Shown here piece by piece: positions 1 to 64,000 of a stretch of 64,000 nucleotides of DNA. Made by a program: the position numbers and the translations under genes. This DNA is from Candidatus Poribacteria bacterium (GTDB taxonomy: Bacteria; Poribacteria; WGA-4E; WGA-3G): NCBI GenBank assembly GCA_958295945.1, contig OY282386.1:248001-312000 (forward strand), given 5' to 3'. The notes below the pieces were generated by a model. It was given only the letters and a program-made list of their open reading frames with translations, was not told the origin of the DNA and searched no databases. Within the stretch, counting starts at the first letter, position 1, and each line of letters begins with the position of its first letter.

Positions 1-32
1 ATTGTTCCGTGAATATACCAAACTCACGTAAT

Positions 33-1637
33 TTATTTCGTAAAAACTCCATCTAATGTTCTTCTAATTGCAACTTTATCAGTTTTTCCTAATCCTGTTT
101 TCGGTATCTTTTCAACAATAACAAACTTATCTGGAATCCAGAATTTAGGAAAATCCTTAGATAGGTGTTCTCTCAATATTTCTGATATATCATCGCTATC
201 CTGATCTGATATTGCAACAACTGCGATAGGTCTTTCACCCCATTTCTCATCAGAAATACCGACAACTGAACTATCCGTAACAAGTGGATGTTTCAAAAGT
301 GCTGCTTCTAATTCCATAGGAGAAATGGATTCGCCACCGCTTTTTATAAGTGATTTTGATCTGTCAACGATCTTCATGTAACCATCCTCATTGATTGTTG
401 CCAGATCCCCTGTTCGTAACCATCCGTCTTTAGTTAAACTATCATCTAATCCCTTTTTAAAATAACTGTTCGCAGTCCATGGACTTTTTACCTGCACCTC
501 TCCAACACAAATTCCATCATTAGGAAGTATACACTGGTTCTCATCAACGAGCCGTAACTGGACACCTGGAATGGGTTGACCTTGTAATGCTTTTATCTTA
601 TATTTTTCTTCATCAGATAGTTTCTGATGTTTCTTTTTTAGTATAGAAAATGTTCCTGTAGGAGACATTTCTGTCATACCCCATGCATGCCTTATTTCTA
701 TATTAAGCTCTTTTTCATATATTTCAATGAGGTCCTCTGGCATCGGTTCTCCACCTACAATTATTCGTTGTAGAGAAGGAACATCATTCTTTCTTTTCAG
801 TAATTCAGGTATTAGTTTTTTCCAGAGTGTTGGGACACCTGCAGCAACAGTAACTTTGGTTTCTGCGATGAGATCAATAATATGTTGATTGATTGGATCG
901 GTTAATACGAGGTCAGCACCAACAAACATAGCAGCGTAATGTAGTCCCCATCCCATTGCATGATACAATGGTACGAGTGGCATCACAACATCTGCTTCTG
1001 TTAGACCAAATACATCAGCTTGATTGACAGCCAAAGTATGTAATAACATTGAACGGTGTGTATAGAGAACTCCTTTTGGTTCACCATTTGTACCACTTGT
1101 ATAACATAATGCCATTGCCATATTTTCGTCTTGGATATCTGTGGTGTAATTATCTCTTGCATTAGTTAACAACTTTTCATATTCACATGATAGTTCATTT
1201 TGCGAATTCTGTAAGTTGAATACGATAGAATATATACCTTCTATTTGATTGCACAAGTTGACGTATTTGTCATAGATCATTCCATCAACAAATATGATTT
1301 TGTCATCTGCTTCTCTGATAATCTTTGAAAGTTGAACAGGTGAGAGTTTAATGTTGAGTGGATGGATAACTGAACCCGATATTGGAATAGCAAAACAAAG
1401 TTCTAAGTGTTGGTGATTGTTGGATGAAAAAGTGCCTATAACTTCTCCTTGTTGTATACCTAATTGTGTGATTGCATCTGCTAATTTCATTGTGCGGGAA
1501 TACAGGTTAGAATAAGTATAGTTGTGTATCTTTCCATCTGGTGAAAGTGAATAGACATACTTTTCACCGTGTATCTGATTAGCGTGTTCAATTATTAGTG
1601 TTATCGAAAGAGGATTGTCCATCATTGTGCCAAACAT
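33..1637 (-). CDS. AMP-dependent acyl-CoA synthetase (long/medium-chain fatty acid-CoA ligase family)
   Basis: Activates a carboxylic acid with ATP and then forms the CoA thioester; the exact acid cannot be told. The 534-residue product has the full adenylate-forming fold: the P-loop-like motif YTSGTNGEPKG at 179-189, WGMTE at 319-323, the hinge TGD at 409-411, and the catalytic C-terminal lysine in GLGKTDK (K518). Its length is normal for the family. There is no signal peptide, so it is probably cytosolic. The gene lies alone on the minus strand, divergent from the deaminase gene. The start is uncertain because several Met codons lie near the N-terminus and no strong ribosome site is visible. 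Confidence 0.9.
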   Translation of the reverse strand: MFGTMMDNPLSITLIIEHANQIHGEKYVYSLSPDGKIHNYTYSNLYSRTMKLADAITQLGIQQGEVIGTFSSNNHQHLELCFAIPISGSVIHPLNIKLSPVQLSKIIREADDKIIFVDGMIYDKYVNLCNQIEGIYSIVFNLQNSQNELSCEYEKLLTNARDNYTTDIQDENMAMALCYTSGTNGEPKGVLYTHRSMLLHTLAVNQADVFGLTEADVVMPLVPLYHAMGWGLHYAAMFVGADLVLTDPINQHIIDLIAETKVTVAAGVPTLWKKLIPELLKRKNDVPSLQRIIVGGEPMPEDLIEIYEKELNIEIRHAWGMTEMSPTGTFSILKKKHQKLSDEEKYKIKALQGQPIPGVQLRLVDENQCILPNDGICVGEVQVKSPWTANSYFKKGLDDSLTKDGWLRTGDLATINEDGYMKIVDRSKSLIKSGGESISPMELEAALLKHPLVTDSSVVGISDEKWGERPIAVVAISDQDSDDISEILREHLSKDFPKFWIPDKFVIVEKIPKTGLGKTDKVAIRRTLDGVFTK

Positions 1638-1790
1638 TTGTCAGTGTTATCCCACAATACAATGTATGATTTGTCTTTATTCAATAGAAATAATACTATT
1701 CATCAAAAAGTGTTTTTAGTTTAGCATACATTTTGAGATTCGTGCTACAATAAAATGAGTATAGGTGGATTTTGAATGATATGAATTGAT

Positions 1791-2774
1791 ATGAAAGAAA
1801 TAGGTTTTATTACTGCATTATCAACAAATAATCTTGATGCTATAAGGGCAGCACCTAAAACAGATGTCCATTCTCACGCTTTTCTAAGCACAAGATTGCG
1901 GAATTTGGAAAAATGGTTAGGACATTCTGTGCCGAGACCTCCTCATAGGATGAATGGACTTGAGGGGATGATGGAATATATTCTCGCAGTTTTAGTACCT
2001 CTCCAGAAATCCCGTGAAGGTTTTGAATTTGTTTCAGCATCAGGAGTAAACGATGCCATAGAGGATGGTGTGGTCTACCTTGAAATGAGTTTTGATATTA
2101 TGATGACAAGGTTTTATCCCGATGGATTAGTGGGTGTAAAAACGTATATTGAGGGGTTAGTAGATAGATTTAAACCACAAGTAAACTTACGACCTGAACT
2201 CGGTATTCCACGGACACATGTTAGCGATGCAAGCCTCATGAAGTTTGCGCATGAAGCTGTGGAATTAGGCGTTTTTAAGTCGATTGATCTGTATAGCTTT
2301 GAAGAGGCATGCACTCCTGAAGAAGTAAAACCTTTATATGATGCGGCGCGCGCAGCTGGAATGAAACTCAAAGCACATGTCGGTGAATTTGGAGGTGCAG
2401 AAGAGATACGGAGAACAATTGAATTGCTTGAGTTAGACGAGGTGCAACACGGTATCGCTGCAGCAGAATCGGTTGAAGTGATGCAATGGTTATCTCAGCA
2501 TCAGATACAATTAAATGTGTGTCCCACGAGTAACGTGATGCTGAGTGCAGTTCCTAACCTTGCTTCTCATCCTATTCGGATCCTGTATGATAATGGCGTG
2601 ACAGTCACTATAAATACTGACGATCTGATTATCTTTGGTCAAAGTGTATCTGAGGAATACCTGAATCTTTATACAGCAGGGGTATTCAGTGCAAAAGAGT
2701 TAAACGATATTCGGTTAGCATCGCTATCTAAAGCAGAAAATAATACTCGGGTTAGAAACCCCTCCTACAAATAA
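1791..2774 (+). CDS. Adenosine deaminase family protein
   Basis: Predicted zinc-dependent deaminase of adenosine or a related purine or aminofutalosine-type substrate. The 327 residues carry the amidohydrolase metal set: HSH (H27, H29), HVGE (H196, E199), QHG (H220), CPTSN at 244-248 and TDD (D277, D278). Length matches the family. The ribosome site is weak, so the start is provisional. The dioxygenase gene begins 30 bp downstream on the same strand, so the two are probably co-transcribed. Whether the substrate is adenosine itself is inference. Confidence 0.85.
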   Translation: MKEIGFITALSTNNLDAIRAAPKTDVHSHAFLSTRLRNLEKWLGHSVPRPPHRMNGLEGMMEYILAVLVPLQKSREGFEFVSASGVNDAIEDGVVYLEMSFDIMMTRFYPDGLVGVKTYIEGLVDRFKPQVNLRPELGIPRTHVSDASLMKFAHEAVELGVFKSIDLYSFEEACTPEEVKPLYDAARAAGMKLKAHVGEFGGAEEIRRTIELLELDEVQHGIAAAESVEVMQWLSQHQIQLNVCPTSNVMLSAVPNLASHPIRILYDNGVTVTINTDDLIIFGQSVSEEYLNLYTAGVFSAKELNDIRLASLSKAENNTRVRNPSYK

Positions 2775-2804
2775 TAGTAACTTATGATATGATAGAGGAG
2801 ATAT

Positions 2805-3572
2805 ATGAAACTTAGTTTACAAGAGGTAGAAACATTCAAGAGTGAAGGGTATCTCAAGATAAATGAACGAGTTATTGATGACAATCATCTCACTGTGCTG
2901 CGTGAACATTATGACACGCTTTTTGCAGAGAGAAGAGGTACTGCTGGAAAAGGAATGAGAAACCTTGCAGTTGTTGATAGTTCGGAGAATGATGATGCTG
3001 AGGACCGAACTGAAGAGATGTTGCAGATTATGGAGATGTGGCGATTAGATGAGGAGTATCAAAAGCTGCTCTACCACAAACCGTTATTAGATATAGTAGA
3101 TAGTTTAATTGGAACCGAAATCCAGTTATTTCATGATCAGGCACTCTATAAACCTGCATATCATGGTGGAGAAGTTTTTTGGCATCAGGACAACGCATAT
3201 TGGCAATGCGATCCACCGAATCTTGTGAGTATCTGGATTGCACTTGATGATGCGGATGAAGAAAACGGATGTATGAACGTAATTCCTGGAAGTCATTTAG
3301 AAGGATTAACCTCTCACGGACGTGCTAAGTCAGAAAAGGGTGAATTACCTGCGTTATTGGAGGTCGATGCAGATGAGACTCGTGCTGTTGCGGTTCCAGT
3401 CAAAGCGGGATATGTCATGGTACATCACTGTATGACACTTCATCAAACAAATTCGAACAGATCACCACGAGACAGACGTGCAATGGTCATCCATTACATG
3501 TCAACTGGCACACGAAATCGTGAAGGAGTGGTGATGGATGACCATTTAACACTTCGTAGTAAGTTGACCTAA
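2805..3572 (+). CDS. Phytanoyl-CoA dioxygenase (PhyH) family protein, copy 1
   Basis: Fe(II)/2-oxoglutarate-dependent oxygenase fold. The facial-triad HxD is in WHQDN (H127, D129). The distal His is H213 in TLHQTN, followed by the arginine cluster R222-R225 expected to bind 2-oxoglutarate. The product has 255 residues, and GAGGAGA precedes the ATG. It follows the deaminase gene and converges on a LamG gene. Family members hydroxylate diverse small molecules, so the substrate is unknown. Two more family members lie at 37.6 and 49 kb; all three differ clearly in sequence. Confidence 0.88.
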   Translation: MKLSLQEVETFKSEGYLKINERVIDDNHLTVLREHYDTLFAERRGTAGKGMRNLAVVDSSENDDAEDRTEEMLQIMEMWRLDEEYQKLLYHKPLLDIVDSLIGTEIQLFHDQALYKPAYHGGEVFWHQDNAYWQCDPPNLVSIWIALDDADEENGCMNVIPGSHLEGLTSHGRAKSEKGELPALLEVDADETRAVAVPVKAGYVMVHHCMTLHQTNSNRSPRDRRAMVIHYMSTGTRNREGVVMDDHLTLRSKLT

Positions 3573-3588
3573 ACTGGTTTGTATTGTA

Positions 3589-4386
3589 TTAATAACCTTT
3601 AATTTTTGACCAGGTAGTTGTAAGTTTCCCCGCTGGTTCAATATCAGCCGTCTGTTCTAATCCTTGATTCATAAGTGTATCCAAATCATTTTCGGATAAA
3701 ACTGTATTGAAAATAACAAAGTCGTCAACTATACCTGAGAAAAACTCACCCCATTGCGCATGTTGTCCAGTTTCAAGATAAATACCGAATAGGAATGGTT
3801 TGTCTGTTAGTGGGTTCCGCCCTAAGTTTGCTGCGGTAACTCCGGAACCAATTTGTTTAGCGTCTAGATATATTCCAAATTCTTCCCCATCATAGGTGGC
3901 AGCAACATGGTGCCATTCAGTATCAGGATTCCAAGCAGCATCTATATAGTGAAGCGATCCACCTGGATTATGTGTGTGGTGTCTGATCATATTACCATCC
4001 CACCAAAAACCGGGTGCCCAATCATCTTTTGTTACGACAGCCATGCCTCCTGCAGGAACTTTACTTAATTTGTACCAAAATGCAATGGTGTGTTCCGCAC
4101 CAACGTTCAGTGATTCGTGGTGATCGATTTCAACATAATCATCAGTTCCATCAAGTTGCAAAGCCTTACCAAACTTACCATTGACCCATTCTGCTCCACC
4201 GTGGATTGTCCCGCTATTGTCATTCGCAGAGGAATCTTGGACGGTATTTCCGTTGCCTTCATCAAAAAGCAATATCGTAACGCTATCTTCAATATCAATT
4301 GCACTAAGACTTATGTTAACAAACATAACACAAAAAATCATGATACTGACATATAATAGTGGAGATTTTGTAATAGTAGTATTCAT
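3589..4386 (-). CDS. Secreted LamG-domain (concanavalin A-like) protein with C-terminal W-motif tag
   Basis: Extracellular carbohydrate- or protein-binding candidate. The start is set by AGGAGG at 4396-4401, nine bases before the ATG at 4386; a longer frame lacks such a site. The 265-residue product begins with a signal peptide (hydrophobic run ending near LSA). One LamG/Laminin_G_3 jelly-roll fills most of the rest, including a W-H-H-V-A-A-T-Y-D-G strand and IDLYLDA-like elements. It ends in KLTTTWSKIK plus GY. The same ending occurs in three other secreted proteins of the window. No catalytic residues are seen. Confidence 0.82.
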   Translation of the reverse strand: MNTTITKSPLLYVSIMIFCVMFVNISLSAIDIEDSVTILLFDEGNGNTVQDSSANDNSGTIHGGAEWVNGKFGKALQLDGTDDYVEIDHHESLNVGAEHTIAFWYKLSKVPAGGMAVVTKDDWAPGFWWDGNMIRHHTHNPGGSLHYIDAAWNPDTEWHHVAATYDGEEFGIYLDAKQIGSGVTAANLGRNPLTDKPFLFGIYLETGQHAQWGEFFSGIVDDFVIFNTVLSENDLDTLMNQGLEQTADIEPAGKLTTTWSKIKGY

Positions 4387-4505
4387 CTGATTATTCCTCC
4401 TTAATATTATCAAAAGATTAAGCTTGTTTTCTTATTGTTAAATTTATGTGTTGAGTTTCAGTTTGTATTTATAGTGGAATGGACAATTAATAGGACACGT
4501 CTCAG

Positions 4506-4527
4506 AGGGCGAGGAAACCTTGCCCCT
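4506..4527. repeat. REP-like imperfect hairpin (GGGCGAGG/CCTTGCCCC)
   Basis: AGGGCGAGG (4506-4514) pairs imperfectly with CCTTGCCCCT (4518-4527) and is followed by ACGG. It is G+C-rich in an AT-rich gap and resembles the short palindromic repeats common between genes here. The rest of the gap 4387-4776 shows no convincing gene; the frames there look like chance openings. Confidence 0.4.
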
Positions 4528-4707
4528 ACGGGACTTGTGGTACTTGCAAGTGCATTGAAATGTCTTCTTAATTCTAAACTTTACTATAGATACAAAAGAT
4601 GCACAAGAATTTTCATGAATTCAGGAGTGGATATCCTGATCTTATCAGTTATACATTTTTCTGTCAAGTTAAATTTATGAATAATTAAAACTTACTCAAC
4701 TTTCAAC

Positions 4708-4736
4708 TTGACATCTGATATTCAGTGTGATAAGTT
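4708..4736 (+). promoter_or_regulatory. Putative sigma70-type promoter of the ABM-domain gene
   Basis: TTGACA at 4708-4713, a 17-bp spacer, then TAAGTT at 4731-4736. It reads towards the ABM-domain gene, whose start is 40 bp downstream. The -10 is poor and no other signal supports it. Confidence 0.4.
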
Positions 4737-4776
4737 AGATTCTATCCTTAACTATACTCATTTAATGGAGAAAAAC

Positions 4777-5097
4777 ATGTTTGTAATTATTGCCCCAATT
4801 CAGATAAAAGAAGGTAAACGTGAAGAATTTATAGAAGCGATGTTAGACGATGCTCGGGGTTCAGTTCGTGATGAACCGGGTTGTTTGAGATTTGATGTGA
4901 TTCAAGATGGTTCTGATGAAAATCGGATTTGGCTTTATGAGGTGTATTTAGATGAGGATGCATTCAAAGCACATTTGGAAACACCACACTTTATCAAGTG
5001 GCGTGATACCGTTAAGGATTGGTTTGCTGAGAACGAATATAAAGGTGCTGGTGGTGGAAGTCACACAATATACCCACCTGATGATGATTGGAAGTAG
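4777..5097 (+). CDS. Antibiotic biosynthesis monooxygenase (ABM) domain protein, YgiN/LsrG-like
   Basis: Small ferredoxin-like alpha/beta-barrel monooxygenase or isomerase. The start at 4777 is chosen because GGAG (4767-4770) lies six bases before it, giving 106 residues, the usual size. It begins MFVIIAPIQIKEG and contains EPGCLRFDV and LYEVYLDEDAFKAH, the typical ABM strand-helix pattern with a conserved E-V-Y and a C-terminal H-F-x-x-W. Substrate unknown; these proteins often act on quinones or small aldehydes. It precedes the second LamG gene by 67 bp. Confidence 0.8.
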   Translation: MFVIIAPIQIKEGKREEFIEAMLDDARGSVRDEPGCLRFDVIQDGSDENRIWLYEVYLDEDAFKAHLETPHFIKWRDTVKDWFAENEYKGAGGGSHTIYPPDDDWK

Positions 5098-5164
5098 GTT
5101 CTTTTTTTAATGAATACACTATCCATCAGAAGTCTCTTCAGATATATTGACAGGGAGAATTGAA

Positions 5165-5935
5165 ATGGAAAGAATATTAATTTTTGTTCTGTGTACGACA
5201 CTTATATTTACATTTTCTTCTGTTGTTGAAGCAATTAAGGACGATGCAATGGTACTTTATCTGTCGTTTGATGAGGGTAAGGGGAATGATGTAGAAGATC
5301 TTAGTGGCAAAAGTAATGATGGTGCTCTTGAAGGTGATGTTAAATGGATGCATAACGGCAAAATAAGATCAGCAGTGTATTTTGATGAACAAGTTCAACA
5401 AGGCGTAGTTGCAGTCAAAGCGTCAAATAGTTTGGCGATTACCAAGAGTTTTACGATGGAAGTATGGATATACCCACAGAGCGTTGGTGAATATCGCAAT
5501 GTACGTGGACAGGCAGATCCTCATACATATTATTTGAGTCTGCATCAAGGCAAACCTTCAGTATGGATTGGAAGTGTTGGCGCAGGTGGACGCACCTGGA
5601 ATAGTGCAAAAAACATAATTTCACAGAATAGATGGTCGCACGTTGCCGCTGTCTACGAGTTCAATAAAGAACTTCGGATTTATATAAACGGTGAACTTGA
5701 CGAAACACACAAGTTGGAAGGAGAGATTCCTGTTTCTCAAGCAGACCACTGGTTTGGTAATCGGTTAGATGGCGCATGGCCTTATAAGGGTATGCTTGAT
5801 GAATTTGTTATCTATAACCGTGTTCTGACGAAAACTGAGATCAAGCAGGATATGGATCAGGTTCTGAGTGTGTCTCCTTTAGAGAAAGCAGCAACGACTT
5901 GGGGGATGCTCAAGAGAGATAGAAATGTTGACTGA
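5165..5935 (+). CDS. Secreted LamG-domain protein 2 with C-terminal W-motif tag
   Basis: The start at ATG 5165 is supported by GGGAG at 5153-5157. A signal peptide (hydrophobic run ending around SSVVEA) is followed by one LamG/Laminin_G_3 domain opening with LYLSFDEGKGNDVEDLSG and containing a W-S-H-V-A-A-V-Y strand. The product is 256 residues and ends KAATTWGMLK plus RDRNVD, matching the tag of the LamG protein at 3.6-4.4 kb. The next gene starts inside it with an 11-bp overlap, implying translational coupling. Ligand unknown. Confidence 0.82.
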   Translation: MERILIFVLCTTLIFTFSSVVEAIKDDAMVLYLSFDEGKGNDVEDLSGKSNDGALEGDVKWMHNGKIRSAVYFDEQVQQGVVAVKASNSLAITKSFTMEVWIYPQSVGEYRNVRGQADPHTYYLSLHQGKPSVWIGSVGAGGRTWNSAKNIISQNRWSHVAAVYEFNKELRIYINGELDETHKLEGEIPVSQADHWFGNRLDGAWPYKGMLDEFVIYNRVLTKTEIKQDMDQVLSVSPLEKAATTWGMLKRDRNVD

Positions 5936-6638
5936 ACTGACACCGCATCTATTTACTTGGTCTGAAATTCACGGAGCATCGCGGAATCAAGCATATCACT
6001 GGAATAGTTTTTTCGTGCATGACGAGAGCATCAGTATCCGAGTATTGATAGATCCGTTACCACTATCAGAAAGTGAGATTCAGTGGCTTGATAATATTGG
6101 CGGTCCAACACATTTAATACTGACTTGTACCTATCATGAAAGATGTCTGAGGAAATTCAAACAGAAATGGGGATGTGAGGTATTACTACATGAAAAACAG
6201 GCGCCAGAAGCTGAATTTGCATTTGATAATACATTTGCTGACAGAGATGTGCTTTGGGATTTCATTGAAGTTGTGCGTGTTCCAGATGTCCGCCATTGTG
6301 AGGAGGTTAGTTTCTATTTAAGACCTTTCGGAGGTACATTCATCTGTGGTGATCTGCTCAGTGGTGGTAGAAAAGACAAAGGCATTCCAGATGGAAAAAT
6401 TGGAATTAACGCACCTGAATATCTGGTAAATATCAACAAAGCACGTTTCTCACTAAGAATATTGCTACATTTTGAGTTTGATCTAATGTGTTTCGGTCAT
6501 GGATCACCGGTTGTCAGTGGTGCTAAGGATGTTTTGAGACACTTTATTGAATGTGATACAACGTGGAAAGACCTGGTTCAAAAACGCGAAGAAGGTTTTC
6601 TTTTAAATCCTGAACTTAAGAAGCTGCACTACAAATAA
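5925..6638 (+). CDS. Metallo-beta-lactamase-fold-like protein with degenerate metal motif
   Basis: The 237-residue product resembles the beta-lactamase/glyoxalase II fold. It has a buried strand LILTCTYHER where active enzymes have HxHxDH, a later CGDLL strand with an acidic residue, and a C-terminal CFGHGSP resembling the last metal-His motif. The first two metal histidines seem to be missing, so it may bind one metal or be non-catalytic. Its ATG lies inside the LamG gene. No signal peptide is seen, although its coupled partner is secreted. Fold assignment is moderate. Confidence 0.6.
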   Translation: MLTELTPHLFTWSEIHGASRNQAYHWNSFFVHDESISIRVLIDPLPLSESEIQWLDNIGGPTHLILTCTYHERCLRKFKQKWGCEVLLHEKQAPEAEFAFDNTFADRDVLWDFIEVVRVPDVRHCEEVSFYLRPFGGTFICGDLLSGGRKDKGIPDGKIGINAPEYLVNINKARFSLRILLHFEFDLMCFGHGSPVVSGAKDVLRHFIECDTTWKDLVQKREEGFLLNPELKKLHYK

Positions 6639-6741
6639 TAGCAGGACACTCCTAACATTGGCTGTAGAAACACTAAAGATCACACGATAACGACCCAAGT
6701 TGCCACCTATTTTGCCAATGTTCTTGTAGTAAGAGTTTCTT

Positions 6742-6772
6742 ACACTGTTGAATGCCTAATCACATTCAGTGT
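6742..6772. terminator. Hairpin downstream of the beta-lactamase-fold gene
   Basis: ACACT...GAATG (6742-6754) pairs with CATTCAGTGT (6763-6772) with a small bulge. There is no clear T-run, so it may be a terminator or an RNA-stabilising stem. The gap 6639-6910 holds nothing else recognisable. Confidence 0.35.
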
Positions 6773-6910
6773 TGATTTGGAGCTATAGCAAAAAATATCA
6801 GATCAAATGACATACCTTGCATTTATAATTAAAAACAGTTCTGTTTACTTAAGATTTTGTAAGTAGCAACTTATGTAACAGGACTCAATATTAAGTAAGG
6901 AGTAATATTA

Positions 6911-7708
6911 ATGAGCAAGTTAAGATTCGCATGCCATCTAATTCAGTTTGGCGGTGAGCAGAGAGATAATCCCGAAAAAGTATTGCATGAAGTTGCGGAG
7001 GCTAGTTGGGAAGGTGTGGAAAGTGTTCCTATTGATGGTCCAGTAAATCTGATTGAAATGGCAACACTTGCACGTAGTTTGGGGTTACACATCGTCAACG
7101 CAGGTGGTGCTGGACTTGATAGAGTTAGGTTCAACGTAACACTTGGAAATTACGCAGCAGAGGTACCCGCACTGCGACGTAGTGAATGGGGTGGTGCTGA
7201 TCCAAGTGATAGTGATATAGAAAATGGTGCGCGAACACTTGATGATATTCTTGCATATTGTGATGCACATCAAATCAAAGGATTCCATCACGCACATCTT
7301 GGCACATTGATTGAGACGGTTGAAGATGCAGAACGGTTATTATCCGTTGCTCCAAGCCTTTGGTTACTGTATGACACAGGTCACATGCTTGCAGCAGGCA
7401 GCGATCCGATGAAGGTCTTTGATAGTGAACTCTTACGCAATCGAATTGGACATGTACATCTCAAAGACTGTCATGCAGATGACCCCGATTCATGGAATTA
7501 TAGAACCCAACGTTTTGGTGAAAAGGCGCGCTTCGCAGAACTTGGTGCAGGTAATCTTGGACTTGATGTTAAAGCAGTGCTTGAAGGACTTGAATCTGTT
7601 CAATATGATGGATGGGTTTCAGTAGAACTGGATCGACCATATCCTCCACGTCCACCGGCTGAAGCTGCGAAAGTAAATCGAGAATATCTGCGGAGTTTAG
7701 GTTATTGA
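6911..7708 (+). CDS. Sugar phosphate isomerase/epimerase (AP endonuclease 2-type TIM barrel)
   Basis: The 265 residues match the xylose isomerase-like TIM-barrel family, which isomerises or epimerises sugars, inositols or keto-acids using a divalent metal. Visible elements are the strand GFHHAHLGT (about 118-126), WLLYDTGHMLAAG (aspartate and histidine metal ligands), GHVHLKDCH and, near the end, GWVSVELDRPYPP (metal Glu). TAAGGAG precedes the ATG. The AAA ATPase gene starts 17 bp after its stop, so it may share a transcript with the ATPase cassette, though no functional link is obvious. Confidence 0.8.
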   Translation: MSKLRFACHLIQFGGEQRDNPEKVLHEVAEASWEGVESVPIDGPVNLIEMATLARSLGLHIVNAGGAGLDRVRFNVTLGNYAAEVPALRRSEWGGADPSDSDIENGARTLDDILAYCDAHQIKGFHHAHLGTLIETVEDAERLLSVAPSLWLLYDTGHMLAAGSDPMKVFDSELLRNRIGHVHLKDCHADDPDSWNYRTQRFGEKARFAELGAGNLGLDVKAVLEGLESVQYDGWVSVELDRPYPPRPPAEAAKVNREYLRSLGY

Positions 7709-7724
7709 TCTAAGGTATGCTAAC

Positions 7725-9023
7725 ATGTTAAAACGTATCAAAATTCAAGGATACAAATCACTTGTGGATCTTGATTTAAAATTAGAACCACTATGTGTAC
7801 TTGTAGGTCCCAACGCATCAGGCAAAAGCAATTTTCTTGATGCGTTGCAACTGTTATCACAGTTGGCAACCTGCCATACATTAGAAGAAGCATTTGACCC
7901 ACCATATCGTGGTCATCCCTTGGAATCATTTACTTTTGGAGATGAAGGAATCAAGAGTATTCTGAAAAAGGAGAAAGTTTCTTTCAGTATAGAAGTAGAT
8001 GTTAACCTTTCCGATACTGTTATTGAGACAGTCAATAAACGTATTCAGGAATTAAGGGAAACCACAAAGAATGCTCAAAATGACAAGAAACCTGTTAACG
8101 AGAAATATTTGCGGTATCGTATTGAGATTGAGATGTTACCAGAGCAAGGATTTATCAGGGTGGCTGATGAATATCTTGCAGCACTTAGTGCAAATGGAGA
8201 ACCTAAAAGAAACAGAAAACCATTTTTAGAACGGATTCGGAACAGGCTACACTTGCGAATGGAGGGACAATCACATCCACTCTACTATGAACGTTATCTT
8301 GACTACAGTATTCTTTCTCGGCCACATTATCCACCACATTATCCACATTTAACAGCTATGCAGCAAGAGTTGGCAAACTGGTTAACATTCTACCTTGAAC
8401 CGAGAGAGCAAATGAGGCAGCCAAATCCTGTAAAGGCAGTTCACGATATAGGATCCATGGGTGAGGACATCGCTGCCTTTCTAAATACACTGAAAGCTCA
8501 AAACAAACGACAGTTTGAGTCGGTAGAAAAGTCACTGAATGCAATGATTCCATCCATTACTGGTATTGAGGTAAGTGTAAATGACTTAGGTGAAGTTGAA
8601 TTGGATATTCGTGAAGGTGAAAAACACATTTCCGCAAGAGTATTATCTGAAGGAACACTGAGGATATTAGGATTATTAGCAATGGTCGGATCTGAAGATC
8701 CACCAACCTTGATAGGATTTGAAGAACCGGAGAATGGGATTCATCCAGTCAGGATTAAGCGAATTGCACGGTTTTTGGAAGCCCGTATGTTACTTGAAGA
8801 TATTCAATTCCTTGTCACAACCCATTCATCCCTTCTTCCAGATCTCATACCACCCGAATCTCTATTTGTTTGTCGTAAAGTAGATGGCAAAACAGAAATT
8901 GAACCATTTACAATGATGAATGTCGGTCCCTTATGGAAAAGGTCTGATATTAAGATAGCGTTGGATAGTGAAAACTCATTATCTCCATCAGAACGTATCT
9001 TACGGGGAGATTTTGATGCGTAA
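7725..9023 (+). CDS. AAA/ABC-type ATPase (RecF/SMC-like, OLD-family style)
   Basis: 432 residues with a RecF-like opening (IKIQGYKSLVDLDL), Walker A GPNASGKSN at 28-36, a helical insert of about 200 residues, an ABC signature LSEGT at 307-311, Walker B with GFEEPE at 331-336, and a switch histidine in TTHSS at about 367. This is the AAA_21/AAA_15 layout seen in OLD, PARIS AriA, RloA and Septu ATPases. No nuclease domain is fused. The next gene overlaps by 8 bp and encodes a TOPRIM-like protein, so the two probably form a two-subunit system. A defence role is inferred from architecture only. Confidence 0.85.
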   Translation: MLKRIKIQGYKSLVDLDLKLEPLCVLVGPNASGKSNFLDALQLLSQLATCHTLEEAFDPPYRGHPLESFTFGDEGIKSILKKEKVSFSIEVDVNLSDTVIETVNKRIQELRETTKNAQNDKKPVNEKYLRYRIEIEMLPEQGFIRVADEYLAALSANGEPKRNRKPFLERIRNRLHLRMEGQSHPLYYERYLDYSILSRPHYPPHYPHLTAMQQELANWLTFYLEPREQMRQPNPVKAVHDIGSMGEDIAAFLNTLKAQNKRQFESVEKSLNAMIPSITGIEVSVNDLGEVELDIREGEKHISARVLSEGTLRILGLLAMVGSEDPPTLIGFEEPENGIHPVRIKRIARFLEARMLLEDIQFLVTTHSSLLPDLIPPESLFVCRKVDGKTEIEPFTMMNVGPLWKRSDIKIALDSENSLSPSERILRGDFDA

Positions 9024-9597
9024 TATCAATCTATTTGTTGAAGATGTAGCACATGAGGATTTTCTTACTGCATTAATTAGAAGGTTTGCTGAGGAATACA
9101 ATATTGAGATTAATTTCAAAGCATCCAGTGTACGCGGTGGTCGTGGCACTGTACTCTCTGAATTGAAACAATTTGTAAGAGATTTACAACAGAATAAGGA
9201 AGTTCTTCCAGATCTTGTAATTGTTGGAACAGATAGTAATTGTAAAGGTCTAATGGAAAGAGAAAATGAGATCAACCGTGTTACCACTGATATTAGTGAA
9301 ATTGTAATCAATATGATCCCTGATCCACATATTGAAAGATGGTTTCTACTTGATTCTGAAGCATTCAAAACTGTTTATGGAATGGGTTGTGCTAAACCAG
9401 ATTACAAATGTGAAAGAGATCGATATAAGAAAAGGTTATTAAATTCAATATTTCATGCGACTAAGACACCACCGATTGACGGGACAGAACGATTGGAAGA
9501 ACTCGTCAATGCTATGGATCTACAGCGCATTGAACAGTCTGATAGATCAATGGGTAGGTTTCTTACTGCTCTTAATCGTCAATTTAGAAGTTGGTAA
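9016..9597 (+). CDS. TOPRIM-like (DUF4276/RloB-type) partner of the AAA ATPase
   Basis: The start at 9016 is chosen because GGGGAGA (9004-9010) lies just before it and the ATG overlaps the ATPase stop (ATGCGTAA). The 193 residues show the family pattern: an N-terminal strand LFVEDVAHEDFL with the conserved acidic residue, a central strand VIVGTDSN, and PDPHIERWFLLD, which resembles the I-E-x-W-L-L-x-D signature of DUF4276/RloB proteins. TOPRIM-like subunits act as metal-dependent nucleases in OLD and PARIS systems. Catalysis here is not certain because the D-x-D strand is replaced by GTDSN. Confidence 0.65.
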   Translation: MRNINLFVEDVAHEDFLTALIRRFAEEYNIEINFKASSVRGGRGTVLSELKQFVRDLQQNKEVLPDLVIVGTDSNCKGLMERENEINRVTTDISEIVINMIPDPHIERWFLLDSEAFKTVYGMGCAKPDYKCERDRYKKRLLNSIFHATKTPPIDGTERLEELVNAMDLQRIEQSDRSMGRFLTALNRQFRSW

Positions 9598-9601
9598 CAG
9601 T

Positions 9602-9644
9602 AGATTAGCAAACACACGGCAATTTATAATCGGTTTGTTAATCT
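9602..9644. terminator. Hairpin between convergent genes
   Basis: AGATTAGCAAAC (9602-9613) pairs with GTTTGTTAATCT (9633-9644) at 11 of 12 positions across a 19-nt loop. It sits in the 64-bp gap between the ATPase/TOPRIM pair and the convergent gamma-glutamyltranspeptidase gene, so it could end both transcripts. There is no T-run. Confidence 0.35.
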
Positions 9645-9661
9645 CCTACAAAAAACTCTAA

Positions 9662-11278
9662 TCACCCAGATAAACCCGCAGCATGTCTACCAGCTGCAGG
9701 GTCACCCGCAGCATAATAAGTTTCTGAATCTTGGTCAATATAAAGCATAGAAGGTGCTGCAATTGCTGAAGAGACTGGATTTACTTTATGTCCGCGACCT
9801 GCAAGTTCTTCCCGGATATCTTCGTTGACACTATTGTTGATGGTTAGTGATCCAGGTCCTTTGAATGTCTGTTCACGATTAGGATTTGGGTCAAACGAAT
9901 CTTCATGATGTGCGGTTGCAAATCTCGGTGCTGTCACTGCATCATCTGGTTTCATACCAAACTCAACATAATTGAGTAATAGGTTCATCGTTGCTTGATC
10001 TTGCAAATCCCCACCAGCAACGCTGATTGCCAAAATAGGTTTACCATCTTTAAGAACAAGTGTAGGTGTCAAGGTGATTCTCGGACGTTTTCCCGCTTCA
10101 ATACAATTTGGGTGTCCTTGTGTTGTGTTCAAACTACGTAGACGGTTACCATAACTGACGCCGGTAGTTCCTGTTCCTCCTGCGTGGTACACGTTTGCAC
10201 TCGGCGTAGCAGAAACAACATTTCCCCATCTGTCAGCTACAACACAGGTTGTAGTGCCACCAACACCAGGACGAAATACACCGTTTTCTTTTATTGGCTT
10301 CATGTTTTCTACATCACCTGGTTGTGCTTCATTGGATGCATTCTTCATGTCAATTAATGGTCTACGCATCTCAGTAAAATCATCTGAGAGCAATGTGGAC
10401 ATCGGCACATCAACAAATTCGGGATCAGCATAATACGCATCTCTATCTGCCATTGCTAACTTCAGTGCTTCTGTGACTACATGCACATAGTCTGCTGATA
10501 GATGTCCGATAGATTTCAAATCAAATCCTTCCAAGAGTCTTAATGCTTGACAAAGGTAGGGTCCTTGTGTCCATGTGCCACATTTACACACAGTGTATCC
10601 TTGATACTCCACGGTTATAGGGTCTTCAATTAATGTAACGTGTGCTGCAAGGTCATTTCTTCGGAGAAATCCTCCATTTTCAATGTAAAAAGTTTCTAAT
10701 TCATCAGCTATGTCGCTGTTTGCATCGTTTCGTCCATAGAATCTATCACTTGCTGCTTGAATTTTTTGCTCACGAGTTCCGGATGTGTTGCTTTCTTCAG
10801 AAACTAATTTTCGAAGTGTAGCAGCTAAATCAAGATGCCATTCTGCATTTCCTTCGTCAAGGATTTTCAGGGTAGGTGAGACGATTTGCTCAAACGTCAT
10901 TGTTCCATAGAGTTTGAGTGTTGTTGTACAAAGGTCAACAACAGATGGCACTGGAGCCATTTTTACATCATAGTTTGGTATACCGTTTTCCATATACCAG
11001 TCGATTGCTTTTTGAGAGAGAGGTGAGCGTCCCAGTCCAGAAAGTGACTTCACCTCCTCTTTTCTTGAGTCATAGATGAGTAGTGGCACCTCACCACCGA
11101 TTGAACATGCACCATGGTCAGTAACATTGAGAGCGAGTATCGTTGCAGTTGCTGCATCCGCTGCATTTCCGCCAGAATCCAAGATCTCAATTCCTGCTGC
11201 AACAGCCTTTGCTCCACCTGCAGCAACTACACCAGTTTTGCTTTCTGCTTTCCATCCAATATCTTGTACTTTAATCAT
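9662..11278 (-). CDS. Gamma-glutamyltranspeptidase family Ntn-hydrolase
   Basis: Hydrolyses or transfers gamma-glutamyl (or related acyl) groups. The 538 residues span both subunits. The large-subunit part contains the N-terminal A-A-G-G-x-x-A pattern and GGNAADAA. The self-cleavage region GGTTTCVVAD at 340-349 supplies the nucleophilic Thr, although the usual T-T-H is T-T-T-C here. The oxyanion-type glycine motif is VAGGDLQDQ. No signal peptide is visible, whereas classical enzymes are periplasmic, so this is likely a cytosolic GGT-like branch. AAAGGAT precedes the ATG. Confidence 0.85.
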   Translation of the reverse strand: MIKVQDIGWKAESKTGVVAAGGAKAVAAGIEILDSGGNAADAATATILALNVTDHGACSIGGEVPLLIYDSRKEEVKSLSGLGRSPLSQKAIDWYMENGIPNYDVKMAPVPSVVDLCTTTLKLYGTMTFEQIVSPTLKILDEGNAEWHLDLAATLRKLVSEESNTSGTREQKIQAASDRFYGRNDANSDIADELETFYIENGGFLRRNDLAAHVTLIEDPITVEYQGYTVCKCGTWTQGPYLCQALRLLEGFDLKSIGHLSADYVHVVTEALKLAMADRDAYYADPEFVDVPMSTLLSDDFTEMRRPLIDMKNASNEAQPGDVENMKPIKENGVFRPGVGGTTTCVVADRWGNVVSATPSANVYHAGGTGTTGVSYGNRLRSLNTTQGHPNCIEAGKRPRITLTPTLVLKDGKPILAISVAGGDLQDQATMNLLLNYVEFGMKPDDAVTAPRFATAHHEDSFDPNPNREQTFKGPGSLTINNSVNEDIREELAGRGHKVNPVSSAIAAPSMLYIDQDSETYYAAGDPAAGRHAAGLSG

Positions 11279-11343
11279 ATATGTATCCTTTTCACTAATT
11301 TCTTAATACTCTAATTTTCTTCAAGATTATACAGATTCAATTT

Positions 11344-13395
11344 CTATCGTTTTTGAATTGAGAAACCGCTCCAAGCCCATCTGTTATAACCTCCTTTTCC
11401 GCGTGTATATATCACCTGGGTCAGTTGTTCATCAGTAATTGTGATATTATACCTTCTTTGAATTTTCTCATATCCATCAGAAATTTGCAATTGCTGTATT
11501 TTATGTTCGCCATTTGCAATTAGGTTTATCTCAATAGGTTCAGATTCTGTCGTATTGAAATAACATATAACTTCATAAATTCCATTGGGAAGAACCAAAC
11601 GGAAAACACCATCATCCTCACCTGTAATGCTGTCGGAATAAGGTTGAGTCCCTGCAGAACTATTAAGACCATGCTTTTCTGATTGTGTAAACCATCCGAA
11701 TCTTCCATCTTCGTATACAGTATCTTTATAGATAGCAATGTGCCCAAGAGCAGTTTCTGCATTATTAGGTTGCATGTCAAATGCCAAACTATCTGATCCT
11801 ATCCAAAATGGGTTATCAGATGCCATCGTTTTCCTACGATATAGACGGTTGTAGTCATTGGAATCAATTAGGTCATATTCTTGTTCCAATCCTTCAGTAT
11901 CGTGAAATTCAGTTTTCCAAACGATGATATAGTCAGCAGTCAAGTCCTTATTTTTATATTGTAGCGGAAAGTGGTCCGTATTAGCTTCGTAGTTATTAAG
12001 ATATGCAATCCCCATATTTGTTGCTAACAGACATTCTAAATGTCCAAATGGTTCAACGTACTTGGGTTCAAAACCGAGCGAATCTGAGAATCCATTCCAT
12101 TCACCTGGTATACTACTGAGAACAGTATGTCGTTCATCCATTCCATCTAACGAAAGTGCTTCAGGTATATCACGATTCAACATGGCATAAGTGTGTACAT
12201 TGAAACCAAGGTGCAAAAGGGATAGGACAATAATAAGTCCTGCAATTATATTATCCATATTTCGATGTATGCTGATTGTAAAGAAGGGTAGCATTATAAG
12301 GAAGATGTATATATGAAAGCGGTCATTTATCCAACCCCCACTGTAACCAGACCAAGGAGAAATGAAATACATTCCAGATACAATAATTGCCAGGATCAAA
12401 AATGCATCTGTTTTTGTGACAATACTTGACCAAAATCGTTGAGGGACAGTGTTCAATTCATTTTTATACATTCGGATTTTATTGAGAACTGAGATAACAA
12501 ATACTATTCCAAACACAAGCAATAGCATCTGTCCAATAAGTATGTGCTCATCACGAAAAGACACTAATGATTTCATAGAGAAAAAATAATTGACAAGCCA
12601 CCCTATACCTCTATAATCTCCATCACTTCCATGTGCTTTTACAAGATAAAGGTAGTAAGCCAACATTAGACAATATGCTGGTATTAGTGAAATGATTAAT
12701 CTCAGTGTAGGTTTGAAATTGCTAAATGCAAAGTTATATTTTGACATCTGTGCATCTGATATATTATTTTTGTCTGTTCCTGAATGCATTAAATAGTAGA
12801 CTGACGAGAGTAACGATAAGATTGTTATGGAAATAATGAGTAAAGCATAGGAATGGTAATGTGTAAAGTAAGTCAATATGAGCATTAGATATATGATTAG
12901 TATGTTTTTCCAACGTAAATTGTCTTTGACTTTCCACCAATATCCAACAGTAAAGAAATACAACGATATACTGAGAACAAAGTTGTAAAACCCCATATGC
13001 AGCAGATAATTGTATGCATAGAAGAATCCTATAAGTCCAAATAGTAGATTACTCTTCTGTACACACTTAAGGAAATAGAATAGAGAAAGCGGCAGAAGCG
13101 CGATGCACAAAGTAATGACTATTTTTTCAGATATAATCGGCGGGAAGATGTACATTAAACCTACTAACAAAACATGTGAAGTCCAATTTGGGAATAAAGT
13201 TGTGTTTAATTCGTATACTTCACGAAGTCTATAGTTGTCGTGGTTGTGGTATTCTTTCAGCACATAAGCATTGTATATATGACTTGCCCCATCCTGTGTT
13301 GGAAAATACTGGAAAATCCATACAGGTAATAGGTGTATCAAAAATAACACTAAGACAACAGTCTTTCCAAGTGTAAGTCTATCTATCTTCTTCAT
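11344..13395 (-). CDS. Polytopic membrane protein, GT-C glycosyltransferase-like, with C-terminal beta domain
   Basis: The 683-residue product has about 11-13 hydrophobic segments in its first 410 residues. The first extracytoplasmic loop carries QDGASHIYN, reminiscent of the acidic-x-x-H motif of GT-C lipid-phosphate-sugar transferases. After a soluble part follows a C-terminal beta-sandwich of about 150 residues (YEVICYFN..., ending RWAWSGFSIQ) that looks carbohydrate-binding or malectin-like. It lies 65 bp upstream (in map terms) of the GGT start, on the same strand. No family name is certain; an envelope sugar-transfer role is inference. Confidence 0.55.
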   Translation of the reverse strand: MKKIDRLTLGKTVVLVLFLIHLLPVWIFQYFPTQDGASHIYNAYVLKEYHNHDNYRLREVYELNTTLFPNWTSHVLLVGLMYIFPPIISEKIVITLCIALLPLSLFYFLKCVQKSNLLFGLIGFFYAYNYLLHMGFYNFVLSISLYFFTVGYWWKVKDNLRWKNILIIYLMLILTYFTHYHSYALLIISITILSLLSSVYYLMHSGTDKNNISDAQMSKYNFAFSNFKPTLRLIISLIPAYCLMLAYYLYLVKAHGSDGDYRGIGWLVNYFFSMKSLVSFRDEHILIGQMLLLVFGIVFVISVLNKIRMYKNELNTVPQRFWSSIVTKTDAFLILAIIVSGMYFISPWSGYSGGWINDRFHIYIFLIMLPFFTISIHRNMDNIIAGLIIVLSLLHLGFNVHTYAMLNRDIPEALSLDGMDERHTVLSSIPGEWNGFSDSLGFEPKYVEPFGHLECLLATNMGIAYLNNYEANTDHFPLQYKNKDLTADYIIVWKTEFHDTEGLEQEYDLIDSNDYNRLYRRKTMASDNPFWIGSDSLAFDMQPNNAETALGHIAIYKDTVYEDGRFGWFTQSEKHGLNSSAGTQPYSDSITGEDDGVFRLVLPNGIYEVICYFNTTESEPIEINLIANGEHKIQQLQISDGYEKIQRRYNITITDEQLTQVIYTRGKGGYNRWAWSGFSIQKR

Positions 13396-13450
13396 AAAAT
13401 AATATTGGAAAATTTAAATTTCACCATGGCTTTGATATTTGGTCAACAAA

Positions 13451-13479
13451 GTAATATCATATTTAGTCACTGAAGTCAA
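13451..13479 (-). promoter_or_regulatory. Possible promoter of the membrane protein gene
   Basis: On the minus strand, TTGACT (13479-13474), a 17-bp spacer, and TATTAC (13456-13451) read towards the gene starting at 13395. It lies 34 bp from the left end of the repeat element. Weak on sequence alone. Confidence 0.3.
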
Positions 13480-13568
13480 GTAATACTTCAGTGTATTTAG
13501 TTTGATTTATCTGGGGTGTGTAAAGTTTTTGGCACAGATATACACACTTCTGCTTTCTTTAGTCCCCT

Positions 13569-13611
13569 ATGAAGATTAGGAAATAAATTGGGTAATTTCC
13601 TTGAGATGTCC
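13569..13611. repeat. Partial copy of repeat family R2
   Basis: ATGAAGATTAGGAAATAAAT and the following 23 bases match the left halves of the R2 copies at 49869 and 50191 with few differences, including the TAATTTCCTTG stretch. The right half is missing. Confidence 0.6.
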
Positions 13612-13667
13612 ATCAACATACGCGTGAATTATGTTGAATTTGAAACCCTTCCAAAAAAAGAAAAAAT

Positions 13668-13690
13668 GGTACGCGGAGCGTGCCTGCTAC
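13668..13690. repeat. REP-like motif GGTACGCGGAGCGTGCCT
   Basis: The 23-bp motif recurs at 54693-54715 with one difference and in degraded form near 49985-50000. It contains the near-palindrome ACGCggaGCGT. Both full copies lie in or next to TIR elements. Confidence 0.55.
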
Positions 13691-13855
13691 TGTGCATGGA
13701 GGTATGAAAGTCCTCCGAAAGTTTCATATTTACTTGTTTTTTCTTTTTTTGTGAAATGTGCTTCCGATTCTGTTGTGGTATGGGTTCATGGCGGCATTTA
13801 ATTCTGTCTAAATTTGAAAAAACAAGTAAATGGGGTATGTTTTTTCTATTATTGT

Positions 13856-14611
13856 TCATTTTCTGGACAGATCTTGACCTTGGTTGGTCGTAATCTGTTT
13901 TTGGTTTGTGGTAATACCGTTGAGTAGGTTTTGTGTGACGTTTTTGGGAGTGATTTCTTGTTTTAGGTTGTTGCCTGTGAGTATGTTTATTGCGGCGATG
14001 GTTTGTAACTTTGCTTTATGGAGTCTCTCTATTTCCTTGCTTTCGAAGGCTGCTCTGAAGTGTGTTTCAAGCGTCTGATAGTGTTCAAATAGAGCATTGA
14101 TTTGCTCTTTTATGTGTGTGAGGGGAATGTCGTTTATAGAGTCTAAGTATGCTCTCCTTTCTTGTTCCCAGTATACACCGTATTTTTTCTCAGGCCATCG
14201 TGGGTCTGTGGGCTTTAGGTAACTCACTCGCATGAGTAGGAAGTTTTTTATGTTGTCGTATCCACAGACGTTTGAGAATTTGAATACGTGGAAGGGTGTC
14301 ACATCTTTTAGTGTTTCATCGGGTAGGATGAAGTCAATGGTTCGTGATGTTGTGAGTCCTCGTACGTGATGGAGGATAACGAGTTTTCTGAAGTTGTCTG
14401 TGAGGCATTTTGCAAGACTTCCTGTACTGTGGAGTATGTCATGGGTTTGTTTTGCGAGTTCTGTTTTGTCGGCAGTGTCTTTGTGTTCAATACATTGGAG
14501 TGCGGTATCCCAAAGGTCATGGGCATAGTCAAATGCGGTTCCTTTGGTTTCCCAATTGCAGTGTCGTGCGTGGACTTTGCTGATGTGTTCCTTGATTTGT
14601 CCTTGTGTCAT
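13856..14611 (-). CDS. Unrecognised protein encoded inside TIR element A
   Basis: The start is taken at 14611 because GGAAGGAA (complement of 14619-14626) lies seven bases before it; the frame stays open to 14752 but has no ribosome site there. The 251 residues are soluble, charged and rich in His, Thr and Lys, with a C-terminal helical tail of N, Q and T (about 220-251). No DDE, HUH, tyrosine or serine recombinase motif is visible. A WPEKKYGVYWEQERRAYL segment near 145 is the most distinctive part. It could be a passenger gene or a divergent transposition protein. Codon use resembles the neighbours. Confidence 0.55.
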   Translation of the reverse strand: MTQGQIKEHISKVHARHCNWETKGTAFDYAHDLWDTALQCIEHKDTADKTELAKQTHDILHSTGSLAKCLTDNFRKLVILHHVRGLTTSRTIDFILPDETLKDVTPFHVFKFSNVCGYDNIKNFLLMRVSYLKPTDPRWPEKKYGVYWEQERRAYLDSINDIPLTHIKEQINALFEHYQTLETHFRAAFESKEIERLHKAKLQTIAAINILTGNNLKQEITPKNVTQNLLNGITTNQKQITTNQGQDLSRK

Positions 14612-14987
14612 TCTGATGTTCCTTCCTTTTTTAGTGTTGTGTGCAATTTGTTTGCATTCAATCGTAGTTTGAGTTCTATAATTTACCCCAAATGTATCCT
14701 TCGGTTGGTTGATGTCCGAAACCCAAAAATCTTGCTCAATAGATTTCATCATGTTGGAATTCGTTACTTAACCCAACCTATTGAATTAAGAATCAAACTA
14801 TTGATAATTATAACTTATTTGAGTGTTGGGTATGGGTCTTTTTGGGTGTTGAGGACAATGGATTACATGGTGAATCTATTGGGATTCTATTGTCTTGCTT
14901 CTGCATCTCGAAAATTAAGAATAAGTGGCATTTGTCGGGTATGAATGCGCTTAGACGAATACGCGTTTGGTATTCGCTATGATTCCC

Positions 14988-15047
14988 CGGGTCTCTGTGC
15001 CCCGTCATTCCTTGTCCTGTAAGGCGACGGGCGGGCACAGAGACCCG
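14988..15047. repeat. Long hairpin module H in element A
   Basis: CGGGTCTCTGTGCCC (14988-15002) pairs perfectly with GGGCACAGAGACCCG (15033-15047). The same module recurs in elements B (35484-35535) and C (51190-51248). It is G+C-rich compared with its surroundings and is preceded by a palindromic ATGAATGCGCTTAGACG block that B carries inverted. Confidence 0.7.
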
Positions 15048-15113
15048 CCCCTACAATTCATGGTGAGAAGTTAGTGCCAAGAACTTTACACACCCATTTA
15101 TCTGTGTTTTTTC

Positions 15114-15142
15114 TTGACATAATGCAGTATAGTGATTACACT
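15114..15142 (+). promoter_or_regulatory. Sigma70-type promoter of the DUF123/sulfatase pair
   Basis: TTGACA at 15114-15119, 17-bp spacer, TACACT at 15137-15142. The start codon is 54 bp further on. The -35 begins 18 bp after the right end of element A. Confidence 0.55.
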
Positions 15143-15196
15143 GGCATAGCAAATATAGAGAAAAAATTTATTTCTTTTTTCGTTTCTTAGTAAATC

Positions 15197-15778
15197 ATGG
15201 AAATACCAAAAATATCGATTCTTGGAGATGATTCACAAGCAGGGACTTATGTGCTAAGAATTCAACTGAGAAAAAAGACACACCTAACATTTGGTGGATT
15301 TAAGAAAGGAAAGTTGATTTCATTACCTGCAGGTCATTATACATACATTGGATCTGCACTTTCTGAAAAAGGTTCAACTTCTCTTGCCAGAAGGCTTGTA
15401 AGACATGCGACACGAACCAGATCCAAACCACACCATAATATACGAGAACACATGTTGAATCAGTTCAAGGCATGTGGGTTAGGACCTCCAAACCCATTAC
15501 CCAAAAACAGTAAGAAATTGTTTTGGAACATAGACCATCTACTGGATTTAGAAATATCTGAGATTATAAATCTTATTGCAATTCGATCTCCTATACGATT
15601 GGAGAATGCAATTGGTTCATATCTTGAGAATAACAAGGATACAAAAATTATTGAAAAGGGTTTAGGGGCAAACGATACACCTAACAACACGTACATATTA
15701 CATGTGGTAATGGATGATATGTGGTGGTCATCATTAGTGGATGATATACAAACCAACTTTTTATCAGATTTCACATAA
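15197..15778 (+). CDS. DUF123 / GIY-YIG-like nuclease-fold protein
   Basis: The 193 residues carry the DUF123 signature: a G-x-Y-x-Y-I-G-S-A strand (HYTYIGSAL, about 51-59), an ARRLVRHAT helix with conserved Arg and His, and KPHHNIREHML / WNIDHLLD, matching the usual K-P-H-W-H-I-D-Y-L-L. The family is related to GIY-YIG nucleases and is often fused to or near endonuclease III, but its activity is not established. A spacer insert at about 95-110 is longer than usual. It ends 11 bp before the sulfatase gene, so the two are likely co-transcribed. Confidence 0.75.
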   Translation: MEIPKISILGDDSQAGTYVLRIQLRKKTHLTFGGFKKGKLISLPAGHYTYIGSALSEKGSTSLARRLVRHATRTRSKPHHNIREHMLNQFKACGLGPPNPLPKNSKKLFWNIDHLLDLEISEIINLIAIRSPIRLENAIGSYLENNKDTKIIEKGLGANDTPNNTYILHVVMDDMWWSSLVDDIQTNFLSDFT

Positions 15779-15789
15779 AAGGATTCTAT

Positions 15790-17226
15790 ATGACTGATAC
15801 TCCAAATATTCTTTTTCTTTTAACTGATCAACAACGTTATGACTCACTGGGTTGTAATGGTGCAACTATATGTCAAACACCTGCAATAGACAATGTTGCT
15901 GCTACAGGAATGCGTTTTACAAAAGCCTATACACCTATAGCACTCTGTTCTCCTGCGCGTGGTTCTCTACTTACAGGTCTCTATCCTCATAATCATGGAC
16001 AGTTATCTAATATGGGTAATTTCAATGCAGTATTTGGAGAACAGATTCTTGATAAGCCTGCATATCCGCAATTATTGAAGGCTGCTGGGTACAATGTTTC
16101 ATGTATAGGTAAATGGCATCTTGCTAAACAAGGAGACACTGAGTTCTGGGGTTATGACAAGTGGCATCCGTATAGTGAATGGCATCAGTGGCTTCGTGAT
16201 GATGGTATAGATTTTAGGATTGACCGAGATGCAGTGCAACCTTATGAATGGGGTGGAGAGGCACCGTTTTATGGTAGACTTCCACTCCCTGCTGAACGGA
16301 CAATGGAAGCGTGGACGGCAGATAAAACTATTGAGTTAATTGATGGATATAAGAATTCAGAACAACCTTTTATGATTGCTGCGAATTTCTTCGGTCCACA
16401 CTTTCCTTATGCTGTTCCAGAACCTTATGACACCATGTATGACCCAGAATCTGTTGAACGTTGGGGAAACTTTGATGAGTTGTTCATCAATAAACCACTG
16501 ATTCAACAGAAGGAGATGTTGCGATGGAATGCAAGCCATTTAACATGGGAAGATTGGCAGAAGGTGATAGCTGCATATTGGGGTTTCTGCACATTCATTG
16601 ATGACCAAGTTCAACGGATCCTTGATTGTCTTGAACAGAACGGTCTATCAGAGAACACAATTGTTATCTTTTCTACTGACCATGGAGACATGCTTGGCAG
16701 TCATCGTCTCTTTAACAAAGGTTTTCACATGTATGAGGAGACACATCATATACCGCTTGTCATGAGATGGCCTGGAATAACATCGGCAGGTTCTACATGT
16801 GATGAATTTGTCAATCTTGTTGATCTAATGCCGACATTTTTGGAAATAGGTGGTGCAGAAATACCGAATAATCTTGACGGTAGGTCAATTGTCCCTCTGC
16901 TCAGAGGGGATACTGTTGCTGACTGGCCAGATGATGTCTTTGCAGAATTTCATGGCTACGAAGCAACACTTGCTACTGTACGGATGGTTCGAACTGATTC
17001 GTGGAAATATGTGTATAACCCATATAGTGAAGATGAACTCTACGATATGAAGAGTGACCCTCATGAACTCCATAACCTTGCAACTCATCTTGGTTATAAA
17101 CACGTTCTTAGACGTATGAAGGATCGCATGGTTCGGTGGTTGCGAGATACAAGAGACAATATTGTGATGGAGGGTGGATGGCAGAGCAATTCGTATGATC
17201 TGCTTGTGTCTGATAGAGAAAAGTAA
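15790..17226 (+). CDS. Type I (formylglycine-dependent) sulfatase
   Basis: Hydrolyses sulfate esters, probably of a sugar or polysaccharide. Of 478 residues, the N-terminal LLTDQQR gives metal-binding D13. The core sulfatase motif is CSPARGSLLTG, with C53 the residue converted to formylglycine. STDHGDMLGSH supplies further metal and substrate residues. The C-terminal region (NPYSEDELYDM...) is the standard S1-family subdomain. There is no signal peptide, so it would act in the cytosol. AAAGGAT precedes the ATG. An APS kinase gene lies 0.7 kb downstream. Confidence 0.93.
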   Translation: MTDTPNILFLLTDQQRYDSLGCNGATICQTPAIDNVAATGMRFTKAYTPIALCSPARGSLLTGLYPHNHGQLSNMGNFNAVFGEQILDKPAYPQLLKAAGYNVSCIGKWHLAKQGDTEFWGYDKWHPYSEWHQWLRDDGIDFRIDRDAVQPYEWGGEAPFYGRLPLPAERTMEAWTADKTIELIDGYKNSEQPFMIAANFFGPHFPYAVPEPYDTMYDPESVERWGNFDELFINKPLIQQKEMLRWNASHLTWEDWQKVIAAYWGFCTFIDDQVQRILDCLEQNGLSENTIVIFSTDHGDMLGSHRLFNKGFHMYEETHHIPLVMRWPGITSAGSTCDEFVNLVDLMPTFLEIGGAEIPNNLDGRSIVPLLRGDTVADWPDDVFAEFHGYEATLATVRMVRTDSWKYVYNPYSEDELYDMKSDPHELHNLATHLGYKHVLRRMKDRMVRWLRDTRDNIVMEGGWQSNSYDLLVSDREK

Positions 17227-17239
17227 CTGTCAGCTGAAC

Positions 17240-17671
17240 TTAGACTTTTTCAACAAAATCTGTTCCTTTCTTAAACCACTCACGCAAAATCGTATCTTCG
17301 TTGTATATGCGTTTTGCTTGAAATGTCTTTCCATAACGGTATCTTAAAGAACCGTGTTGATCAAATATTGCTAAGTCGTTGTGCCAATTTTCACCATCAT
17401 GATGTGCAGTTCCAACGATGACTGCTATTTTGTGTTTTCGAGCGGCTTCTGCAATTTTCGCTTCCGCTTCCTTGAAAACTTGTGGTGATATCTGTTCCCA
17501 ATATTTAGTATTACAACAGTATCCGAACAAGCATCCTTCTGGAAATGCAGTAATCTGTATCTGTTGTTCTGCACATTGCTCTATTTGCTGCAAAACCTTA
17601 TCCGTACTTGACACTACATCTTTGCTTGTTAGCAATTGACATGCTGCGACTCTTATCTCATCTTTTGACAT
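17240..17671 (-). pseudogene. Truncated nitrilase-superfamily (C-N hydrolase) gene
   Basis: From ATG 17671, with AGGAG a few bases upstream, 143 residues match the N-terminal half of carbon-nitrogen hydrolases. The catalytic Glu is in FPEGCLFGY (E45) and the catalytic Lys in RYGKTF (K115). The reading stops at GTDFVEKV, before the third strand that would carry the catalytic Cys. Full-length members have about 250-300 residues. The missing half would lie where the convergent sulfatase gene ends, 13 bp away, so the gene was probably cut by rearrangement. Expression is possible, but nitrilase activity is not expected. Confidence 0.75.
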
Positions 17672-17941
17672 CGCTAATTCTCCTATTTGTTTTCTATATG
17701 CATATTCTTGGTAGAAAATTGGATTTGTTTGACATTTTGTATCGGTAGGGAATGTACAAATATTTGTATTTTTTGCTATAGATGACTTATAATATATACA
17801 TATCATATCACAATTGCTTGCACTTGTCATCATCATCTGATATACTAAATTTCAAGTGCATTCATACAATAAGTTTGACATTTGAAAACTCACGATATTT
17901 TCATTACAAATAACTACTACAAAGAACTGAGGAACAATCGT

Positions 17942-18559
17942 TTGGCAGAACAGAAAGCAACTAATATAACATGGCATGAAACCACTGTTACAGTGGAAGA
18001 TAGAGAACAACTACTCAACCAGAAAGGTTGTGTAGTTTGGTTTACAGGACTTTCAGGTTCAGGAAAATCAACGTTAGCAAACGCAGTGGCACACTTGTTA
18101 CATGAACGTAAGCATCACACTTATGTGTTAGATGGTGACAATGTGCGCCACGGATTGAACAAGAATTTAGGATTCTCACCTGAAGATCGTGAAGAAAACA
18201 TACGTAGAGTCGGTGAAGTCGCGAAACTATTCGTTGACGCAGGCACAGTTGTCATGACAGCATTCATTTCACCCTACCGCGTAGATCGAGATCAAGCAAG
18301 AGATCTTATATCAGAAAATAGATTCGTTGAAGTTTATGTTGAATGTCCTCTTGATGTATGTGAGGAACGCGACCCGAAAGGATTATATGAGAAAGCCCGT
18401 TCAGGAGAGATCAAAGAATTCACTGGAATTAGTGCACCTTATGAAGCACCGGATAAACCTGAAGTGGTTGTGAATACCGCAGAACTATCAATTTACGATT
18501 CAGCTCAGAAGGTCATTTCGTTTCTTGAGAAAACGCAGTTAGTTCCTTCTGATAGATAA
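17942..18559 (+). CDS. cysC: Adenylylsulfate (APS) kinase
   Basis: Phosphorylates APS to PAPS in sulfate activation. The start is taken as TTG 17942 with GAGGA at 17929-17933, giving 205 residues beginning AEQKATNITWHE, the usual N-terminus; an upstream TTG at 17882 would add 20 atypical residues. It has Walker A GLSGSGKST, the substrate motif DGDNVRHGLNKNLGF, and FISPYR with VYVECPLDVCEERDPKGLY. It appears complete. No sulfate adenylyltransferase is nearby. PAPS could feed assimilation or sulfated-glycan synthesis. Confidence 0.93.
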   Translation: MAEQKATNITWHETTVTVEDREQLLNQKGCVVWFTGLSGSGKSTLANAVAHLLHERKHHTYVLDGDNVRHGLNKNLGFSPEDREENIRRVGEVAKLFVDAGTVVMTAFISPYRVDRDQARDLISENRFVEVYVECPLDVCEERDPKGLYEKARSGEIKEFTGISAPYEAPDKPEVVVNTAELSIYDSAQKVISFLEKTQLVPSDR

Positions 18560-18638
18560 CTTTATTTTCGTTAATTGAAATAATCATATCTTAGGTAATG
18601 AGTGGATTGCTACGAAATATGGAAATATACGGTGTTAT

Positions 18639-19592
18639 ATGAAACTTATCCAATACCACTTACCAAACTTAGGTAAGCGCGTCGGGGTTGTGACCCGTGA
18701 AAACACTGTAATTGATGTAACGAGTGAAGAATCGAAGAGTGTCTTAGATGTGCTTAAACTTGCGTATAAAGAACGCGTGAGTTTGGGAGTCTTACTCGCA
18801 GATATACAGGAAAAGGTGTCTGCACCTCCGCCGATGCGGTTTACAGCATTCCGAGAAACGGATAGTGTTTCAGTAGAAGATAATGGATTAACACTGGACA
18901 AGTTGAATGTAAATCCATCAGAAAAAAAACCACACTTATTGATACCGTTAGATCCTCCAGAAGTCTGGGGGTGTGGTGTCACCTATAAGCGTAGTGCGGA
19001 TATGCGTGATGACGATTCAGAACAAGATATCTATAGTCGTGTATATCATGCAGATAGACCGGAGATATTCTTTAAAGCGACACCTTCTCGATGTGTCGGA
19101 CCGAATGGATATATTGGTATACGGAGCGATTCTGCGTTAACTGCTACTGAACCTGAACTTGCTTATGTTCTCGGTTCTGAAGGCGAAATCGTTGGATATA
19201 CCTTATGCAATGATGTGTCGGCTTGGGATATTGAACGAGACAATCCGTTATATCTGCCACAATCAAAAGTATTCTATGGATGTTGTGCACTTGGACCCAT
19301 GTTCATCACGCCATCTGAAGTAGATGATCCGTATAATTTGGAAATTAAATGTACTATTCTTCGTAAGGACAAAGAGATCTTTGAGGGTGAAGTAAATACA
19401 TCGCAGATAAATTGGAAGTTTGAACAACTCACCGAATTTCTGATGCGAGATAACCCGATACCTTACGGAACTGTTGTCTCAACTGGCACAGGTATAATCG
19501 TTCCAAATGATTTACCATTGGCTCCTAATGATATTGTTAAGATAGAAATCCAAGGATTTGGCACTCTCTCTAATCCTGTCCAGCAACTTTAA
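18639..19592 (+). CDS. Fumarylacetoacetate hydrolase (FAH) family protein
   Basis: The 317 residues have the FAH fold with a mixed-beta core. The metal region includes EPELAYVLGSEGEIVGYTL and a conserved NDVSAWDIE. PSRCVGPNG and YGCCALGPM complete the active-site frame. Family members cleave or hydrate 2-keto acids, for example in sugar-acid or aromatic catabolism; this branch resembles the AraD1-like hydratase group. Its stop is 10 bp before the next gene, so the FAH and D-threonine aldolase-like proteins are likely co-translated steps of one catabolic route. Confidence 0.85.
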   Translation: MKLIQYHLPNLGKRVGVVTRENTVIDVTSEESKSVLDVLKLAYKERVSLGVLLADIQEKVSAPPPMRFTAFRETDSVSVEDNGLTLDKLNVNPSEKKPHLLIPLDPPEVWGCGVTYKRSADMRDDDSEQDIYSRVYHADRPEIFFKATPSRCVGPNGYIGIRSDSALTATEPELAYVLGSEGEIVGYTLCNDVSAWDIERDNPLYLPQSKVFYGCCALGPMFITPSEVDDPYNLEIKCTILRKDKEIFEGEVNTSQINWKFEQLTEFLMRDNPIPYGTVVSTGTGIIVPNDLPLAPNDIVKIEIQGFGTLSNPVQQL

Positions 19593-19602
19593 GAGGTGGT
19601 GT

Positions 19603-20712
19603 ATGTATGATGCCGAGACTTATATCGGTAGACATAAAACGGAATTAGATACGCCTGCATTGTTGATTGATCTGGATATAATGGAATTGAATATCCAGAA
19701 AATGGCAAATTATTTTGCTACAGTAAACACAGAACTAAGACCACACGTCAAAACACATAAAACTCCTATTATTTCACATAAACAGATTGCTGCTGGTGCA
19801 ATTGGCGTGACATGTGCCAAATTGGGAGAAGCAGAGGCAATTGTTCATTCGGGTATCAGAGATGTTTTAATTGCAAATCAGATTGTCGGTACACATAAAA
19901 TAGTTCGACTTATAAACTTAGCAAAACATTCTGACATAATGATTGCAGTGGACAACGATGACAATGTTCATGCAATTTCCAAGGCAGCAGCAGAAAAAGG
20001 GGTTACGATTAGGGTATTAATTGAAGTCAACATCGGTATGGATCGCTGTGGTGTTGAACCTGGATCTGAAACACTTTCGTTGGCAAATATTATAGGAGAA
20101 AGTCAAAACTTAAAGTTTGAAGGTTTGATGGGATATGAAGGTCATACCGTTGCAAAACCGAATAAAACTGAACGTGTAGCTGCTACGAAATCAGCAATGC
20201 AACGTTTAATTGATACAAAACATCTCCTTGAAAAGAACGGTATCAATGTAGCCATAATGAGCGGTGGCGGAACTGGAACTTACGATATCACAGGCAGCAT
20301 ACCTGAAATGACTGAAGTACAAGCTGGTTCTTATGTGTTTATGGATTCAACATATCGTAATGTTGAAGGTGTCGGCGAAAAGTTTGATTGTGCATTAACA
20401 GTCTTAGCGACTGTTGTTAGCCGTCCAGAAAAAAACAGGATTATTGTAGATACTGGTCTGAAAGTGTTAACAAAGGAGTTTGGTATTCCACAACCTGCTG
20501 GTTTGCAGGGTGTGGAAATGACCGGTCTTTCCGAAGAACATGGGAAGATGCATGTATCCAATGAAGATATTTCACTAAAACCGACAGATAAGCTTGAAAT
20601 TTTACCGACACACTGTTGTACTAATGTTAACCTTCATGACAAATTTTATGGTATTCGTAAAGAAATCGTGGAGACAGTGTGGGGAATAGCAGCAAGAGGT
20701 AGATCGCAATAA
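19603..20712 (+). CDS. D-threonine aldolase / D-serine dehydratase-like PLP enzyme (DSD1 family)
   Basis: The start at 19603 is chosen for AAGAGGTGG just upstream. The 369 residues show the alanine racemase-type N-terminal barrel: ELDTPALLIDLD, then LRPHVKTHKT with the PLP lysine, then CAKLGEAEA. The C-terminal beta domain carries THCCTNVNLHD, the paired His/Cys zinc site that defines the DSD1/D-threonine aldolase branch. It cleaves or dehydrates D-beta-hydroxy amino acids. It is paired with the FAH gene upstream. Confidence 0.88.
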   Translation: MYDAETYIGRHKTELDTPALLIDLDIMELNIQKMANYFATVNTELRPHVKTHKTPIISHKQIAAGAIGVTCAKLGEAEAIVHSGIRDVLIANQIVGTHKIVRLINLAKHSDIMIAVDNDDNVHAISKAAAEKGVTIRVLIEVNIGMDRCGVEPGSETLSLANIIGESQNLKFEGLMGYEGHTVAKPNKTERVAATKSAMQRLIDTKHLLEKNGINVAIMSGGGTGTYDITGSIPEMTEVQAGSYVFMDSTYRNVEGVGEKFDCALTVLATVVSRPEKNRIIVDTGLKVLTKEFGIPQPAGLQGVEMTGLSEEHGKMHVSNEDISLKPTDKLEILPTHCCTNVNLHDKFYGIRKEIVETVWGIAARGRSQ

Positions 20713-20794
20713 TGATTGTTGATGGTAGCTGCTACTGGAACTGCAGCAAAATTAAGTTATTTTCATCATCAAGGATTTCCAAAGGAGGGTTTCT

Positions 20795-21976
20795 ATGCAC
20801 AAACTTAGTATAAAAAATCAACAAAATTTGAAACTCAAAACAAAATGGACTATAGGAATGCTTCTTGTATTCCTTTTAATGTTTACACATCTATACACGG
20901 ATGCCTACATTGCAGCACGATACACTATCCCGCAAATTGTCAGTGAAAGTTCTAACATCGTATTCGGTACAATTGAAGAGGTAAACACAAAACGAAAGAC
21001 TGCTAATATTAAGGTAGAACATAACATTAAAGGGCGAAGTGAATTTGATGTTATTAAAATTCGCTTTGATATATATAAAGGTGAAGCAGATCATAGGGGT
21101 GAACTTTCCCGTTTCTTGAAGAAAAACGAGCAGATTGTTGTGTGTTACCTACAAGAAGATGGACGTATTGACGCGTTGGCACACACAAGAGGAAAATGGT
21201 TTCAGCTGCAACTAACGAGAGATCGTGAAAGAGGATGGGGTAGGTGGGGGTTTACTCACTTTGAGAAATACCTAAATCAAGATAAAGTTTCCAGACGCGA
21301 CTCAACAAAAGATTTTCAAAAAGAGTTACGTTCCATGTTAGGAGAGAATGCTATCCGCCTTCTTCTTTTGAATACAGAATCGTATCAGGCGGAAATACCA
21401 ATTATTTCTGGTATAAATAAGGTTACAAATCGTTGGATTTCATATAATCAGACAGAAGATCGCAATCTACCAGGGTTAAGCAAGACAGATATATTATGGA
21501 TTGGATGCCGTTCAATCGGTAGAGATGGTCGGTATAAGCTGAATGGAAGTCAGGAAAAAAGGATAAAAGAATTTGTCAAAAATGGCGGTGTTGTTATTGT
21601 TTCTGGTCAAGACAGTGACCCAGATAGACCGTGTGGATCAGGTTGGTTACCAGAACGTCTTAATGGTTTAGAAAGCACACATCGTAATGACTTCCAACCC
21701 ACATCAAAGGCAGGTGAACTCTTTAAAGCACCTAACCGTATACGTTCAGGACAACTTTCACTTGATGATTCTTGGAGCGATTGGAACGATAAATTTGAAG
21801 TGCTTGCAACAACCAACAGTGGCAAACAAATTGTTGTTGCAAAATTGAGATACGGCAAAGGAATGTACCTTATCACAAGTCTCCATAATAATAGGAAAGA
21901 ACAGGTAAATCAAAACCGTCCGATGCTTGAAAATCTTATGCATTATGCAGTGGATTATTTGAATAAATCCAAATAG
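20795..21976 (+). CDS. Secreted or anchored protein: TIMP-like N-domain plus GATase-like C-domain
   Basis: A strong AAAGGAGG site precedes the ATG. The 393-residue product has a hydrophobic segment at about 18-37. It then has a small beta domain (IVFGTIEEVN, ANIKVEHNIKG) resembling OB/TIMP-like modules. The C-terminal 200 residues look like a class I glutamine amidotransferase-like alpha/beta domain (TDILWIGCRS, KRIKEFVKNGGVVIVSGQD, YGKGMYLITSLHNN), a fold common in Poribacteria and Planctomycetes. No amidotransferase triad is seen. It lies 17 bp before the PQQ-propeller gene. Function unknown. Confidence 0.55.
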   Translation: MHKLSIKNQQNLKLKTKWTIGMLLVFLLMFTHLYTDAYIAARYTIPQIVSESSNIVFGTIEEVNTKRKTANIKVEHNIKGRSEFDVIKIRFDIYKGEADHRGELSRFLKKNEQIVVCYLQEDGRIDALAHTRGKWFQLQLTRDRERGWGRWGFTHFEKYLNQDKVSRRDSTKDFQKELRSMLGENAIRLLLLNTESYQAEIPIISGINKVTNRWISYNQTEDRNLPGLSKTDILWIGCRSIGRDGRYKLNGSQEKRIKEFVKNGGVVIVSGQDSDPDRPCGSGWLPERLNGLESTHRNDFQPTSKAGELFKAPNRIRSGQLSLDDSWSDWNDKFEVLATTNSGKQIVVAKLRYGKGMYLITSLHNNRKEQVNQNRPMLENLMHYAVDYLNKSK

Positions 21977-21993
21977 TTTGGAGTTACCCAAGT

Positions 21994-23529
21994 ATGCGAA
22001 ATATAGCAAAGATACTATCATTGAGTATTCTGTCTGTTATTGTCTGTTTTACTTCTACTGCGGAAGCTGTAATACCACAATTGATAGGCCCTTTGACAGC
22101 TTTACTTGCGATAATTCCGCAGATTCTTGCATTCGTTGGTGTTGCCATACTCACTTCACTTGTCTTTGCACGTGATACAACGAAGAGCGTATATTACAAG
22201 ATTAGAGGTTTTTTTACAGTGAAAAGGACAATTGTATCTTCCATTAGTCTGTTTGTTCTTATCGGTTTAGCAGTACTAACCTTCTATTTCGTTGATAAAG
22301 GCGTTGATGAGAATCCAACTTCCATAGATGTCAGTAGTGAAAAAACTGCAGAACAGAAAGCAAGAACAGGCAGTGCTTGGACAACCTTTAGAGGGAATGC
22401 TAACCGCACAGGACGAGTTGATGAACTTTCTGGTCCTATTGATGGGAACGCACTTTGGGTATTTAAGGCAAAGGGATCAAGAACGGTACAGTTCTTATCA
22501 TCACCTGCTATCGTTGGAAATCGACTTTATATTGGTGCTGTTGCGGGATCAGTCTTCTCTGTTCGTGGGGCTACATTTTGTATTGACACTGATAAGAATG
22601 AAGTTGTGTGGGAGAATAAGTCTGAGATTCCGATATTTTCATCTCCTGCTGTTGTCGCAGGCAGAGTCTACATAGGTGAAGGATTTCACCATGATAGTGG
22701 ATGTAGGTTACGATGTCTGGATGCCAACACAGGTGAACCGATATGGAGTTTTACAACTGCAAGCCATGTTGAATCGACACCGTTCATAACAAAAGGAAGG
22801 CTTTACTTCACTGCAGGTGCAGATGGTGTCTACTGTATTGACGCACTTGCAGGTGAACAGATTTGGCATTATCCAGCAGTCCATGCCGATATGTCACCTT
22901 TCGTAAAAAATGATAAGGTCTATTTCGGCACAGGATACGATGGATATACAATATATGCCGTAGATGCAGATACTGGAGAAGAGATATGGTCAAAACCGAT
23001 GCCGTATCCTGTTTGGGGAACTCCAAGCGGATATGAAAATCTTGTTTTTTTCGGTCTCGGAAGAGGGGATTTTTCACAGAGTGCACCTATTCCTGCTGGA
23101 AAGTTCGTTGCATTAGATGGTGAAACAGGTGACATTGTTTGGGAATATGAAGCAGGTGATGCTGTGCTGACAGCCGCTGTCGTACACGACGGTTATGTTA
23201 CCTTTGGATCACGAACTAATTTTGTTTACACACTTAATGCTCTGAATGGTGAAGTCCATTGGAAAAAAAATCTCGGTTCACCCGTTCTGTCTTCACCTGC
23301 AGTAACGCAAGAATCCGTCTATGTTGCAACACAAGCTGGTCGCATCTATTCTTTGAGTGTTGAGGATGGACAGATTCAATGGGAATATGATTCAGATACT
23401 GATACGAATGGTGTTGAATTCATTTCTTCACCAGCAATCGCAAATGAAAAGTTATATATTGGTTCAAGTGACAGATATATATATTGTATAGGTAAGAAAG
23501 ATACAGTTGAAATAATTGGTGATCGTTAA
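21994..23529 (+). CDS. Membrane-anchored PQQ-like beta-propeller protein
   Basis: Of 511 residues, the first about 105 contain a signal peptide and two further hydrophobic segments. About 370 residues of PQQ-type blades follow, with repeated A-x-D-x-x-T-G-E-x-x-W motifs such as LDANTGEPIWSF, VDADTGEEIW and LDGETGDIVWEY. Each blade ends in a S-x-P-x-V strand pattern. This is the BamB/quinoprotein-like fold, usually eight blades. No PQQ-binding disulfide is evident, so it is more likely a scaffold. It faces the periplasm and shares an operon with the preceding gene. Confidence 0.8.
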   Translation: MRNIAKILSLSILSVIVCFTSTAEAVIPQLIGPLTALLAIIPQILAFVGVAILTSLVFARDTTKSVYYKIRGFFTVKRTIVSSISLFVLIGLAVLTFYFVDKGVDENPTSIDVSSEKTAEQKARTGSAWTTFRGNANRTGRVDELSGPIDGNALWVFKAKGSRTVQFLSSPAIVGNRLYIGAVAGSVFSVRGATFCIDTDKNEVVWENKSEIPIFSSPAVVAGRVYIGEGFHHDSGCRLRCLDANTGEPIWSFTTASHVESTPFITKGRLYFTAGADGVYCIDALAGEQIWHYPAVHADMSPFVKNDKVYFGTGYDGYTIYAVDADTGEEIWSKPMPYPVWGTPSGYENLVFFGLGRGDFSQSAPIPAGKFVALDGETGDIVWEYEAGDAVLTAAVVHDGYVTFGSRTNFVYTLNALNGEVHWKKNLGSPVLSSPAVTQESVYVATQAGRIYSLSVEDGQIQWEYDSDTDTNGVEFISSPAIANEKLYIGSSDRYIYCIGKKDTVEIIGDR

Positions 23530-23634
23530 TATCATTATTAATATTACAAATGAAATTGAATCCGTAAACTCATAGAAACTAATTGGTCTTGTGTTTAACA
23601 GAAGATTTGGTTTTCATTTACAAGGAGAAAGAAA

Positions 23635-24474
23635 ATGAAAAAGGTTTTAATCGCAATTACATTATTGCTGCTCATCACTGGATTAACAGCAGATGCACAG
23701 TGGCGGAGCAAAACGCATGATGAATATCACGCACTTCAACGTCCTGCAGAAATTACAATAGACGGCAAACTTGATGAGGCAGAAGGTTGGGAAGGTGTTT
23801 TTGAGGCAGTTACAGGTGAAGATGGCGAACCCTATTGTGGTTTGGAATTTGAAAACATCGGTAAATTTGAATCGCTTGGTGGCGGACAGTGGAATGGCGC
23901 AAAAGACCATGAAACCTGTTTTGCAATTGTTTGGGATGAGGATGCAATTTATATAGCACTGAGTGTTACTGACGACGAGCATAATCAAACAAATGCTGCT
24001 GCTACTGGTGCTTGGAACGGTGATGGTGCACAATTATCTTTTATTCCAAATGGAATGAGGGAAAAAGGACAACAGAATATTCTAATTAATTTCGCATTAA
24101 ACAATGACGGAGCCCTTTTATTGCACAATGAAACATTACATGGAAATCCGGGACTTACAGAGGAGCAGGTCGTAATAGTTCGTAACGAAGCTGAAAAAGA
24201 AACCTACTATGAAATTCAGATCAAACCAGACAATTTAGGGATGAATTCATTTGAAGAGGGATACGAGTTCGGTCTCGGAATCTGTGTGAACGATGGTGAC
24301 CTCGCAGCCGGACAAGCTGGACAGAAAGGATGGAGTGGGTGGTATCCGCACGCTGTTGTACACGGAAAGAATCCTGAACAAACAGGTTTAGTCATACTTA
24401 CAGATGAACAACTCGCTGTTGAAGCAAAGAATAAATTGACAACTACATGGGGAAGATTAAAATCAACCCATTAA
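23635..24474 (+). CDS. Secreted CBM9-like carbohydrate-binding protein with C-terminal W-motif tag, paralog 1
   Basis: ACAAGGAG precedes the start. A signal peptide ends near ADAQ. The 279-residue product is one beta-sandwich of the CBM9 / sugar-binding type: ITIDGKLDEAEGW, then CFAIVWDEDAIYIALSVTDD, then WNGDGAQLSF, with GLGICVNDGD near the end. It finishes KLTTTWGRLK plus STH, the same tag as two LamG proteins. The next gene is a clear paralog. The ligand is probably a glycan; no catalytic domain is present. Confidence 0.82.
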   Translation: MKKVLIAITLLLLITGLTADAQWRSKTHDEYHALQRPAEITIDGKLDEAEGWEGVFEAVTGEDGEPYCGLEFENIGKFESLGGGQWNGAKDHETCFAIVWDEDAIYIALSVTDDEHNQTNAAATGAWNGDGAQLSFIPNGMREKGQQNILINFALNNDGALLLHNETLHGNPGLTEEQVVIVRNEAEKETYYEIQIKPDNLGMNSFEEGYEFGLGICVNDGDLAAGQAGQKGWSGWYPHAVVHGKNPEQTGLVILTDEQLAVEAKNKLTTTWGRLKSTH

Positions 24475-24503
24475 GTTTTAATATTACTAATTTCTAATTT
24501 GAA

Positions 24504-24611
24504 GTAGCGGGTGTGACATCCGCTACGAAATTCAATGGTAGCACCATGTTACCATTGAAAATATGTTACAACATCATTGTTGTAAATAACAGATTCCACT
24601 TTTAATGTGGA
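24504..24611. repeat. Cluster of four short palindromes between the CBM9 paralogs
   Basis: Four stems stand in a row: GTAGCGG/CCGCTAC (24504-24526), TTCAATGGTA/TACCATTGAA (24531-24559, 10 bp perfect), TTACAACA/TGTTGTAA (24566-24585) and TCCAC/GTGGA (24595-24611). No T-run follows. They could slow degradation or attenuate reading between the two paralogs. Confidence 0.55.
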
Positions 24612-24640
24612 TAATGAATACTTATATGAGGTAATTTTTG

Positions 24641-25483
24641 ATGAAAAAGTATGTGTTTGAATTTACTGCTATATTTGTAGCAATTATGTTAATCGGAATC
24701 GGTGTTGCAGATGCACAGTGGCGTAGTCCAACACACGATGTCTACAATGCACCAACAGGTGTTGATGTTGAAATTGATGGCAATCTTGACGAATGGAGCG
24801 GTGTCTTGGATTCCGTCAAAGGTACTGATGGCTCAACATTCTGCGGTGTCGAATTTGAAGGACGAGACGGCGTTGTTAAAGTTTGGGAAGATTGGCAAGG
24901 CGGTACTTGGAGCGGTCCTGAAGACCACACAACCTGTTTCATGATTGTCTGGGATGAAGATGCTGTATATCTTGCTCTTAGTGTTACAGATGACGATCAT
25001 CAAAATTCAGGAGCAGCTTGGAACGGCGATGGAGTACAACTCAACGTAGTTCCAAGTGGTATTAGAGAAGGAGGCCAACCTTTCTTTCTGTATAATGCGG
25101 GATTAGCCGAGAATGGTGATCTTCTTCTACATAATGAAAGGTTGAATAGTCTACCCGGACTTGTCAGCGGTGATGATGTTGCTATCACCAGAGACGAGGA
25201 TTCCAAGACAACCAACTATGAATTCAGATTTACGCCTGCTAATTTTGGTCTGGAAATCTCACTTTCCGCAGGTCTTGAAATTGGTTTAGGCATCTGTGTG
25301 AATGATGGAGATGAAGACGCTACCGGTCAAAAAGGTTGGAGTGGGTGGAATCCGCATACTGTTGTTCACAATAAAAATCCTGAAAAGACAGGTCTTGTGG
25401 TTTTAAGTGCTGATAATGTTACCCCTGTTGAACCTGAAGGTAAATTGGCAGCTACTTGGGGCAGAATTAAGTCTGTAAGATGA
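24641..25483 (+). CDS. Secreted CBM9-like carbohydrate-binding protein with C-terminal W-motif tag, paralog 2
   Basis: ATG 24641 follows GAGGT by eight bases; a TTG three bases earlier is less likely. The 280-residue product aligns over its whole length with the preceding gene: a signal peptide ending ADAQ, VEIDGNLDEWSG, CFMIVWDEDAVYLALSVTDDD, WNGDGVQLN and GLGICVNDGDEDATGQKGWSGW. It ends KLAATWGRIK plus SVR. Tandem duplication is clear, yet the spacer is full of hairpins. A perfect stem-loop terminator follows. Role as for paralog 1. Confidence 0.82.
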   Translation: MKKYVFEFTAIFVAIMLIGIGVADAQWRSPTHDVYNAPTGVDVEIDGNLDEWSGVLDSVKGTDGSTFCGVEFEGRDGVVKVWEDWQGGTWSGPEDHTTCFMIVWDEDAVYLALSVTDDDHQNSGAAWNGDGVQLNVVPSGIREGGQPFFLYNAGLAENGDLLLHNERLNSLPGLVSGDDVAITRDEDSKTTNYEFRFTPANFGLEISLSAGLEIGLGICVNDGDEDATGQKGWSGWNPHTVVHNKNPEKTGLVVLSADNVTPVEPEGKLAATWGRIKSVR

Positions 25484-25511
25484 TTCCGTAGTCATTAACC
25501 AGTTATATTAG

Positions 25512-25536
25512 AAAGCCGCCAACTTTGGCGGCTTTT
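25512..25536 (+). terminator. Rho-independent terminator after the CBM9 pair
   Basis: AAAGCCGCC, loop AACTTT, GGCGGCTTTT: a nine-pair stem with T-run. It lies between convergent genes and is symmetric enough to work in both directions. Confidence 0.8.
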
Positions 25537-25553
25537 CTAATGTACAGTCTTTG

Positions 25554-26576
25554 CTACGAATGATCATGATGATCACTTTTGTTGTAATGCAACCGAAGCA
25601 GATCAACCCCAAAATCATCCTCTATGTGTCTCCACACAGAATGAATGTGATTAGCATTGTTCTGTGTGTTATCATACTCAACAAAGAAGAATGGTCCGTG
25701 AATACGGTAATAGTGCGGCATCCTGCGTTCTTCACCACCTGCCCAAGCAAAATGGATGTCATTTACACTACTTTCGCGTAGTTTTCGTCTCTCAATAGTT
25801 GCAATCTCCTCTGGCAATCTATCTATATATTCATGCACAACCTGAATCAAGAGATCGCGCTGATGTGTTTGCATAGTTTCTACGGGTAGTCCTTCAACAG
25901 CATCAAATTCTACTTTTGGGGCATTGCGAGTCAGAATATCAGATGGTGCATCTGCTTCTATAACCGCAATTGTTTTCTGATACGGTGTTAGACTTGTTAA
26001 GAGTTGTCGAGCAAGGTCTTCCTCAGCATAGAGTACCCGTAATCCTTTGTTTTCTCCATCTGGTACCTCTGCTGGATTTGACCCAAAAAAGAATGGATTT
26101 GGTGAAATCAACTCTCTGTTAACCACCGTGAAATTCAGAGAAACATGGTGTCCTTCAGCACGCCAACCCCACGCACCGTTACCTGTTGGATCTCCAAACA
26201 CGGTGAAGAAATAGAATTCTGGATTACGTTCAAGCCTTCCATCACCGTCTGTTTTCTCAATTTCTCCGAGTATTGTTTCCAAATTAATTATTGCACGTGC
26301 TTTCTTATATCCATCAGGACTTAATCCACTTTCCATGAGTGCAAATGCTGCATCCTGTTGCTTGGCATTAAGTTCTTTTAAAGATACTCCCTGTCGTTCC
26401 CACATTTCAATGGGAATGTAATGCCATCGAAATCGTTCGTTCCCTTCAAATGGTAGATTTGCTCTTTCACGCATTGTAGGGGATAGGACATCTAAGAAAT
26501 TTGAAGCTGCGTGCGTCATACGTTCAGCGGTTTCTGATGCTGGAATTATGATCGGTTTTGTTTGTTCATGTGCCAC
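25554..26576 (-). CDS. DUF3500 family protein
   Basis: The start is GTG 26576, seven bases after GGAGG. The 340 residues match DUF3500: FEGNERFRWHYIPIEMWERQGV, then GDPTGNGAWGWRAEGHHVSLNFTV, then DDFGVDLLRLHY. Conserved His, Glu and Trp residues suggest a metal-binding fold, but the activity is not known. No signal peptide is seen, whereas many relatives are exported. It is a single gene facing the CBM9 pair. Confidence 0.8.
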   Translation of the reverse strand: MAHEQTKPIIIPASETAERMTHAASNFLDVLSPTMRERANLPFEGNERFRWHYIPIEMWERQGVSLKELNAKQQDAAFALMESGLSPDGYKKARAIINLETILGEIEKTDGDGRLERNPEFYFFTVFGDPTGNGAWGWRAEGHHVSLNFTVVNRELISPNPFFFGSNPAEVPDGENKGLRVLYAEEDLARQLLTSLTPYQKTIAVIEADAPSDILTRNAPKVEFDAVEGLPVETMQTHQRDLLIQVVHEYIDRLPEEIATIERRKLRESSVNDIHFAWAGGEERRMPHYYRIHGPFFFVEYDNTQNNANHIHSVWRHIEDDFGVDLLRLHYNKSDHHDHS

Positions 26577-26727
26577 CTAAACACCTCCGTTTGATTTTAC
26601 ATACATTATTTTACCTAATTTGCTGTCCATATTCCACTAAATTTGACACATTTCAACCAAAAATGCATCAGCACTTATTGAACATTCGATCGTAACAAAG
26701 TAATAATTGTATGATGCAACACAATTT

Positions 26728-26789
26728 TTGACACAAAAAAAATAATCCTGTAAACTTAACGAAACCTATTTGCGTTAAATGGTTAAGTT
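26728..26789 (+). promoter_or_regulatory. Promoter with overlapping palindromic operator for the sigma-factor operon
   Basis: TTGACA (26728-26733), 17-bp spacer, TAAACT (26751-26756). The perfect inverted repeat AACTTAAC (26753-26760) / GTTAAGTT (26782-26789) overlaps the -10 box, the classic place for a repressor. The rest of 26577-26822 holds no gene. Confidence 0.5.
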
Positions 26790-26822
26790 GTTCAAAAACT
26801 ACATGAAAGTCTGGCAAATATT

Positions 26823-27404
26823 ATGGACAAAATGATTGACGATGAAATGTTAGTTGCACAGTTCAAATCAGGTAGTCAAAAGGCTTTTGATGAATTAATG
26901 AAACGTTATGAACGAAGAATATTCGGATATCTTCTTCGTTCTGTCCGAAACTACGAAGATGCCGAAGAGTTAACACTGGAAGTATTCTTCAAAGCATATC
27001 GTGCACTCGGGACGTGGGAACCAAAGGCGAAGTTTTCTACTTGGCTATATACAATTGCCTCGAATCTTTCAATTGATTTCCATCGAGCAAAATCTCGACA
27101 ACCTGTTTACATGTTGGAAGATGAAGATGTAATTGAAAAAAGGTTAATTGCTACAGACATCTCAAGTAATCCTGAAAAGAATCTTGAAGATAAAGAGCGT
27201 GGACGAATTATAAGAGAAGCGGTTGACGAACTCTCAGCAAAGCAAAAGTCAGTGTTTATGCTGGCACGTTATGAAGGCATGCAGATTAAAGAGGTGGCAG
27301 AAACACTCGGCATGGCAGAAGGCACAGTCAAGATACATTTACATCGCGCCATAAAAAAATTACAAACTCTGTTACGACCACTATGGGAAAATAATGAAAT
27401 ATAG
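26823..27404 (+). CDS. ECF-type RNA polymerase sigma factor
   Basis: 193 residues. Region 2 runs from FDELMKRYERRIFGYL to DAEELTLEVFFKAYRAL and binds core and -10. A short acidic linker follows. Region 4 runs over QKSVFMLARYEGMQIKEVAE, then GTVKIHLHRAIKKL, and gives the -35-binding helix-turn-helix. Size is typical for group 4 sigmas. The stop is 11 bp before the anti-sigma gene, and the operon's promoter carries a palindrome over the -10. Confidence 0.93.
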   Translation: MDKMIDDEMLVAQFKSGSQKAFDELMKRYERRIFGYLLRSVRNYEDAEELTLEVFFKAYRALGTWEPKAKFSTWLYTIASNLSIDFHRAKSRQPVYMLEDEDVIEKRLIATDISSNPEKNLEDKERGRIIREAVDELSAKQKSVFMLARYEGMQIKEVAETLGMAEGTVKIHLHRAIKKLQTLLRPLWENNEI

Positions 27405-27415
27405 GAGGTAAGTTG

Positions 27416-28030
27416 ATGGAAAAATGTAAAACTTCTGAAGCACGGGTTATTGATTATGTATATGGGGAGTTAGATCAATCTGAGTCATCTGCTTTTGAGC
27501 AGCATCTCGCCACATGTAGCAAGTGTACTAGAAAGGTATATTCATATAGTCATGTGCTTCATCTCGTTGATGATGCAGAAAGTGAATTTTTACCGGTTGC
27601 GCTTGCCCCACGTAATCTTGAGGCGAAACTCTATAAACGCCTCGCTGACGCACCACCGGAAAAAAATTCTATACTTTCGCGTTTGTCAAACTATTTCTCG
27701 AATCTACTCTTAGTATTGCATGAACAAAAAGTTGCCAGCATCTGTATATTTTCAATTGCGGCAATAGCAGTGGCGTTTTTTGTTGGTAATCCCTTCAGAC
27801 CTACCACTTTAGATATAAACCGAATAAATTCAGCAGATGCACGTATTGAGCAATATAGACATAATGATATTCAGCGTAATTTGGAAGATGTATTGCGAAA
27901 AAAACATCTTCGTCATTCTGATTCTTGGGATACAGTTAGTCAACTCAATCGTGTAAAAGACCAAGCACAAGGCACTGATTGGGCAAATATTGCTAAAAAC
28001 CAATTAAAACGCGTTCACTCAGAATTCTAA
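27416..28030 (+). CDS. Zinc-finger anti-sigma factor, single-pass membrane
   Basis: ATG 27416 has AGGAGG seven bases before it. The 204 residues start with the zinc-binding anti-sigma domain: an acidic helix, then HLATCSKC (H-x3-C-x2-C). One membrane segment follows (about 108-124, ICIFSIAAIAVAFFV). The extracytoplasmic tail of about 80 residues is basic and helical. It should hold the upstream sigma factor until a signal arrives. The cognate pair plus a secreted TPR protein suggests an envelope stress or trafficking regulon. Confidence 0.85.
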   Translation: MEKCKTSEARVIDYVYGELDQSESSAFEQHLATCSKCTRKVYSYSHVLHLVDDAESEFLPVALAPRNLEAKLYKRLADAPPEKNSILSRLSNYFSNLLLVLHEQKVASICIFSIAAIAVAFFVGNPFRPTTLDINRINSADARIEQYRHNDIQRNLEDVLRKKHLRHSDSWDTVSQLNRVKDQAQGTDWANIAKNQLKRVHSEF

Positions 28031-28056
28031 TCTTCTGTTCTCATAAAAGGCATATC

Positions 28057-30027
28057 GTGGAAAAATCAAAAGTATTCTCGTTATACTTCATCACAGTTAC
28101 TTCTATACTGTTATTGTTGTTTGTTTCTTCAACATTTGCACAGCAAGACGACATTTCATCTCTAATCAAAGAACGTAGATATCCTGAAGCTGCTGCTCAG
28201 TTGAAAATACGCTTGAAAACATCAATCGATGTAGACATACGCAGTCAGTCCTACCACCAACTTGGTGAGTTATACTATAACTATACACAGCAATATCCTG
28301 AAGCACTCAAGGCTTATGAGAGAATATTAGGATTGAAGGACAAAGGGATACCGATTGCTGAAATTTATCTTGCATACATTAAGGTCGGAGATGTGTATAG
28401 TCGTATGGGGAATTATGATCGGGCTGTCCAATATTTTCAGGCACTTGTTGACATGGCACCGGAAACACATTTCGTCCATGAGATAGGATTACGAAGAATC
28501 CGAGATATAGAAAATGCATTAAAAAACTTAGAGAATCAGGAAGATGTAATTAAGAACTATAAAGGGACTCATTTAGCTGCAGTCGCACAATTTCAGATTG
28601 CAGAACTTTACCGATCTCATTCACAACTCAATCAACCTGAACTTGCAATTACTGCTTATCAAACACTGCTTCATAACCATCCATACGATAAGTTAGCAGC
28701 TGAAGCACAATGGCGAATTGCTCATATCAGACATACAGTGCTTCATCAAATAACTTTTGCAATTGATGCGTATAAAAAAGTTGTTGAAGCATATCCTACT
28801 ACAAACTTTGCTGCTGAAGCATTGTATCATATCGGCAATCTGCATCGTGACAACTCAGAATTCCAGTTGGCAATTGATGTATATGATACTATAATAGAGA
28901 AATATCCAAACTTCTGGAATATGCATGCTGTATATTACTGGTCTGGCAACTGTCATGAACAGACTCAGAACTACACAGAAGCACATAGAGCATATAAGAT
29001 CTACATGAACATCTACTTGCCAGACCTTGATCCTGTGTATTTTGGACACATTTCAATGTATGATAAGAGTTTATCTGAAGTAACGGAAATACTCACTCAA
29101 AAGATAAAGACACTTTCAGATTTAATCCCAAAACATGAATATGACAAGATCCAAAGGTTTATGCAAGAAGGTAGATACAATGAAGCAGTGAACATTGCCA
29201 AACACCTGATAATAACATATCCAGATACACAATTCTCAAAAAAGGTTTTCACCCAACTACCTTCTTTAAAACACCTTGCTGTGATACAGAACCTTCAAGC
29301 ACATATATTGAATGAAAGAATAAATGCTGCCGAAATAGCGAGGTCTCAGTTACAGATTGCAACCATCTATGAACGTGAACTCCTTAATTATTCAAAAGCA
29401 GTTGAGGCATACAACAAAATAGTAAAGGAACATGCGCAATCACCTTATGCAGCTGAGGCACTATACCGTATTGGTGTAATTTATACTGATATACTGGAAA
29501 AGCCAAACTCAGCCATAAATTCATTCACTACTATCACTAAGAAACATCCAAATACATTGCAGGCGATGATGGCAACATTTCAAGTAGGAGAAATATTTAG
29601 AAAACTGCAACGATATGATGAAGCCATAAAAGCATATCAGACAACAATAGCATATCCTGAAAGAGAGATATACCTATCTGGTGGATACAAAGACAGTTAT
29701 GCTGATAGAGCACAATTCCTGATTGGTAGAGTGCATTTTGAGGATCAACGTTATTCTGATGCACGTATCGCTTTTGAAGAGTTCATAAAAACACGTACTG
29801 ATTCTCCACGATTAGCCGCTGCACTGATTTACTTGGCAGTCATGCATCAGCAAAGTGGAAATGATAAGCAGGCATTAGAGATTTATCAACAAGCAGAAAA
29901 GATTATTAAGAATAATCATATACAAAAGCAAATGGTTGTTGATGAAGCAGGCAACATTGGATTTCAAAGTTCGGATGATGTTATACAATTCCTACAAGAA
30001 CGACAAAAACGAATAAAGTCTGAATAA
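28057..30027 (+). CDS. Secreted TPR-repeat protein of the sigma operon
   Basis: GTG start with AAAAGG upstream. The 656 residues begin with a signal peptide ending around STFAQ, followed by an almost continuous array of tetratricopeptide repeats. Motifs such as A-x-x-x-Y-x-x-I-x-x-x-Y-P and AAEALYHIGNLHRD recur; they split into two arrays by a helical region near 340-400. It resembles YbgF/CpoB or BamD-like periplasmic scaffolds. It follows the anti-sigma gene by 26 bp, so it may be the signal sensor or a regulon member. Confidence 0.8.
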   Translation: MEKSKVFSLYFITVTSILLLLFVSSTFAQQDDISSLIKERRYPEAAAQLKIRLKTSIDVDIRSQSYHQLGELYYNYTQQYPEALKAYERILGLKDKGIPIAEIYLAYIKVGDVYSRMGNYDRAVQYFQALVDMAPETHFVHEIGLRRIRDIENALKNLENQEDVIKNYKGTHLAAVAQFQIAELYRSHSQLNQPELAITAYQTLLHNHPYDKLAAEAQWRIAHIRHTVLHQITFAIDAYKKVVEAYPTTNFAAEALYHIGNLHRDNSEFQLAIDVYDTIIEKYPNFWNMHAVYYWSGNCHEQTQNYTEAHRAYKIYMNIYLPDLDPVYFGHISMYDKSLSEVTEILTQKIKTLSDLIPKHEYDKIQRFMQEGRYNEAVNIAKHLIITYPDTQFSKKVFTQLPSLKHLAVIQNLQAHILNERINAAEIARSQLQIATIYERELLNYSKAVEAYNKIVKEHAQSPYAAEALYRIGVIYTDILEKPNSAINSFTTITKKHPNTLQAMMATFQVGEIFRKLQRYDEAIKAYQTTIAYPEREIYLSGGYKDSYADRAQFLIGRVHFEDQRYSDARIAFEEFIKTRTDSPRLAAALIYLAVMHQQSGNDKQALEIYQQAEKIIKNNHIQKQMVVDEAGNIGFQSSDDVIQFLQERQKRIKSE

Positions 30028-30065
30028 ATACCACACAATAGCATATATATAATCTCGAAAAGCAG

Positions 30066-30102
30066 ATTTAAAACAAGTAAACGCGTTTTGCTTGTTTTAA
30101 AT
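30066..30102 (+). terminator. Terminator-like stem after the TPR gene
   Basis: ATTTAAAACAAG (30066-30077) pairs perfectly with CTTGTTTTAAAT (30091-30102) around a 13-nt loop. A short T-rich stretch follows. The remaining gap up to 30335 is AT-rich with no gene seen. Confidence 0.55.
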
Positions 30103-30335
30103 TATCTTTCTGTTAACCTTGACAGATCAACATCAACACTTCCTTTTTGATTAGATATATTGGAGATTCTTATAGTTGAAAACTGTGCTATGATATGATT
30201 TCATATAGACATCAAGACGGTAAATTGATATAATAATTGAAGACTCTATAGATTTCGTGATAAAGCATGAATATATAGAAAAGACCGCACTTATAGAATT
30301 GAGATAACGTATCTTCATTCCGGAGGAATTGGTAC

Positions 30336-31178
30336 TTGTCAGCAGAAATCCTTAATGGAACCCGTCTTGCACAACGAATACGAAGTGAAATACGGCGGGA
30401 ATTGAAAAAACTTACATTTACTCCTGGACTTGCAGTCGTGCAAGTTGGTGATGATCCCGCATCCACCGTATATATCAGACATAAGCAACGTGATTGCGAG
30501 AAAGTACATTTCCATTCTGAAGTACACCGACTTCCACCCAACATAACACAAAATGCCCTGATTGAAAAAGTAGAAGCGTTAAATCAACAGAAGGACATTC
30601 ACGGCATCTTAGTGCAAATGCCCTTACCGGATACTCTTGATGAACAGACTATCATAGATGCAATCTCACCAGATAAGGATGCTGATGGATTAACTCCTCT
30701 TAACTTAGGAAACCTATTCATAAATAGAGAATGTATTACACCCTGTACTCCAACAGGAATTATTCGTCTAATTGAACTGTCCGGTGAAAAACTTGAAGGG
30801 AAACATGCTGTCTGTGTTGGCAGGAGTCATCTTGTAGGGAAACCCATCGGTATAATGCTTCTAAATCGAAATGCAACCGTTACATACTGTCATTCACGAA
30901 CAAAGAATCTTGCAGAGATCTCTCGTCAAGCGGATATCCTTGTTGCTGCTGTTGGTCACGCGGAATTTATCACAGGTGATATGGTAAAAAGAGATGCGAT
31001 CGTTATTGATGTTGGTATAAATTCAATTGACGATCGTCTTATTGGGGATGTCAAATTTGATGAAGTCAAAGAAATTGCCGGGTATATTACACCAGTACCG
31101 GGAGGAGTTGGACCATTGACACGCGCAATGTTATTACAGAATACAATGACTTTAGCCAGTAGGCAGATAAAAAACTAA
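30336..31178 (+). CDS. folD: Bifunctional methylene-THF dehydrogenase / methenyl-THF cyclohydrolase
   Basis: TTG start supported by GGAGGA eight bases before. 280 residues of standard length. The catalytic YIRHK gives Y46 and K50, the substrate loop is DGLTPLN, and the nucleotide-binding site is VGRSHLVGKPIG. The C-terminal TPVPGGVGPLTRAMLL is diagnostic. It interconverts folate one-carbon units in the cytosol. It stands alone, followed by an SDR gene 72 bp later. Confidence 0.95.
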   Translation: MSAEILNGTRLAQRIRSEIRRELKKLTFTPGLAVVQVGDDPASTVYIRHKQRDCEKVHFHSEVHRLPPNITQNALIEKVEALNQQKDIHGILVQMPLPDTLDEQTIIDAISPDKDADGLTPLNLGNLFINRECITPCTPTGIIRLIELSGEKLEGKHAVCVGRSHLVGKPIGIMLLNRNATVTYCHSRTKNLAEISRQADILVAAVGHAEFITGDMVKRDAIVIDVGINSIDDRLIGDVKFDEVKEIAGYITPVPGGVGPLTRAMLLQNTMTLASRQIKN

Positions 31179-31250
31179 AAGTATTCTGTATGGAATTGTA
31201 TCTTAGAGATATTTGAATACACAAACAGAATAGAAAGTTGGAGGTATTTT

Positions 31251-32015
31251 ATGGCATTTCCTGGATTTGAATTGAACGATAAAGTGATGTTAATTACCGG
31301 TTCTGGTAAAGGTATTGGTAGAGGAATCGCCCTTGCTGCTGCTCAGATGGGTGCTAAAATCATCTTGAACAGTCGAACCAAATCTGACCTTGAAGAAGTA
31401 GCGGATGAAATTCGCACTAATGGTGGTGAAGCAGAATCTGTCGTCTTTGATGTCAGTGATTTGAAAGAAATTGAAGTGGGTGCTAAAACTGCATTGGATG
31501 TCTGGGGAAGAATTGATGTCCTTGTTAATAATGCAGGCACAAATCGTCCGAAACCTGCTCTGGAACTGACTGAAGAAGATTGGGATGCAATTTACGATCT
31601 CAACCTGAAAGGGTTATTCTTTTTGACCCAAACACTTGTCAAACCGATGATTGAACGTGAAAGTGGAAAAATAATCAATATCTCCTCAACTATGGGTTTA
31701 GTTGGAGGACCATTACGTACAGCATATTCTGGTAGTAAAGGAGGTGTAGTACTATTAACAAAAGGTCTAGCAGTAGAATGGGCACCACACAACGTCACCG
31801 TCAACGCGGTAGCACCAGCGTTCACACGTACTCCGTTGGCAGATGTGCTGCTACAACGCAAAGAATTTTATGAGGATGTTGTCCGGCGTATTCCAATGGG
31901 ACGCGTTGGAGAAGTTGATGAAGTTGTTGGGGCAGTCCTGTTCTTAGCATCAGATGCTGCAAATTGGGTTACAGGACAAACGATAGCAGTTGATGGTGGT
32001 TGGGTAGCATGGTAA
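31251..32015 (+). CDS. Short-chain dehydrogenase/reductase (gluconate/deoxygluconate dehydrogenase-like)
   Basis: 254 residues of the classical SDR type. The dinucleotide motif TGSGKGIG lies at 16-23, followed by NNAG, the serine in INISSTMG, and YSGSKGG with the catalytic Tyr and Lys. It ends DGGWVAW. SDRs of this form oxidise sugar acids or polyols. GGAGG precedes the ATG. Confidence 0.9.
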   Translation: MAFPGFELNDKVMLITGSGKGIGRGIALAAAQMGAKIILNSRTKSDLEEVADEIRTNGGEAESVVFDVSDLKEIEVGAKTALDVWGRIDVLVNNAGTNRPKPALELTEEDWDAIYDLNLKGLFFLTQTLVKPMIERESGKIINISSTMGLVGGPLRTAYSGSKGGVVLLTKGLAVEWAPHNVTVNAVAPAFTRTPLADVLLQRKEFYEDVVRRIPMGRVGEVDEVVGAVLFLASDAANWVTGQTIAVDGGWVAW

Positions 32016-32044
32016 AATTGAAATACCAATATGCCATAACAAAT

Positions 32045-32068
32045 CCTACAAAAACCAGTTTTTGTAGG
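32045..32068 (+). terminator. Perfect palindromic hairpin after the SDR gene
   Basis: CCTACAAAAAC (32045-32055), CA, GTTTTTGTAGG (32058-32068). It sits between the SDR and protease genes; T-rich sequence follows. Confidence 0.5.
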
Positions 32069-32166
32069 GTATAATTTTGATTTGATATTATTTTAAGAGA
32101 TCCAAATTCAATAATATCATTATTTTAGTTCTATAATACAGAGAAAAAACTCTAGGGAGAAATATA

Positions 32167-34161
32167 GTGAAACGTTTTTTTGTTTTAGCAGGAATTGCAA
32201 TGTTAATCCTCTTCCAGATGGCGTGTTCATCTGATGAAGAACAAGCACAGATTGAGAATCCTGCTGTTATTGATGTAACAGATGGTTCTACTGCTGCTCC
32301 AATTGTTGGTGAAGTAGAACTCGAAAGTATGTATGAAGATGAGGTCCGTAGACTTGCAACCAAAACCCCCATAGAAATCATCACTGCCATTGAAGGTACA
32401 AGTAAGGTGATTGTAGAAGCAGAATTCCGTAGAGTCCAATCCTCTAGATATGGATTTCCACTCTATGAATGTGTTTTGACTGATGAAGCAGTGACCGCAA
32501 TGGGTGGACTTGCAAAAGGCATGTCAGGCAGTCCAGTGGGAACATCTGGACGCGTTTTCGGCGCGCTTGCTTATGGTGATGAATGGGCAGCTGCTCCACA
32601 TCGGTTCTGGGTAACTCCTATAGATGCAATGGAAGCTACTCTGGATCACCCCACATTTGGCGAATTCCTGAATCCACCCGCCGCGCCCGGTGCCGTCTTC
32701 AATTCCACCTATACTGCAGTGAAAACACCAATTACGATTTCTGGAATTGGCCCAGATAGATTACAACAACTCTCTTCACACCTTGGCGATACACGTTTCC
32801 ATAATGTTGAATTCTTTTCCAGCATCGGTGGAGCCCCCGGAGCACCTCCGGCGAATGCATCGCCTAACCTTTCAGCAGGGGACATGATCGGTGTTGCTAT
32901 CGTAACCGGTGATGTTGTTAACAGTACGGCCTTTGGAACAGTGACACAGGTTTATGGTGATAAATTTGTTGCATTCGGTCATGATATGTTCCGTGACGGT
33001 CTGGTTTCAATGCCGGTATACAGAGCAGTCGTGGATGGCATCGTCCCTAATTCAAAAGCAGCATATAAATCTGCAACTGCTTACGGAAATCCAATCGGCA
33101 CAATAACGAAAGACCTCAGATCTGGAATTGTTGGCGAGCTTGGTAAATTACCACCAATGATTCCTGTAACAGTTACTTATCAACCTGTCAATAGTCCAAG
33201 ACCAATTCAAACACACCACAAAGTGGCTTATGGACAAGAATGGGCAATTTCAATTGTCGCTGCTTCAACTTTAGATGCAATTCGCAGTGAGGTGAGTGCG
33301 GGAACAATTGAGGCTAACGTTGCAATTAAGTTTAAAGAAACCAACAACGGTTATACAGAATCTTTTAGGACCATTTCACCAGACCCGTATAAAGCTGTCC
33401 TGGCAAACATGGATGTAATTGTTCAGTCATTTACTGATATTCTTAAAAATGGTGCGGGAAGAGCAACTATTGATGAAATCCACATCTCTATGGCAGATCT
33501 TCCATTTATTCTTCACTCAGAAATTAGAGATATACATGTCGTCGGTGAAGTCAAGCAAGGTGAAGTTGCCACATTCGTTCTTGAAATGCTTCCACACTGG
33601 AGTGCTGCAGGTAAGAATCGCAAAATGTATAGAGAAGTTAAACTTCAGGTGCCTGAGAATTTCGTTACTGGGCCAGCGAGTTTATCAATAGCCGCTGCAA
33701 CTGAATATGGCTCTAATCTGTTCAGTAATCCATCCACCCCAGCCCCAGAAAATTTGGATGAACTGATTGGACAACTGAAGGATGGCCAGTATGATAAAGG
33801 ATTAGTCCTCGTAACGCTTGCTACATTGGAGGAGGAGGAGCCTGAACAAATAGATCCTGCTTTAGAGGCATTTTTCGAAGAGTTCTTTGAAACACTTTTC
33901 GCAGACTTATTTGATATGCCACCTGAAGATGGGGAAACCCCGCCTGAAGATGGTGAAATAATTGATGTAATCGATGAAGAAGAAATGATGGAGGACTTGG
34001 TTCCAACACCACGTCCAATACCCATTACAGGTACAGCATTGATTGTTCCCCGTTATATTGTAACTGGAGAGTCAGCGATTGAAATAGAAGTTTTACCAAT
34101 TGTGGTTGAAACTGAAGAAACAGTTGAAACTGAAGAAACAGTTGAAGATGTTGTGGAATAA
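32167..34161 (+). CDS. SpoIVB-type (S55) serine peptidase-like exported protein
   Basis: GTG start with GGGAG upstream; 664 residues. The N-terminus is a signal sequence with a Cys at 20 (QMAC), possibly a lipoprotein site although it fits the lipobox poorly. The S55 core contains GMSGSP at 118-123 with the nucleophilic serine, followed by VFGALAYGDE and HRFWVTPIDAM as in SpoIVB. No PDZ domain is seen. The C-terminal 150 residues are very acidic with E-E repeats and end in repeated VETEET. Family members are regulatory or envelope-processing proteases. Confidence 0.78.
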   Translation: MKRFFVLAGIAMLILFQMACSSDEEQAQIENPAVIDVTDGSTAAPIVGEVELESMYEDEVRRLATKTPIEIITAIEGTSKVIVEAEFRRVQSSRYGFPLYECVLTDEAVTAMGGLAKGMSGSPVGTSGRVFGALAYGDEWAAAPHRFWVTPIDAMEATLDHPTFGEFLNPPAAPGAVFNSTYTAVKTPITISGIGPDRLQQLSSHLGDTRFHNVEFFSSIGGAPGAPPANASPNLSAGDMIGVAIVTGDVVNSTAFGTVTQVYGDKFVAFGHDMFRDGLVSMPVYRAVVDGIVPNSKAAYKSATAYGNPIGTITKDLRSGIVGELGKLPPMIPVTVTYQPVNSPRPIQTHHKVAYGQEWAISIVAASTLDAIRSEVSAGTIEANVAIKFKETNNGYTESFRTISPDPYKAVLANMDVIVQSFTDILKNGAGRATIDEIHISMADLPFILHSEIRDIHVVGEVKQGEVATFVLEMLPHWSAAGKNRKMYREVKLQVPENFVTGPASLSIAAATEYGSNLFSNPSTPAPENLDELIGQLKDGQYDKGLVLVTLATLEEEEPEQIDPALEAFFEEFFETLFADLFDMPPEDGETPPEDGEIIDVIDEEEMMEDLVPTPRPIPITGTALIVPRYIVTGESAIEIEVLPIVVETEETVETEETVEDVVE

Positions 34162-34175
34162 TCCTTATCAAAGCC

Positions 34176-34215
34176 TGAAAGTATGGACAGACTCACAAAA
34201 CTGTCCATACTTTCA
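34176..34215. terminator. Bidirectional terminator, 15-bp perfect stem
   Basis: TGAAAGTATGGACAG (34176-34190) pairs perfectly with CTGTCCATACTTTCA (34201-34215) over a 10-nt loop. It lies between the convergent protease and Gfo/Idh/MocA genes. Confidence 0.85.
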
Positions 34216-34243
34216 TTTGATTTCCTTTAAGATAATATTCAAT

Positions 34244-35335
34244 CTAATCACATTTTACAGCAGATCTCTTGGCATAGCATTCGACAATATTGATTATCAA
34301 TTCAATGTCTTTCCGAGCTGATTTGAGTGGAGTATAGCAGTTTACACCTTCAGTAATACATGCATGAAAATGTCGTAACTCTTTGACAAACGCACTTTCC
34401 CATTCAATTGCGGGATTTTTTGTGTAGGAGATTCCCTCTGCATCTATTCCCTGAATCGTCACTTCCGATAAAATACCGCGTGAAAAACCTGTAGGATACG
34501 AAACCAGTACACGTTTTTCTCCCCCATAAATCTCTAATGTTTCCTTAAAATCCCATAGTTCAGGTAAGTCTACCCATGTAGCAATGCAACGTGCGCCGTT
34601 AGGATAAGCAAATACTATATTTACGCCACCACCATCTGCCCAAACTTCTGCACTTATCACTTCACTTGGTGATCCCAACATAACACGTAAACTGTATATG
34701 TCGTGAATCATGCTACCTGACAATAGATAAAATGCACGTTCTACTTGTGGTGGAACATCTCCGATAGCATCTTTCCGTGCAGCTGCCCGTGCTGACTGAG
34801 CAGGTGCGAATGCGTCTGGCGGTACATCGTCAAAACGTTCAACGTCAAATTGACTTAAATGCAAGCTATTGTTTGGATGTAGATGATTAATCTGGACAAA
34901 TCGGAATTCATCCATCGTATCTACTTCAAGCTTTGCAAGTTGAAATGCAGGATCATGCACCTTCATATATCCTGCTTGTGCTACGGTACCAGACTTCCGT
35001 TGTGCATCAAGCATCGCATCAATCTCTTGTAGCGAAAAGCATACAGGTTTTTCAATGAAAACATGCTTACCTGCTTCAAATGATGCAAGTGCTACTTCTG
35101 TTTTAGGATCTCCATGACATAACAATACAGCATCAACATCTGTTTCTAATAACTTCTTATAGTCCGTAACGAATTGTGGTATATCAAATCGATTTGCAGC
35201 TGCTTCTACTGCACCACGTGACAAATCACATACGATTGTTACTTCATACTCTTTGTGTAAATGCTTTAGGTTAGGCAAATGTTGGACTTGCGCAACTGCA
35301 CCACACCCGACAACACCTATCTTTATCTGATTCAT
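34244..35335 (-). CDS. Gfo/Idh/MocA family NAD(P)-dependent oxidoreductase, copy 1
   Basis: 363 residues with AGGAGGGG before the ATG. The Rossmann motif is GVVGCGAVAQVQHLP. The catalytic EKP is in VFIEKPVC, followed by the C-terminal beta-sheet domain with IHDIYSLR. These enzymes oxidise sugars, inositols or trans-dihydrodiols; the substrate is not clear. A second, quite different member lies at 38.5-39.5 kb. Confidence 0.88.
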   Translation of the reverse strand: MNQIKIGVVGCGAVAQVQHLPNLKHLHKEYEVTIVCDLSRGAVEAAANRFDIPQFVTDYKKLLETDVDAVLLCHGDPKTEVALASFEAGKHVFIEKPVCFSLQEIDAMLDAQRKSGTVAQAGYMKVHDPAFQLAKLEVDTMDEFRFVQINHLHPNNSLHLSQFDVERFDDVPPDAFAPAQSARAAARKDAIGDVPPQVERAFYLLSGSMIHDIYSLRVMLGSPSEVISAEVWADGGGVNIVFAYPNGARCIATWVDLPELWDFKETLEIYGGEKRVLVSYPTGFSRGILSEVTIQGIDAEGISYTKNPAIEWESAFVKELRHFHACITEGVNCYTPLKSARKDIELIINIVECYAKRSAVKCD

Positions 35336-35434
35336 TAGTAACCCCTCCTGATCTAATTTACCCTATAACCTATCGTATCATATCCATATTTTTGATGCAC
35401 TTCATTTTCAAGCAATAGCATTTATCATATATAC

Positions 35435-35678
35435 AAATGTGTAGAGTTTTTGGCAAAATATTCCAGTCACCATTGTAGTGCGGGGTCTCCGTGCCCCGTT
35501 ATATTTCCTCTAAACAATTGCGGGGCACGGAGACCTGGGAATCATGGCGAATACTAAACGCGTATTCGTCTAAGCGCATTCATACCCGGGGAACGCCTAT
35601 AGGCGTTCATACCGTTGATTACTTGATTTAACATTTCAATCAATGGATAGAAGTTAGTGCCAAAAACTTTACATACCT
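35435..35678. mobile_element. TIR element B (244 bp, non-coding, MITE-like)
   Basis: The ends are GTGTAGAGTTTTTGGC... at 35435-35456 and GTGCCAAAAACTTTACATAC at 35657-35678, degraded copies of the element A ends. It has no gene. Inside is hairpin module H (GGTCTCCGTGCCCCG 35484-35498 / CGGGGCACGGAGACC 35521-35535, 15 pairs), the inverted ATGAATGCGC block and a GGCGTTCATACC palindrome. No clear target duplication remains. Its right end is 16 bp from the -35 of the truA promoter. The flanking gap 35336-35434 is featureless. Confidence 0.7.
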
Positions 35679-35694
35679 CAATACAGGAATTCAT

Positions 35695-35722
35695 TTGACA
35701 CCTAAACATAGACTGTGATAAT
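35695..35722 (+). promoter_or_regulatory. Sigma70-type promoter of truA
   Basis: TTGACA (35695-35700), 16-bp spacer, extended -10 TGTGATAAT ending 35722. The predicted transcript start near 35729 lies after an upstream in-frame ATG (35726), supporting translation from 35762. It sits 16 bp after element B. Confidence 0.6.
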
Positions 35723-35761
35723 CTTATGTATCTGGATATAAAACTGTTTCAATGTGGCAGA

Positions 35762-36517
35762 ATGAGAAATATCAAACTTGTACTTGAGTATGATGGCACT
35801 AATTATCACGGATGGCAGAAGCAACCGAAACTTCCTACAATTCAGGGAAAGGTTGAGGATGCATTGATTCAGCTTACGAAAACTCCGATTCAGATTATTG
35901 GTGCTGGTAGGACAGATACAGGGGTGCACGCAGAAGGACAAGTCGCAAACTTCTTGACTGAATTGACAATTCCAACGATAGCCTTTCAGAAAGGTCTTAA
36001 CACCTTTTTGCCACGAGACATTGTTGTTTCAAATGTTGATGAAGTGTCATCAGATTTTCATGCAAGATTTAGTGCGAAGAGTAGACGATATAGGTATACT
36101 ATTTTGAACAGAGACTATCCATCAGCACTGAGACGGAATGCAGCATATTTATATGTTACTCCAATTGATGTTGACTCACTTGATGCTATTTGTCGTTGCC
36201 TGAATGGTAAATTGGATTTTTCTTCCTTTCAAAAAACTGGTAGCGATAGATTGAATCCTATGTGTGAGATTTTAGAGGCAAGTTGCTATAGAAAAGATGA
36301 CTATGTCTTTTTTGAAATAGAAGCGGATTCGTTTTTGCGAGGAATGGTTCGTGCGATTGTTGGCACAGCCTTGAAATGCATGAAGAAAGCGAATAAAAAT
36401 ATAGATGCAGCATGTAAGATGTTCCATGATATTATGGAGTTGAGGGATAGATCAATGGCAGGTCCATCTGCACCGGCTCACGGATTGTCACTTATCAGCG
36501 TTAAATATAACGAATAA
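35762..36517 (+). CDS. truA: tRNA pseudouridine(38-40) synthase
   Basis: Isomerises uridines in the tRNA anticodon arm. The start at 35762 is chosen because the product begins RNIKLVLEYDGTNYHGWQ, the usual TruA N-terminus, and because the promoter places the transcript start near 35729. The 251 residues include the catalytic aspartate in GAGRTDTGVHA (D52) and FHARFSAKSRRYRY. It is followed 16 bp later by an HD-domain gene, with no clear functional link. Confidence 0.94.
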   Translation: MRNIKLVLEYDGTNYHGWQKQPKLPTIQGKVEDALIQLTKTPIQIIGAGRTDTGVHAEGQVANFLTELTIPTIAFQKGLNTFLPRDIVVSNVDEVSSDFHARFSAKSRRYRYTILNRDYPSALRRNAAYLYVTPIDVDSLDAICRCLNGKLDFSSFQKTGSDRLNPMCEILEASCYRKDDYVFFEIEADSFLRGMVRAIVGTALKCMKKANKNIDAACKMFHDIMELRDRSMAGPSAPAHGLSLISVKYNE

Positions 36518-36533
36518 TTGAAACGAGGTATTT

Positions 36534-37547
36534 ATGAACTACACCCAAGTCTTGAATGAATTGGAAACACTAGTCAACGAAACTTTCGGCCTATGGGAAC
36601 ACAATCGTGTAGGATTCCAATGGAGACACTATACATGGAATCATACAATGCGTGTTCGTGCAATGAGCATGGAATTGGGTAGGCGTGAAGGCGGTGATAT
36701 GAAGCTACTTGAAGTCGCAGGGACGTTACACGATATTACAAAACGATATGATGGTGTAATCTTGACTGATGACAACGGGAAACGTATCTTAGATCACAAC
36801 GGATTTTGGCTAAACGAAACATTAACACCTGCTGGACAAAATGTAGTCACTGATCTATACAAGAAGCATAATCTACACGGTAAGGTTCACCATGAATCTG
36901 GTGCTGTGATTACTGAAAATATATTAGGTATGTATGACTTTGAACCTGAATTTGTTGAGGCAGCAACTGCAGTTGTTTTAGCACATTTGAAACCTATGAA
37001 CCTTACTGCTGAAAACTTCAAAATGTTGTATGGAAACATTGAAAATCAGATATTATATGATGCAGACACTATGGACCCGAATATCGGTTATACCGGTTTT
37101 TTCCGAAATATTCATATACATGCATATTTTGCTATCCAACGTGGTAGTTTCAATTTAGAAGAGTATGTACGAAATCTGCCTCGTTGGATAAATTCCAAAC
37201 AGGCATTTGTTGATAAACTACTTACTGAATCTGCTCGTGAAGTTGCACAAGCAAGACAGGATCGGAATCAACAACTCTTTAGTCTGATGGTCGGTGAATT
37301 AGACGACATGGAGATAAACCGGAAATACGGATTACTCGGTATTATTGAGTATTTTGTTAGCGAGACAGACGACCCACATTTCATGAATCAACTTAATTAC
37401 ATGAAAGATGAATGGTTGCCTCAACGACAACAGTGGATTGCTGAAGAGGAGAAAAGCGAATCAGAACGTGAACGAGCGCAATCAGCCGTCAACAGAGTTG
37501 AAGATTTCCTAACATTACTTGAACAGGAAGGAAAAGGAGAAATATAA
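36534..37547 (+). CDS. HD-domain phosphohydrolase
   Basis: 337 residues. The metal-binding HD region is HYTWNHTMRVRAMSMELG (first His pair), then VAGTLHDITKRYDG (HD at about 66-67), then HHESGAVITENIL and YDADTMDPN (distal Asp). This order H...HD...D is the HD superfamily. The C-terminal 100 residues are a helical, charged tail. The substrate could be a nucleotide or phosphate ester. It is in a row with truA and a dioxygenase, the next gene starting 12 bp on. Confidence 0.8.
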   Translation: MNYTQVLNELETLVNETFGLWEHNRVGFQWRHYTWNHTMRVRAMSMELGRREGGDMKLLEVAGTLHDITKRYDGVILTDDNGKRILDHNGFWLNETLTPAGQNVVTDLYKKHNLHGKVHHESGAVITENILGMYDFEPEFVEAATAVVLAHLKPMNLTAENFKMLYGNIENQILYDADTMDPNIGYTGFFRNIHIHAYFAIQRGSFNLEEYVRNLPRWINSKQAFVDKLLTESAREVAQARQDRNQQLFSLMVGELDDMEINRKYGLLGIIEYFVSETDDPHFMNQLNYMKDEWLPQRQQWIAEEEKSESERERAQSAVNRVEDFLTLLEQEGKGEI

Positions 37548-37559
37548 GGAGAGCATTAT

Positions 37560-38435
37560 ATGAACTCACCGGCACTTGACCAACCGAGAGAAGTTGATAC
37601 AACACCAATAGCCATTCCTTATCCAGAGGGGTTGTATAATTTTGATACAGTTGCAAATAGTATATCTGGCAGTTTTTCATCAGTATCTGATACAGAGATT
37701 CAATACTTTCATGATCATGGGTATCTCGTAATAGATGATGCCTTCACTCATGATGAAATCCAAGATGCGTTAGATGGTATGGTCTATCTGATGGATGGCA
37801 ATAATCCTGACTTTCGCGCAATCCAATATGAACCGAAATTGGCAAAGCAGAAGGATGAAATGGATACGGATGAACGTCGTGATGCGGTTAGAAAGATATT
37901 CAGTTTTGTAAACCATGAACCACGTTTGAACGCATTAGCGGCACATGCAGGACTTCTCGGAGTGTTGCAACGTTTAATGGAAGATACACCCGTACTCTTT
38001 CAAGATATGGCATTGGTTAAACCAAAGTTCTTCGGTTCTGAAAAACCGTGGCATCAAGATTGTGCTTATTTCAACCTTGAAGAAGGAACAACAGTTGTCG
38101 GTGTGTGGATTGCATTGGATGAAGCCACTGCTGAAAATGGATGTATGCATATAATCCCTGGTTCACACAATGAAGGACCGATGATACACTTCAAACGGAG
38201 AGATTGGCAAATATGTGATACTCACGTTCCTATTGCCCGCGATACGATGGTTCCGTTACAACCGGGAGGCTGTCTATTTTGGCACGGATTGCTTCATCAT
38301 GGAAGTCCTGTTAATCAATCTCCACACAGACGAAGAGCACTCCAGTTTCATTACAAACCCGCAAGTAGCGGAGACATTTCAACGCAAGATCGGATGGATG
38401 TATTTGGTAGTGAGGGGAAAGATGTAGAATGTTAA
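37560..38435 (+). CDS. Phytanoyl-CoA dioxygenase (PhyH) family protein, copy 2
   Basis: 291 residues, with AAGGAGAG before the ATG. The Fe-binding HxD is in PWHQDCAY (H165, D167). The distal histidine is H246 or H247 in LLHHGSP, and the 2-oxoglutarate Arg lies in HRRRA (about 257-259). An N-terminal extension of about 45 residues precedes the core. It is more distant from copy 1 than the shared motifs suggest. Substrate unknown. It ends at a strong terminator facing a minus-strand oxidoreductase. Confidence 0.88.
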   Translation: MNSPALDQPREVDTTPIAIPYPEGLYNFDTVANSISGSFSSVSDTEIQYFHDHGYLVIDDAFTHDEIQDALDGMVYLMDGNNPDFRAIQYEPKLAKQKDEMDTDERRDAVRKIFSFVNHEPRLNALAAHAGLLGVLQRLMEDTPVLFQDMALVKPKFFGSEKPWHQDCAYFNLEEGTTVVGVWIALDEATAENGCMHIIPGSHNEGPMIHFKRRDWQICDTHVPIARDTMVPLQPGGCLFWHGLLHHGSPVNQSPHRRRALQFHYKPASSGDISTQDRMDVFGSEGKDVEC

Positions 38436-38457
38436 AAGGGTGGAATAATCCACCCTT
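38436..38457. terminator. Terminator between convergent genes
   Basis: AAGGGTGGA (38436-38444), loop ATAA, TCCACCCTT (38449-38457): nine pairs, lying directly after the dioxygenase gene. Confidence 0.75.
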
Positions 38458-38494
38458 ATAGTAATTTCAAGATATTTAATGAAATTAGGTCCTA

Positions 38495-39544
38495 TTACTT
38501 TTGCTCTGGGAACGGAGCGCGTATATCATAACGTCCCTCTTTAAACACAGGTAATTTTCCACCTTCAACTAAGAGATCAAGCGGATTAGGACGCGTTGTG
38601 AGTGGAAAGGTGACAACCCCTTGAAGACGGACAGATTCATAAAATGCCATAAGGATTTCAATTGTGCAGAGTCCATGTCTACCGGCATTGCGATGCTCAT
38701 CTATATCACCTTCAATCCATGCTAACATCTCAGAGAACTGATTAGGTTCGCTTTGTCGAGGTTTGATTGTCTGCCAACCTGAAACTTTACTGTTTAAGAG
38801 TTCAATCGTTCCACCTTCACCACGACGTAGTTGTCCATCATCACCATAAACTGCATCACCACGTAAACCAGGACCTGGAAGATCACTTTCATAAATTCCA
38901 CGGATTCCACCTTCAAAACAGATCTCAGCCATACAAAGGTCTTCAGTGCGAACTCGACGTTCCCAACGGTCGGTTTTTCGTTCCACTTGGCCAATGAGCC
39001 ATTGTGGATCAGGGTCTCCAAGAATAAATCGCATCTCATCAATTTCATGAGTTCCACGATTTAACAGACCATGTCCATCACGTCGTAGCATAGTTTGGGG
39101 TTGTCCGATCGCGCCTTCTTCTATTAGTCTACGTGCTTCGCAATTCTGAGAACTGAAACGACGTTGATGTCCAACAACCAACTTTGTTCCGTTTTTATCA
39201 CAAACATCCATCATGTCTTGTGCATCACCGACAGATGCAGCCATCGGTTTTTCGGTTATGACACCAATCACACCGTTTTCTGCTGCTGCGATTGTGGGTT
39301 CTGCCCGAACGCTCTGCCATGTTGTGATACTAACAATATCAAGTTCTTCCTTTTGACACATTTCTTCAAAATCTGTATAGTGTGTTCTAAGAGAGAATTC
39401 ATCTGCAAATTTGGCAGCAGATTCCGCACTGATATCAGAAGCGGTTACGACTTCTACATTATCATAACCGTTCCAACTCCTTGCATGCGCGCGACCCATA
39501 CCTCCACAGCCGATTACACCAACACGATATGTTTTTTCTGCCAT
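38495..39544 (-). CDS. Gfo/Idh/MocA family NAD(P)-dependent oxidoreductase, copy 2
   Basis: 349 residues preceded by GAGGT. The Rossmann motif is GVIGCGGMGRAHARSW and the catalytic EKP is in VITEKPMAAS. A GHGLLNRGTHEIDEMRF stretch carries the active-site histidine region. It is probably a sugar or cyclitol dehydrogenase. It has no partner on its strand and faces away from the solenoid gene. Confidence 0.88.
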   Translation of the reverse strand: MAEKTYRVGVIGCGGMGRAHARSWNGYDNVEVVTASDISAESAAKFADEFSLRTHYTDFEEMCQKEELDIVSITTWQSVRAEPTIAAAENGVIGVITEKPMAASVGDAQDMMDVCDKNGTKLVVGHQRRFSSQNCEARRLIEEGAIGQPQTMLRRDGHGLLNRGTHEIDEMRFILGDPDPQWLIGQVERKTDRWERRVRTEDLCMAEICFEGGIRGIYESDLPGPGLRGDAVYGDDGQLRRGEGGTIELLNSKVSGWQTIKPRQSEPNQFSEMLAWIEGDIDEHRNAGRHGLCTIEILMAFYESVRLQGVVTFPLTTRPNPLDLLVEGGKLPVFKEGRYDIRAPFPEQK

Positions 39545-39722
39545 CTGTATAACCTCAAAAATGAAAAAGATGTTAAAATGTTAACCAAAGTGTATCAAAA
39601 ATTGTAATGCATTTCAATGTATTTCTTTGATATAATAACTCAACTTACTACTTATATAGCATAATCTGTTAGATTGTGTATCTTAGTACGTAAACTGATC
39701 TTTACACAAAAGGAGATATAAA

Positions 39723-40499
39723 ATGAATTGCAAACAAAAGTTAGTCTATATGCTCATCGGAAGTTTATTCACACTTGCAGGATACTTTTTGGCAACCGTA
39801 ATCAACACACAAACACCCAACGCACACGCACAAGAAAAAAACAACGTCTTTGATAAAATCGTTTGTAAAGAATTAGAGGTTGTCAATGATACAGGGAAAA
39901 AGTTGTTACGAATGGGGGAAACCTTTGCGGGAGGCGGATTTATTTTAGTCTATAATAAAGAGGAGATGGCAATAGCTGGAATGGATAGTATTGATAACGG
40001 AGGAGGGACTATAGTTGTCGGTACCAAAGAGGGAAAAGTAACAGTAGCGATGCGAGCAACAACCCCTATCGGAGGTGGGGGTGACATTGAAGTCAATAAC
40101 TTTGATGGAAGCAGAGGTGCTACAATAAGCGTTGATGCTGGTGGCGGGATAATACAAGTCTATGATTGTATCAAAGGTGCGAGAAGGGTCGGCATCTGGG
40201 GAAAAGCAGACGTGGGAGGTGCCGGATTGGTCGCAGTCTACGGTGATAATCAACGGAATCCAGTTGTTGTAATGCGGAAATCCATAGTGGCTGGTGGTGG
40301 CGTAATAACAGTCGCAAACGAAGAAAATAAAGTCGCTGCTACAATGGGTGCCAATTTAGATAGCATAGGATATATGTCTGTACATGCAAAAGACGGAAAA
40401 ACACTTGTAAGCATAGAATCGAAAGCAGGTTTCCCAAACAATGGTCTAATCAACGTCTACAACCACAAAGGAGAATGGCATTCAATCAGTAAGGACTGA
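39723..40499 (+). CDS. Exported glycine-rich repeat protein, predicted beta-solenoid
   Basis: 258 residues with AAAGGAG upstream. A membrane segment at about 7-25 (LVYMLIGSLFTLAGYFLA) serves as signal or anchor, followed by AHAQ. From about 66 the sequence consists of about eight repeats of 22-26 residues with consensus GGG-x-I-x-V-x-N-x-x-G-K-x-x-A-x-M. That pattern suits a right-handed beta-solenoid. No cysteine network or catalytic residue is seen. I do not recognise a named family. It may be a surface or stalk protein. Confidence 0.7.
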   Translation: MNCKQKLVYMLIGSLFTLAGYFLATVINTQTPNAHAQEKNNVFDKIVCKELEVVNDTGKKLLRMGETFAGGGFILVYNKEEMAIAGMDSIDNGGGTIVVGTKEGKVTVAMRATTPIGGGGDIEVNNFDGSRGATISVDAGGGIIQVYDCIKGARRVGIWGKADVGGAGLVAVYGDNQRNPVVVMRKSIVAGGGVITVANEENKVAATMGANLDSIGYMSVHAKDGKTLVSIESKAGFPNNGLINVYNHKGEWHSISKD

Positions 40500-40526
40500 T
40501 TGTTCCAAACAAAAAAAATGTAAAAC

Positions 40527-40556
40527 TTGGTAATAGGTAGCAACTTAGGTTATAAT
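40527..40556 (+). promoter_or_regulatory. Possible promoter upstream of murA
   Basis: TTGGTA (40527-40532), 18-bp spacer, TATAAT (40551-40556), about 177 bp before the murA start. The -10 is consensus and the -35 is weak. Nothing else is seen in 40500-40732. Confidence 0.3.
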
Positions 40557-40732
40557 AGATTAATAGAAATTACATGTGTCTAATTTAATACAACCTATAA
40601 CAAGCATTTTTCCCTGTATACTTTTATTTGTAACAACCTTATAATTGGCATCGTTTATGCAAGAGATAAAGTAACTGACGCAAACCTTTGCAAAAAATTT
40701 TAGATAATATAAGGACATAGTAAGGAGAAAAA

Positions 40733-42004
40733 ATGCAAAAATTCATAATCAACGGCGGAACCAGACTTGAAGGCACTGTTAAGATAAGTGGTTCAAAAAA
40801 TGCAGTTCTTCCGATTGCTGTAGCAGCAGCAATTCTCGGTGATGGCATCAGTGTGTTGCACAACGTGCCAAATCTCACAGATGTAAAAACACTCAGTGCC
40901 GTGCTTGAAGGTCTTGGCGCATCTATCACACGAAAAAACGGTTCTCTTTATATTGAACCAATTAACCGAATAGAGTACGAAGCCCCCTATGATCTTGTGC
41001 GAAAGATGCGAGCATCTATCTATGTATTGGGACCACTGGTTGCAAAGTTAGGAAGGGCAAAAGTCTCTTTTCCAGGTGGTTGTGCTATCGGTCCTCGTCC
41101 TGTTGATTTACATATACGTGGTTTAGAGGGTTTAGGGGCAGATGTAGATGTCAAAAAAGGATACATATATGCACAGGCCGACAAGTTACTTGGTTGTGAT
41201 ATGAATTTGACTGGACAACATGGCCCAAGTGTCGGAGCAACAGCAAATGTTATGATGGCTGCTGTGTTGGCTGAGGGTACAACAATAATACGAGGTGCAG
41301 CTCGTGAACCTCACATAACTGATCTCGCTACATTTTTGAATGCAATGGGAGCGAAAATTGAAGGAATCGGCACTTCTAAATTGACAATTCAAGGCGTTAA
41401 ACAATTACATGGTACTGAGCACACAGTGATTTCTGATGATATTGAAGCAGGCACTTTTATGGTCGCTGGAGCAATTACAAATGGTGATGTTTTTGTAGAA
41501 GGAATTACGCAAAAGCAAATTCCTGCTATATCTGAAAAACTCATTGAAACGGGTGTGCAATTAGATTGGAACGAAACGGGTGTGCGAGTTACAACACCAA
41601 ATCAACTCAAAGCTGCTGATGTGAAAACAGTACCATTTCCAGGTTTTCCAACTGATATGCAGGCACAGATTATGGGACTACTCAGTCTTGCGTCAGGTAA
41701 GAGTACCATTACGGAGAATGTTCATACTGATCGCTTCATTCACGCTGCAGAACTCAACCGAATGGGAGCGGATATTAGACTTGAGGGTCGTAAAGCGATA
41801 ATCAACGGTGTATCATATCTCAGTGGTGCACCAGTGATGGCATCAGATCTGCGTGCAGGTGCTGTGCTTGTTGTTGCTGGATTGGCAGCTTCAGGAGAAA
41901 CTGTTGTTTCCCGGATCTATCATATTGATAGAGGATACGAAGTAATTGAGAATAAACTTAAAAACCTTGGTGCCGATATTGTTAGAGAAAATGATGATGT
42001 GTGA
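40733..42004 (+). CDS. murA: UDP-N-acetylglucosamine 1-carboxyvinyltransferase
   Basis: First committed step of peptidoglycan synthesis: transfers enolpyruvate from PEP to UDP-GlcNAc. 423 residues, AAGGAG upstream. The PEP-binding K22 is in SGSKNA. The catalytic cysteine C117 is in FPGGCAIGPRPVDLH, so the enzyme is of the fosfomycin-sensitive Cys type. The late FPTDMQAQ and RIYHIDRGYE motifs are intact. It is followed by hisD after 32 bp, an unusual neighbour. Confidence 0.96.
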   Translation: MQKFIINGGTRLEGTVKISGSKNAVLPIAVAAAILGDGISVLHNVPNLTDVKTLSAVLEGLGASITRKNGSLYIEPINRIEYEAPYDLVRKMRASIYVLGPLVAKLGRAKVSFPGGCAIGPRPVDLHIRGLEGLGADVDVKKGYIYAQADKLLGCDMNLTGQHGPSVGATANVMMAAVLAEGTTIIRGAAREPHITDLATFLNAMGAKIEGIGTSKLTIQGVKQLHGTEHTVISDDIEAGTFMVAGAITNGDVFVEGITQKQIPAISEKLIETGVQLDWNETGVRVTTPNQLKAADVKTVPFPGFPTDMQAQIMGLLSLASGKSTITENVHTDRFIHAAELNRMGADIRLEGRKAIINGVSYLSGAPVMASDLRAGAVLVVAGLAASGETVVSRIYHIDRGYEVIENKLKNLGADIVRENDDV

Positions 42005-42036
42005 AATCAAGTAAGGTCAATGAGGCATAGTCTGAC

Positions 42037-43335
42037 ATGTTGCGAATTCTAAATATAGATACACCAGAGAGTACTTCCTTTCTCTCAAAACTAAATGATC
42101 GTGGAAAGTTTAAGGATGAAAACATCCTGAGAACTGTGCGAAAAACAATTAGTGAAGTAATTGATGAAGGTGATAAAGCTGTTGCGCGATACACTCGTAA
42201 ATATGATGCACCACGTTTATCAACGAAAGGGTTAAAGGTACAGCCTCGTGAATTTAAACAAGCCTATTCCGATGTCAAATCGGATTATATAGATGCAATT
42301 GTCCATGCGAAGGAAAATATAGAAAGTTTCCATCAGAAGCAGATGCAATCATCTTGGTTATCCACAGAGGAAGATGGGGTTTTGTTAGGACACCTTATTC
42401 GTCCATTAAAACGGGTGGGTGCTTGCGTTCCTTCTGTCAGTCAACTCTTGGTCTCGTCATTACTTATGAGCGTCATACCTGCTACCGTAGCAGGTGTAGA
42501 AGAGATTGCAATATGTATGGGACCGATGCGGAATCGTCATATCGATCCACACATGCTGGTCGCTGCAGCAGAATGTGGTATTGATGAGATTTATAAATGC
42601 GGTGGTGCTCAGGCAGTTGCTGCAATGGCTTATGGGACAGAGACAATTCCAGCAGTGGATAAAATCGTTGGACCCGGCAACTTGTTTGTTCAGATGGCTA
42701 AAAAAGAGGTCTTTGGTCATGTAGGAATTGATAAATTGGCTGGACCGAGTGAAATCCTGGTCATTGCTGATAGCACTGCTGACCCAGATTTTGTCGCTGC
42801 GGATTTAATATCGCAAGCCGAACACGGTGCAGAGTGTTCTGCAGTTTTAATCACTACATCACGTGGATATGCTGAGCAAGTTAAAGGAGCAATAGAACTT
42901 CAAGCACAGACGCTCTCAAGACAATATGAATTGGTGAAAGCATTTGAAAATTATGGTGTTGCCATTTTAGTAAATGATATAGAAGAAGCTATGGATATTA
43001 CGAATAAAATTGCCCCTGAACACGTTGAACTGCACATCGAAAATCCATTTGAGTGGATAGGTTACATTCGGAATGCTGGGGCGATATTTATTGGTCCCTA
43101 CTCACCCGAAGCGGTCGGAGATTATATTGCCGGTCCTAATCACATACTTCCAACTGGCTCTGCAGCTCGTTACGCCTCTTCATTGAGTGTGGATGACTTT
43201 TTGAAAAAAACCAGTCTCATTTCATATACAAAAACAGCATTAGACAAAGTTACACCAGATGTAGTAAAACTTGCTGAAGTAGAGGGATTAGACGGCCATG
43301 CTGCTGCCATGAAAATTAGATTTGAAGATGATTGA
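42037..43335 (+). CDS. hisD: Histidinol dehydrogenase
   Basis: Last two oxidation steps of histidine synthesis (histidinol to histidine) with NAD and zinc. 432 residues with the expected layout: PGNLFVQMAKKEVFG, IDKLAGPSE, DLISQAEHGAE, and APEHVELH with the catalytic Glu-His pair. Length is standard. No other his gene is in the window, so the gene lies outside a his operon. It is likely translated with murA. Confidence 0.95.
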   Translation: MLRILNIDTPESTSFLSKLNDRGKFKDENILRTVRKTISEVIDEGDKAVARYTRKYDAPRLSTKGLKVQPREFKQAYSDVKSDYIDAIVHAKENIESFHQKQMQSSWLSTEEDGVLLGHLIRPLKRVGACVPSVSQLLVSSLLMSVIPATVAGVEEIAICMGPMRNRHIDPHMLVAAAECGIDEIYKCGGAQAVAAMAYGTETIPAVDKIVGPGNLFVQMAKKEVFGHVGIDKLAGPSEILVIADSTADPDFVAADLISQAEHGAECSAVLITTSRGYAEQVKGAIELQAQTLSRQYELVKAFENYGVAILVNDIEEAMDITNKIAPEHVELHIENPFEWIGYIRNAGAIFIGPYSPEAVGDYIAGPNHILPTGSAARYASSLSVDDFLKKTSLISYTKTALDKVTPDVVKLAEVEGLDGHAAAMKIRFEDD

Positions 43336-43407
43336 TTAATTGCCTCTTGCAATATTTTCACTGTTTTTTCTTGCAACACAGAATCCTCTTAATGAAAGCA
43401 CGACACA

Positions 43408-44079
43408 ATGTATAATAATCTTTTATTTTCAAAGAACGTCAAACCCATATCAACATTTTCCATTGTAGGATATGATCCTGATAATGGAGATTTAGGTGTC
43501 GCAGTTCAATCAAAGTTTTTTGCAGTCGGAGCAGTAGTGCCTTGGGCGGAAGCAGGTGTTGGGGCAATTGCAACGCAATCTTGGGCAAATACAACCTATG
43601 GTCCCAGAGGGTTACAGTTGCTAAAGATTGGACTGTCTGCAGAACAGACTTTGGAACATTTGATTAAAGATGATAATGGAAGAGAATCAAGGCAAGTTGG
43701 CATCGTAGATTCATCCGGTAATGTTACACACTTCACTGGGAAAGAATGCAATGAATGGGCAGGTGCATTATCAGGTAAGCATTATACTGCACAAGGTAAT
43801 ATTCTTACAGGTGAAGATGTTGTGAAAGCAATGGGAAAATCCTTTGAAGAGGCAGATGGTGAATTGGCAGACAAACTCTTAAATGCCCTTGTGTCAGGAC
43901 AAGAAAAAGGTGGAGACAAACGGGGTCAACAATCCGCTGCACTCCTTGTTGTGCGAAAAAACGGTGGGTATGGTGGTTTCAATGATCGATATATTGACAT
44001 ACGAGTTGACGATGCTGCTAAACCTATAGAAGAACTGCAACGTCTCTTAAATATACATAAACAATTTTTCTCACGTTGA
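43408..44079 (+). CDS. DUF1028 family protein (Ntn-hydrolase-like)
   Basis: 223 residues. The DUF1028 hallmark STFSIVGYDPDNGDLGVAVQ follows a 13-residue N-terminal extension, then KFFAVGAVVPWAEAGVGAIATQ, and RGQQSAALLV near residue 170. The family is predicted to belong to the Ntn-hydrolase fold, with unclear substrate. The extension suggests the true start may be downstream, or that it is processed. No good ribosome site is seen. Confidence 0.85.
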   Translation: MYNNLLFSKNVKPISTFSIVGYDPDNGDLGVAVQSKFFAVGAVVPWAEAGVGAIATQSWANTTYGPRGLQLLKIGLSAEQTLEHLIKDDNGRESRQVGIVDSSGNVTHFTGKECNEWAGALSGKHYTAQGNILTGEDVVKAMGKSFEEADGELADKLLNALVSGQEKGGDKRGQQSAALLVVRKNGGYGGFNDRYIDIRVDDAAKPIEELQRLLNIHKQFFSR

Positions 44080-44194
44080 CCCTACACCGTACTAAATTGG
44101 ATAATAGACCTTCTATTTATTCTTGAAAATCGGTTCCATAATCCTTTAGGATTTGGTTAATATCCCTGAATTTATCGATAAAAAGAATAAAAGA

Positions 44195-44236
44195 AAAAGA
44201 TAATGCCTCGTAATCTTGCGAGGTATTGTCTTTTTA
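44195..44236 (+). terminator. Rho-independent terminator after the DUF1028 gene
   Basis: AAAAAGATAATGCCTCG pairs with CGAGGTATTGTCTTTTT (with G-U pairs), loop about TAATCTTG, ending in a T-run near 44235. The rest of 44080-44452 is AT-rich without a gene. Confidence 0.8.
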
Positions 44237-44452
44237 AAATACCTCAATTTGCATATCCATTAAATTGTTCTTCTGATAAATGGTGGCAGTCCTAACTCCA
44301 TTTTATGTTACTGGTTTGGCTAAAAATTGAATGGGAATTTACTTTTTTCTAAAAATATGGTATTATCCTATTCGTTGTACCTTCAAGCATAAGTAAAGTC
44401 CACAAAAAACCTAAAATCCATTGACTTATACACAATAAATTTGAGGGAATAA

Positions 44453-45805
44453 ATGTTAAAACGAAAACAGTTCATTGCTGCAGTTTTAGTCTGTTGTATA
44501 TTCATTGCCGCAATTTTAGCATCAATTTTTGTGTTAAAACTATCAAAATCGTTCAATGATATCCTTCCAATTGGCAAGTCTTTAGCAAGCTTTCAAAAAT
44601 TTCATGTCATTGCACACGATTTAGATGAAATGAAGGATCTTCAGGCAGAATCTAAGGCACAATTGGGGGATGGGATGCGTTTAGCAGATTGGAACGATAT
44701 TGTTGCATTTTATGAGTCCGGTGGTTCATTAGATGAATTCATCAAGGGGCTAAAGATGTCAATCAGGGAAGATATGCTTAATATTTTTAATACCATAAAG
44801 AGGAATTCAGAACGCAGTATTCAGGACAATGAGCAGCTACTTCCTTATGCACCTGGTTCTGGTTATCGGATATCATTTTTTGGAGGACCAAGATTACAAG
44901 GTTCAAACAGACATTACTTTGTTGCAAGACATGATCATATTAAGCCACCCGGTTTCTTAGACCATGACCACCTAAATAATTATCTGTTAACGGTCGGGTC
45001 ATGGTTTGCACAAGGTGGATTTGCACTATGTTATGGAGAATTGGACGAGAATGCGAAAGGTAATTCTTTAGCAAGTTATGATAATTTCCATGTCATTGGA
45101 CATTCGTTGAACGAAATGGAGGATCACAATGCTGAGTGTATAGCACAATTGGGAGAAGATGTACGTTTAGCTGATTGGAGCGACATCCTTGAATATAGTG
45201 ATGCTGGTGGTGACTTAACAGATTTTATTATCGGACTAAAGATGTCGCTGAGAGATGATATGAAAGCAATGTTTGACATTTTGCAAAGAAGTGTTGAAAA
45301 CGTTGATCCTGAAGTAGATCAACTTCAACCACCCGACTTACTTGACAACCAATATCACATTTCAAAAGATGGCAACTTGAGATCGCAAGGAAATAGACAT
45401 TATGTCGTAGGTCGACATGACCACCTGAAACCAGACGACTTTTTCGAACATGATAACCTGAACAATTACCAGTTAACATTGGGTTCGTGGTTTGGTAGAG
45501 GAGGATATGCACTCTGTTATGGAAAACAATTAGATTTACCTATTCCTTTGAGTAAAGCATTGAAGTCTACGATGCCAATTGTAGCATACCTAATAGTTGG
45601 ATGTCTTATGTTGTTTGCTGGTTTCCTTTCTATACATATACTAAGAATACCGAATTGGTTAATTGGAAGGAATGCGGAAGTAATTAAGCAAAGTATTGAG
45701 ATGAAAAGGAATGAAATTGCAGGATTGGAGAAACTTCAAGCAAGTATCACAAAAGGAGAAGATGGTGAATCAGTTGACGATGTAGATACAGAATCAAATG
45801 AATAG
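44453..45805 (+). CDS. Membrane protein with two tandem 154-residue domains
   Basis: 450 residues with GAGGG before the ATG. A membrane segment lies at about 7-30 and another at about 374-397, with a coiled C-terminal tail (about 400-450). Between them are two homologous units, residues 43-196 and 205-358. Each has FHVI-x-H-x-L-x-EM, LADW-x-DI, LKMS-R-DM, R-H-D-H-x-KP and LNNY-L-T-x-GSWF-x-x-GG-x-ALCYG. The histidine-rich RHDH and DHDHLNNY blocks suggest metal binding. I do not recognise the family. Both units probably face one side of the membrane. Confidence 0.65.
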   Translation: MLKRKQFIAAVLVCCIFIAAILASIFVLKLSKSFNDILPIGKSLASFQKFHVIAHDLDEMKDLQAESKAQLGDGMRLADWNDIVAFYESGGSLDEFIKGLKMSIREDMLNIFNTIKRNSERSIQDNEQLLPYAPGSGYRISFFGGPRLQGSNRHYFVARHDHIKPPGFLDHDHLNNYLLTVGSWFAQGGFALCYGELDENAKGNSLASYDNFHVIGHSLNEMEDHNAECIAQLGEDVRLADWSDILEYSDAGGDLTDFIIGLKMSLRDDMKAMFDILQRSVENVDPEVDQLQPPDLLDNQYHISKDGNLRSQGNRHYVVGRHDHLKPDDFFEHDNLNNYQLTLGSWFGRGGYALCYGKQLDLPIPLSKALKSTMPIVAYLIVGCLMLFAGFLSIHILRIPNWLIGRNAEVIKQSIEMKRNEIAGLEKLQASITKGEDGESVDDVDTESNE

Positions 45806-45855
45806 AGAAGTGGAAAGCATCTGGCTGTGCGAGAGTAATTCAGCAATCTCTTCTC

Positions 45856-46368
45856 CTAATCTTTATATATGACAAGTGGGGGGCGGTCGAAATTTGTACG
45901 TATTTTATTTGCTGCTAACAGCACAGTAGGTATACGAATAATTCGGTGGGCAAGTCGTTTTCTGCCCGGAAAGTCGCTTATTATTAATCCTGTTAAGATT
46001 GTCAGCAACCCCTGTCCTGGCACACCAGGAACAGCAAGCAGTGCTCCAACGACTATAAGCATAAAACCAATCAAGTTTTTCAGTGTTGAAAACATCACAC
46101 GTAGTACAGGATTTTTTATTTGTCGTATCTGCTTTGCTTCATTGAAGTAGTCAGGTGGTAGATATGTTATCATGGCAGCACATCCTATAATGCTGAGTAC
46201 TAAACTTACTCCAGAAAATATCAAAAAAAATAACCAGTGATTAGCAATTAAGGTTAATAAAAACATAAACCAACCACTGATTACATTCCAACAAGATTTA
46301 AGAGTATTTATAACCCACAAAACATATAATCTCCTTTGACTTTCATCTGCGTGAAACGGCTCCACCAT
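45856..46368 (-). CDS. Small polytopic membrane protein (PGPGW-like)
   Basis: The 170-residue frame has three or four hydrophobic segments and the motif GVPGQGLLTILTGLIISDFPGRKRL, similar to the PGPGW/TIGR02611 family of envelope proteins. The ATG at 46368 overlaps the SDR gene by 26 bp. A TTG start within VLWVIN with AGGAG ten bases before it would avoid this, so the true N-terminus is unclear. It lies downstream of the SDR on the same strand. Confidence 0.6.
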   Translation of the reverse strand: MVEPFHADESQRRLYVLWVINTLKSCWNVISGWFMFLLTLIANHWLFFLIFSGVSLVLSIIGCAAMITYLPPDYFNEAKQIRQIKNPVLRVMFSTLKNLIGFMLIVVGALLAVPGVPGQGLLTILTGLIISDFPGRKRLAHRIIRIPTVLLAANKIRTNFDRPPLVIYKD

Positions 46369-47113
46369 CTACAGTGATAATATCACCACTAACATAAGCT
46401 GCATCATCTGAAGCGAGAAATAAGACTGCGCCGATGTAATCCCACACCGTAGCACCACGTTCAAGCGGTGCGTCCGATGGTGCTGGTAACAGTTCCGGTA
46501 GACTTTCATTATCTGGTAAGTTCTGAGGTGCGTTCATACCTGTTGGTGCTCCACCTCCTGGTGCAACAGCATTCACTGTAATGCCATGTGGACGCAGTTC
46601 CAATGCCAGACTACGTGTCAAGCGGTTTACGGCAGCTTTACTCACACAATAACTTAAGACACCAACATGTGATTCTTCCGCAAAAATTGAAGAGTTATTG
46701 ATAATCCTACCTCTGATATTTTCTGCAATCATGACCTTTGCTGCAGCTTGTGCACACAATAAACACCCTTTTACATTTACATCCATAACTTTGTCAAAGG
46801 CTTCTGGTGTCAACTCAAATAGGGTTTGTCTGTTAATTATGCCAGCGTTGTTAAATAGAATGTCAATCCTGTCATATTTCTCCAATGTTGCATCAACGAC
46901 TGATTCAACTTGTTGCGGATCTGTGACATTTAATGGAAGGGCAATGGCTTCTCCACCTTCGGTTTTTATTTCTGTAGCGACAGCGTCTGCACTTCTTCCT
47001 CCCGCGACCACAACGGATGCACCTTCACGTGCAAATGCTAAACAAGCAGCGCGTCCAATACCTAATGGACCTCCTCCACCAGTTATAATTGCAACTCTAT
47101 CTTTAAAACGCAT
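46343..47113 (-). CDS. Short-chain dehydrogenase/reductase
   Basis: 256 residues; GAGGAAAC before the ATG. The dinucleotide motif is TGGGGPLGIG, with two extra residues, followed by NNAG, NNSSIF and YCVSKAA (catalytic Tyr and Lys). An 18-residue proline-rich loop (GMNAPQNLPDNESLPELLPA) before the C-terminal DYIGAVLFLASDDA sets it apart from the other SDR in the window. Substrate unknown. Confidence 0.9.
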   Translation of the reverse strand: MRFKDRVAIITGGGGPLGIGRAACLAFAREGASVVVAGGRSADAVATEIKTEGGEAIALPLNVTDPQQVESVVDATLEKYDRIDILFNNAGIINRQTLFELTPEAFDKVMDVNVKGCLLCAQAAAKVMIAENIRGRIINNSSIFAEESHVGVLSYCVSKAAVNRLTRSLALELRPHGITVNAVAPGGGAPTGMNAPQNLPDNESLPELLPAPSDAPLERGATVWDYIGAVLFLASDDAAYVSGDIITVDGGAVSRR

Positions 47114-47253
47114 TTGTTTCCTCTATAATGACCATTGTCAAGTTATATTATACCATATTCTCTAATAGACATGAAATGGAAAAATGAATATATCTTGAAG
47201 AAGATTGAGTGTTTTCAGAAGTAAATAGAATTCACATGATATTAAACAGAATA

Positions 47254-47275
47254 CCCAACAACTGAAGCTGCTGGG
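47254..47275 (-). terminator. Terminator-like stem after the PhnB-like gene
   Basis: CCCAACAAC, loop TGAA, GCTGCTGGG with one wobble, on the far side of the PhnB gene. It could end that minus-strand transcript. Confidence 0.4.
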
Positions 47276-47343
47276 CAAAAATACAATTTCTTTAAGACAT
47301 GATAAGATAATTGCTTAGGAAAAAGGATTTGTCCCCTAACGGA

Positions 47344-47766
47344 TTATGCCTGGGTGTGCTCAGACATGATGTCCCAAGTAATGCCAAATTTGTCTGTACA
47401 CTTGCCATAGTATGAACCCCAGAAGACCTCTCCCATCGGCATGATAATCTTGCCACCATCTGACAGTTTAGTAAACACCTGATCAGCATGTGTTTTGGTT
47501 TCTGCACCATAGCAGAGCGAAAAGTTGTTTCCAGCAACACGTGGCGGGGCAAAAGATGTACAAACATCACTGCCCATCAGTACACTTGAACCTATTGGAA
47601 GTGAAACGTGCATTATACGATCGAGATCCTCTTCTTGTACTTCAAATTCTTTGGGAGCATCGCGAAATGTTTGGATGGTAATAAATTCTCCTCCAAATAC
47701 TGATCGATAGAATTCAAATGCTTCTTGACATTCATTGTTAAAACTAAGGTATGGATTGAGTGTCAT
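47344..47766 (-). CDS. VOC/PhnB-like glyoxalase-superfamily protein
   Basis: 140 residues, AGGAG before the ATG. It has the PhnB/glyoxalase fold: MTLNPYLSFNNECQEAFEFY, then RIMHVSLPIG, then a FWGSYYGKCTDKFGITWDI ending typical of this subgroup. Members bind small molecules or metals, and PhnB itself has no proven reaction. Metal ligands are not obvious. Isolated gene. Confidence 0.85.
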   Translation of the reverse strand: MTLNPYLSFNNECQEAFEFYRSVFGGEFITIQTFRDAPKEFEVQEEDLDRIMHVSLPIGSSVLMGSDVCTSFAPPRVAGNNFSLCYGAETKTHADQVFTKLSDGGKIIMPMGEVFWGSYYGKCTDKFGITWDIMSEHTQA

Positions 47767-47811
47767 TATAGTCTCCTAAAAGTGCTTTTTTTATTTTAAT
47801 ATTTGGTGTTA

Positions 47812-47840
47812 CTCCTAACATTGAATAACACGTTTAGGAG
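47812..47840. other. Weak hairpin in the AT-rich gap 47767-48150
   Basis: CTCCTAA (47812-47818) and TTAGGAG (47834-47840) pair. The 384-bp gap between the PhnB and membrane genes contains no other structure I can support. Confidence 0.25.
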
Positions 47841-48150
47841 CGTATTTTGGTTTCAAATATGGATCAAGTGTATTGATATGGATTGTTTCATAGAATTATT
47901 ATCACAAGTTAGGTATTATGTGTTGCTCTCGCCTACTTGATATTTACTGATGAATTTCTTCTTAATCAAATATTCTACATATATGATTGCTATAATTTTG
48001 ATTCATAACATAATCCAACTTGTTTAAATTGTCTTGAAAGTTCAAATAAAGTATGTTAATATCTTAATTCAGATAGATTGTAAGTCATAATGTAATTTTT
48101 AATCTATAGAAGTTTAAGGTTACTATTTTTTGTGATTCAGTAGTTCAAAT

Positions 48151-48552
48151 ATGACTAATGTAAAAATCAAGTGGTTAATATACACGGTTCTTGTAGGATT
48201 GATTCCAGTACTTTCCAGAGTGTTGATATGGTTTATTTCTCAAAAACGTACAATGGATTTATTGAATGCTGCAGACTTTGTAGCATTTGGCTTGATTTTG
48301 CACATATCAAATATTAACGAGATTGAACATTTCAATGACAGTAGTAAGCCATGGAAGACATTACACAATGGAATATCAATTGCATTTATTTCATTCTATA
48401 GTGTCTTGTTTGCTTGTTCCTTGTTAGGTCAATCAAACCCAGGCTTAATCAGTGTACGGAGCATAACATATTGTTCAATATGCTTAAGTTTTGTATCCTT
48501 TCTAATTAGTTTTTCAGTGTATAATAGAATCTCTAAAATTGAAAGTGTATGA
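48151..48552 (+). CDS. Unrecognised four-helix membrane protein
   Basis: 133 residues with four hydrophobic segments (about 8-28, 40-55, 76-92, 105-125). Its ribosome site is weak. No motif is recognised. It precedes a small 34-residue membrane ORF. It is locally AT-rich, more so than the window average, and lies near degraded elements, so recent gain is possible. Confidence 0.45.
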   Translation: MTNVKIKWLIYTVLVGLIPVLSRVLIWFISQKRTMDLLNAADFVAFGLILHISNINEIEHFNDSSKPWKTLHNGISIAFISFYSVLFACSLLGQSNPGLISVRSITYCSICLSFVSFLISFSVYNRISKIESV

Positions 48553-48596
48553 GAGAATCGGATAGAACATCATAAACATAGAATGAGGATAAAGAT

Positions 48597-48701
48597 ATGA
48601 CTACTGCAATTATCATAACAGGATCTGTTCTCGGATTAATAGGTATTGGTTTTTCAATCTGGTCCATCATAGATACAAGAAAACGATATTATGATGAATA
48701 G
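48597..48701 (+). CDS. Predicted 34-residue single-pass membrane microprotein
   Basis: ATG at 48597 with GAGGA seven bases before it. The product has a clear 22-residue hydrophobic stretch (AIIITGSVLGLIGIGFSI) ended by WSIIDTRKR and an acidic tail. Strong ribosome site, sensible membrane topology and location 44 bp after the four-helix gene support it. No homology judged. A 20-residue frame with GGAG follows at 48717 and looks weaker. Confidence 0.45.
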   Translation: MTTAIIITGSVLGLIGIGFSIWSIIDTRKRYYDE

Positions 48702-48883
48702 TATGAGGAGAAAACCTTGAACAAGAGACTAAAAGTTTATCTATTTGAATGCGTAAGAAATGTATTATATCTCCGCTAAGATGTCTGTGAAAGCTACTGT
48801 TAATTTCTGTCTTATTGATAGCGGGTTGTTCTTGTGAATCTCATGATCTGAGAAACCGATTTACTAATGCCTAAGACAAAGCA

Positions 48884-49741
48884 TTATTCAGACTTTGGAA
48901 CTGGCAAGACATCCCTTTCAACTTCATGCACCTTATCTTGATAGGTCTGCCCTCGAACCCACATCACAGGTTGTCCTCTATACGTTCCGTCCCCCTTTGC
49001 CCATTCTGCTTGTGCACTCAAGTAGTGGATGACATAACTCCTTCTAAATCTTAGACTGTGATTATCCGTGCTTTTATGAAGTAAATGGCTATGAAACCAA
49101 ACTACGGCACCGGGTTCTACTTCCACTGCAACAGCATCTTCGTCGCGGGCACCGCGAGCCAGTTTGAACTCTTTCTGTTGTGAACCTTCAAGGTCATCGT
49201 GGACATGAATTTCATTTTTATGGCTACTAGGTATCACATAAAGGCAACCGTTATCTCGATCCGCTGCATCAATCGCGGTCCAGGTGCCGATAGTTGTTTC
49301 AGTGTTAAACCTGTTCCGAAAATAGAACATATCTTGATGCCACGGAAAGCCGAGACCAATCTTTGGTGCTTTCCATATAAAGAGATTATTTATACCGAGT
49401 ATATCGGGCCCCATCATATCTACGATTGGGTCTGTTAAACGGTTATCCCTGACTCTTGATAGGAACTCTTGCACATAACAACTTGGATGGTGTATCTTGT
49501 GCATCGCATATATCCCTTGTTCTTCAATCTTACCATCTCTAACAAGTGCGTTCTTATCAATATGTGCAGTTGGAAATGGACGTTTTCCATCCACAATGTC
49601 TTCAGCCACTTTACGTAAGGCATCATTTTCGTCATGTGAGAAGACATTTTGCCTGATGAGATAACCGTTGTCATTCCAAAATGAGAGTTCATCGGCAGTC
49701 AATCCGTAACCTTGTTTCTGTGCCATATCATTTGCGTTCAT
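48884..49741 (-). CDS. Phytanoyl-CoA dioxygenase (PhyH) family protein, copy 3
   Basis: 285 residues with GGAG before the ATG. HxD is in PWHQDMFY (H135, D137), and the distal His is H222 in LLHKSTDN. The 2-oxoglutarate Arg lies in RFRRS (about 231-234). The core resembles copy 2 more than copy 1 around the HxD. It has no operon partners. Such genes are often amplified in Poribacteria; the substrate is not known. Confidence 0.9.
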   Translation of the reverse strand: MNANDMAQKQGYGLTADELSFWNDNGYLIRQNVFSHDENDALRKVAEDIVDGKRPFPTAHIDKNALVRDGKIEEQGIYAMHKIHHPSCYVQEFLSRVRDNRLTDPIVDMMGPDILGINNLFIWKAPKIGLGFPWHQDMFYFRNRFNTETTIGTWTAIDAADRDNGCLYVIPSSHKNEIHVHDDLEGSQQKEFKLARGARDEDAVAVEVEPGAVVWFHSHLLHKSTDNHSLRFRRSYVIHYLSAQAEWAKGDGTYRGQPVMWVRGQTYQDKVHEVERDVLPVPKSE

Positions 49742-49868
49742 TATTTCTCCAATATCAATGTTGATGTTGCTAATCTATTGCAATTGGTCTGTTTTTCTAA
49801 CTGCATTGATAGTAACATCTTTTGTAAAATAAGTCAAATTATGTGTTGCTGACATACTCCCACGCCTA

Positions 49869-49982
49869 ATGAAGATTAAGAAATAAATTGGACAATTTGC
49901 GTTCAAAGTCCAGCGTGCTTTCAATGCGCATCTACAGGGTTTGTGAAATTTATAATTACACGTTTAATTAGTTAATCTTCAT
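49869..49982. repeat. Repeat family R2, copy 1 (114 bp with inverted ends)
   Basis: ATGAAGATTAAGAAATAAAT at the left matches the complement of the right end (TTAATCTTCAT). The flanks CACGCCTA (49861-49868) and CATGCCTA (49986-49993) agree at seven of eight bases, a possible target duplication. No coding content. Part of a repeat-filled stretch 49742-51370. Confidence 0.55.
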
Positions 49983-50190
49983 GAGCATGCCTACTACTAT
50001 GATGGATTCACAATTAACATGATCTACAATACATTAACGGCTGCGATAAAATGCATCAGGAACACCGAAAACGAAATAACCCTGTCCTCACAACGGGTGT
50101 TTAAAGTTTTTGTCACCGTAGAGTCAATTCAAGTGAAAAACCTGTAATCTATTGTAGGGCCAAATCAAGTAATCAACGGTATGAACGCCT

Positions 50191-50307
50191 GATGAGGATT
50201 AAGAAATAAATCAGGTAATTTCCTTGTGAAGTCCGGAGCGGTTAGGAAACCACTCCTACCCGGTTTGAGAAAATGAGAATTACCCGTTTAATAAATTAAT
50301 CTTCATC
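50191..50307. repeat. Repeat family R2, copy 2 (117 bp) inside element C
   Basis: GATGAGGATTAAG... at the left and CTTCATC at the right form inverted ends of about 30 bp. It is the same family as at 49869 and the partial copy in element A. The interior AAGTCCGGAGCGGTTAGG differs between copies. Confidence 0.6.
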
Positions 50308-50366
50308 TTAAGATTTTATTGTGCGGTTTGATTGACAGCAGTTGAAGTGTTCATGAATTCTGTGTT

Positions 50367-50798
50367 TCATCTGACAATATATTCTCTGTGATTTCCTTCT
50401 AATTTTATGGAATTTTCGCTTATCAAAACTGTACAGAAATTGGACATTATTTCGTACATCTGTACAGTTTTTTTTAGTGCTTTCAGAGCAGTTGCTATAA
50501 GGATTGGTAAAGGATTTATAAAAAAACAAAAAATTTTTAATTTGTACACTTTCACTATTCGTCTTTTGTTGTGTGAGATTGGTTGACTGAGCATCATACT
50601 TGTCCAGCATTGGACGAATGCAGATAGAATGTTTCTAAATGTCAAAAGTGGTGTGATGCCTAAGGGTTTGGCGTTTATGTGAATGCGTTTAATATTGAAT
50701 GTCTGTGCATTCTCACTTTTGTGTAATGTGTTTCTATGTAATGAAGAGATTGCTTGTAGGTTAATCATTGTTTTTTGCATAAGAGGTCTTGTTTTCAT
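50367..50798 (-). pseudogene. Decayed gene in element C, homologous to that in element D
   Basis: Reading from ATG 50798, MKTRPLMQKTMINLQAISSLHR resembles MKTKQRTQGIMIILQSIYSIHR in element D. A second frame (about 50310-50540) then continues the homology with NFLFFYKSFTNP and VRNNVQFLYSFDKRKF, versus ILFFNKHLTNP and VREFVRQLYGFDKGK in D. So an insertion or deletion has broken the frame in C, and a different one in D. The ancestral product is unknown; small, basic and possibly DNA-binding. Confidence 0.6.
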
Positions 50799-50835
50799 AA
50801 TTTACTGCATTGAAATTAATTTGTATGTGACATGT

Positions 50836-50864
50836 ATTATAACCGAATAAATAACGTGAGTCAA
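50836..50864 (-). promoter_or_regulatory. Promoter of the element C gene, conserved with element D
   Basis: On the minus strand, TTGACT, 17-bp spacer, TATAAT, followed by AC-TGTCAC-like sequence. Element D has the same layout (54959-54988) with an 18-bp spacer. Conservation of the promoter while the gene has decayed is notable. Confidence 0.65.
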
Positions 50865-51189
50865 GTATTTTTTTACAATTTTAGCGAAATTTGTATTCTT
50901 TTAATTCTTTTTCTGGCTTTTTGGCATAGTTTTGCATGCACAAGCTGGCAGCATGTGCTACGAATATACGAACAAGACTATAGGGTTAATGTAATATTTT
51001 TCTAAGAACTTTACACACCTCTGTCAATCTGGGGTATTTAGTAGGAATTAAGAAAATCCTAAATACAAATATCCCTGCTGTCAATCTGGGTGTTTAAAGT
51101 TTTTGTCACCGTAGACATCAATTCAAGTGAAAAACCTGTCCTCTATTGTAGTGCCAAATCAACGGGACCAATGCGCTTATGGCATTCCC

Positions 51190-51248
51190 CGGGTCTCTGT
51201 GCCCGCCATTCCTTGTCCTGTTAGGCAACGGGCAGGCACAGAGACCCG
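51190..51248. repeat. Hairpin module H in element C
   Basis: CGGGTCTCTGTGCC (51190-51203) pairs with GGCACAGAGACCCG (51235-51248), 14 perfect pairs. Nearly identical in loop to the element A copy (CATTCCTTGTCCTGT). Confidence 0.7.
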
Positions 51249-51312
51249 CCCCTACAATGATTGGTGAGAAGTTAGTGACAAAAACTTTACATACCCTCTC
51301 ACAACAGATTCC

Positions 51313-51341
51313 TTGCATAAAAATCAGATATGTAATATGAT
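51313..51341 (+). promoter_or_regulatory. Sigma70-type promoter of the FGGY kinase gene
   Basis: TTGCAT (51313-51318), 17-bp spacer, TATGAT (51336-51341), 29 bp before the start codon. The -35 is 16 bp after the right end of element C. Confidence 0.55.
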
Positions 51342-51370
51342 ATGAACATCATGATTCAAGGAGAAATGGA

Positions 51371-52876
51371 ATGAGTTTATTGGGAATAGATGTTGGTACA
51401 ACAGGGTGCAAAGTCATAGCGTTTCGGGAGGATGGAGAAATTCTTGCAAATGCTTATGGTGAATATCCGCTAATACATCCACAGCCTGGGTGGTCAGAAC
51501 TGGATGGGAATGTTGTTTGGGAGAAAGTATCAAACGGGATTCGTGAAGTTGCTGCAAATACGAAATCAGATCCTATAGAAGCAATAAGTGTAGCGTCTCA
51601 AGGTGAAGCGGTTACGCCTGTGTGGGGGAACTGTGATGTGTTGGCAAATGCGATAACCACGTTTGATTCACGCACAATAGGTATCTGCGATGAAATACTG
51701 CAGGATATAACCCCATTGGAAGTTATGCAAATCACAGGGATGCCACCGAGTGATATTCACACGCTTGCAAAATTGGTGTGGATACAACGAAATCACCCTG
51801 AAATCTATAAAGAGGTCTGGAAGTTTTTTGGTTTTGAGGATTTTATTAATTTCCGATTAGGAGTTCAACCTGCAGTTGACTATTCACTTGCAGCACGCAC
51901 CATGGCATTTGATATAAACGACAAGTCATGGTCTGATAGAATGCTCGGATTGGCGGATGTTGATGTATCTATTTTACCTGAAACAGTGCCATCGGGAACA
52001 ATAATTGGAGAAATTGGTAAGAAAGTGTCTGGAGAACTAAATCTACCGTCTGGTGTAGTCGTGGTTGCAGGTGGACATGATCAACCGTGTGGAGCGTTGG
52101 GTGCGGGTATAATTCGTGGTGGAGAAGTTATGGATGCGACAGGTACAGTGGAATGTATTGCCCCTGCATTTCCTGAACCGGTCGTCAACCAACAGATGAT
52201 AGATGGCAACTTTTCTTGCTATCCCCATGTCGTTGAAGGTCTCTATGTAACATTGGGATTTGTATCAAGCGGTGGTGTTGTGCTCCGTTGGTTTCGTGAC
52301 ACATTTGCTCAAGCGGAAGTTGCCCAAGCGGAAGAATCAGGACGCGATGTCTACGATATTCTACTTGAGGATATACCTGATGAACCTGGATCAGCGATGT
52401 TACTTCCTCACTTTACAGGTTCTGGAACTCCACATCTTGATTTGGAATCGAAGGGGGCAATTGTTGGTTTATCACTCTCTACTTCAAAGGGTGAACTTGT
52501 CAAGGCGATACTTGAAGGGATTAGTTACGAAATAAAACAGAATCTTTCAATGCTTCAAGATGCGGGTGTTGTGATAAATGAAGTCCGAGCAATTGGTGGT
52601 GGTGCGAAGTCAGACAAATGGCTTCAACTCAAAGCGGATATGTTTGATAAAAAGGTAATCGCCCTTGATATATCAGAGGGTGTGTGTCTTGGCACTGCTA
52701 TTCTGGCAGGAACAGCAACTGGCAAGTATAGGACAATTGAAGAGGCAGTTGACTTGCTGGTCAAACCACAAAAAGAATACTATCCACGTGAAGAGTTTGC
52801 ACAACAATACGATGAGAAATTAAAGGTATATGAGCAAATCTACCCCGCACTCCGTGATATAAATGATCATTTGTAG
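51371..52876 (+). CDS. FGGY-family carbohydrate kinase (xylulokinase-like)
   Basis: 501 residues, AAGGAG before the ATG. N-terminal phosphate-binding DVGTTGCKVIAF, then ASQGEAVTP with the substrate Asp/Glu region. GGHDQPCGALGAG is the mid-domain FGGY signature, and the C-terminal AIGGGAKSDKWLQLKADMF is the second ATP motif. It phosphorylates a ketose or polyol. A ROK sugar kinase follows after 26 bp and a SIS-domain protein after that, so this is a sugar-phosphate cluster. Confidence 0.9.
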   Translation: MSLLGIDVGTTGCKVIAFREDGEILANAYGEYPLIHPQPGWSELDGNVVWEKVSNGIREVAANTKSDPIEAISVASQGEAVTPVWGNCDVLANAITTFDSRTIGICDEILQDITPLEVMQITGMPPSDIHTLAKLVWIQRNHPEIYKEVWKFFGFEDFINFRLGVQPAVDYSLAARTMAFDINDKSWSDRMLGLADVDVSILPETVPSGTIIGEIGKKVSGELNLPSGVVVVAGGHDQPCGALGAGIIRGGEVMDATGTVECIAPAFPEPVVNQQMIDGNFSCYPHVVEGLYVTLGFVSSGGVVLRWFRDTFAQAEVAQAEESGRDVYDILLEDIPDEPGSAMLLPHFTGSGTPHLDLESKGAIVGLSLSTSKGELVKAILEGISYEIKQNLSMLQDAGVVINEVRAIGGGAKSDKWLQLKADMFDKKVIALDISEGVCLGTAILAGTATGKYRTIEEAVDLLVKPQKEYYPREEFAQQYDEKLKVYEQIYPALRDINDHL

Positions 52877-52902
52877 AAGATAGAATCCATATTTGTGTTG
52901 TT

Positions 52903-53859
52903 ATGGAAAACTTTGTTGTAGGAATAGACATCGGTGGAACTAAACTTGCAACTGTTGTTGCCGATGTATCTGGTAGGATCATTTCTAAAGTCCGTGAACC
53001 AACACATGCAAATAAAGGTCCTGAGTATGTGCTTCAGTTGTTGGTAGATATGGTTTATCAAACCATCAAACAAGCAGAATTGGAACTGAAAGATATATCA
53101 GCGATTGGAGTCAGTTGTGGTGGTCCGTTGGACACAAAAACGGGTATAGTCTATTCTCCACCAAATCTTCCCGGTTGGGTGGCATTCCCGCTGAAAGAAA
53201 AATTAGAATTTGAATTTAGAATTCCTGTGAAGATTGAAAATGATGCGAATGCTTGTGCACTTGCTGAATATCGTTTCGGTGGTGGTAGAGGTTACAAATC
53301 AGTTCTTTATATGACAATGAGCACTGGTATTGGTGGTGGAATTGTCCTCAATGGACAGGTATATCATGGTGTTAATGACAGTGCTGGCGAAGTGGGACAC
53401 CAGATACTTCTTCCTGATGGTCCGCTTTGTGGGTGTGGAAAACGGGGTTGCCTAGAGTCGTTGTGTTCTGGACCTGCTATTGCGCGTCGTGCTAAAGAAG
53501 CGATTCAGGCTGCTGTATCACAGTCAGTAATCCTTAATCTTGCAGACGGAGAAGTAGATGCAGTAAAATCTGAACATGTGCTCTTAGCTGCGAAGAAAGG
53601 TGACACATTGGCTTTAGAGTTGATTGATGAAACGGCATATTATATGGGATGGGGTATTGCCAATCTTGTGAATATCCTGAATCCTGATATTGTATTATTA
53701 GGCACAATTGCAATCGCAGCTGGAGATCTGTTACTTGAACCTATAAGAAAAACAGTATCATCATTTGCTATGACACGACCTGCTGAAGCAGTTACGATAA
53801 TGCCTGCACAGTTAGGAGAATCTTTGGGTGACCTTGCAGCAGTCTCATTGGTAGTCTGA
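52903..53859 (+). CDS. ROK-family sugar kinase (glucokinase-like)
   Basis: 318 residues. The ATP motif is GIDIGGTKLATVV; the catalytic Asp is in ENDANACALAEY. The zinc finger is GHQ followed by CGCGKRGCLES, which marks active ROK kinases rather than repressors, and no HTH domain is fused. It probably phosphorylates glucose or N-acetyl sugars. The ribosome site is weak, so it may depend on translation of the kinase upstream. Confidence 0.9.
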   Translation: MENFVVGIDIGGTKLATVVADVSGRIISKVREPTHANKGPEYVLQLLVDMVYQTIKQAELELKDISAIGVSCGGPLDTKTGIVYSPPNLPGWVAFPLKEKLEFEFRIPVKIENDANACALAEYRFGGGRGYKSVLYMTMSTGIGGGIVLNGQVYHGVNDSAGEVGHQILLPDGPLCGCGKRGCLESLCSGPAIARRAKEAIQAAVSQSVILNLADGEVDAVKSEHVLLAAKKGDTLALELIDETAYYMGWGIANLVNILNPDIVLLGTIAIAAGDLLLEPIRKTVSSFAMTRPAEAVTIMPAQLGESLGDLAAVSLVV

Positions 53860-54030
53860 TTATAGTAGGTTTTAGATTTAGTTTGACACTTTGATCAGAC
53901 GAGATTAGGACACCTTAATTCATTGTAAGAGGTGTAATGAATTGCACTACTACGAACCCCGCAATTCTTATGTAAATGCTCACATAATTTTATGATTCCC
54001 TAGAAATTTAGAAAGTTGGAGAAAATTCAA

Positions 54031-54588
54031 GTGGAGAGAATTGAGAAATATATTACACACCTTCAAGATGTTATAAATAAGTTGAATTTAGAAGATGTTC
54101 GGAAATCTATTGATGTAATCATGGAAGCATACCATGCGAACAAACAGATTTTCGTAATCGGAAACGGTGGAAGTGCATCTACAGCATCTCACCTGGCATG
54201 CGATTTGGGGAAGGGAACAAGTGTTGAAGGCAAAAAACGATTTCGTGTTATCAGTTTGACAGATAACGTAGCAACAATGACTGCTTGGTCTAACGATGTT
54301 TCTTATGAAGATGTATTTGTTGAACAACTCAAAAATCTTGTGAATGCTGGCGATGTTGTAATCGGTATTAGTGCAAGTGGTAATTCTGAAAATGTAATCC
54401 TCGCTATGGAGTATGCCGTTAACACTGGATGCAGAACAGTTGGGTGGAGTGGATTTGGTGGTGGACGATTAGCTAAGATTTGTAATGTAAGCGTTGTTGT
54501 TGATAGCAACGAGTATGGTCCTGTTGAAGATGTGCATCTTGTATTAAATCATATTCTTCATGCTTGGATTAGAGAAGAGTTGATTTAG
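54031..54588 (+). CDS. SIS-domain protein, phosphoheptose isomerase (GmhA)-like
   Basis: The GTG start at 54031 is taken because GGAG lies nine bases before it; an upstream TTG (54016) overlaps that site. The 185 residues contain FVIGNGGSASTASHLACDLGKG, the sugar-phosphate pocket, and VIGISASGNSENV, then HLVLNHILHAWI at the end, all as in GmhA/DiaA proteins. It likely makes D-glycero-D-manno-heptose 7-phosphate for an outer-membrane glycan. No partner genes hldE or gmhB are in the window, so a DiaA-like role remains possible. Confidence 0.8.
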   Translation: MERIEKYITHLQDVINKLNLEDVRKSIDVIMEAYHANKQIFVIGNGGSASTASHLACDLGKGTSVEGKKRFRVISLTDNVATMTAWSNDVSYEDVFVEQLKNLVNAGDVVIGISASGNSENVILAMEYAVNTGCRTVGWSGFGGGRLAKICNVSVVVDSNEYGPVEDVHLVLNHILHAWIREELI

Positions 54589-54692
54589 GGTCGTTGATTA
54601 TTATCTAATACGGTGTCACAGGCAATATCACACTTCAGATGATGTTTAATTTGATATAATTGTGAACTTTCTGTTTTCTATAGATTTTTTAC

Positions 54693-54715
54693 GGTACGCG
54701 GAGCGTGCCTACTAC
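54693..54715. repeat. REP-like motif GGTACGCGGAGCGTGCCT, second copy
   Basis: Identical in its first 18 bases to 13668-13690 and followed by ACTAC. It lies in the non-coding stretch 54589-54851 ahead of element D. Confidence 0.55.
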
Positions 54716-54958
54716 TTTTAAGTATCAATCTCAGTTAGATACTGCACTCAATTAATTACTATCTAATGAAACTTACGTTAATGAATGAAATTTCTCCAAC
54801 AAGCATTTGGTGGATTATTTGGTTGAAGCCATTTCAATAGACTCTTACTAAGGGTGTGTAAAGTTTTTGGCACTAAACTCAATATCCGATGAAATGGACA
54901 CGTTTTTCCAAAAAACTGTAAAATATTAAAAGAAATGTTAAAAAGTGTAAATAATAAC

Positions 54959-54988
54959 TTGACTTAAGTAATTTAATTGTGTTATAAT
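54959..54988 (+). promoter_or_regulatory. Promoter of the element D gene
   Basis: TTGACT (54959-54964), 18-bp spacer, TATAAT (54983-54988), followed by a TACGTCACATA run that also follows the promoter in element C. AAGGAAGAG and ATG 55027 come 40 bp later. Confidence 0.65.
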
Positions 54989-55026
54989 ATACGTCACATA
55001 TAACTTGTTGAATAAGGAAGAGAATT

Positions 55027-55432
55027 ATGAAAACAAAACAACGGACACAAGGAATAATGATCATCCTACAATCAATCTATTCAATACATAGAGAATATAC
55101 AGAAGACGTACAATTTAAAAAAATTCTGTTTTTTAACAAACACCTTACGAACCCTTATGTCCACTACTCTCACAGCGACGTACAAAAACGTACAGGTTGT
55201 ACGTGAATTTGTACGTCAATTGTACGGTTTTGACAAAGGAAAAATCTCGGATTTCATTAACAAGACACGCGTTCAATGTGAATATCTTAGGCACATTCAC
55301 CAAGCGCAATTCATTGCACCTCGGACATTCATCTCACATTGTTGGAGTGGTTTTCAACCACGATTTATTAGAATGTCAACAGTGTTAGAGGGTTTGAAAC
55401 CAGATGAATGCCATAAGCGCATTCGGCTTTGA
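55027..55432 (+). pseudogene. Frameshifted gene of element D
   Basis: ATG 55027 opens a 59-residue frame (MKTKQRTQGIMIILQSIYSI...) ending at 55206. Another frame (55157-55432) continues with VREFVRQLYGFDKGK, then CEYLRHIHQ, matching the element C gene in the same order. The two frames overlap, so a small indel has split one gene. No recombinase motif is seen; the predicted product is short, basic and helical. The distal part runs into the ATGAATGCC/GGCATT palindromic block. Confidence 0.6.
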
Positions 55433-55523
55433 ATTGGATTGATTAGATTTCAAGCTTTCCATCCGACATGAAAATGAAATGGTTCGTGACAAAAACTTTA
55501 CACACCCCTTACTAATAGGTATC

Positions 55524-55552
55524 TTGACACCCATGAACAATTAAGGTATACT
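55524..55552 (+). promoter_or_regulatory. Sigma70-type promoter of the NfeD/flotillin operon
   Basis: TTGACA (55524-55529), 17-bp spacer, TATACT (55547-55552), the best promoter in the window. The leader is about 70 bases to the start codon. The -35 is 16 bp after element D. Confidence 0.7.
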
Positions 55553-55628
55553 AATATTATAATCTAACACACATAAATCAACAATATACATAAGATTAAA
55601 TATAATGTCACAATTGGAGTGATGGAAA

Positions 55629-57170
55629 ATGAAGAAGCAAAGAAATCTACTAATGTACGCACTCCTTATATGCTGTTTACTAATCTTTGGTAGTGGTTTG
55701 TCAGCAGAAGAAGATACTACCTTAGTCTATGTTTTGGACATTCGGGATGAGATAGGTGGTGGTGTCAGTAGTTACATCAGCAAAGGTGTTAATAGAGCAG
55801 AGAAAGCTAATGCAGACGTGATTATATTTGATGTGAATACTCCAGGTGGAAGTGTTAAAGCTGCTGAGAAGATTATTCAAGAAATTCAAGAAACAAAAAT
55901 CCCAACTATTGCTTTTGTCAATCGTCGTGCAATCTCTGCTGGTGCTATGATTTCAACTGCATGTGATCAGATAGTGATGTCATCTGGTGCAACAATTGGA
56001 GATTCTCAACCCGTTGATGCAAGTGGTCGGGAAGCACCTGAGAAATACGTTTCAAACCTTCGTGGTACAATGCGTTCAACAGCAGAACGTTCAGAAAGAA
56101 ATCCAGACATTGCTGAGACTATGGTAGACAAGCGATTATACCTTGTCCAACTCAGAAACGGAGATATAATCAAATTACGTTCAGATGAATATTTTGCTGA
56201 ACAAGATGCTGGCACACAAATGAGAGTGCTCTGTTCAGAAGGAGAGTTACTGACTCTCACAACCCTTCAAGCCCTTGAATATGGATATGTGGATAGCCAA
56301 GCTGAAACATTATACGATTTACTCGCGCAATATCAAATTGTTGAAATTGATTCAAGGTTTAGAGATGATAAGGGTGATACTAAACTATCGGTACTTACGC
56401 AAGAAGGAATTCGAAATAAACAGGAAGACAATAGTGTTGCACAGGTAACACCGATAAAATCTTTATCTGATGCCGAAGTTTATCGCTATGCAGTGTCTAT
56501 CGGTGACCGTTTAGTCTTCTTTATTACCAGTCCATATATCAGTGCGATGTTGTTATCATTGGGCGGACTTGGACTTTTTGTTGAAATTCGTACACCCGGC
56601 TTTGGTGTTCCTGGGGCACTCGGTCTGTTATTTATCGGATTATTTTTTGGTGGTCATATGTTGAATCAAATCCCGCATGTATGGGTTCCTTTGCTCTTTG
56701 TTGTTGGATTAGCATTGATTGTAATAGAAGTTTTCGTTATCCCGGGTTTTGGCATAGCAGGAATTCTTGGTTTAATATTGATGTTTGGGAGTGTATTCTA
56801 TGTGTTCTTTATGAGTACAGAGGATTTTAATATTGCGTTGTTGTGGCTTTCCATTTCAGTAATCATTACTTCTGTCTTGGCAGTTGTTGCTACGATCTTT
56901 CTACCGAAAACGTCTCCGTTTCAACGTTTTGCTTTGGGCACAGTAATGAGTACTGAAGAAGGATATCATTCAGCAGGAGATGAGGATTTCCAAAGTTTTC
57001 TTGGGAAAACTGGTGTTGCCTTAACTCCATTACGACCCGCTGGCACAGCCAGAATTGACAATAAACGATTGGATGTTGTATCCCTTGGTGATTTCATTGC
57101 ACAAAACACACCAGTCAAGGTTTTTGAGGTAGAGGGGTCAAAGATATCTGTTGAAGCAGTTGAGGAATGA
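55629..57170 (+). CDS. NfeD-type membrane serine protease (long form)
   Basis: 513 residues. A signal peptide precedes a ClpP-class protease domain, with the catalytic serine S103 in ISAGAMIS and a GDSQPVDASG strand. Four or five transmembrane helices follow (about 300-435), then a C-terminal OB-like NfeD domain (LGKTGVALTPLRPAG). This is the long NfeD1b-type architecture that partners with flotillin-like proteins. It starts a five-gene operon with another NfeD and two flotillins. Confidence 0.93.
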   Translation: MKKQRNLLMYALLICCLLIFGSGLSAEEDTTLVYVLDIRDEIGGGVSSYISKGVNRAEKANADVIIFDVNTPGGSVKAAEKIIQEIQETKIPTIAFVNRRAISAGAMISTACDQIVMSSGATIGDSQPVDASGREAPEKYVSNLRGTMRSTAERSERNPDIAETMVDKRLYLVQLRNGDIIKLRSDEYFAEQDAGTQMRVLCSEGELLTLTTLQALEYGYVDSQAETLYDLLAQYQIVEIDSRFRDDKGDTKLSVLTQEGIRNKQEDNSVAQVTPIKSLSDAEVYRYAVSIGDRLVFFITSPYISAMLLSLGGLGLFVEIRTPGFGVPGALGLLFIGLFFGGHMLNQIPHVWVPLLFVVGLALIVIEVFVIPGFGIAGILGLILMFGSVFYVFFMSTEDFNIALLWLSISVIITSVLAVVATIFLPKTSPFQRFALGTVMSTEEGYHSAGDEDFQSFLGKTGVALTPLRPAGTARIDNKRLDVVSLGDFIAQNTPVKVFEVEGSKISVEAVEE

Positions 57171-57206
57171 AGTCGTCAAGTTGTAAATAAGTGGAGGAAA
57201 CAAAAT

Positions 57207-57686
57207 ATGTGGGTACCCATAATTCTTATCGCCCTTGGAATTCTGTTGGTTTTTGTTGAGATCTTGATTCTCCCTGGTTTTGGAGCAGCAGGAATTCCGG
57301 GTTTAGTTATATTCTGTGTTGGGATTGGAATGATTTGGGTAAATTCAGGATTTACGAAAGCAATTATTTATGCAAGTGTTGCGCTTGTTTTTGTCATACC
57401 GATCTCAGTTATCGGTCTATCGCTTTTTCGTGATTCTTCTGCTGGTAAGACATTTATCCTAACTGCATCAGAGAAGACAGAGGATGGATTTCAAGCAGCA
57501 CCGAAAGAGTTAACCGACCTTGTTGGTAAATCCGGTAAGACAGTAACCCCGTTGCGGCCAGCAGGTGTAGCACTGATAAACGGTCAACGTGTTGATATTG
57601 TTACTCAAGGTGAATTTGTCGCACCAGAAACTAAGGTAGAAGTGATTTTAGTTGAGGGGAGTCGTGTAGTCGTACGTAGTTTGTAA
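57207..57686 (+). CDS. NfeD family protein (short form)
   Basis: 159 residues with GTGGAGGA upstream. Two or three transmembrane segments (VPIILIALGILLVFVEILIL...) lead into an OB-fold NfeD domain (LVGKSGKTVTPLRPAGVALINGQRVD). It lacks the protease domain. It resembles the C-terminal third of the preceding protein, so the operon holds a long and a short NfeD. Confidence 0.9.
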   Translation: MWVPIILIALGILLVFVEILILPGFGAAGIPGLVIFCVGIGMIWVNSGFTKAIIYASVALVFVIPISVIGLSLFRDSSAGKTFILTASEKTEDGFQAAPKELTDLVGKSGKTVTPLRPAGVALINGQRVDIVTQGEFVAPETKVEVILVEGSRVVVRSL

Positions 57687-57747
57687 GAATCTGATTGTAT
57701 TTGTGTTTGAATTATCCAACGTTTCCTATTTATAAAGGAGAATTGAT

Positions 57748-58665
57748 ATGGAAGAGTGGACAACTGCAGTTCCAATAGTTGCCGTCCTTGTTCTCATTGT
57801 TATCTTTATGTTCTTTTGGTTCGTCCCAGTGGGGTTATGGATTGCAGCTATTGCTGCGGGTGCTCCACTTCGTATTTCCGAACTCATCGGAATGCGTTTG
57901 AGACGGGTCAATCCTAATGTTATTGTTAAAGCGTTAATTAGTGGTTACAAAGCAGGTTTACCTGTTGTCACGACAGAATTGGAGGCGCATTATCTGGCTG
58001 GTGGGGATGTACTCAATGTGGTGAGTGCACTCATCGCTGCGGATAAAGCAAAGATTGATCTCACATTTCAAAGGTCATCTGCTATTGATCTTGCTGGCAG
58101 AGATGTATTTGAGGCGGTTCAAGTGAGTGTGAATCCACGTGTTATTACGACATCTAAGATTAGTGCGCTTGCGCTTGATGGTGTTGAACTCATTGCTACC
58201 GTGAAAATCACAGTCCGAACAAATATCAATCGACTCGTTGGTGGTGCAGGTGAAGAAACCATCATTGCTCGTGTCGGTGAGGGAATTATTAGTGCAATAG
58301 GTGCATCAGAAACCTATGAGGATGTACTTGAGAATCCTGACATAATTTCCAAAACAGTGCTTGATCGTGGACTTGATGCAGGCACTGCTTTTGAGATTTT
58401 ATCAATTGATATAGCTGATGTAAATGTTGGCAAAAATATCGGAGCAGAACTCCAAGCTGAACAGGCGGAGGCTGACCTTGTAGTTGCACAAGCAAAAGCA
58501 GAGGAACGCCGTGCGCTTGCAGTTGCAAGGAAACAGGAAATGACAGCAGATGTGCAAGAACAACGCGCGAAAGTTGTTGAAGCAGAAGCGACTGTACCAC
58601 GCGCGTTGGCAAGTGCTTTTCGTAGTGGTAATTTAGATATTACCCCACAAAGAGAAGGAGAATAA
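57748..58665 (+). CDS. floA: Flotillin-like protein (FloA type), paralog 1
   Basis: 305 residues, AAAGGAG before the ATG. An N-terminal hairpin membrane segment ([19 protein letters not shown]) is followed by the FloA/SPFH-like core ([43 protein letters not shown]). A coiled-coil tail rich in A, E, Q and R forms higher oligomers. It scaffolds ordered membrane domains together with NfeD. The second flotillin gene begins 3 bp after its stop. Confidence 0.9.
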
Positions 58666-58667
58666 TA

Positions 58668-59699
58668 ATGGAAACTGTATTGATAGCGATTGCCGCTGTA
58701 TGTATAGTACTGTTTTTAATTGTAATTGCATGGTTAGTTCCACTTGGTTTGTGGATTACAGCGATTGCTGCAGGAGTGAAAGTCGGTATATTTGACCTTG
58801 TTGCAATGCGTTTGCGTCGTGTCCCGCCGTCAGGCATAGTAGAACCGCAGATTAACGCTACGAAAGCAGGATTAACGCTGTCTCTTGATGATCTTGAAGC
58901 ACATTACCTTGCAGGTGGACGCGTTGCGAGTGTTGTTGCTGCACTAATTGCAGCAGACAAAGCAAATATTGATCTTGAGTTTGCCCAAGCGGCTGCAATT
59001 GACTTAGCAGGAAGGAATGTCTTACAGGCAGTGCAGGTTAGTGTTACCCCTGAGATAATTGACATTCCAAGCCAAGAGGATCCGAACACTGGCATCACAG
59101 CAGTTGCGCGTGATGGAATCCAGTTGATTGTAAAGGCACGAGTCACCGTAAGAGCAAATATAGATCGTCTTGTTGGGGGTGCTACAGAAGATACGATACG
59201 TGCCAGAGTCGGTGAAGGGATTATCACAACGATCGGGTCATCTACAAACCATAAACAGGTTTTAGAAAATCCTGTACGTATATCCGAAACAGTGCTTGAA
59301 AAAGGACTTGAAGCGGGAACTGCTTTTACTATCTTGTCTATTGATATTGCAGATATCAACGTTGGGGAGAACGTGGGTGCAAAATTACAGACTGATCAAG
59401 CAGAGGCAGAACTCAAGATTGCACGTGCCAAAGCAGAAGAACGACGTGCTAAAGCAGAAGCAGAAGAGGAAGAAAATAAAGCTTATGTGGAAGAAATGAC
59501 AGTGAAACTAATTGAAGCAGAAGCCGAAATTCCATTGTCTATTTCAGACTCTTTTAACTCTGAAAACATGAGTGTGATGGATTACTATACACTGCGCAAT
59601 ATTCTGGCTGATACTGAGATGCGGCAATCTATTGCTTCACCTGGTGGACCGAAAGACACTGATACTACAAGGTCTTCTCACTCATTAGGTCTGTCATAG
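58668..59699 (+). CDS. Flotillin-like protein (FloA type), paralog 2
   Basis: 343 residues, clearly homologous to paralog 1 over its length ([61 protein letters not shown]). It has an insert SQEDPNTG in the SPFH region and an extra 30-residue tail ending SHSLGLS. The AEE-rich coiled coil is longer and more acidic than in paralog 1, hinting at heterotypic pairing. Anchored by an N-terminal membrane segment. Confidence 0.85.
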
Positions 59700-59721
59700 A
59701 ATCATAATAAGGGAGAAAATG

Positions 59722-60231
59722 ATGGAATTGGATCCTCAGATGATAATGTATATTGCTCTTGCGATTTTGTTCTTAGTCTTTAGTGGTGCGCGCCGTCGCA
59801 AACCTCAACGCCGCGCACCTGACACGAACCAAGATGCTAATGTTCCTCCTGTAACAAGCACTGATGTTAATGTGCCATCTGGGATGAACACAGAAGTTAA
59901 CGTTCCTTCTGATAGTGACTTGGTTCTGCCACCGTTTATGCAGAATTTTGAAGGATTAGATGCTGACGAAGGTGTTTTACAGGAAACTATAGAAAATGAA
60001 GCAGAGGAACTGCCGATGGTCTCTGAACAGACTGAACCTGAAACAGTTCAAGAACCGGAACCAAAAGATAGAACAATTGTACCTCCTGTGCCTGTAGATT
60101 CTCCAACAAATTTACCTACGAAATCGTTACCCGTAACATCTCTGATTGATCTTTCTCCAGAGACTTTTCGTCAAGGTATCATTCTGTCTGAAATTCTTGG
60201 TAAACCCAAAGGTATACGAAATAGGAAATAG
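59722..60231 (+). CDS. Short membrane-anchored protein closing the NfeD/flotillin operon
   Basis: 169 residues; GGGAG a few bases upstream. One N-terminal membrane segment (MIMYIALAILFLVFSG) is followed by a basic RRRKPQRR and then a low-complexity acidic and proline-rich stretch with three imperfect x-D/E-x-NVP repeats (NQDANVPPVTSTDVNVP...). No domain is recognised. The gene is in line with the flotillin genes, so it may be an adaptor. Bitopic topology with an outside or cytoplasmic tail is not settled. Confidence 0.5.
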   Translation: MELDPQMIMYIALAILFLVFSGARRRKPQRRAPDTNQDANVPPVTSTDVNVPSGMNTEVNVPSDSDLVLPPFMQNFEGLDADEGVLQETIENEAEELPMVSEQTEPETVQEPEPKDRTIVPPVPVDSPTNLPTKSLPVTSLIDLSPETFRQGIILSEILGKPKGIRNRK

Positions 60232-60248
60232 TTGCTAACATCAACTTT

Positions 60249-60290
60249 TGTCCGTAGTCAATAGCAATTATATGACTACGGACATTTTTA
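60249..60290 (+). terminator. Rho-independent terminator after the flotillin operon
   Basis: TGTCCGTAGTCA (60249-60260) pairs perfectly with TGACTACGGACA (60273-60284), 12-nt loop, followed by TTTTTA. It ends the five-gene operon before the amidase gene. Confidence 0.85.
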
Positions 60291-60330
60291 TTTATAAATA
60301 ACTGTAATATGAAAAGTAGAGATTGTATCA

Positions 60331-62475
60331 ATGCGTTTCTATCTAATATTAATCGTTTTTCTTTCACTACCGTTTACTTTGTCTATCAATGCAAATGAAC
60401 AATCGGATCAGGGAATAGATCAAGATTCTGATGTGTTTGAAATACCTCCTTACGCACGTTTTCTCAAAGGGTTCAAAATTTGTTTGGATCCTGGACACGG
60501 TGGCCAAGGACATATTCCTGATTACAAACGTGGACCGACAGGATTGCGTGAGGCAGAGATCAATCTTAAGGTTGCATTCTATCTTCGTGAATTACTTGAG
60601 AGAGCTGAAGCAACTGTAATCTTGACACGTGAAGATGATTCATACATCAGTTTAGCAAAACGCAGTGAGATATCAAACGAAAATGGTGCGGATTTCTTTG
60701 TATCCATACATCATAATGGCCTTGATGATAATCCAGAGGTTAACTATACTTCAACATGGTTTCACGGAGATGCAGATGAATCACGACCGAGTTTAGACCT
60801 TGCACGCTATATCCAACAAGGCGTGTCAGATGCGCTTCGCTTGCCGAAATCATCACCAACAGGACTTTATTCTGATAAACTCGTGGTTGCATCAGGCTTT
60901 GGTGTGCTACGGTTAACAAATTGTCCTGCAGTTGTTTGTGAGGCATCATTTTATACCAATCCTGAAGAGGAAACTCGACTTAGAGATGATGATTACCTGA
61001 AAAAAGAGGCTTATGGTTATTTTCTTGGCATTGCACGCTATGTTGAAGGAGGTTTTCCAAGAGGGGTTCTGATAACACCGCTGCAGGCATCTGTGATACA
61101 GACAAAGACTCCAACAATCAAACTTCAGGTACAAGATGGAATACATGAACGGGGTGCCTGGATGCTCAAACGACAACAGATATACTCAAATAGTATTCAA
61201 GTGAAGATAAATGAAGTTCTGTTTCCATTCAACTATGATCGTGAAACAGATATTATCACAGTGAAAGTCAAAGAACCGTTGCCTAACGGTATCCAATATG
61301 TGCAGACAGAGTTAGTAAATTACTACGGCAATCATAGTCTACCGAAACCACAGGAGTTTAAAGTTGCCCCTCCCGCTGCTGATTTACAGATGGTTGCTTG
61401 GACTGATGTCCTTCCAGTTGGTGGGAAGAGTTATGTTGGGATAAAAGTGACTGCACACGATATTGATCTACTCCCAATTGCAGATGGGGAACTGATCAGA
61501 GCAAAAACAACCAATGGTAGTCTTGCTGAAACTGAAAAACTCTCACATGGTGGAATGGCATTATTCTATCTATATGCACCAGATAAATCAGGTAATGCCA
61601 TAGTTGATGCATCTTATGGAAAAACCAGCAAGTCTATTGAAATCAACTTTGCCGACATTCTCCAGGGAATTGTGCAAGGTCAAGTTACCGATGGCAGTAC
61701 CCAGATGCCAATTCAAGATGTTACAATCATTGGTGAATCCAACTTGAATGCAGTTACTGATGTTGAGGGACATTATTTCATAGAATCTGGAATGTCATTA
61801 CAGAATCCGTTTGATACTACAATTCATCTTTCAAAAATCGGATATTATCCCAAAACACAAAATATACAAATCGAACAGAACATTTCATCTATATTCAATC
61901 ATAAACTTCATGCTGTTGCAGATGGGGTATTTACCGGTAAAGTGATTGTTCTTGATACAACGATAGATATTGATAAAACACGCCAACTCATCACAATATT
62001 GGAAGAGATGATGGAACTTGCTGGGGCAAAGATTCATGTTGTGAATAAATCTGGTTTAAGACTCTCTACTGAAGAACGGATTGAGAAAGTAAACAGCATT
62101 AAAGACGAAGGATTCTATTTGCAGATAAATCACTCTCCTGAGACTGACGGTCAACACATGGTGGTAGCAAAGCACAACCGTGGCAATCAGGAAACAGAGA
62201 TATTTCAAAAACGTATTCTGGAACAGTTCAATCAAAATCTGTATGAAACACCAATTGTTACTGTGCAGGACAGAGAAACTCCAATAATACAACAGACTAA
62301 CAAAATGGCGATGACACTTGACATACATTCATTAAATCATCAAAATTCTACGGTAATGCAGGAGGCCTCAGCCATCTTTATAGGTATATGGCTTTATTTA
62401 AAGGATGAGACAGAGATTGATCCAGAAAAGTTGGAACGTTTTATGGAATATTATAGCAAAACGCGAGGTGAATAA
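60331..62475 (+). CDS. N-acetylmuramoyl-L-alanine amidase (Amidase_3) with C-terminal extension
   Basis: Cleaves the glycan-peptide bond of peptidoglycan in the periplasm. 714 residues, signal peptide at 1-20. The zinc ligands are H56 in DPGHGG, E74 in GLREAE and H127 in SIHHNG, with the catalytic glutamate E204 in CEASF. Domain end near 235. A 480-residue C-terminal part includes a carboxypeptidase regulatory-like beta domain (IVQGQVTDGSTQMPIQDVTI at about 450) and a second, degenerate amidase-like or unknown domain. Much longer than typical AmiC. The dipeptide epimerase gene follows after 2 bp. Confidence 0.9.
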   Translation: MRFYLILIVFLSLPFTLSINANEQSDQGIDQDSDVFEIPPYARFLKGFKICLDPGHGGQGHIPDYKRGPTGLREAEINLKVAFYLRELLERAEATVILTREDDSYISLAKRSEISNENGADFFVSIHHNGLDDNPEVNYTSTWFHGDADESRPSLDLARYIQQGVSDALRLPKSSPTGLYSDKLVVASGFGVLRLTNCPAVVCEASFYTNPEEETRLRDDDYLKKEAYGYFLGIARYVEGGFPRGVLITPLQASVIQTKTPTIKLQVQDGIHERGAWMLKRQQIYSNSIQVKINEVLFPFNYDRETDIITVKVKEPLPNGIQYVQTELVNYYGNHSLPKPQEFKVAPPAADLQMVAWTDVLPVGGKSYVGIKVTAHDIDLLPIADGELIRAKTTNGSLAETEKLSHGGMALFYLYAPDKSGNAIVDASYGKTSKSIEINFADILQGIVQGQVTDGSTQMPIQDVTIIGESNLNAVTDVEGHYFIESGMSLQNPFDTTIHLSKIGYYPKTQNIQIEQNISSIFNHKLHAVADGVFTGKVIVLDTTIDIDKTRQLITILEEMMELAGAKIHVVNKSGLRLSTEERIEKVNSIKDEGFYLQINHSPETDGQHMVVAKHNRGNQETEIFQKRILEQFNQNLYETPIVTVQDRETPIIQQTNKMAMTLDIHSLNHQNSTVMQEASAIFIGIWLYLKDETEIDPEKLERFMEYYSKTRGE

Positions 62476-62477
62476 AG

Positions 62478-63488
62478 ATGCGGATTGCGACGAAAATCAC
62501 CAAATTACACTTGAAAAATCCTTTCAAGATTTCGCGTCGTGAAATTGATTCATATCGTGAGATAGTATCTGTTGAGATTGATGGTGGTGTTGGTGAAGCG
62601 GCCCCAGCGAAGTTCTATGGGGAAAATAGGCAGACAGTTGTTACAGCATTAGAAAAGATAACACCATTGCTTGATAGAAATCTTGATCATATTCATGATA
62701 TTATGGATGAGATTGAATCGACGATTTCTGGTAATTACGCTGCAAAATCTGCTATTGATATGGCACTTCACGACAGATTGGGTAAGAAATTAGGGGTACC
62801 GCTCTACAAACTTTGGGGTTTGAACCCACAGAAAACACCATGCACATCGTTTACTATCGGACTTGATGAACCTTCAGTAATGGCGGAAAAAACATTGGAG
62901 GCAGAGTCGTATTCAATTCTAAAAGTCAAACTTGGTACTCCTAACGATATAGAGATTATTAAAGAACTTCGCAAGGTTACGGACAAACCGATTTATGTTG
63001 ATGCAAACACAGCATGGACTTCAAGAGAAGCTGTTGATATAATAAATGAGTTGGCGCAATTAAGAGTAGTATTAATTGAACAACCAACGAAGGCAGATGA
63101 TATAGAAGGTTTGAAATATATCCGTGAACACACGACTTTACCGATTATCGCGGATGAAAGTGTTAAACGATCAAGTGACATTCTTAAATTGGTGGAATCT
63201 GTAGATGGAATCAACATTAAATTAGTAAAGTGTGGTGGGATTTTAGAAGCATTAAGGATGATTCATGTAGCGCGTGCCCATGGAATGCTTGTGATGCTTG
63301 GATGTATGATAGAGAGTTCACTCGGAATTACTGCGGCAGCCCATCTGACACCACTTGTTGATTATGCAGATTTAGATGGAAATTTGTTGATTTCTAATGA
63401 CCCATACTTAGGAGTTTCAATTGATAGAGGCAAGTTAGTATTACCAGAGCGTCCGGGTATTGGAATACTGACTAATGAAAGGAAATAA
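62478..63488 (+). CDS. Enolase-superfamily dipeptide epimerase (L-Ala-D/L-Glu epimerase-like)
   Basis: 336 residues. The muconate-cycloisomerase-type active site is visible: KVK base (K149, K151), metal ligands D175 (DANTAW), E201 (EQP), D226 (ADES), second base K251 region (KLVKCGG) and the C-terminal DLDGN characteristic of Ala-Glu epimerases. It would convert L-Ala-D-Glu released from peptidoglycan to L-Ala-L-Glu. Its ATG is two bases after the amidase stop, with GAGGTGAATAAAG as ribosome site, so the two work in cell-wall recycling. Confidence 0.88.
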   Translation: MRIATKITKLHLKNPFKISRREIDSYREIVSVEIDGGVGEAAPAKFYGENRQTVVTALEKITPLLDRNLDHIHDIMDEIESTISGNYAAKSAIDMALHDRLGKKLGVPLYKLWGLNPQKTPCTSFTIGLDEPSVMAEKTLEAESYSILKVKLGTPNDIEIIKELRKVTDKPIYVDANTAWTSREAVDIINELAQLRVVLIEQPTKADDIEGLKYIREHTTLPIIADESVKRSSDILKLVESVDGINIKLVKCGGILEALRMIHVARAHGMLVMLGCMIESSLGITAAAHLTPLVDYADLDGNLLISNDPYLGVSIDRGKLVLPERPGIGILTNERK

Positions 63489-63529
63489 AATCTATTCAAG
63501 ACTATGAGTCTATGTAAATTTAAATCACT

Positions 63530-64000
63530 ATGACACAAAATATAGAAAAGTTCACAAGTATTGGCCACTCGACACAGCGTGGACAGTATGACGCTATTTC
63601 AAAAAAATTAATACAAGAAAACCCTGAGGATTGGATTAAGTTCGGACTCGGAATGGCAGACGTAGATTTTCTTCAGATTCTTGAGACCGAACAACCCACT
63701 GTAAAATCTAATCGTGCTGATAGTTTTTTGCTTGCGAATGTTAATGAAAAAGAATCTGTAATACATTTTGAAATTCAAACACGTGATAGTACAGAGAACC
63801 CTATGCCACAACGCATGGCAGGTTATATTGGAAGATGTATTGAAAGTTTCGGATTGCCAATCTATTCACATGTTATTTATCTCCATCCTGATGCGGGACG
63901 TAATGATCCTGGACGATATATTCAAGAACTTGGGGACTATAGGATTGAAATCAGATATAAAGTAATTAGACTATGTGAATTGGATGGTCAATACATATTG
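63530..64000 (+). CDS. PD-(D/E)XK nuclease / Rpn-like (recombination-promoting) protein, cut by window end
   Basis: Reading from ATG 63530, 157 residues are open to the last base, with no stop. The sequence has a KSNRADSFLL block with an aspartate, followed by ESVIHFEIQTR, the E-x-Q/K strand of the PD-(D/E)XK fold, and PQRMAGYIGRCIESFGLPIYS, as in Rpn/YhgA-like and DUF4351 proteins. Those are often called transposase-like nucleases that promote recombination. The rest lies outside the window. No strong ribosome site is seen. Confidence 0.65.
   Translation, partial: MTQNIEKFTSIGHSTQRGQYDAISKKLIQENPEDWIKFGLGMADVDFLQILETEQPTVKSNRADSFLLANVNEKESVIHFEIQTRDSTENPMPQRMAGYIGRCIESFGLPIYSHVIYLHPDAGRNDPGRYIQELGDYRIEIRYKVIRLCELDGQYIL

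Follow-up and report, generated by a model that had tools for sequence, protein, structure and literature searches.

What is known of HEC-01, a candidate defence family, comes mainly from its genomic context; the acronym stands for Hma-embedded candidate (PMC12111858), and no paper naming HEC-01 was found in our literature search. HEC-04 (IbfA) is an ATPase–TOPRIM fusion which is active against coliphages (PMC12111858). PARIS is recognised by the combination of an AAA_15 or AAA_21 ATPase with a DUF4435 protein of at least 27 bits (PMC9122126). In the OLD nucleases, the two-metal site consists of E400, D455 and D457 (metal A) and E404, T506 and E508 (metal B), plus K562; single metal-ligand mutants of the B. 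pseudomallei protein, including D457A, still cleave DNA (PMC6755086).

We compared with these systems a two-gene locus of a poribacterial genome. The window (the whole stretch of DNA that was analysed, 64,000 nucleotides) is a segment of a single 5.34-Mb contig. The two genes, their junction and their neighbours are listed below, in window positions.

6911 to 7708, + strand: upstream neighbour, xylose-isomerase-like TIM barrel; flanks the slot in Poribacteria, outside the system
7725 to 9023, + strand: gene 1, SMC/Rad50/OLD-type ABC ATPase (AAA_21; PADLOC HEC-01A), 432 amino acids
7806 to 7829, + strand: Walker A of gene 1, G28-P-N-A-S-G-K-S35, assigned from the sequence and from invariance in relatives
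9016 to 9597, + strand: gene 2, DUF4276, Toprim-like putative nuclease (HEC-01B), 193 amino acids from the ATG at 9016
9016 to 9023, + strand: 8-nt overlap ATGCGTAA, gene 2 start codon and gene 1 stop codon
9662 to 11278, − strand: downstream neighbour, gamma-glutamyltranspeptidase-like (GGT-like); flanks the slot in Poribacteria, outside the system

Gene 1 extends from the ATG at 7725 to the stop codon TAA at 9023, and the isomerase ends 16 nt before it. The initial annotation had described an OLD-style ATPase with Walker A, ABC signature and Walker B; all of these motifs were located and are kept in 52 relatives. Besides Walker A, gene 1 contains the signature S308-E-G-T, Walker B followed by E333/E334, and the H367 switch, and the four elements are invariant or nearly so in the 52 relatives. 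Pfam identifies AAA_21 (4.6e-33, 116 bits) and AAA_15 (1.3e-19, 71.6 bits). The AF2 model has a pLDDT of 89 and, in the VIA structure comparison, matches SMC/Rad50 heads (Z 20–23) as well as the PtuA proteins of retrons and Septu (Z ~20).

The mechanical ORF of gene 2 begins at a GTG at 8968, whereas relatives conserve the ATG at 9016. This ATG sits within GATGCGTAA and overlaps the stop of gene 1, as had been read from the sequence at the outset; the overlap is 8 nt long. The overlap is the same in most relatives and is likely to result in translational coupling. Because nearly all relatives, across many phyla, show this gene order and mostly this overlap as well, the pair is not a chance arrangement. 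No promoter or terminator at the locus scored above shuffled sequence. Among the 49 other window ORFs of at least 150 amino acids, the sole PADLOC match is to a CARF-domain model (5.9e-14), in agreement with the earlier description of an otherwise metabolic region; the survey for other defence genes proposed there brought up this one match, and the slot is no defence island. The window also contains two related, secreted-looking ORFs (3589–4413, − strand, and 5147–5935, + strand; ~27% alike), the second of which matches Laminin_G_3.

The best PADLOC matches are HEC-01A for gene 1 (9.1e-60) and HEC-01B for gene 2 (1.6e-7; 29.5 bits, with no curated cut-off given). Judged by these profile matches, the pair belongs to HEC-01 of PADLOC, a kind already known, of which this copy is assigned as an additional member. 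This member has a conserved DxN site in gene 2 and an unusual loss pattern. Gene 2 scores 31.2 bits with Pfam DUF4276 (cut-off 30.2), and when the gene-2 family was compared by hhalign with eight other poribacterial DUF4276 proteins, the probability was 97%. The profile searches suggested by the initial annotation had a divided outcome: DUF4276 was matched, while no DUF4435 or PARIS AriB match to gene 2 was obtained at E values up to 1, and hhalign with eight DUF4435 proteins gave a non-significant 0.7%. Gene 1, as an AAA_15 or AAA_21 ATPase, corresponds to AriA; AriB is a DUF4435 protein, and membership of PARIS was rejected on the lack of such a match in gene 2. The PARIS-like layout proposed earlier is retained as architecture and dropped as membership. 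Class 1 and 2 OLD systems (single protein, GajB helicase) were also rejected, on gene layout. A profile search of gene 2 against PDB sequences returned only designed proteins and response regulators (E 0.17 or worse), and an EcoRI-like assignment was treated as chance (Pfam 18.1 bits, below the 22-bit cut-off; PDB E 0.6).

The AlphaFold2 model of gene 2, based on an alignment of 60 sequences, has a pLDDT of 96.4. Foldseek found no PDB match below E 0.001. In VIA, the best match is the Toprim domain of B. pseudomallei OLD (6nk8; Z 8.4, 160 residues, rmsd 4.2 Å), which is the sole match at Z of at least 8, with background at Z 7–8 close by. X. campestris OLD (6njw) follows at Z 7.2 over 162 residues; lumazine synthases reach Z 7.3 over fewer residues (123–129). 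A Toprim-like fold is the best-supported reading of the model, supported though short of proof. It had been considered that the second protein might lack such a fold, and the model speaks against this at a score near background; the described two-gene layout of an ATPase plus a TOPRIM-like protein probably stands. The candidate active-site elements of gene 2 are the following.

9040 to 9042, + strand: E9, Toprim glutamate, about E400 of B. pseudomallei OLD by aligned range
9232 to 9240, + strand: D73-S-N75, DxN variant of the Toprim DxD; D73 in 60 of 60 sequences (partly ascertained by the search), N75 in 59 of 60
9325 to 9342, + strand: P104-H-I-E107-R-W109 motif; E107 is a candidate metal-B ligand

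Equivalences with OLD residues were drawn from the aligned range, motif spacing and profile alignment. VIA aligns gene 2 residues 1–193 with OLD 392–593, which places E9 at about E400. The invariant Glu that follows strand 1 in Toprim is represented by E9, present in 59 of the 60 relatives (the remaining sequence is truncated) and also common to the paralogues. The DxD is not preserved: the first Asp is retained and the second is Asn, while the paralogous poribacterial DUF4276 proteins mostly have DxD. The remark that the aspartate strand is unusual is therefore correct, and it applies to the whole clade. The ExW within PHIERW is common to most DUF4276 proteins. E107 and K138 are found in 60 of 60 sequences and may correspond to OLD E508 and K562, respectively; relatives were retrieved with patterns that included PHIERW or a stretch ending at D73, so the invariance of those residues is partly ascertained, and N75, E9 and K138 lie outside the patterns.

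A search of 85 genomes from the phylum recovered gene 1 from 45 of them and gene 2 from 30. The slot between the isomerase and the GGT-like gene contains the full pair, the ATPase alone (11 genomes: G052, G054, G056, G058, G061, G063, G066, G068, G072, G073 and G074), a wreck (G037, G053, G064 and G078), an empty junction of ~50 bp (G033, G045, G049 and G084) or unrelated genes (G041, G044 and G083). Gene 2 is interrupted by a stop in G082 and G038, and gene 1 by a frameshift in G057; because many of the slot genomes are fragmented MAGs, an isolated frameshift may reflect misassembly. The pair is found without an adjoining isomerase in G013, G029, G034 and G043. We rejected the slot as a defence hotspot, its alternative contents being WD40 repeats, a phosphodiesterase, an ECF sigma factor and an ABC exporter. 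One genome (G027) has two AAA+DUF4276 pairs of the window family in tandem (L063:5501–9449), with a 3′ fragment of the isomerase between them and ATPases 60% and 67% identical to gene 1 of the window, an arrangement that we read as duplication at the slot or insertion into it.

Downstream of the solo ATPases, the initial codons of gene 2 can still be recognised. Examples of such remnants are MRNISLFVEDETYEIFLAA joined to QRRFRTW (G054), MRNISLFVEDITHEIF (G074 and G066), TRKIDRFVEDDAHKIFL (G072) and MGSLSLF (G068 and G073). In the tree of the flanking proteins, the genomes with a solo ATPase do not form a single clade (p-AU 3e-58), and the presence of gene 2 requires at least eight changes. Remnant types and tree positions together suggest that gene 2 was lost by at least four independent deletions in the 11 genomes. 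The solo ATPases retain their catalytic residues, the exceptions being a conservative E309D (one clade) and L312F (G061). By simple pairwise Nei–Gojobori estimates, dN/dS among solos which share a remnant is 0.09–0.12 (G058, G063 and G072), 0.08–0.15 (G056, G068 and G073) and 0.13–0.20 (G052, G066 and G074), and solo pairs with dS of 0.4–0.56 give 0.08–0.12. Paired ATPases are similar to the solos (0.06–0.21); for gene 2, two groups have a median of ~0.23 and a third group one of 0.11. A profile search of G073 found no DUF4276 at all, in a genome that is 95% complete and with a profile that scores this subfamily low, which speaks against a trans-acting DUF4276 partner in this genome. The ATPase tree conflicts with the flank tree for some genomes; G054, for example, groups with different relatives in each, and this disagreement suggests exchange or replacement of alleles at the locus.

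A scan of the genome collection yielded 80 loci, of which 24 are from Poribacteria; the other 56 are spread over many phyla, among them Nitrospirota, Desulfobacterota, Latescibacterota, Acidobacteriota, Chloroflexota and Pseudomonadota. Gene 2 identity in the 56 is mostly 30–51%. Gene 1 lies directly upstream of gene 2 in all but two of them (L137 and L150, which are partial gene-2 matches), and elsewhere the overlap is usually the same. Across the 80 loci, isomerase and GGT-like neighbours are seen in Poribacteria only. The initial annotation had named strict core status and conserved synteny with the isomerase as grounds against a defence role: within Poribacteria the locus is indeed syntenic, but its presence is far from core and the isomerase link vanishes outside the phylum. 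The Hma context to which the HEC name refers is found in two Latescibacterota, with HmaB immediately after gene 2 (L100 and L102), and in a gammaproteobacterium, with HmaA after gene 2 (L103, 1415 bits), though not at the window copy. L100 and L102 also encode, upstream of the pair and HmaB, a protein of ~1,200 amino acids (L100:1–3528 and L102:1–3621; 74% identical to each other) that, at the thresholds applied, matches nothing in Pfam or PADLOC. From the neighbourhoods of relatives, 173 genes were scanned as a pool and gave scattered type I, II and III restriction–modification (RM), Thoeris and MADS-type matches; in the Pfam tally, which covers the first 89 of the 173, the genes are mostly metabolic. 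Gene 2 had no match in plasmids, phages or viral contigs.

The host genome contains four additional AAA+DUF4276 pairs with DxD-type sites, at about the following positions.

766.7–768.5 kb: AAA+DUF4276 pair (L162)
3286.6–3288.5 kb: AAA+DUF4276 pair (L163)
2655.1–2657.0 kb: AAA+DUF4276 pair (L164), DUF4276 under the Pfam cut-off
740.2–742.0 kb: AAA+DUF4276 pair (L165), DUF4276 under the Pfam cut-off

On these matches, the host appears to carry an arsenal of this type. In G053 (L167) and G066 (L169), paralogous pairs lie beside HsdR-like genes, and in G066 beside an HsdS-like gene too (by-eye reading), as though they were part of a type I restriction locus. TnpB-like proteins were recognised by sequence reading near AAA+DUF4276 pairs (L165:1415–2596 and L169:5401–6642).

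We consider it probable (roughly 60%) that the pair is a chromosomal conflict or defence cassette of the HEC-01 type, an ATP-gated nuclease with a costly and dispensable effector; we infer the defence role from relatives and context only. Gene 1 would be an ABC-type ATPase which dimerises via ATP and serves as sensor and scaffold, and gene 2, produced by coupled translation, a small two-metal Toprim-like nuclease which the ATPase holds inactive or recruits. On sensing a phage or other invader, gene 2 would be released or activated and would cut nucleic acid (DNA or tRNA), stopping the infection, probably at a cost to the cell itself. Several parts of this model are predictions: that the two proteins form a complex, that gene 2 is an active nuclease, what triggers it and what it cuts, that the cell dies, and that the pair acts against phage. 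Counted in favour are the HEC-01A/B matches, co-inheritance across phyla, the Hma, type I/III RM, Thoeris and MADS-like neighbours in some relatives, the HsdS/HsdR-like genes beside paralogues, the four further host pairs and the OLD Toprim as best structural match; patchy occupancy, wrecks and the repeated loss of gene 2 suit a costly effector. Counted against are the absence of a significant Foldseek match, the proximity of the lumazine synthases, the lack of a defence island at the poribacterial slot with mostly metabolic neighbours elsewhere, and the lack of gene-2 copies on plasmids or phages; in addition, catalysis could be altered or lost with DxN in place of DxD.

The 11 genomes with an ATPase and no gene 2 are not predicted by a strict two-part sensor–effector model. 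Survival of the ATPase alone may be read in three ways: another nuclease acts in trans, the ATPase has an independent job, or it acts as an antidote. Tentatively, and at less than even odds, we propose that the ATPase has a selected function independent of its partner, that the DxN Toprim nuclease is removable, and that lineages repeatedly disarm the system by deleting it; the kept ATPase would then serve as a sensor on its own, as an antidote to incoming copies of the nuclease or as a host factor.

It is unlikely that the ATPase has primarily a cellular job of its own, such as chromosome handling, with an optional, often discarded nuclease and defence not the main role. The solo ATPases, intact in their catalytic motifs and with dN/dS like that of paired ones (0.08–0.20 among solos sharing a remnant), are consistent with such a job, as are G073 with its lack of any DUF4276 in the profile search and the archaeal OLD-family protein Cran1, which has a cell-cycle role (PMC12796447). 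However, many sister genomes lack the ATPase or have it wrecked or replaced, so it is not essential, the pair stays together outside Poribacteria, and a solo ATPase may employ another nuclease in trans. Distinctly doubtful is a gene 2 that is no longer a nuclease and has become a regulatory or nucleic-acid-binding Toprim-like subunit. N75 in 59 of 60 relatives, against Asp in most paralogues, points in this direction, but E9, D73 and E107 are kept (E107, being in the search motif, is partly ascertained), and the OLD single mutants, D457A included, still cut DNA (PMC6755086). We regard as improbable a toxin–antitoxin-like arrangement, in which gene 2 is the toxin, gene 1 the antidote, and solo ATPases are retained against incoming gene 2 copies: in its favour, gene 2 alone was lost at least four times, the reverse state of an intact gene 2 beside a gene 1 broken by a frameshift was seen in one MAG only (G057), and conflicts between the ATPase and flank trees suggest continuing exchange of copies. 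Against it, deletion of either gene was non-toxic in the architecturally similar PARIS (PMC9122126), and a pure antidote should be under intermittent selection, yet dN/dS is steadily near 0.1. That the pair is an ordinary nuclease/ATPase with a housekeeping role, linked to the isomerase operon, as the 16-nt spacing and syntenic poribacterial flanks might indicate, is largely refuted and very improbable given the patchy presence, the empty slots beside an intact isomerase, the missing isomerase linkage outside the phylum, the multiple paralogous pairs and the links to Hma and RM.

The fixed locus with pair, ATPase only, wreck or empty slot is a natural experiment, by which it becomes testable how ATPase and nuclease divide their tasks; the conserved DxN Toprim site allows catalysis to be tested through single substitutions.

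Compared with known systems, gene 1 shares its SMC-like ATPase fold with PtuA of Septu and retrons (Z ~20), whose partner is the HNH nuclease PtuB and not a Toprim protein. The NCBIfam model of the MADS ATPase MAD3 matches gene 1 at 145 bits, far under its curated cut-off of 420 bits, and there are no MADS genes among the window ORFs. HEC-04 (IbfA) is similar in its embedded-candidate origin and domain pairing, but it is one fused protein, and HEC-04 is absent among the best PADLOC matches listed. OLD nucleases and Gabija GajA also join an ABC ATPase to a Toprim domain, and the gene-2 model is nearest to the OLD Toprim; here, however, the genes are separate, the DxD is altered, and the neighbours are the isomerase and the GGT-like protein instead of a UvrD-like helicase GajB. 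PARIS (AriA and AriB) shares the two-gene layout of an ABC ATPase and a Toprim-type protein, and the AriA model matches gene 1 at 1.5e-31. The closest resemblance is to HEC-01, with adjacent AAA_21 ATPase and DUF4276 genes and close relatives directly beside HmaA or HmaB; the window pair differs in having a distant member as gene 2, with DxN for DxD, in standing without an adjoining Hma, and in that its poribacterial relatives often retain the ATPase alone.
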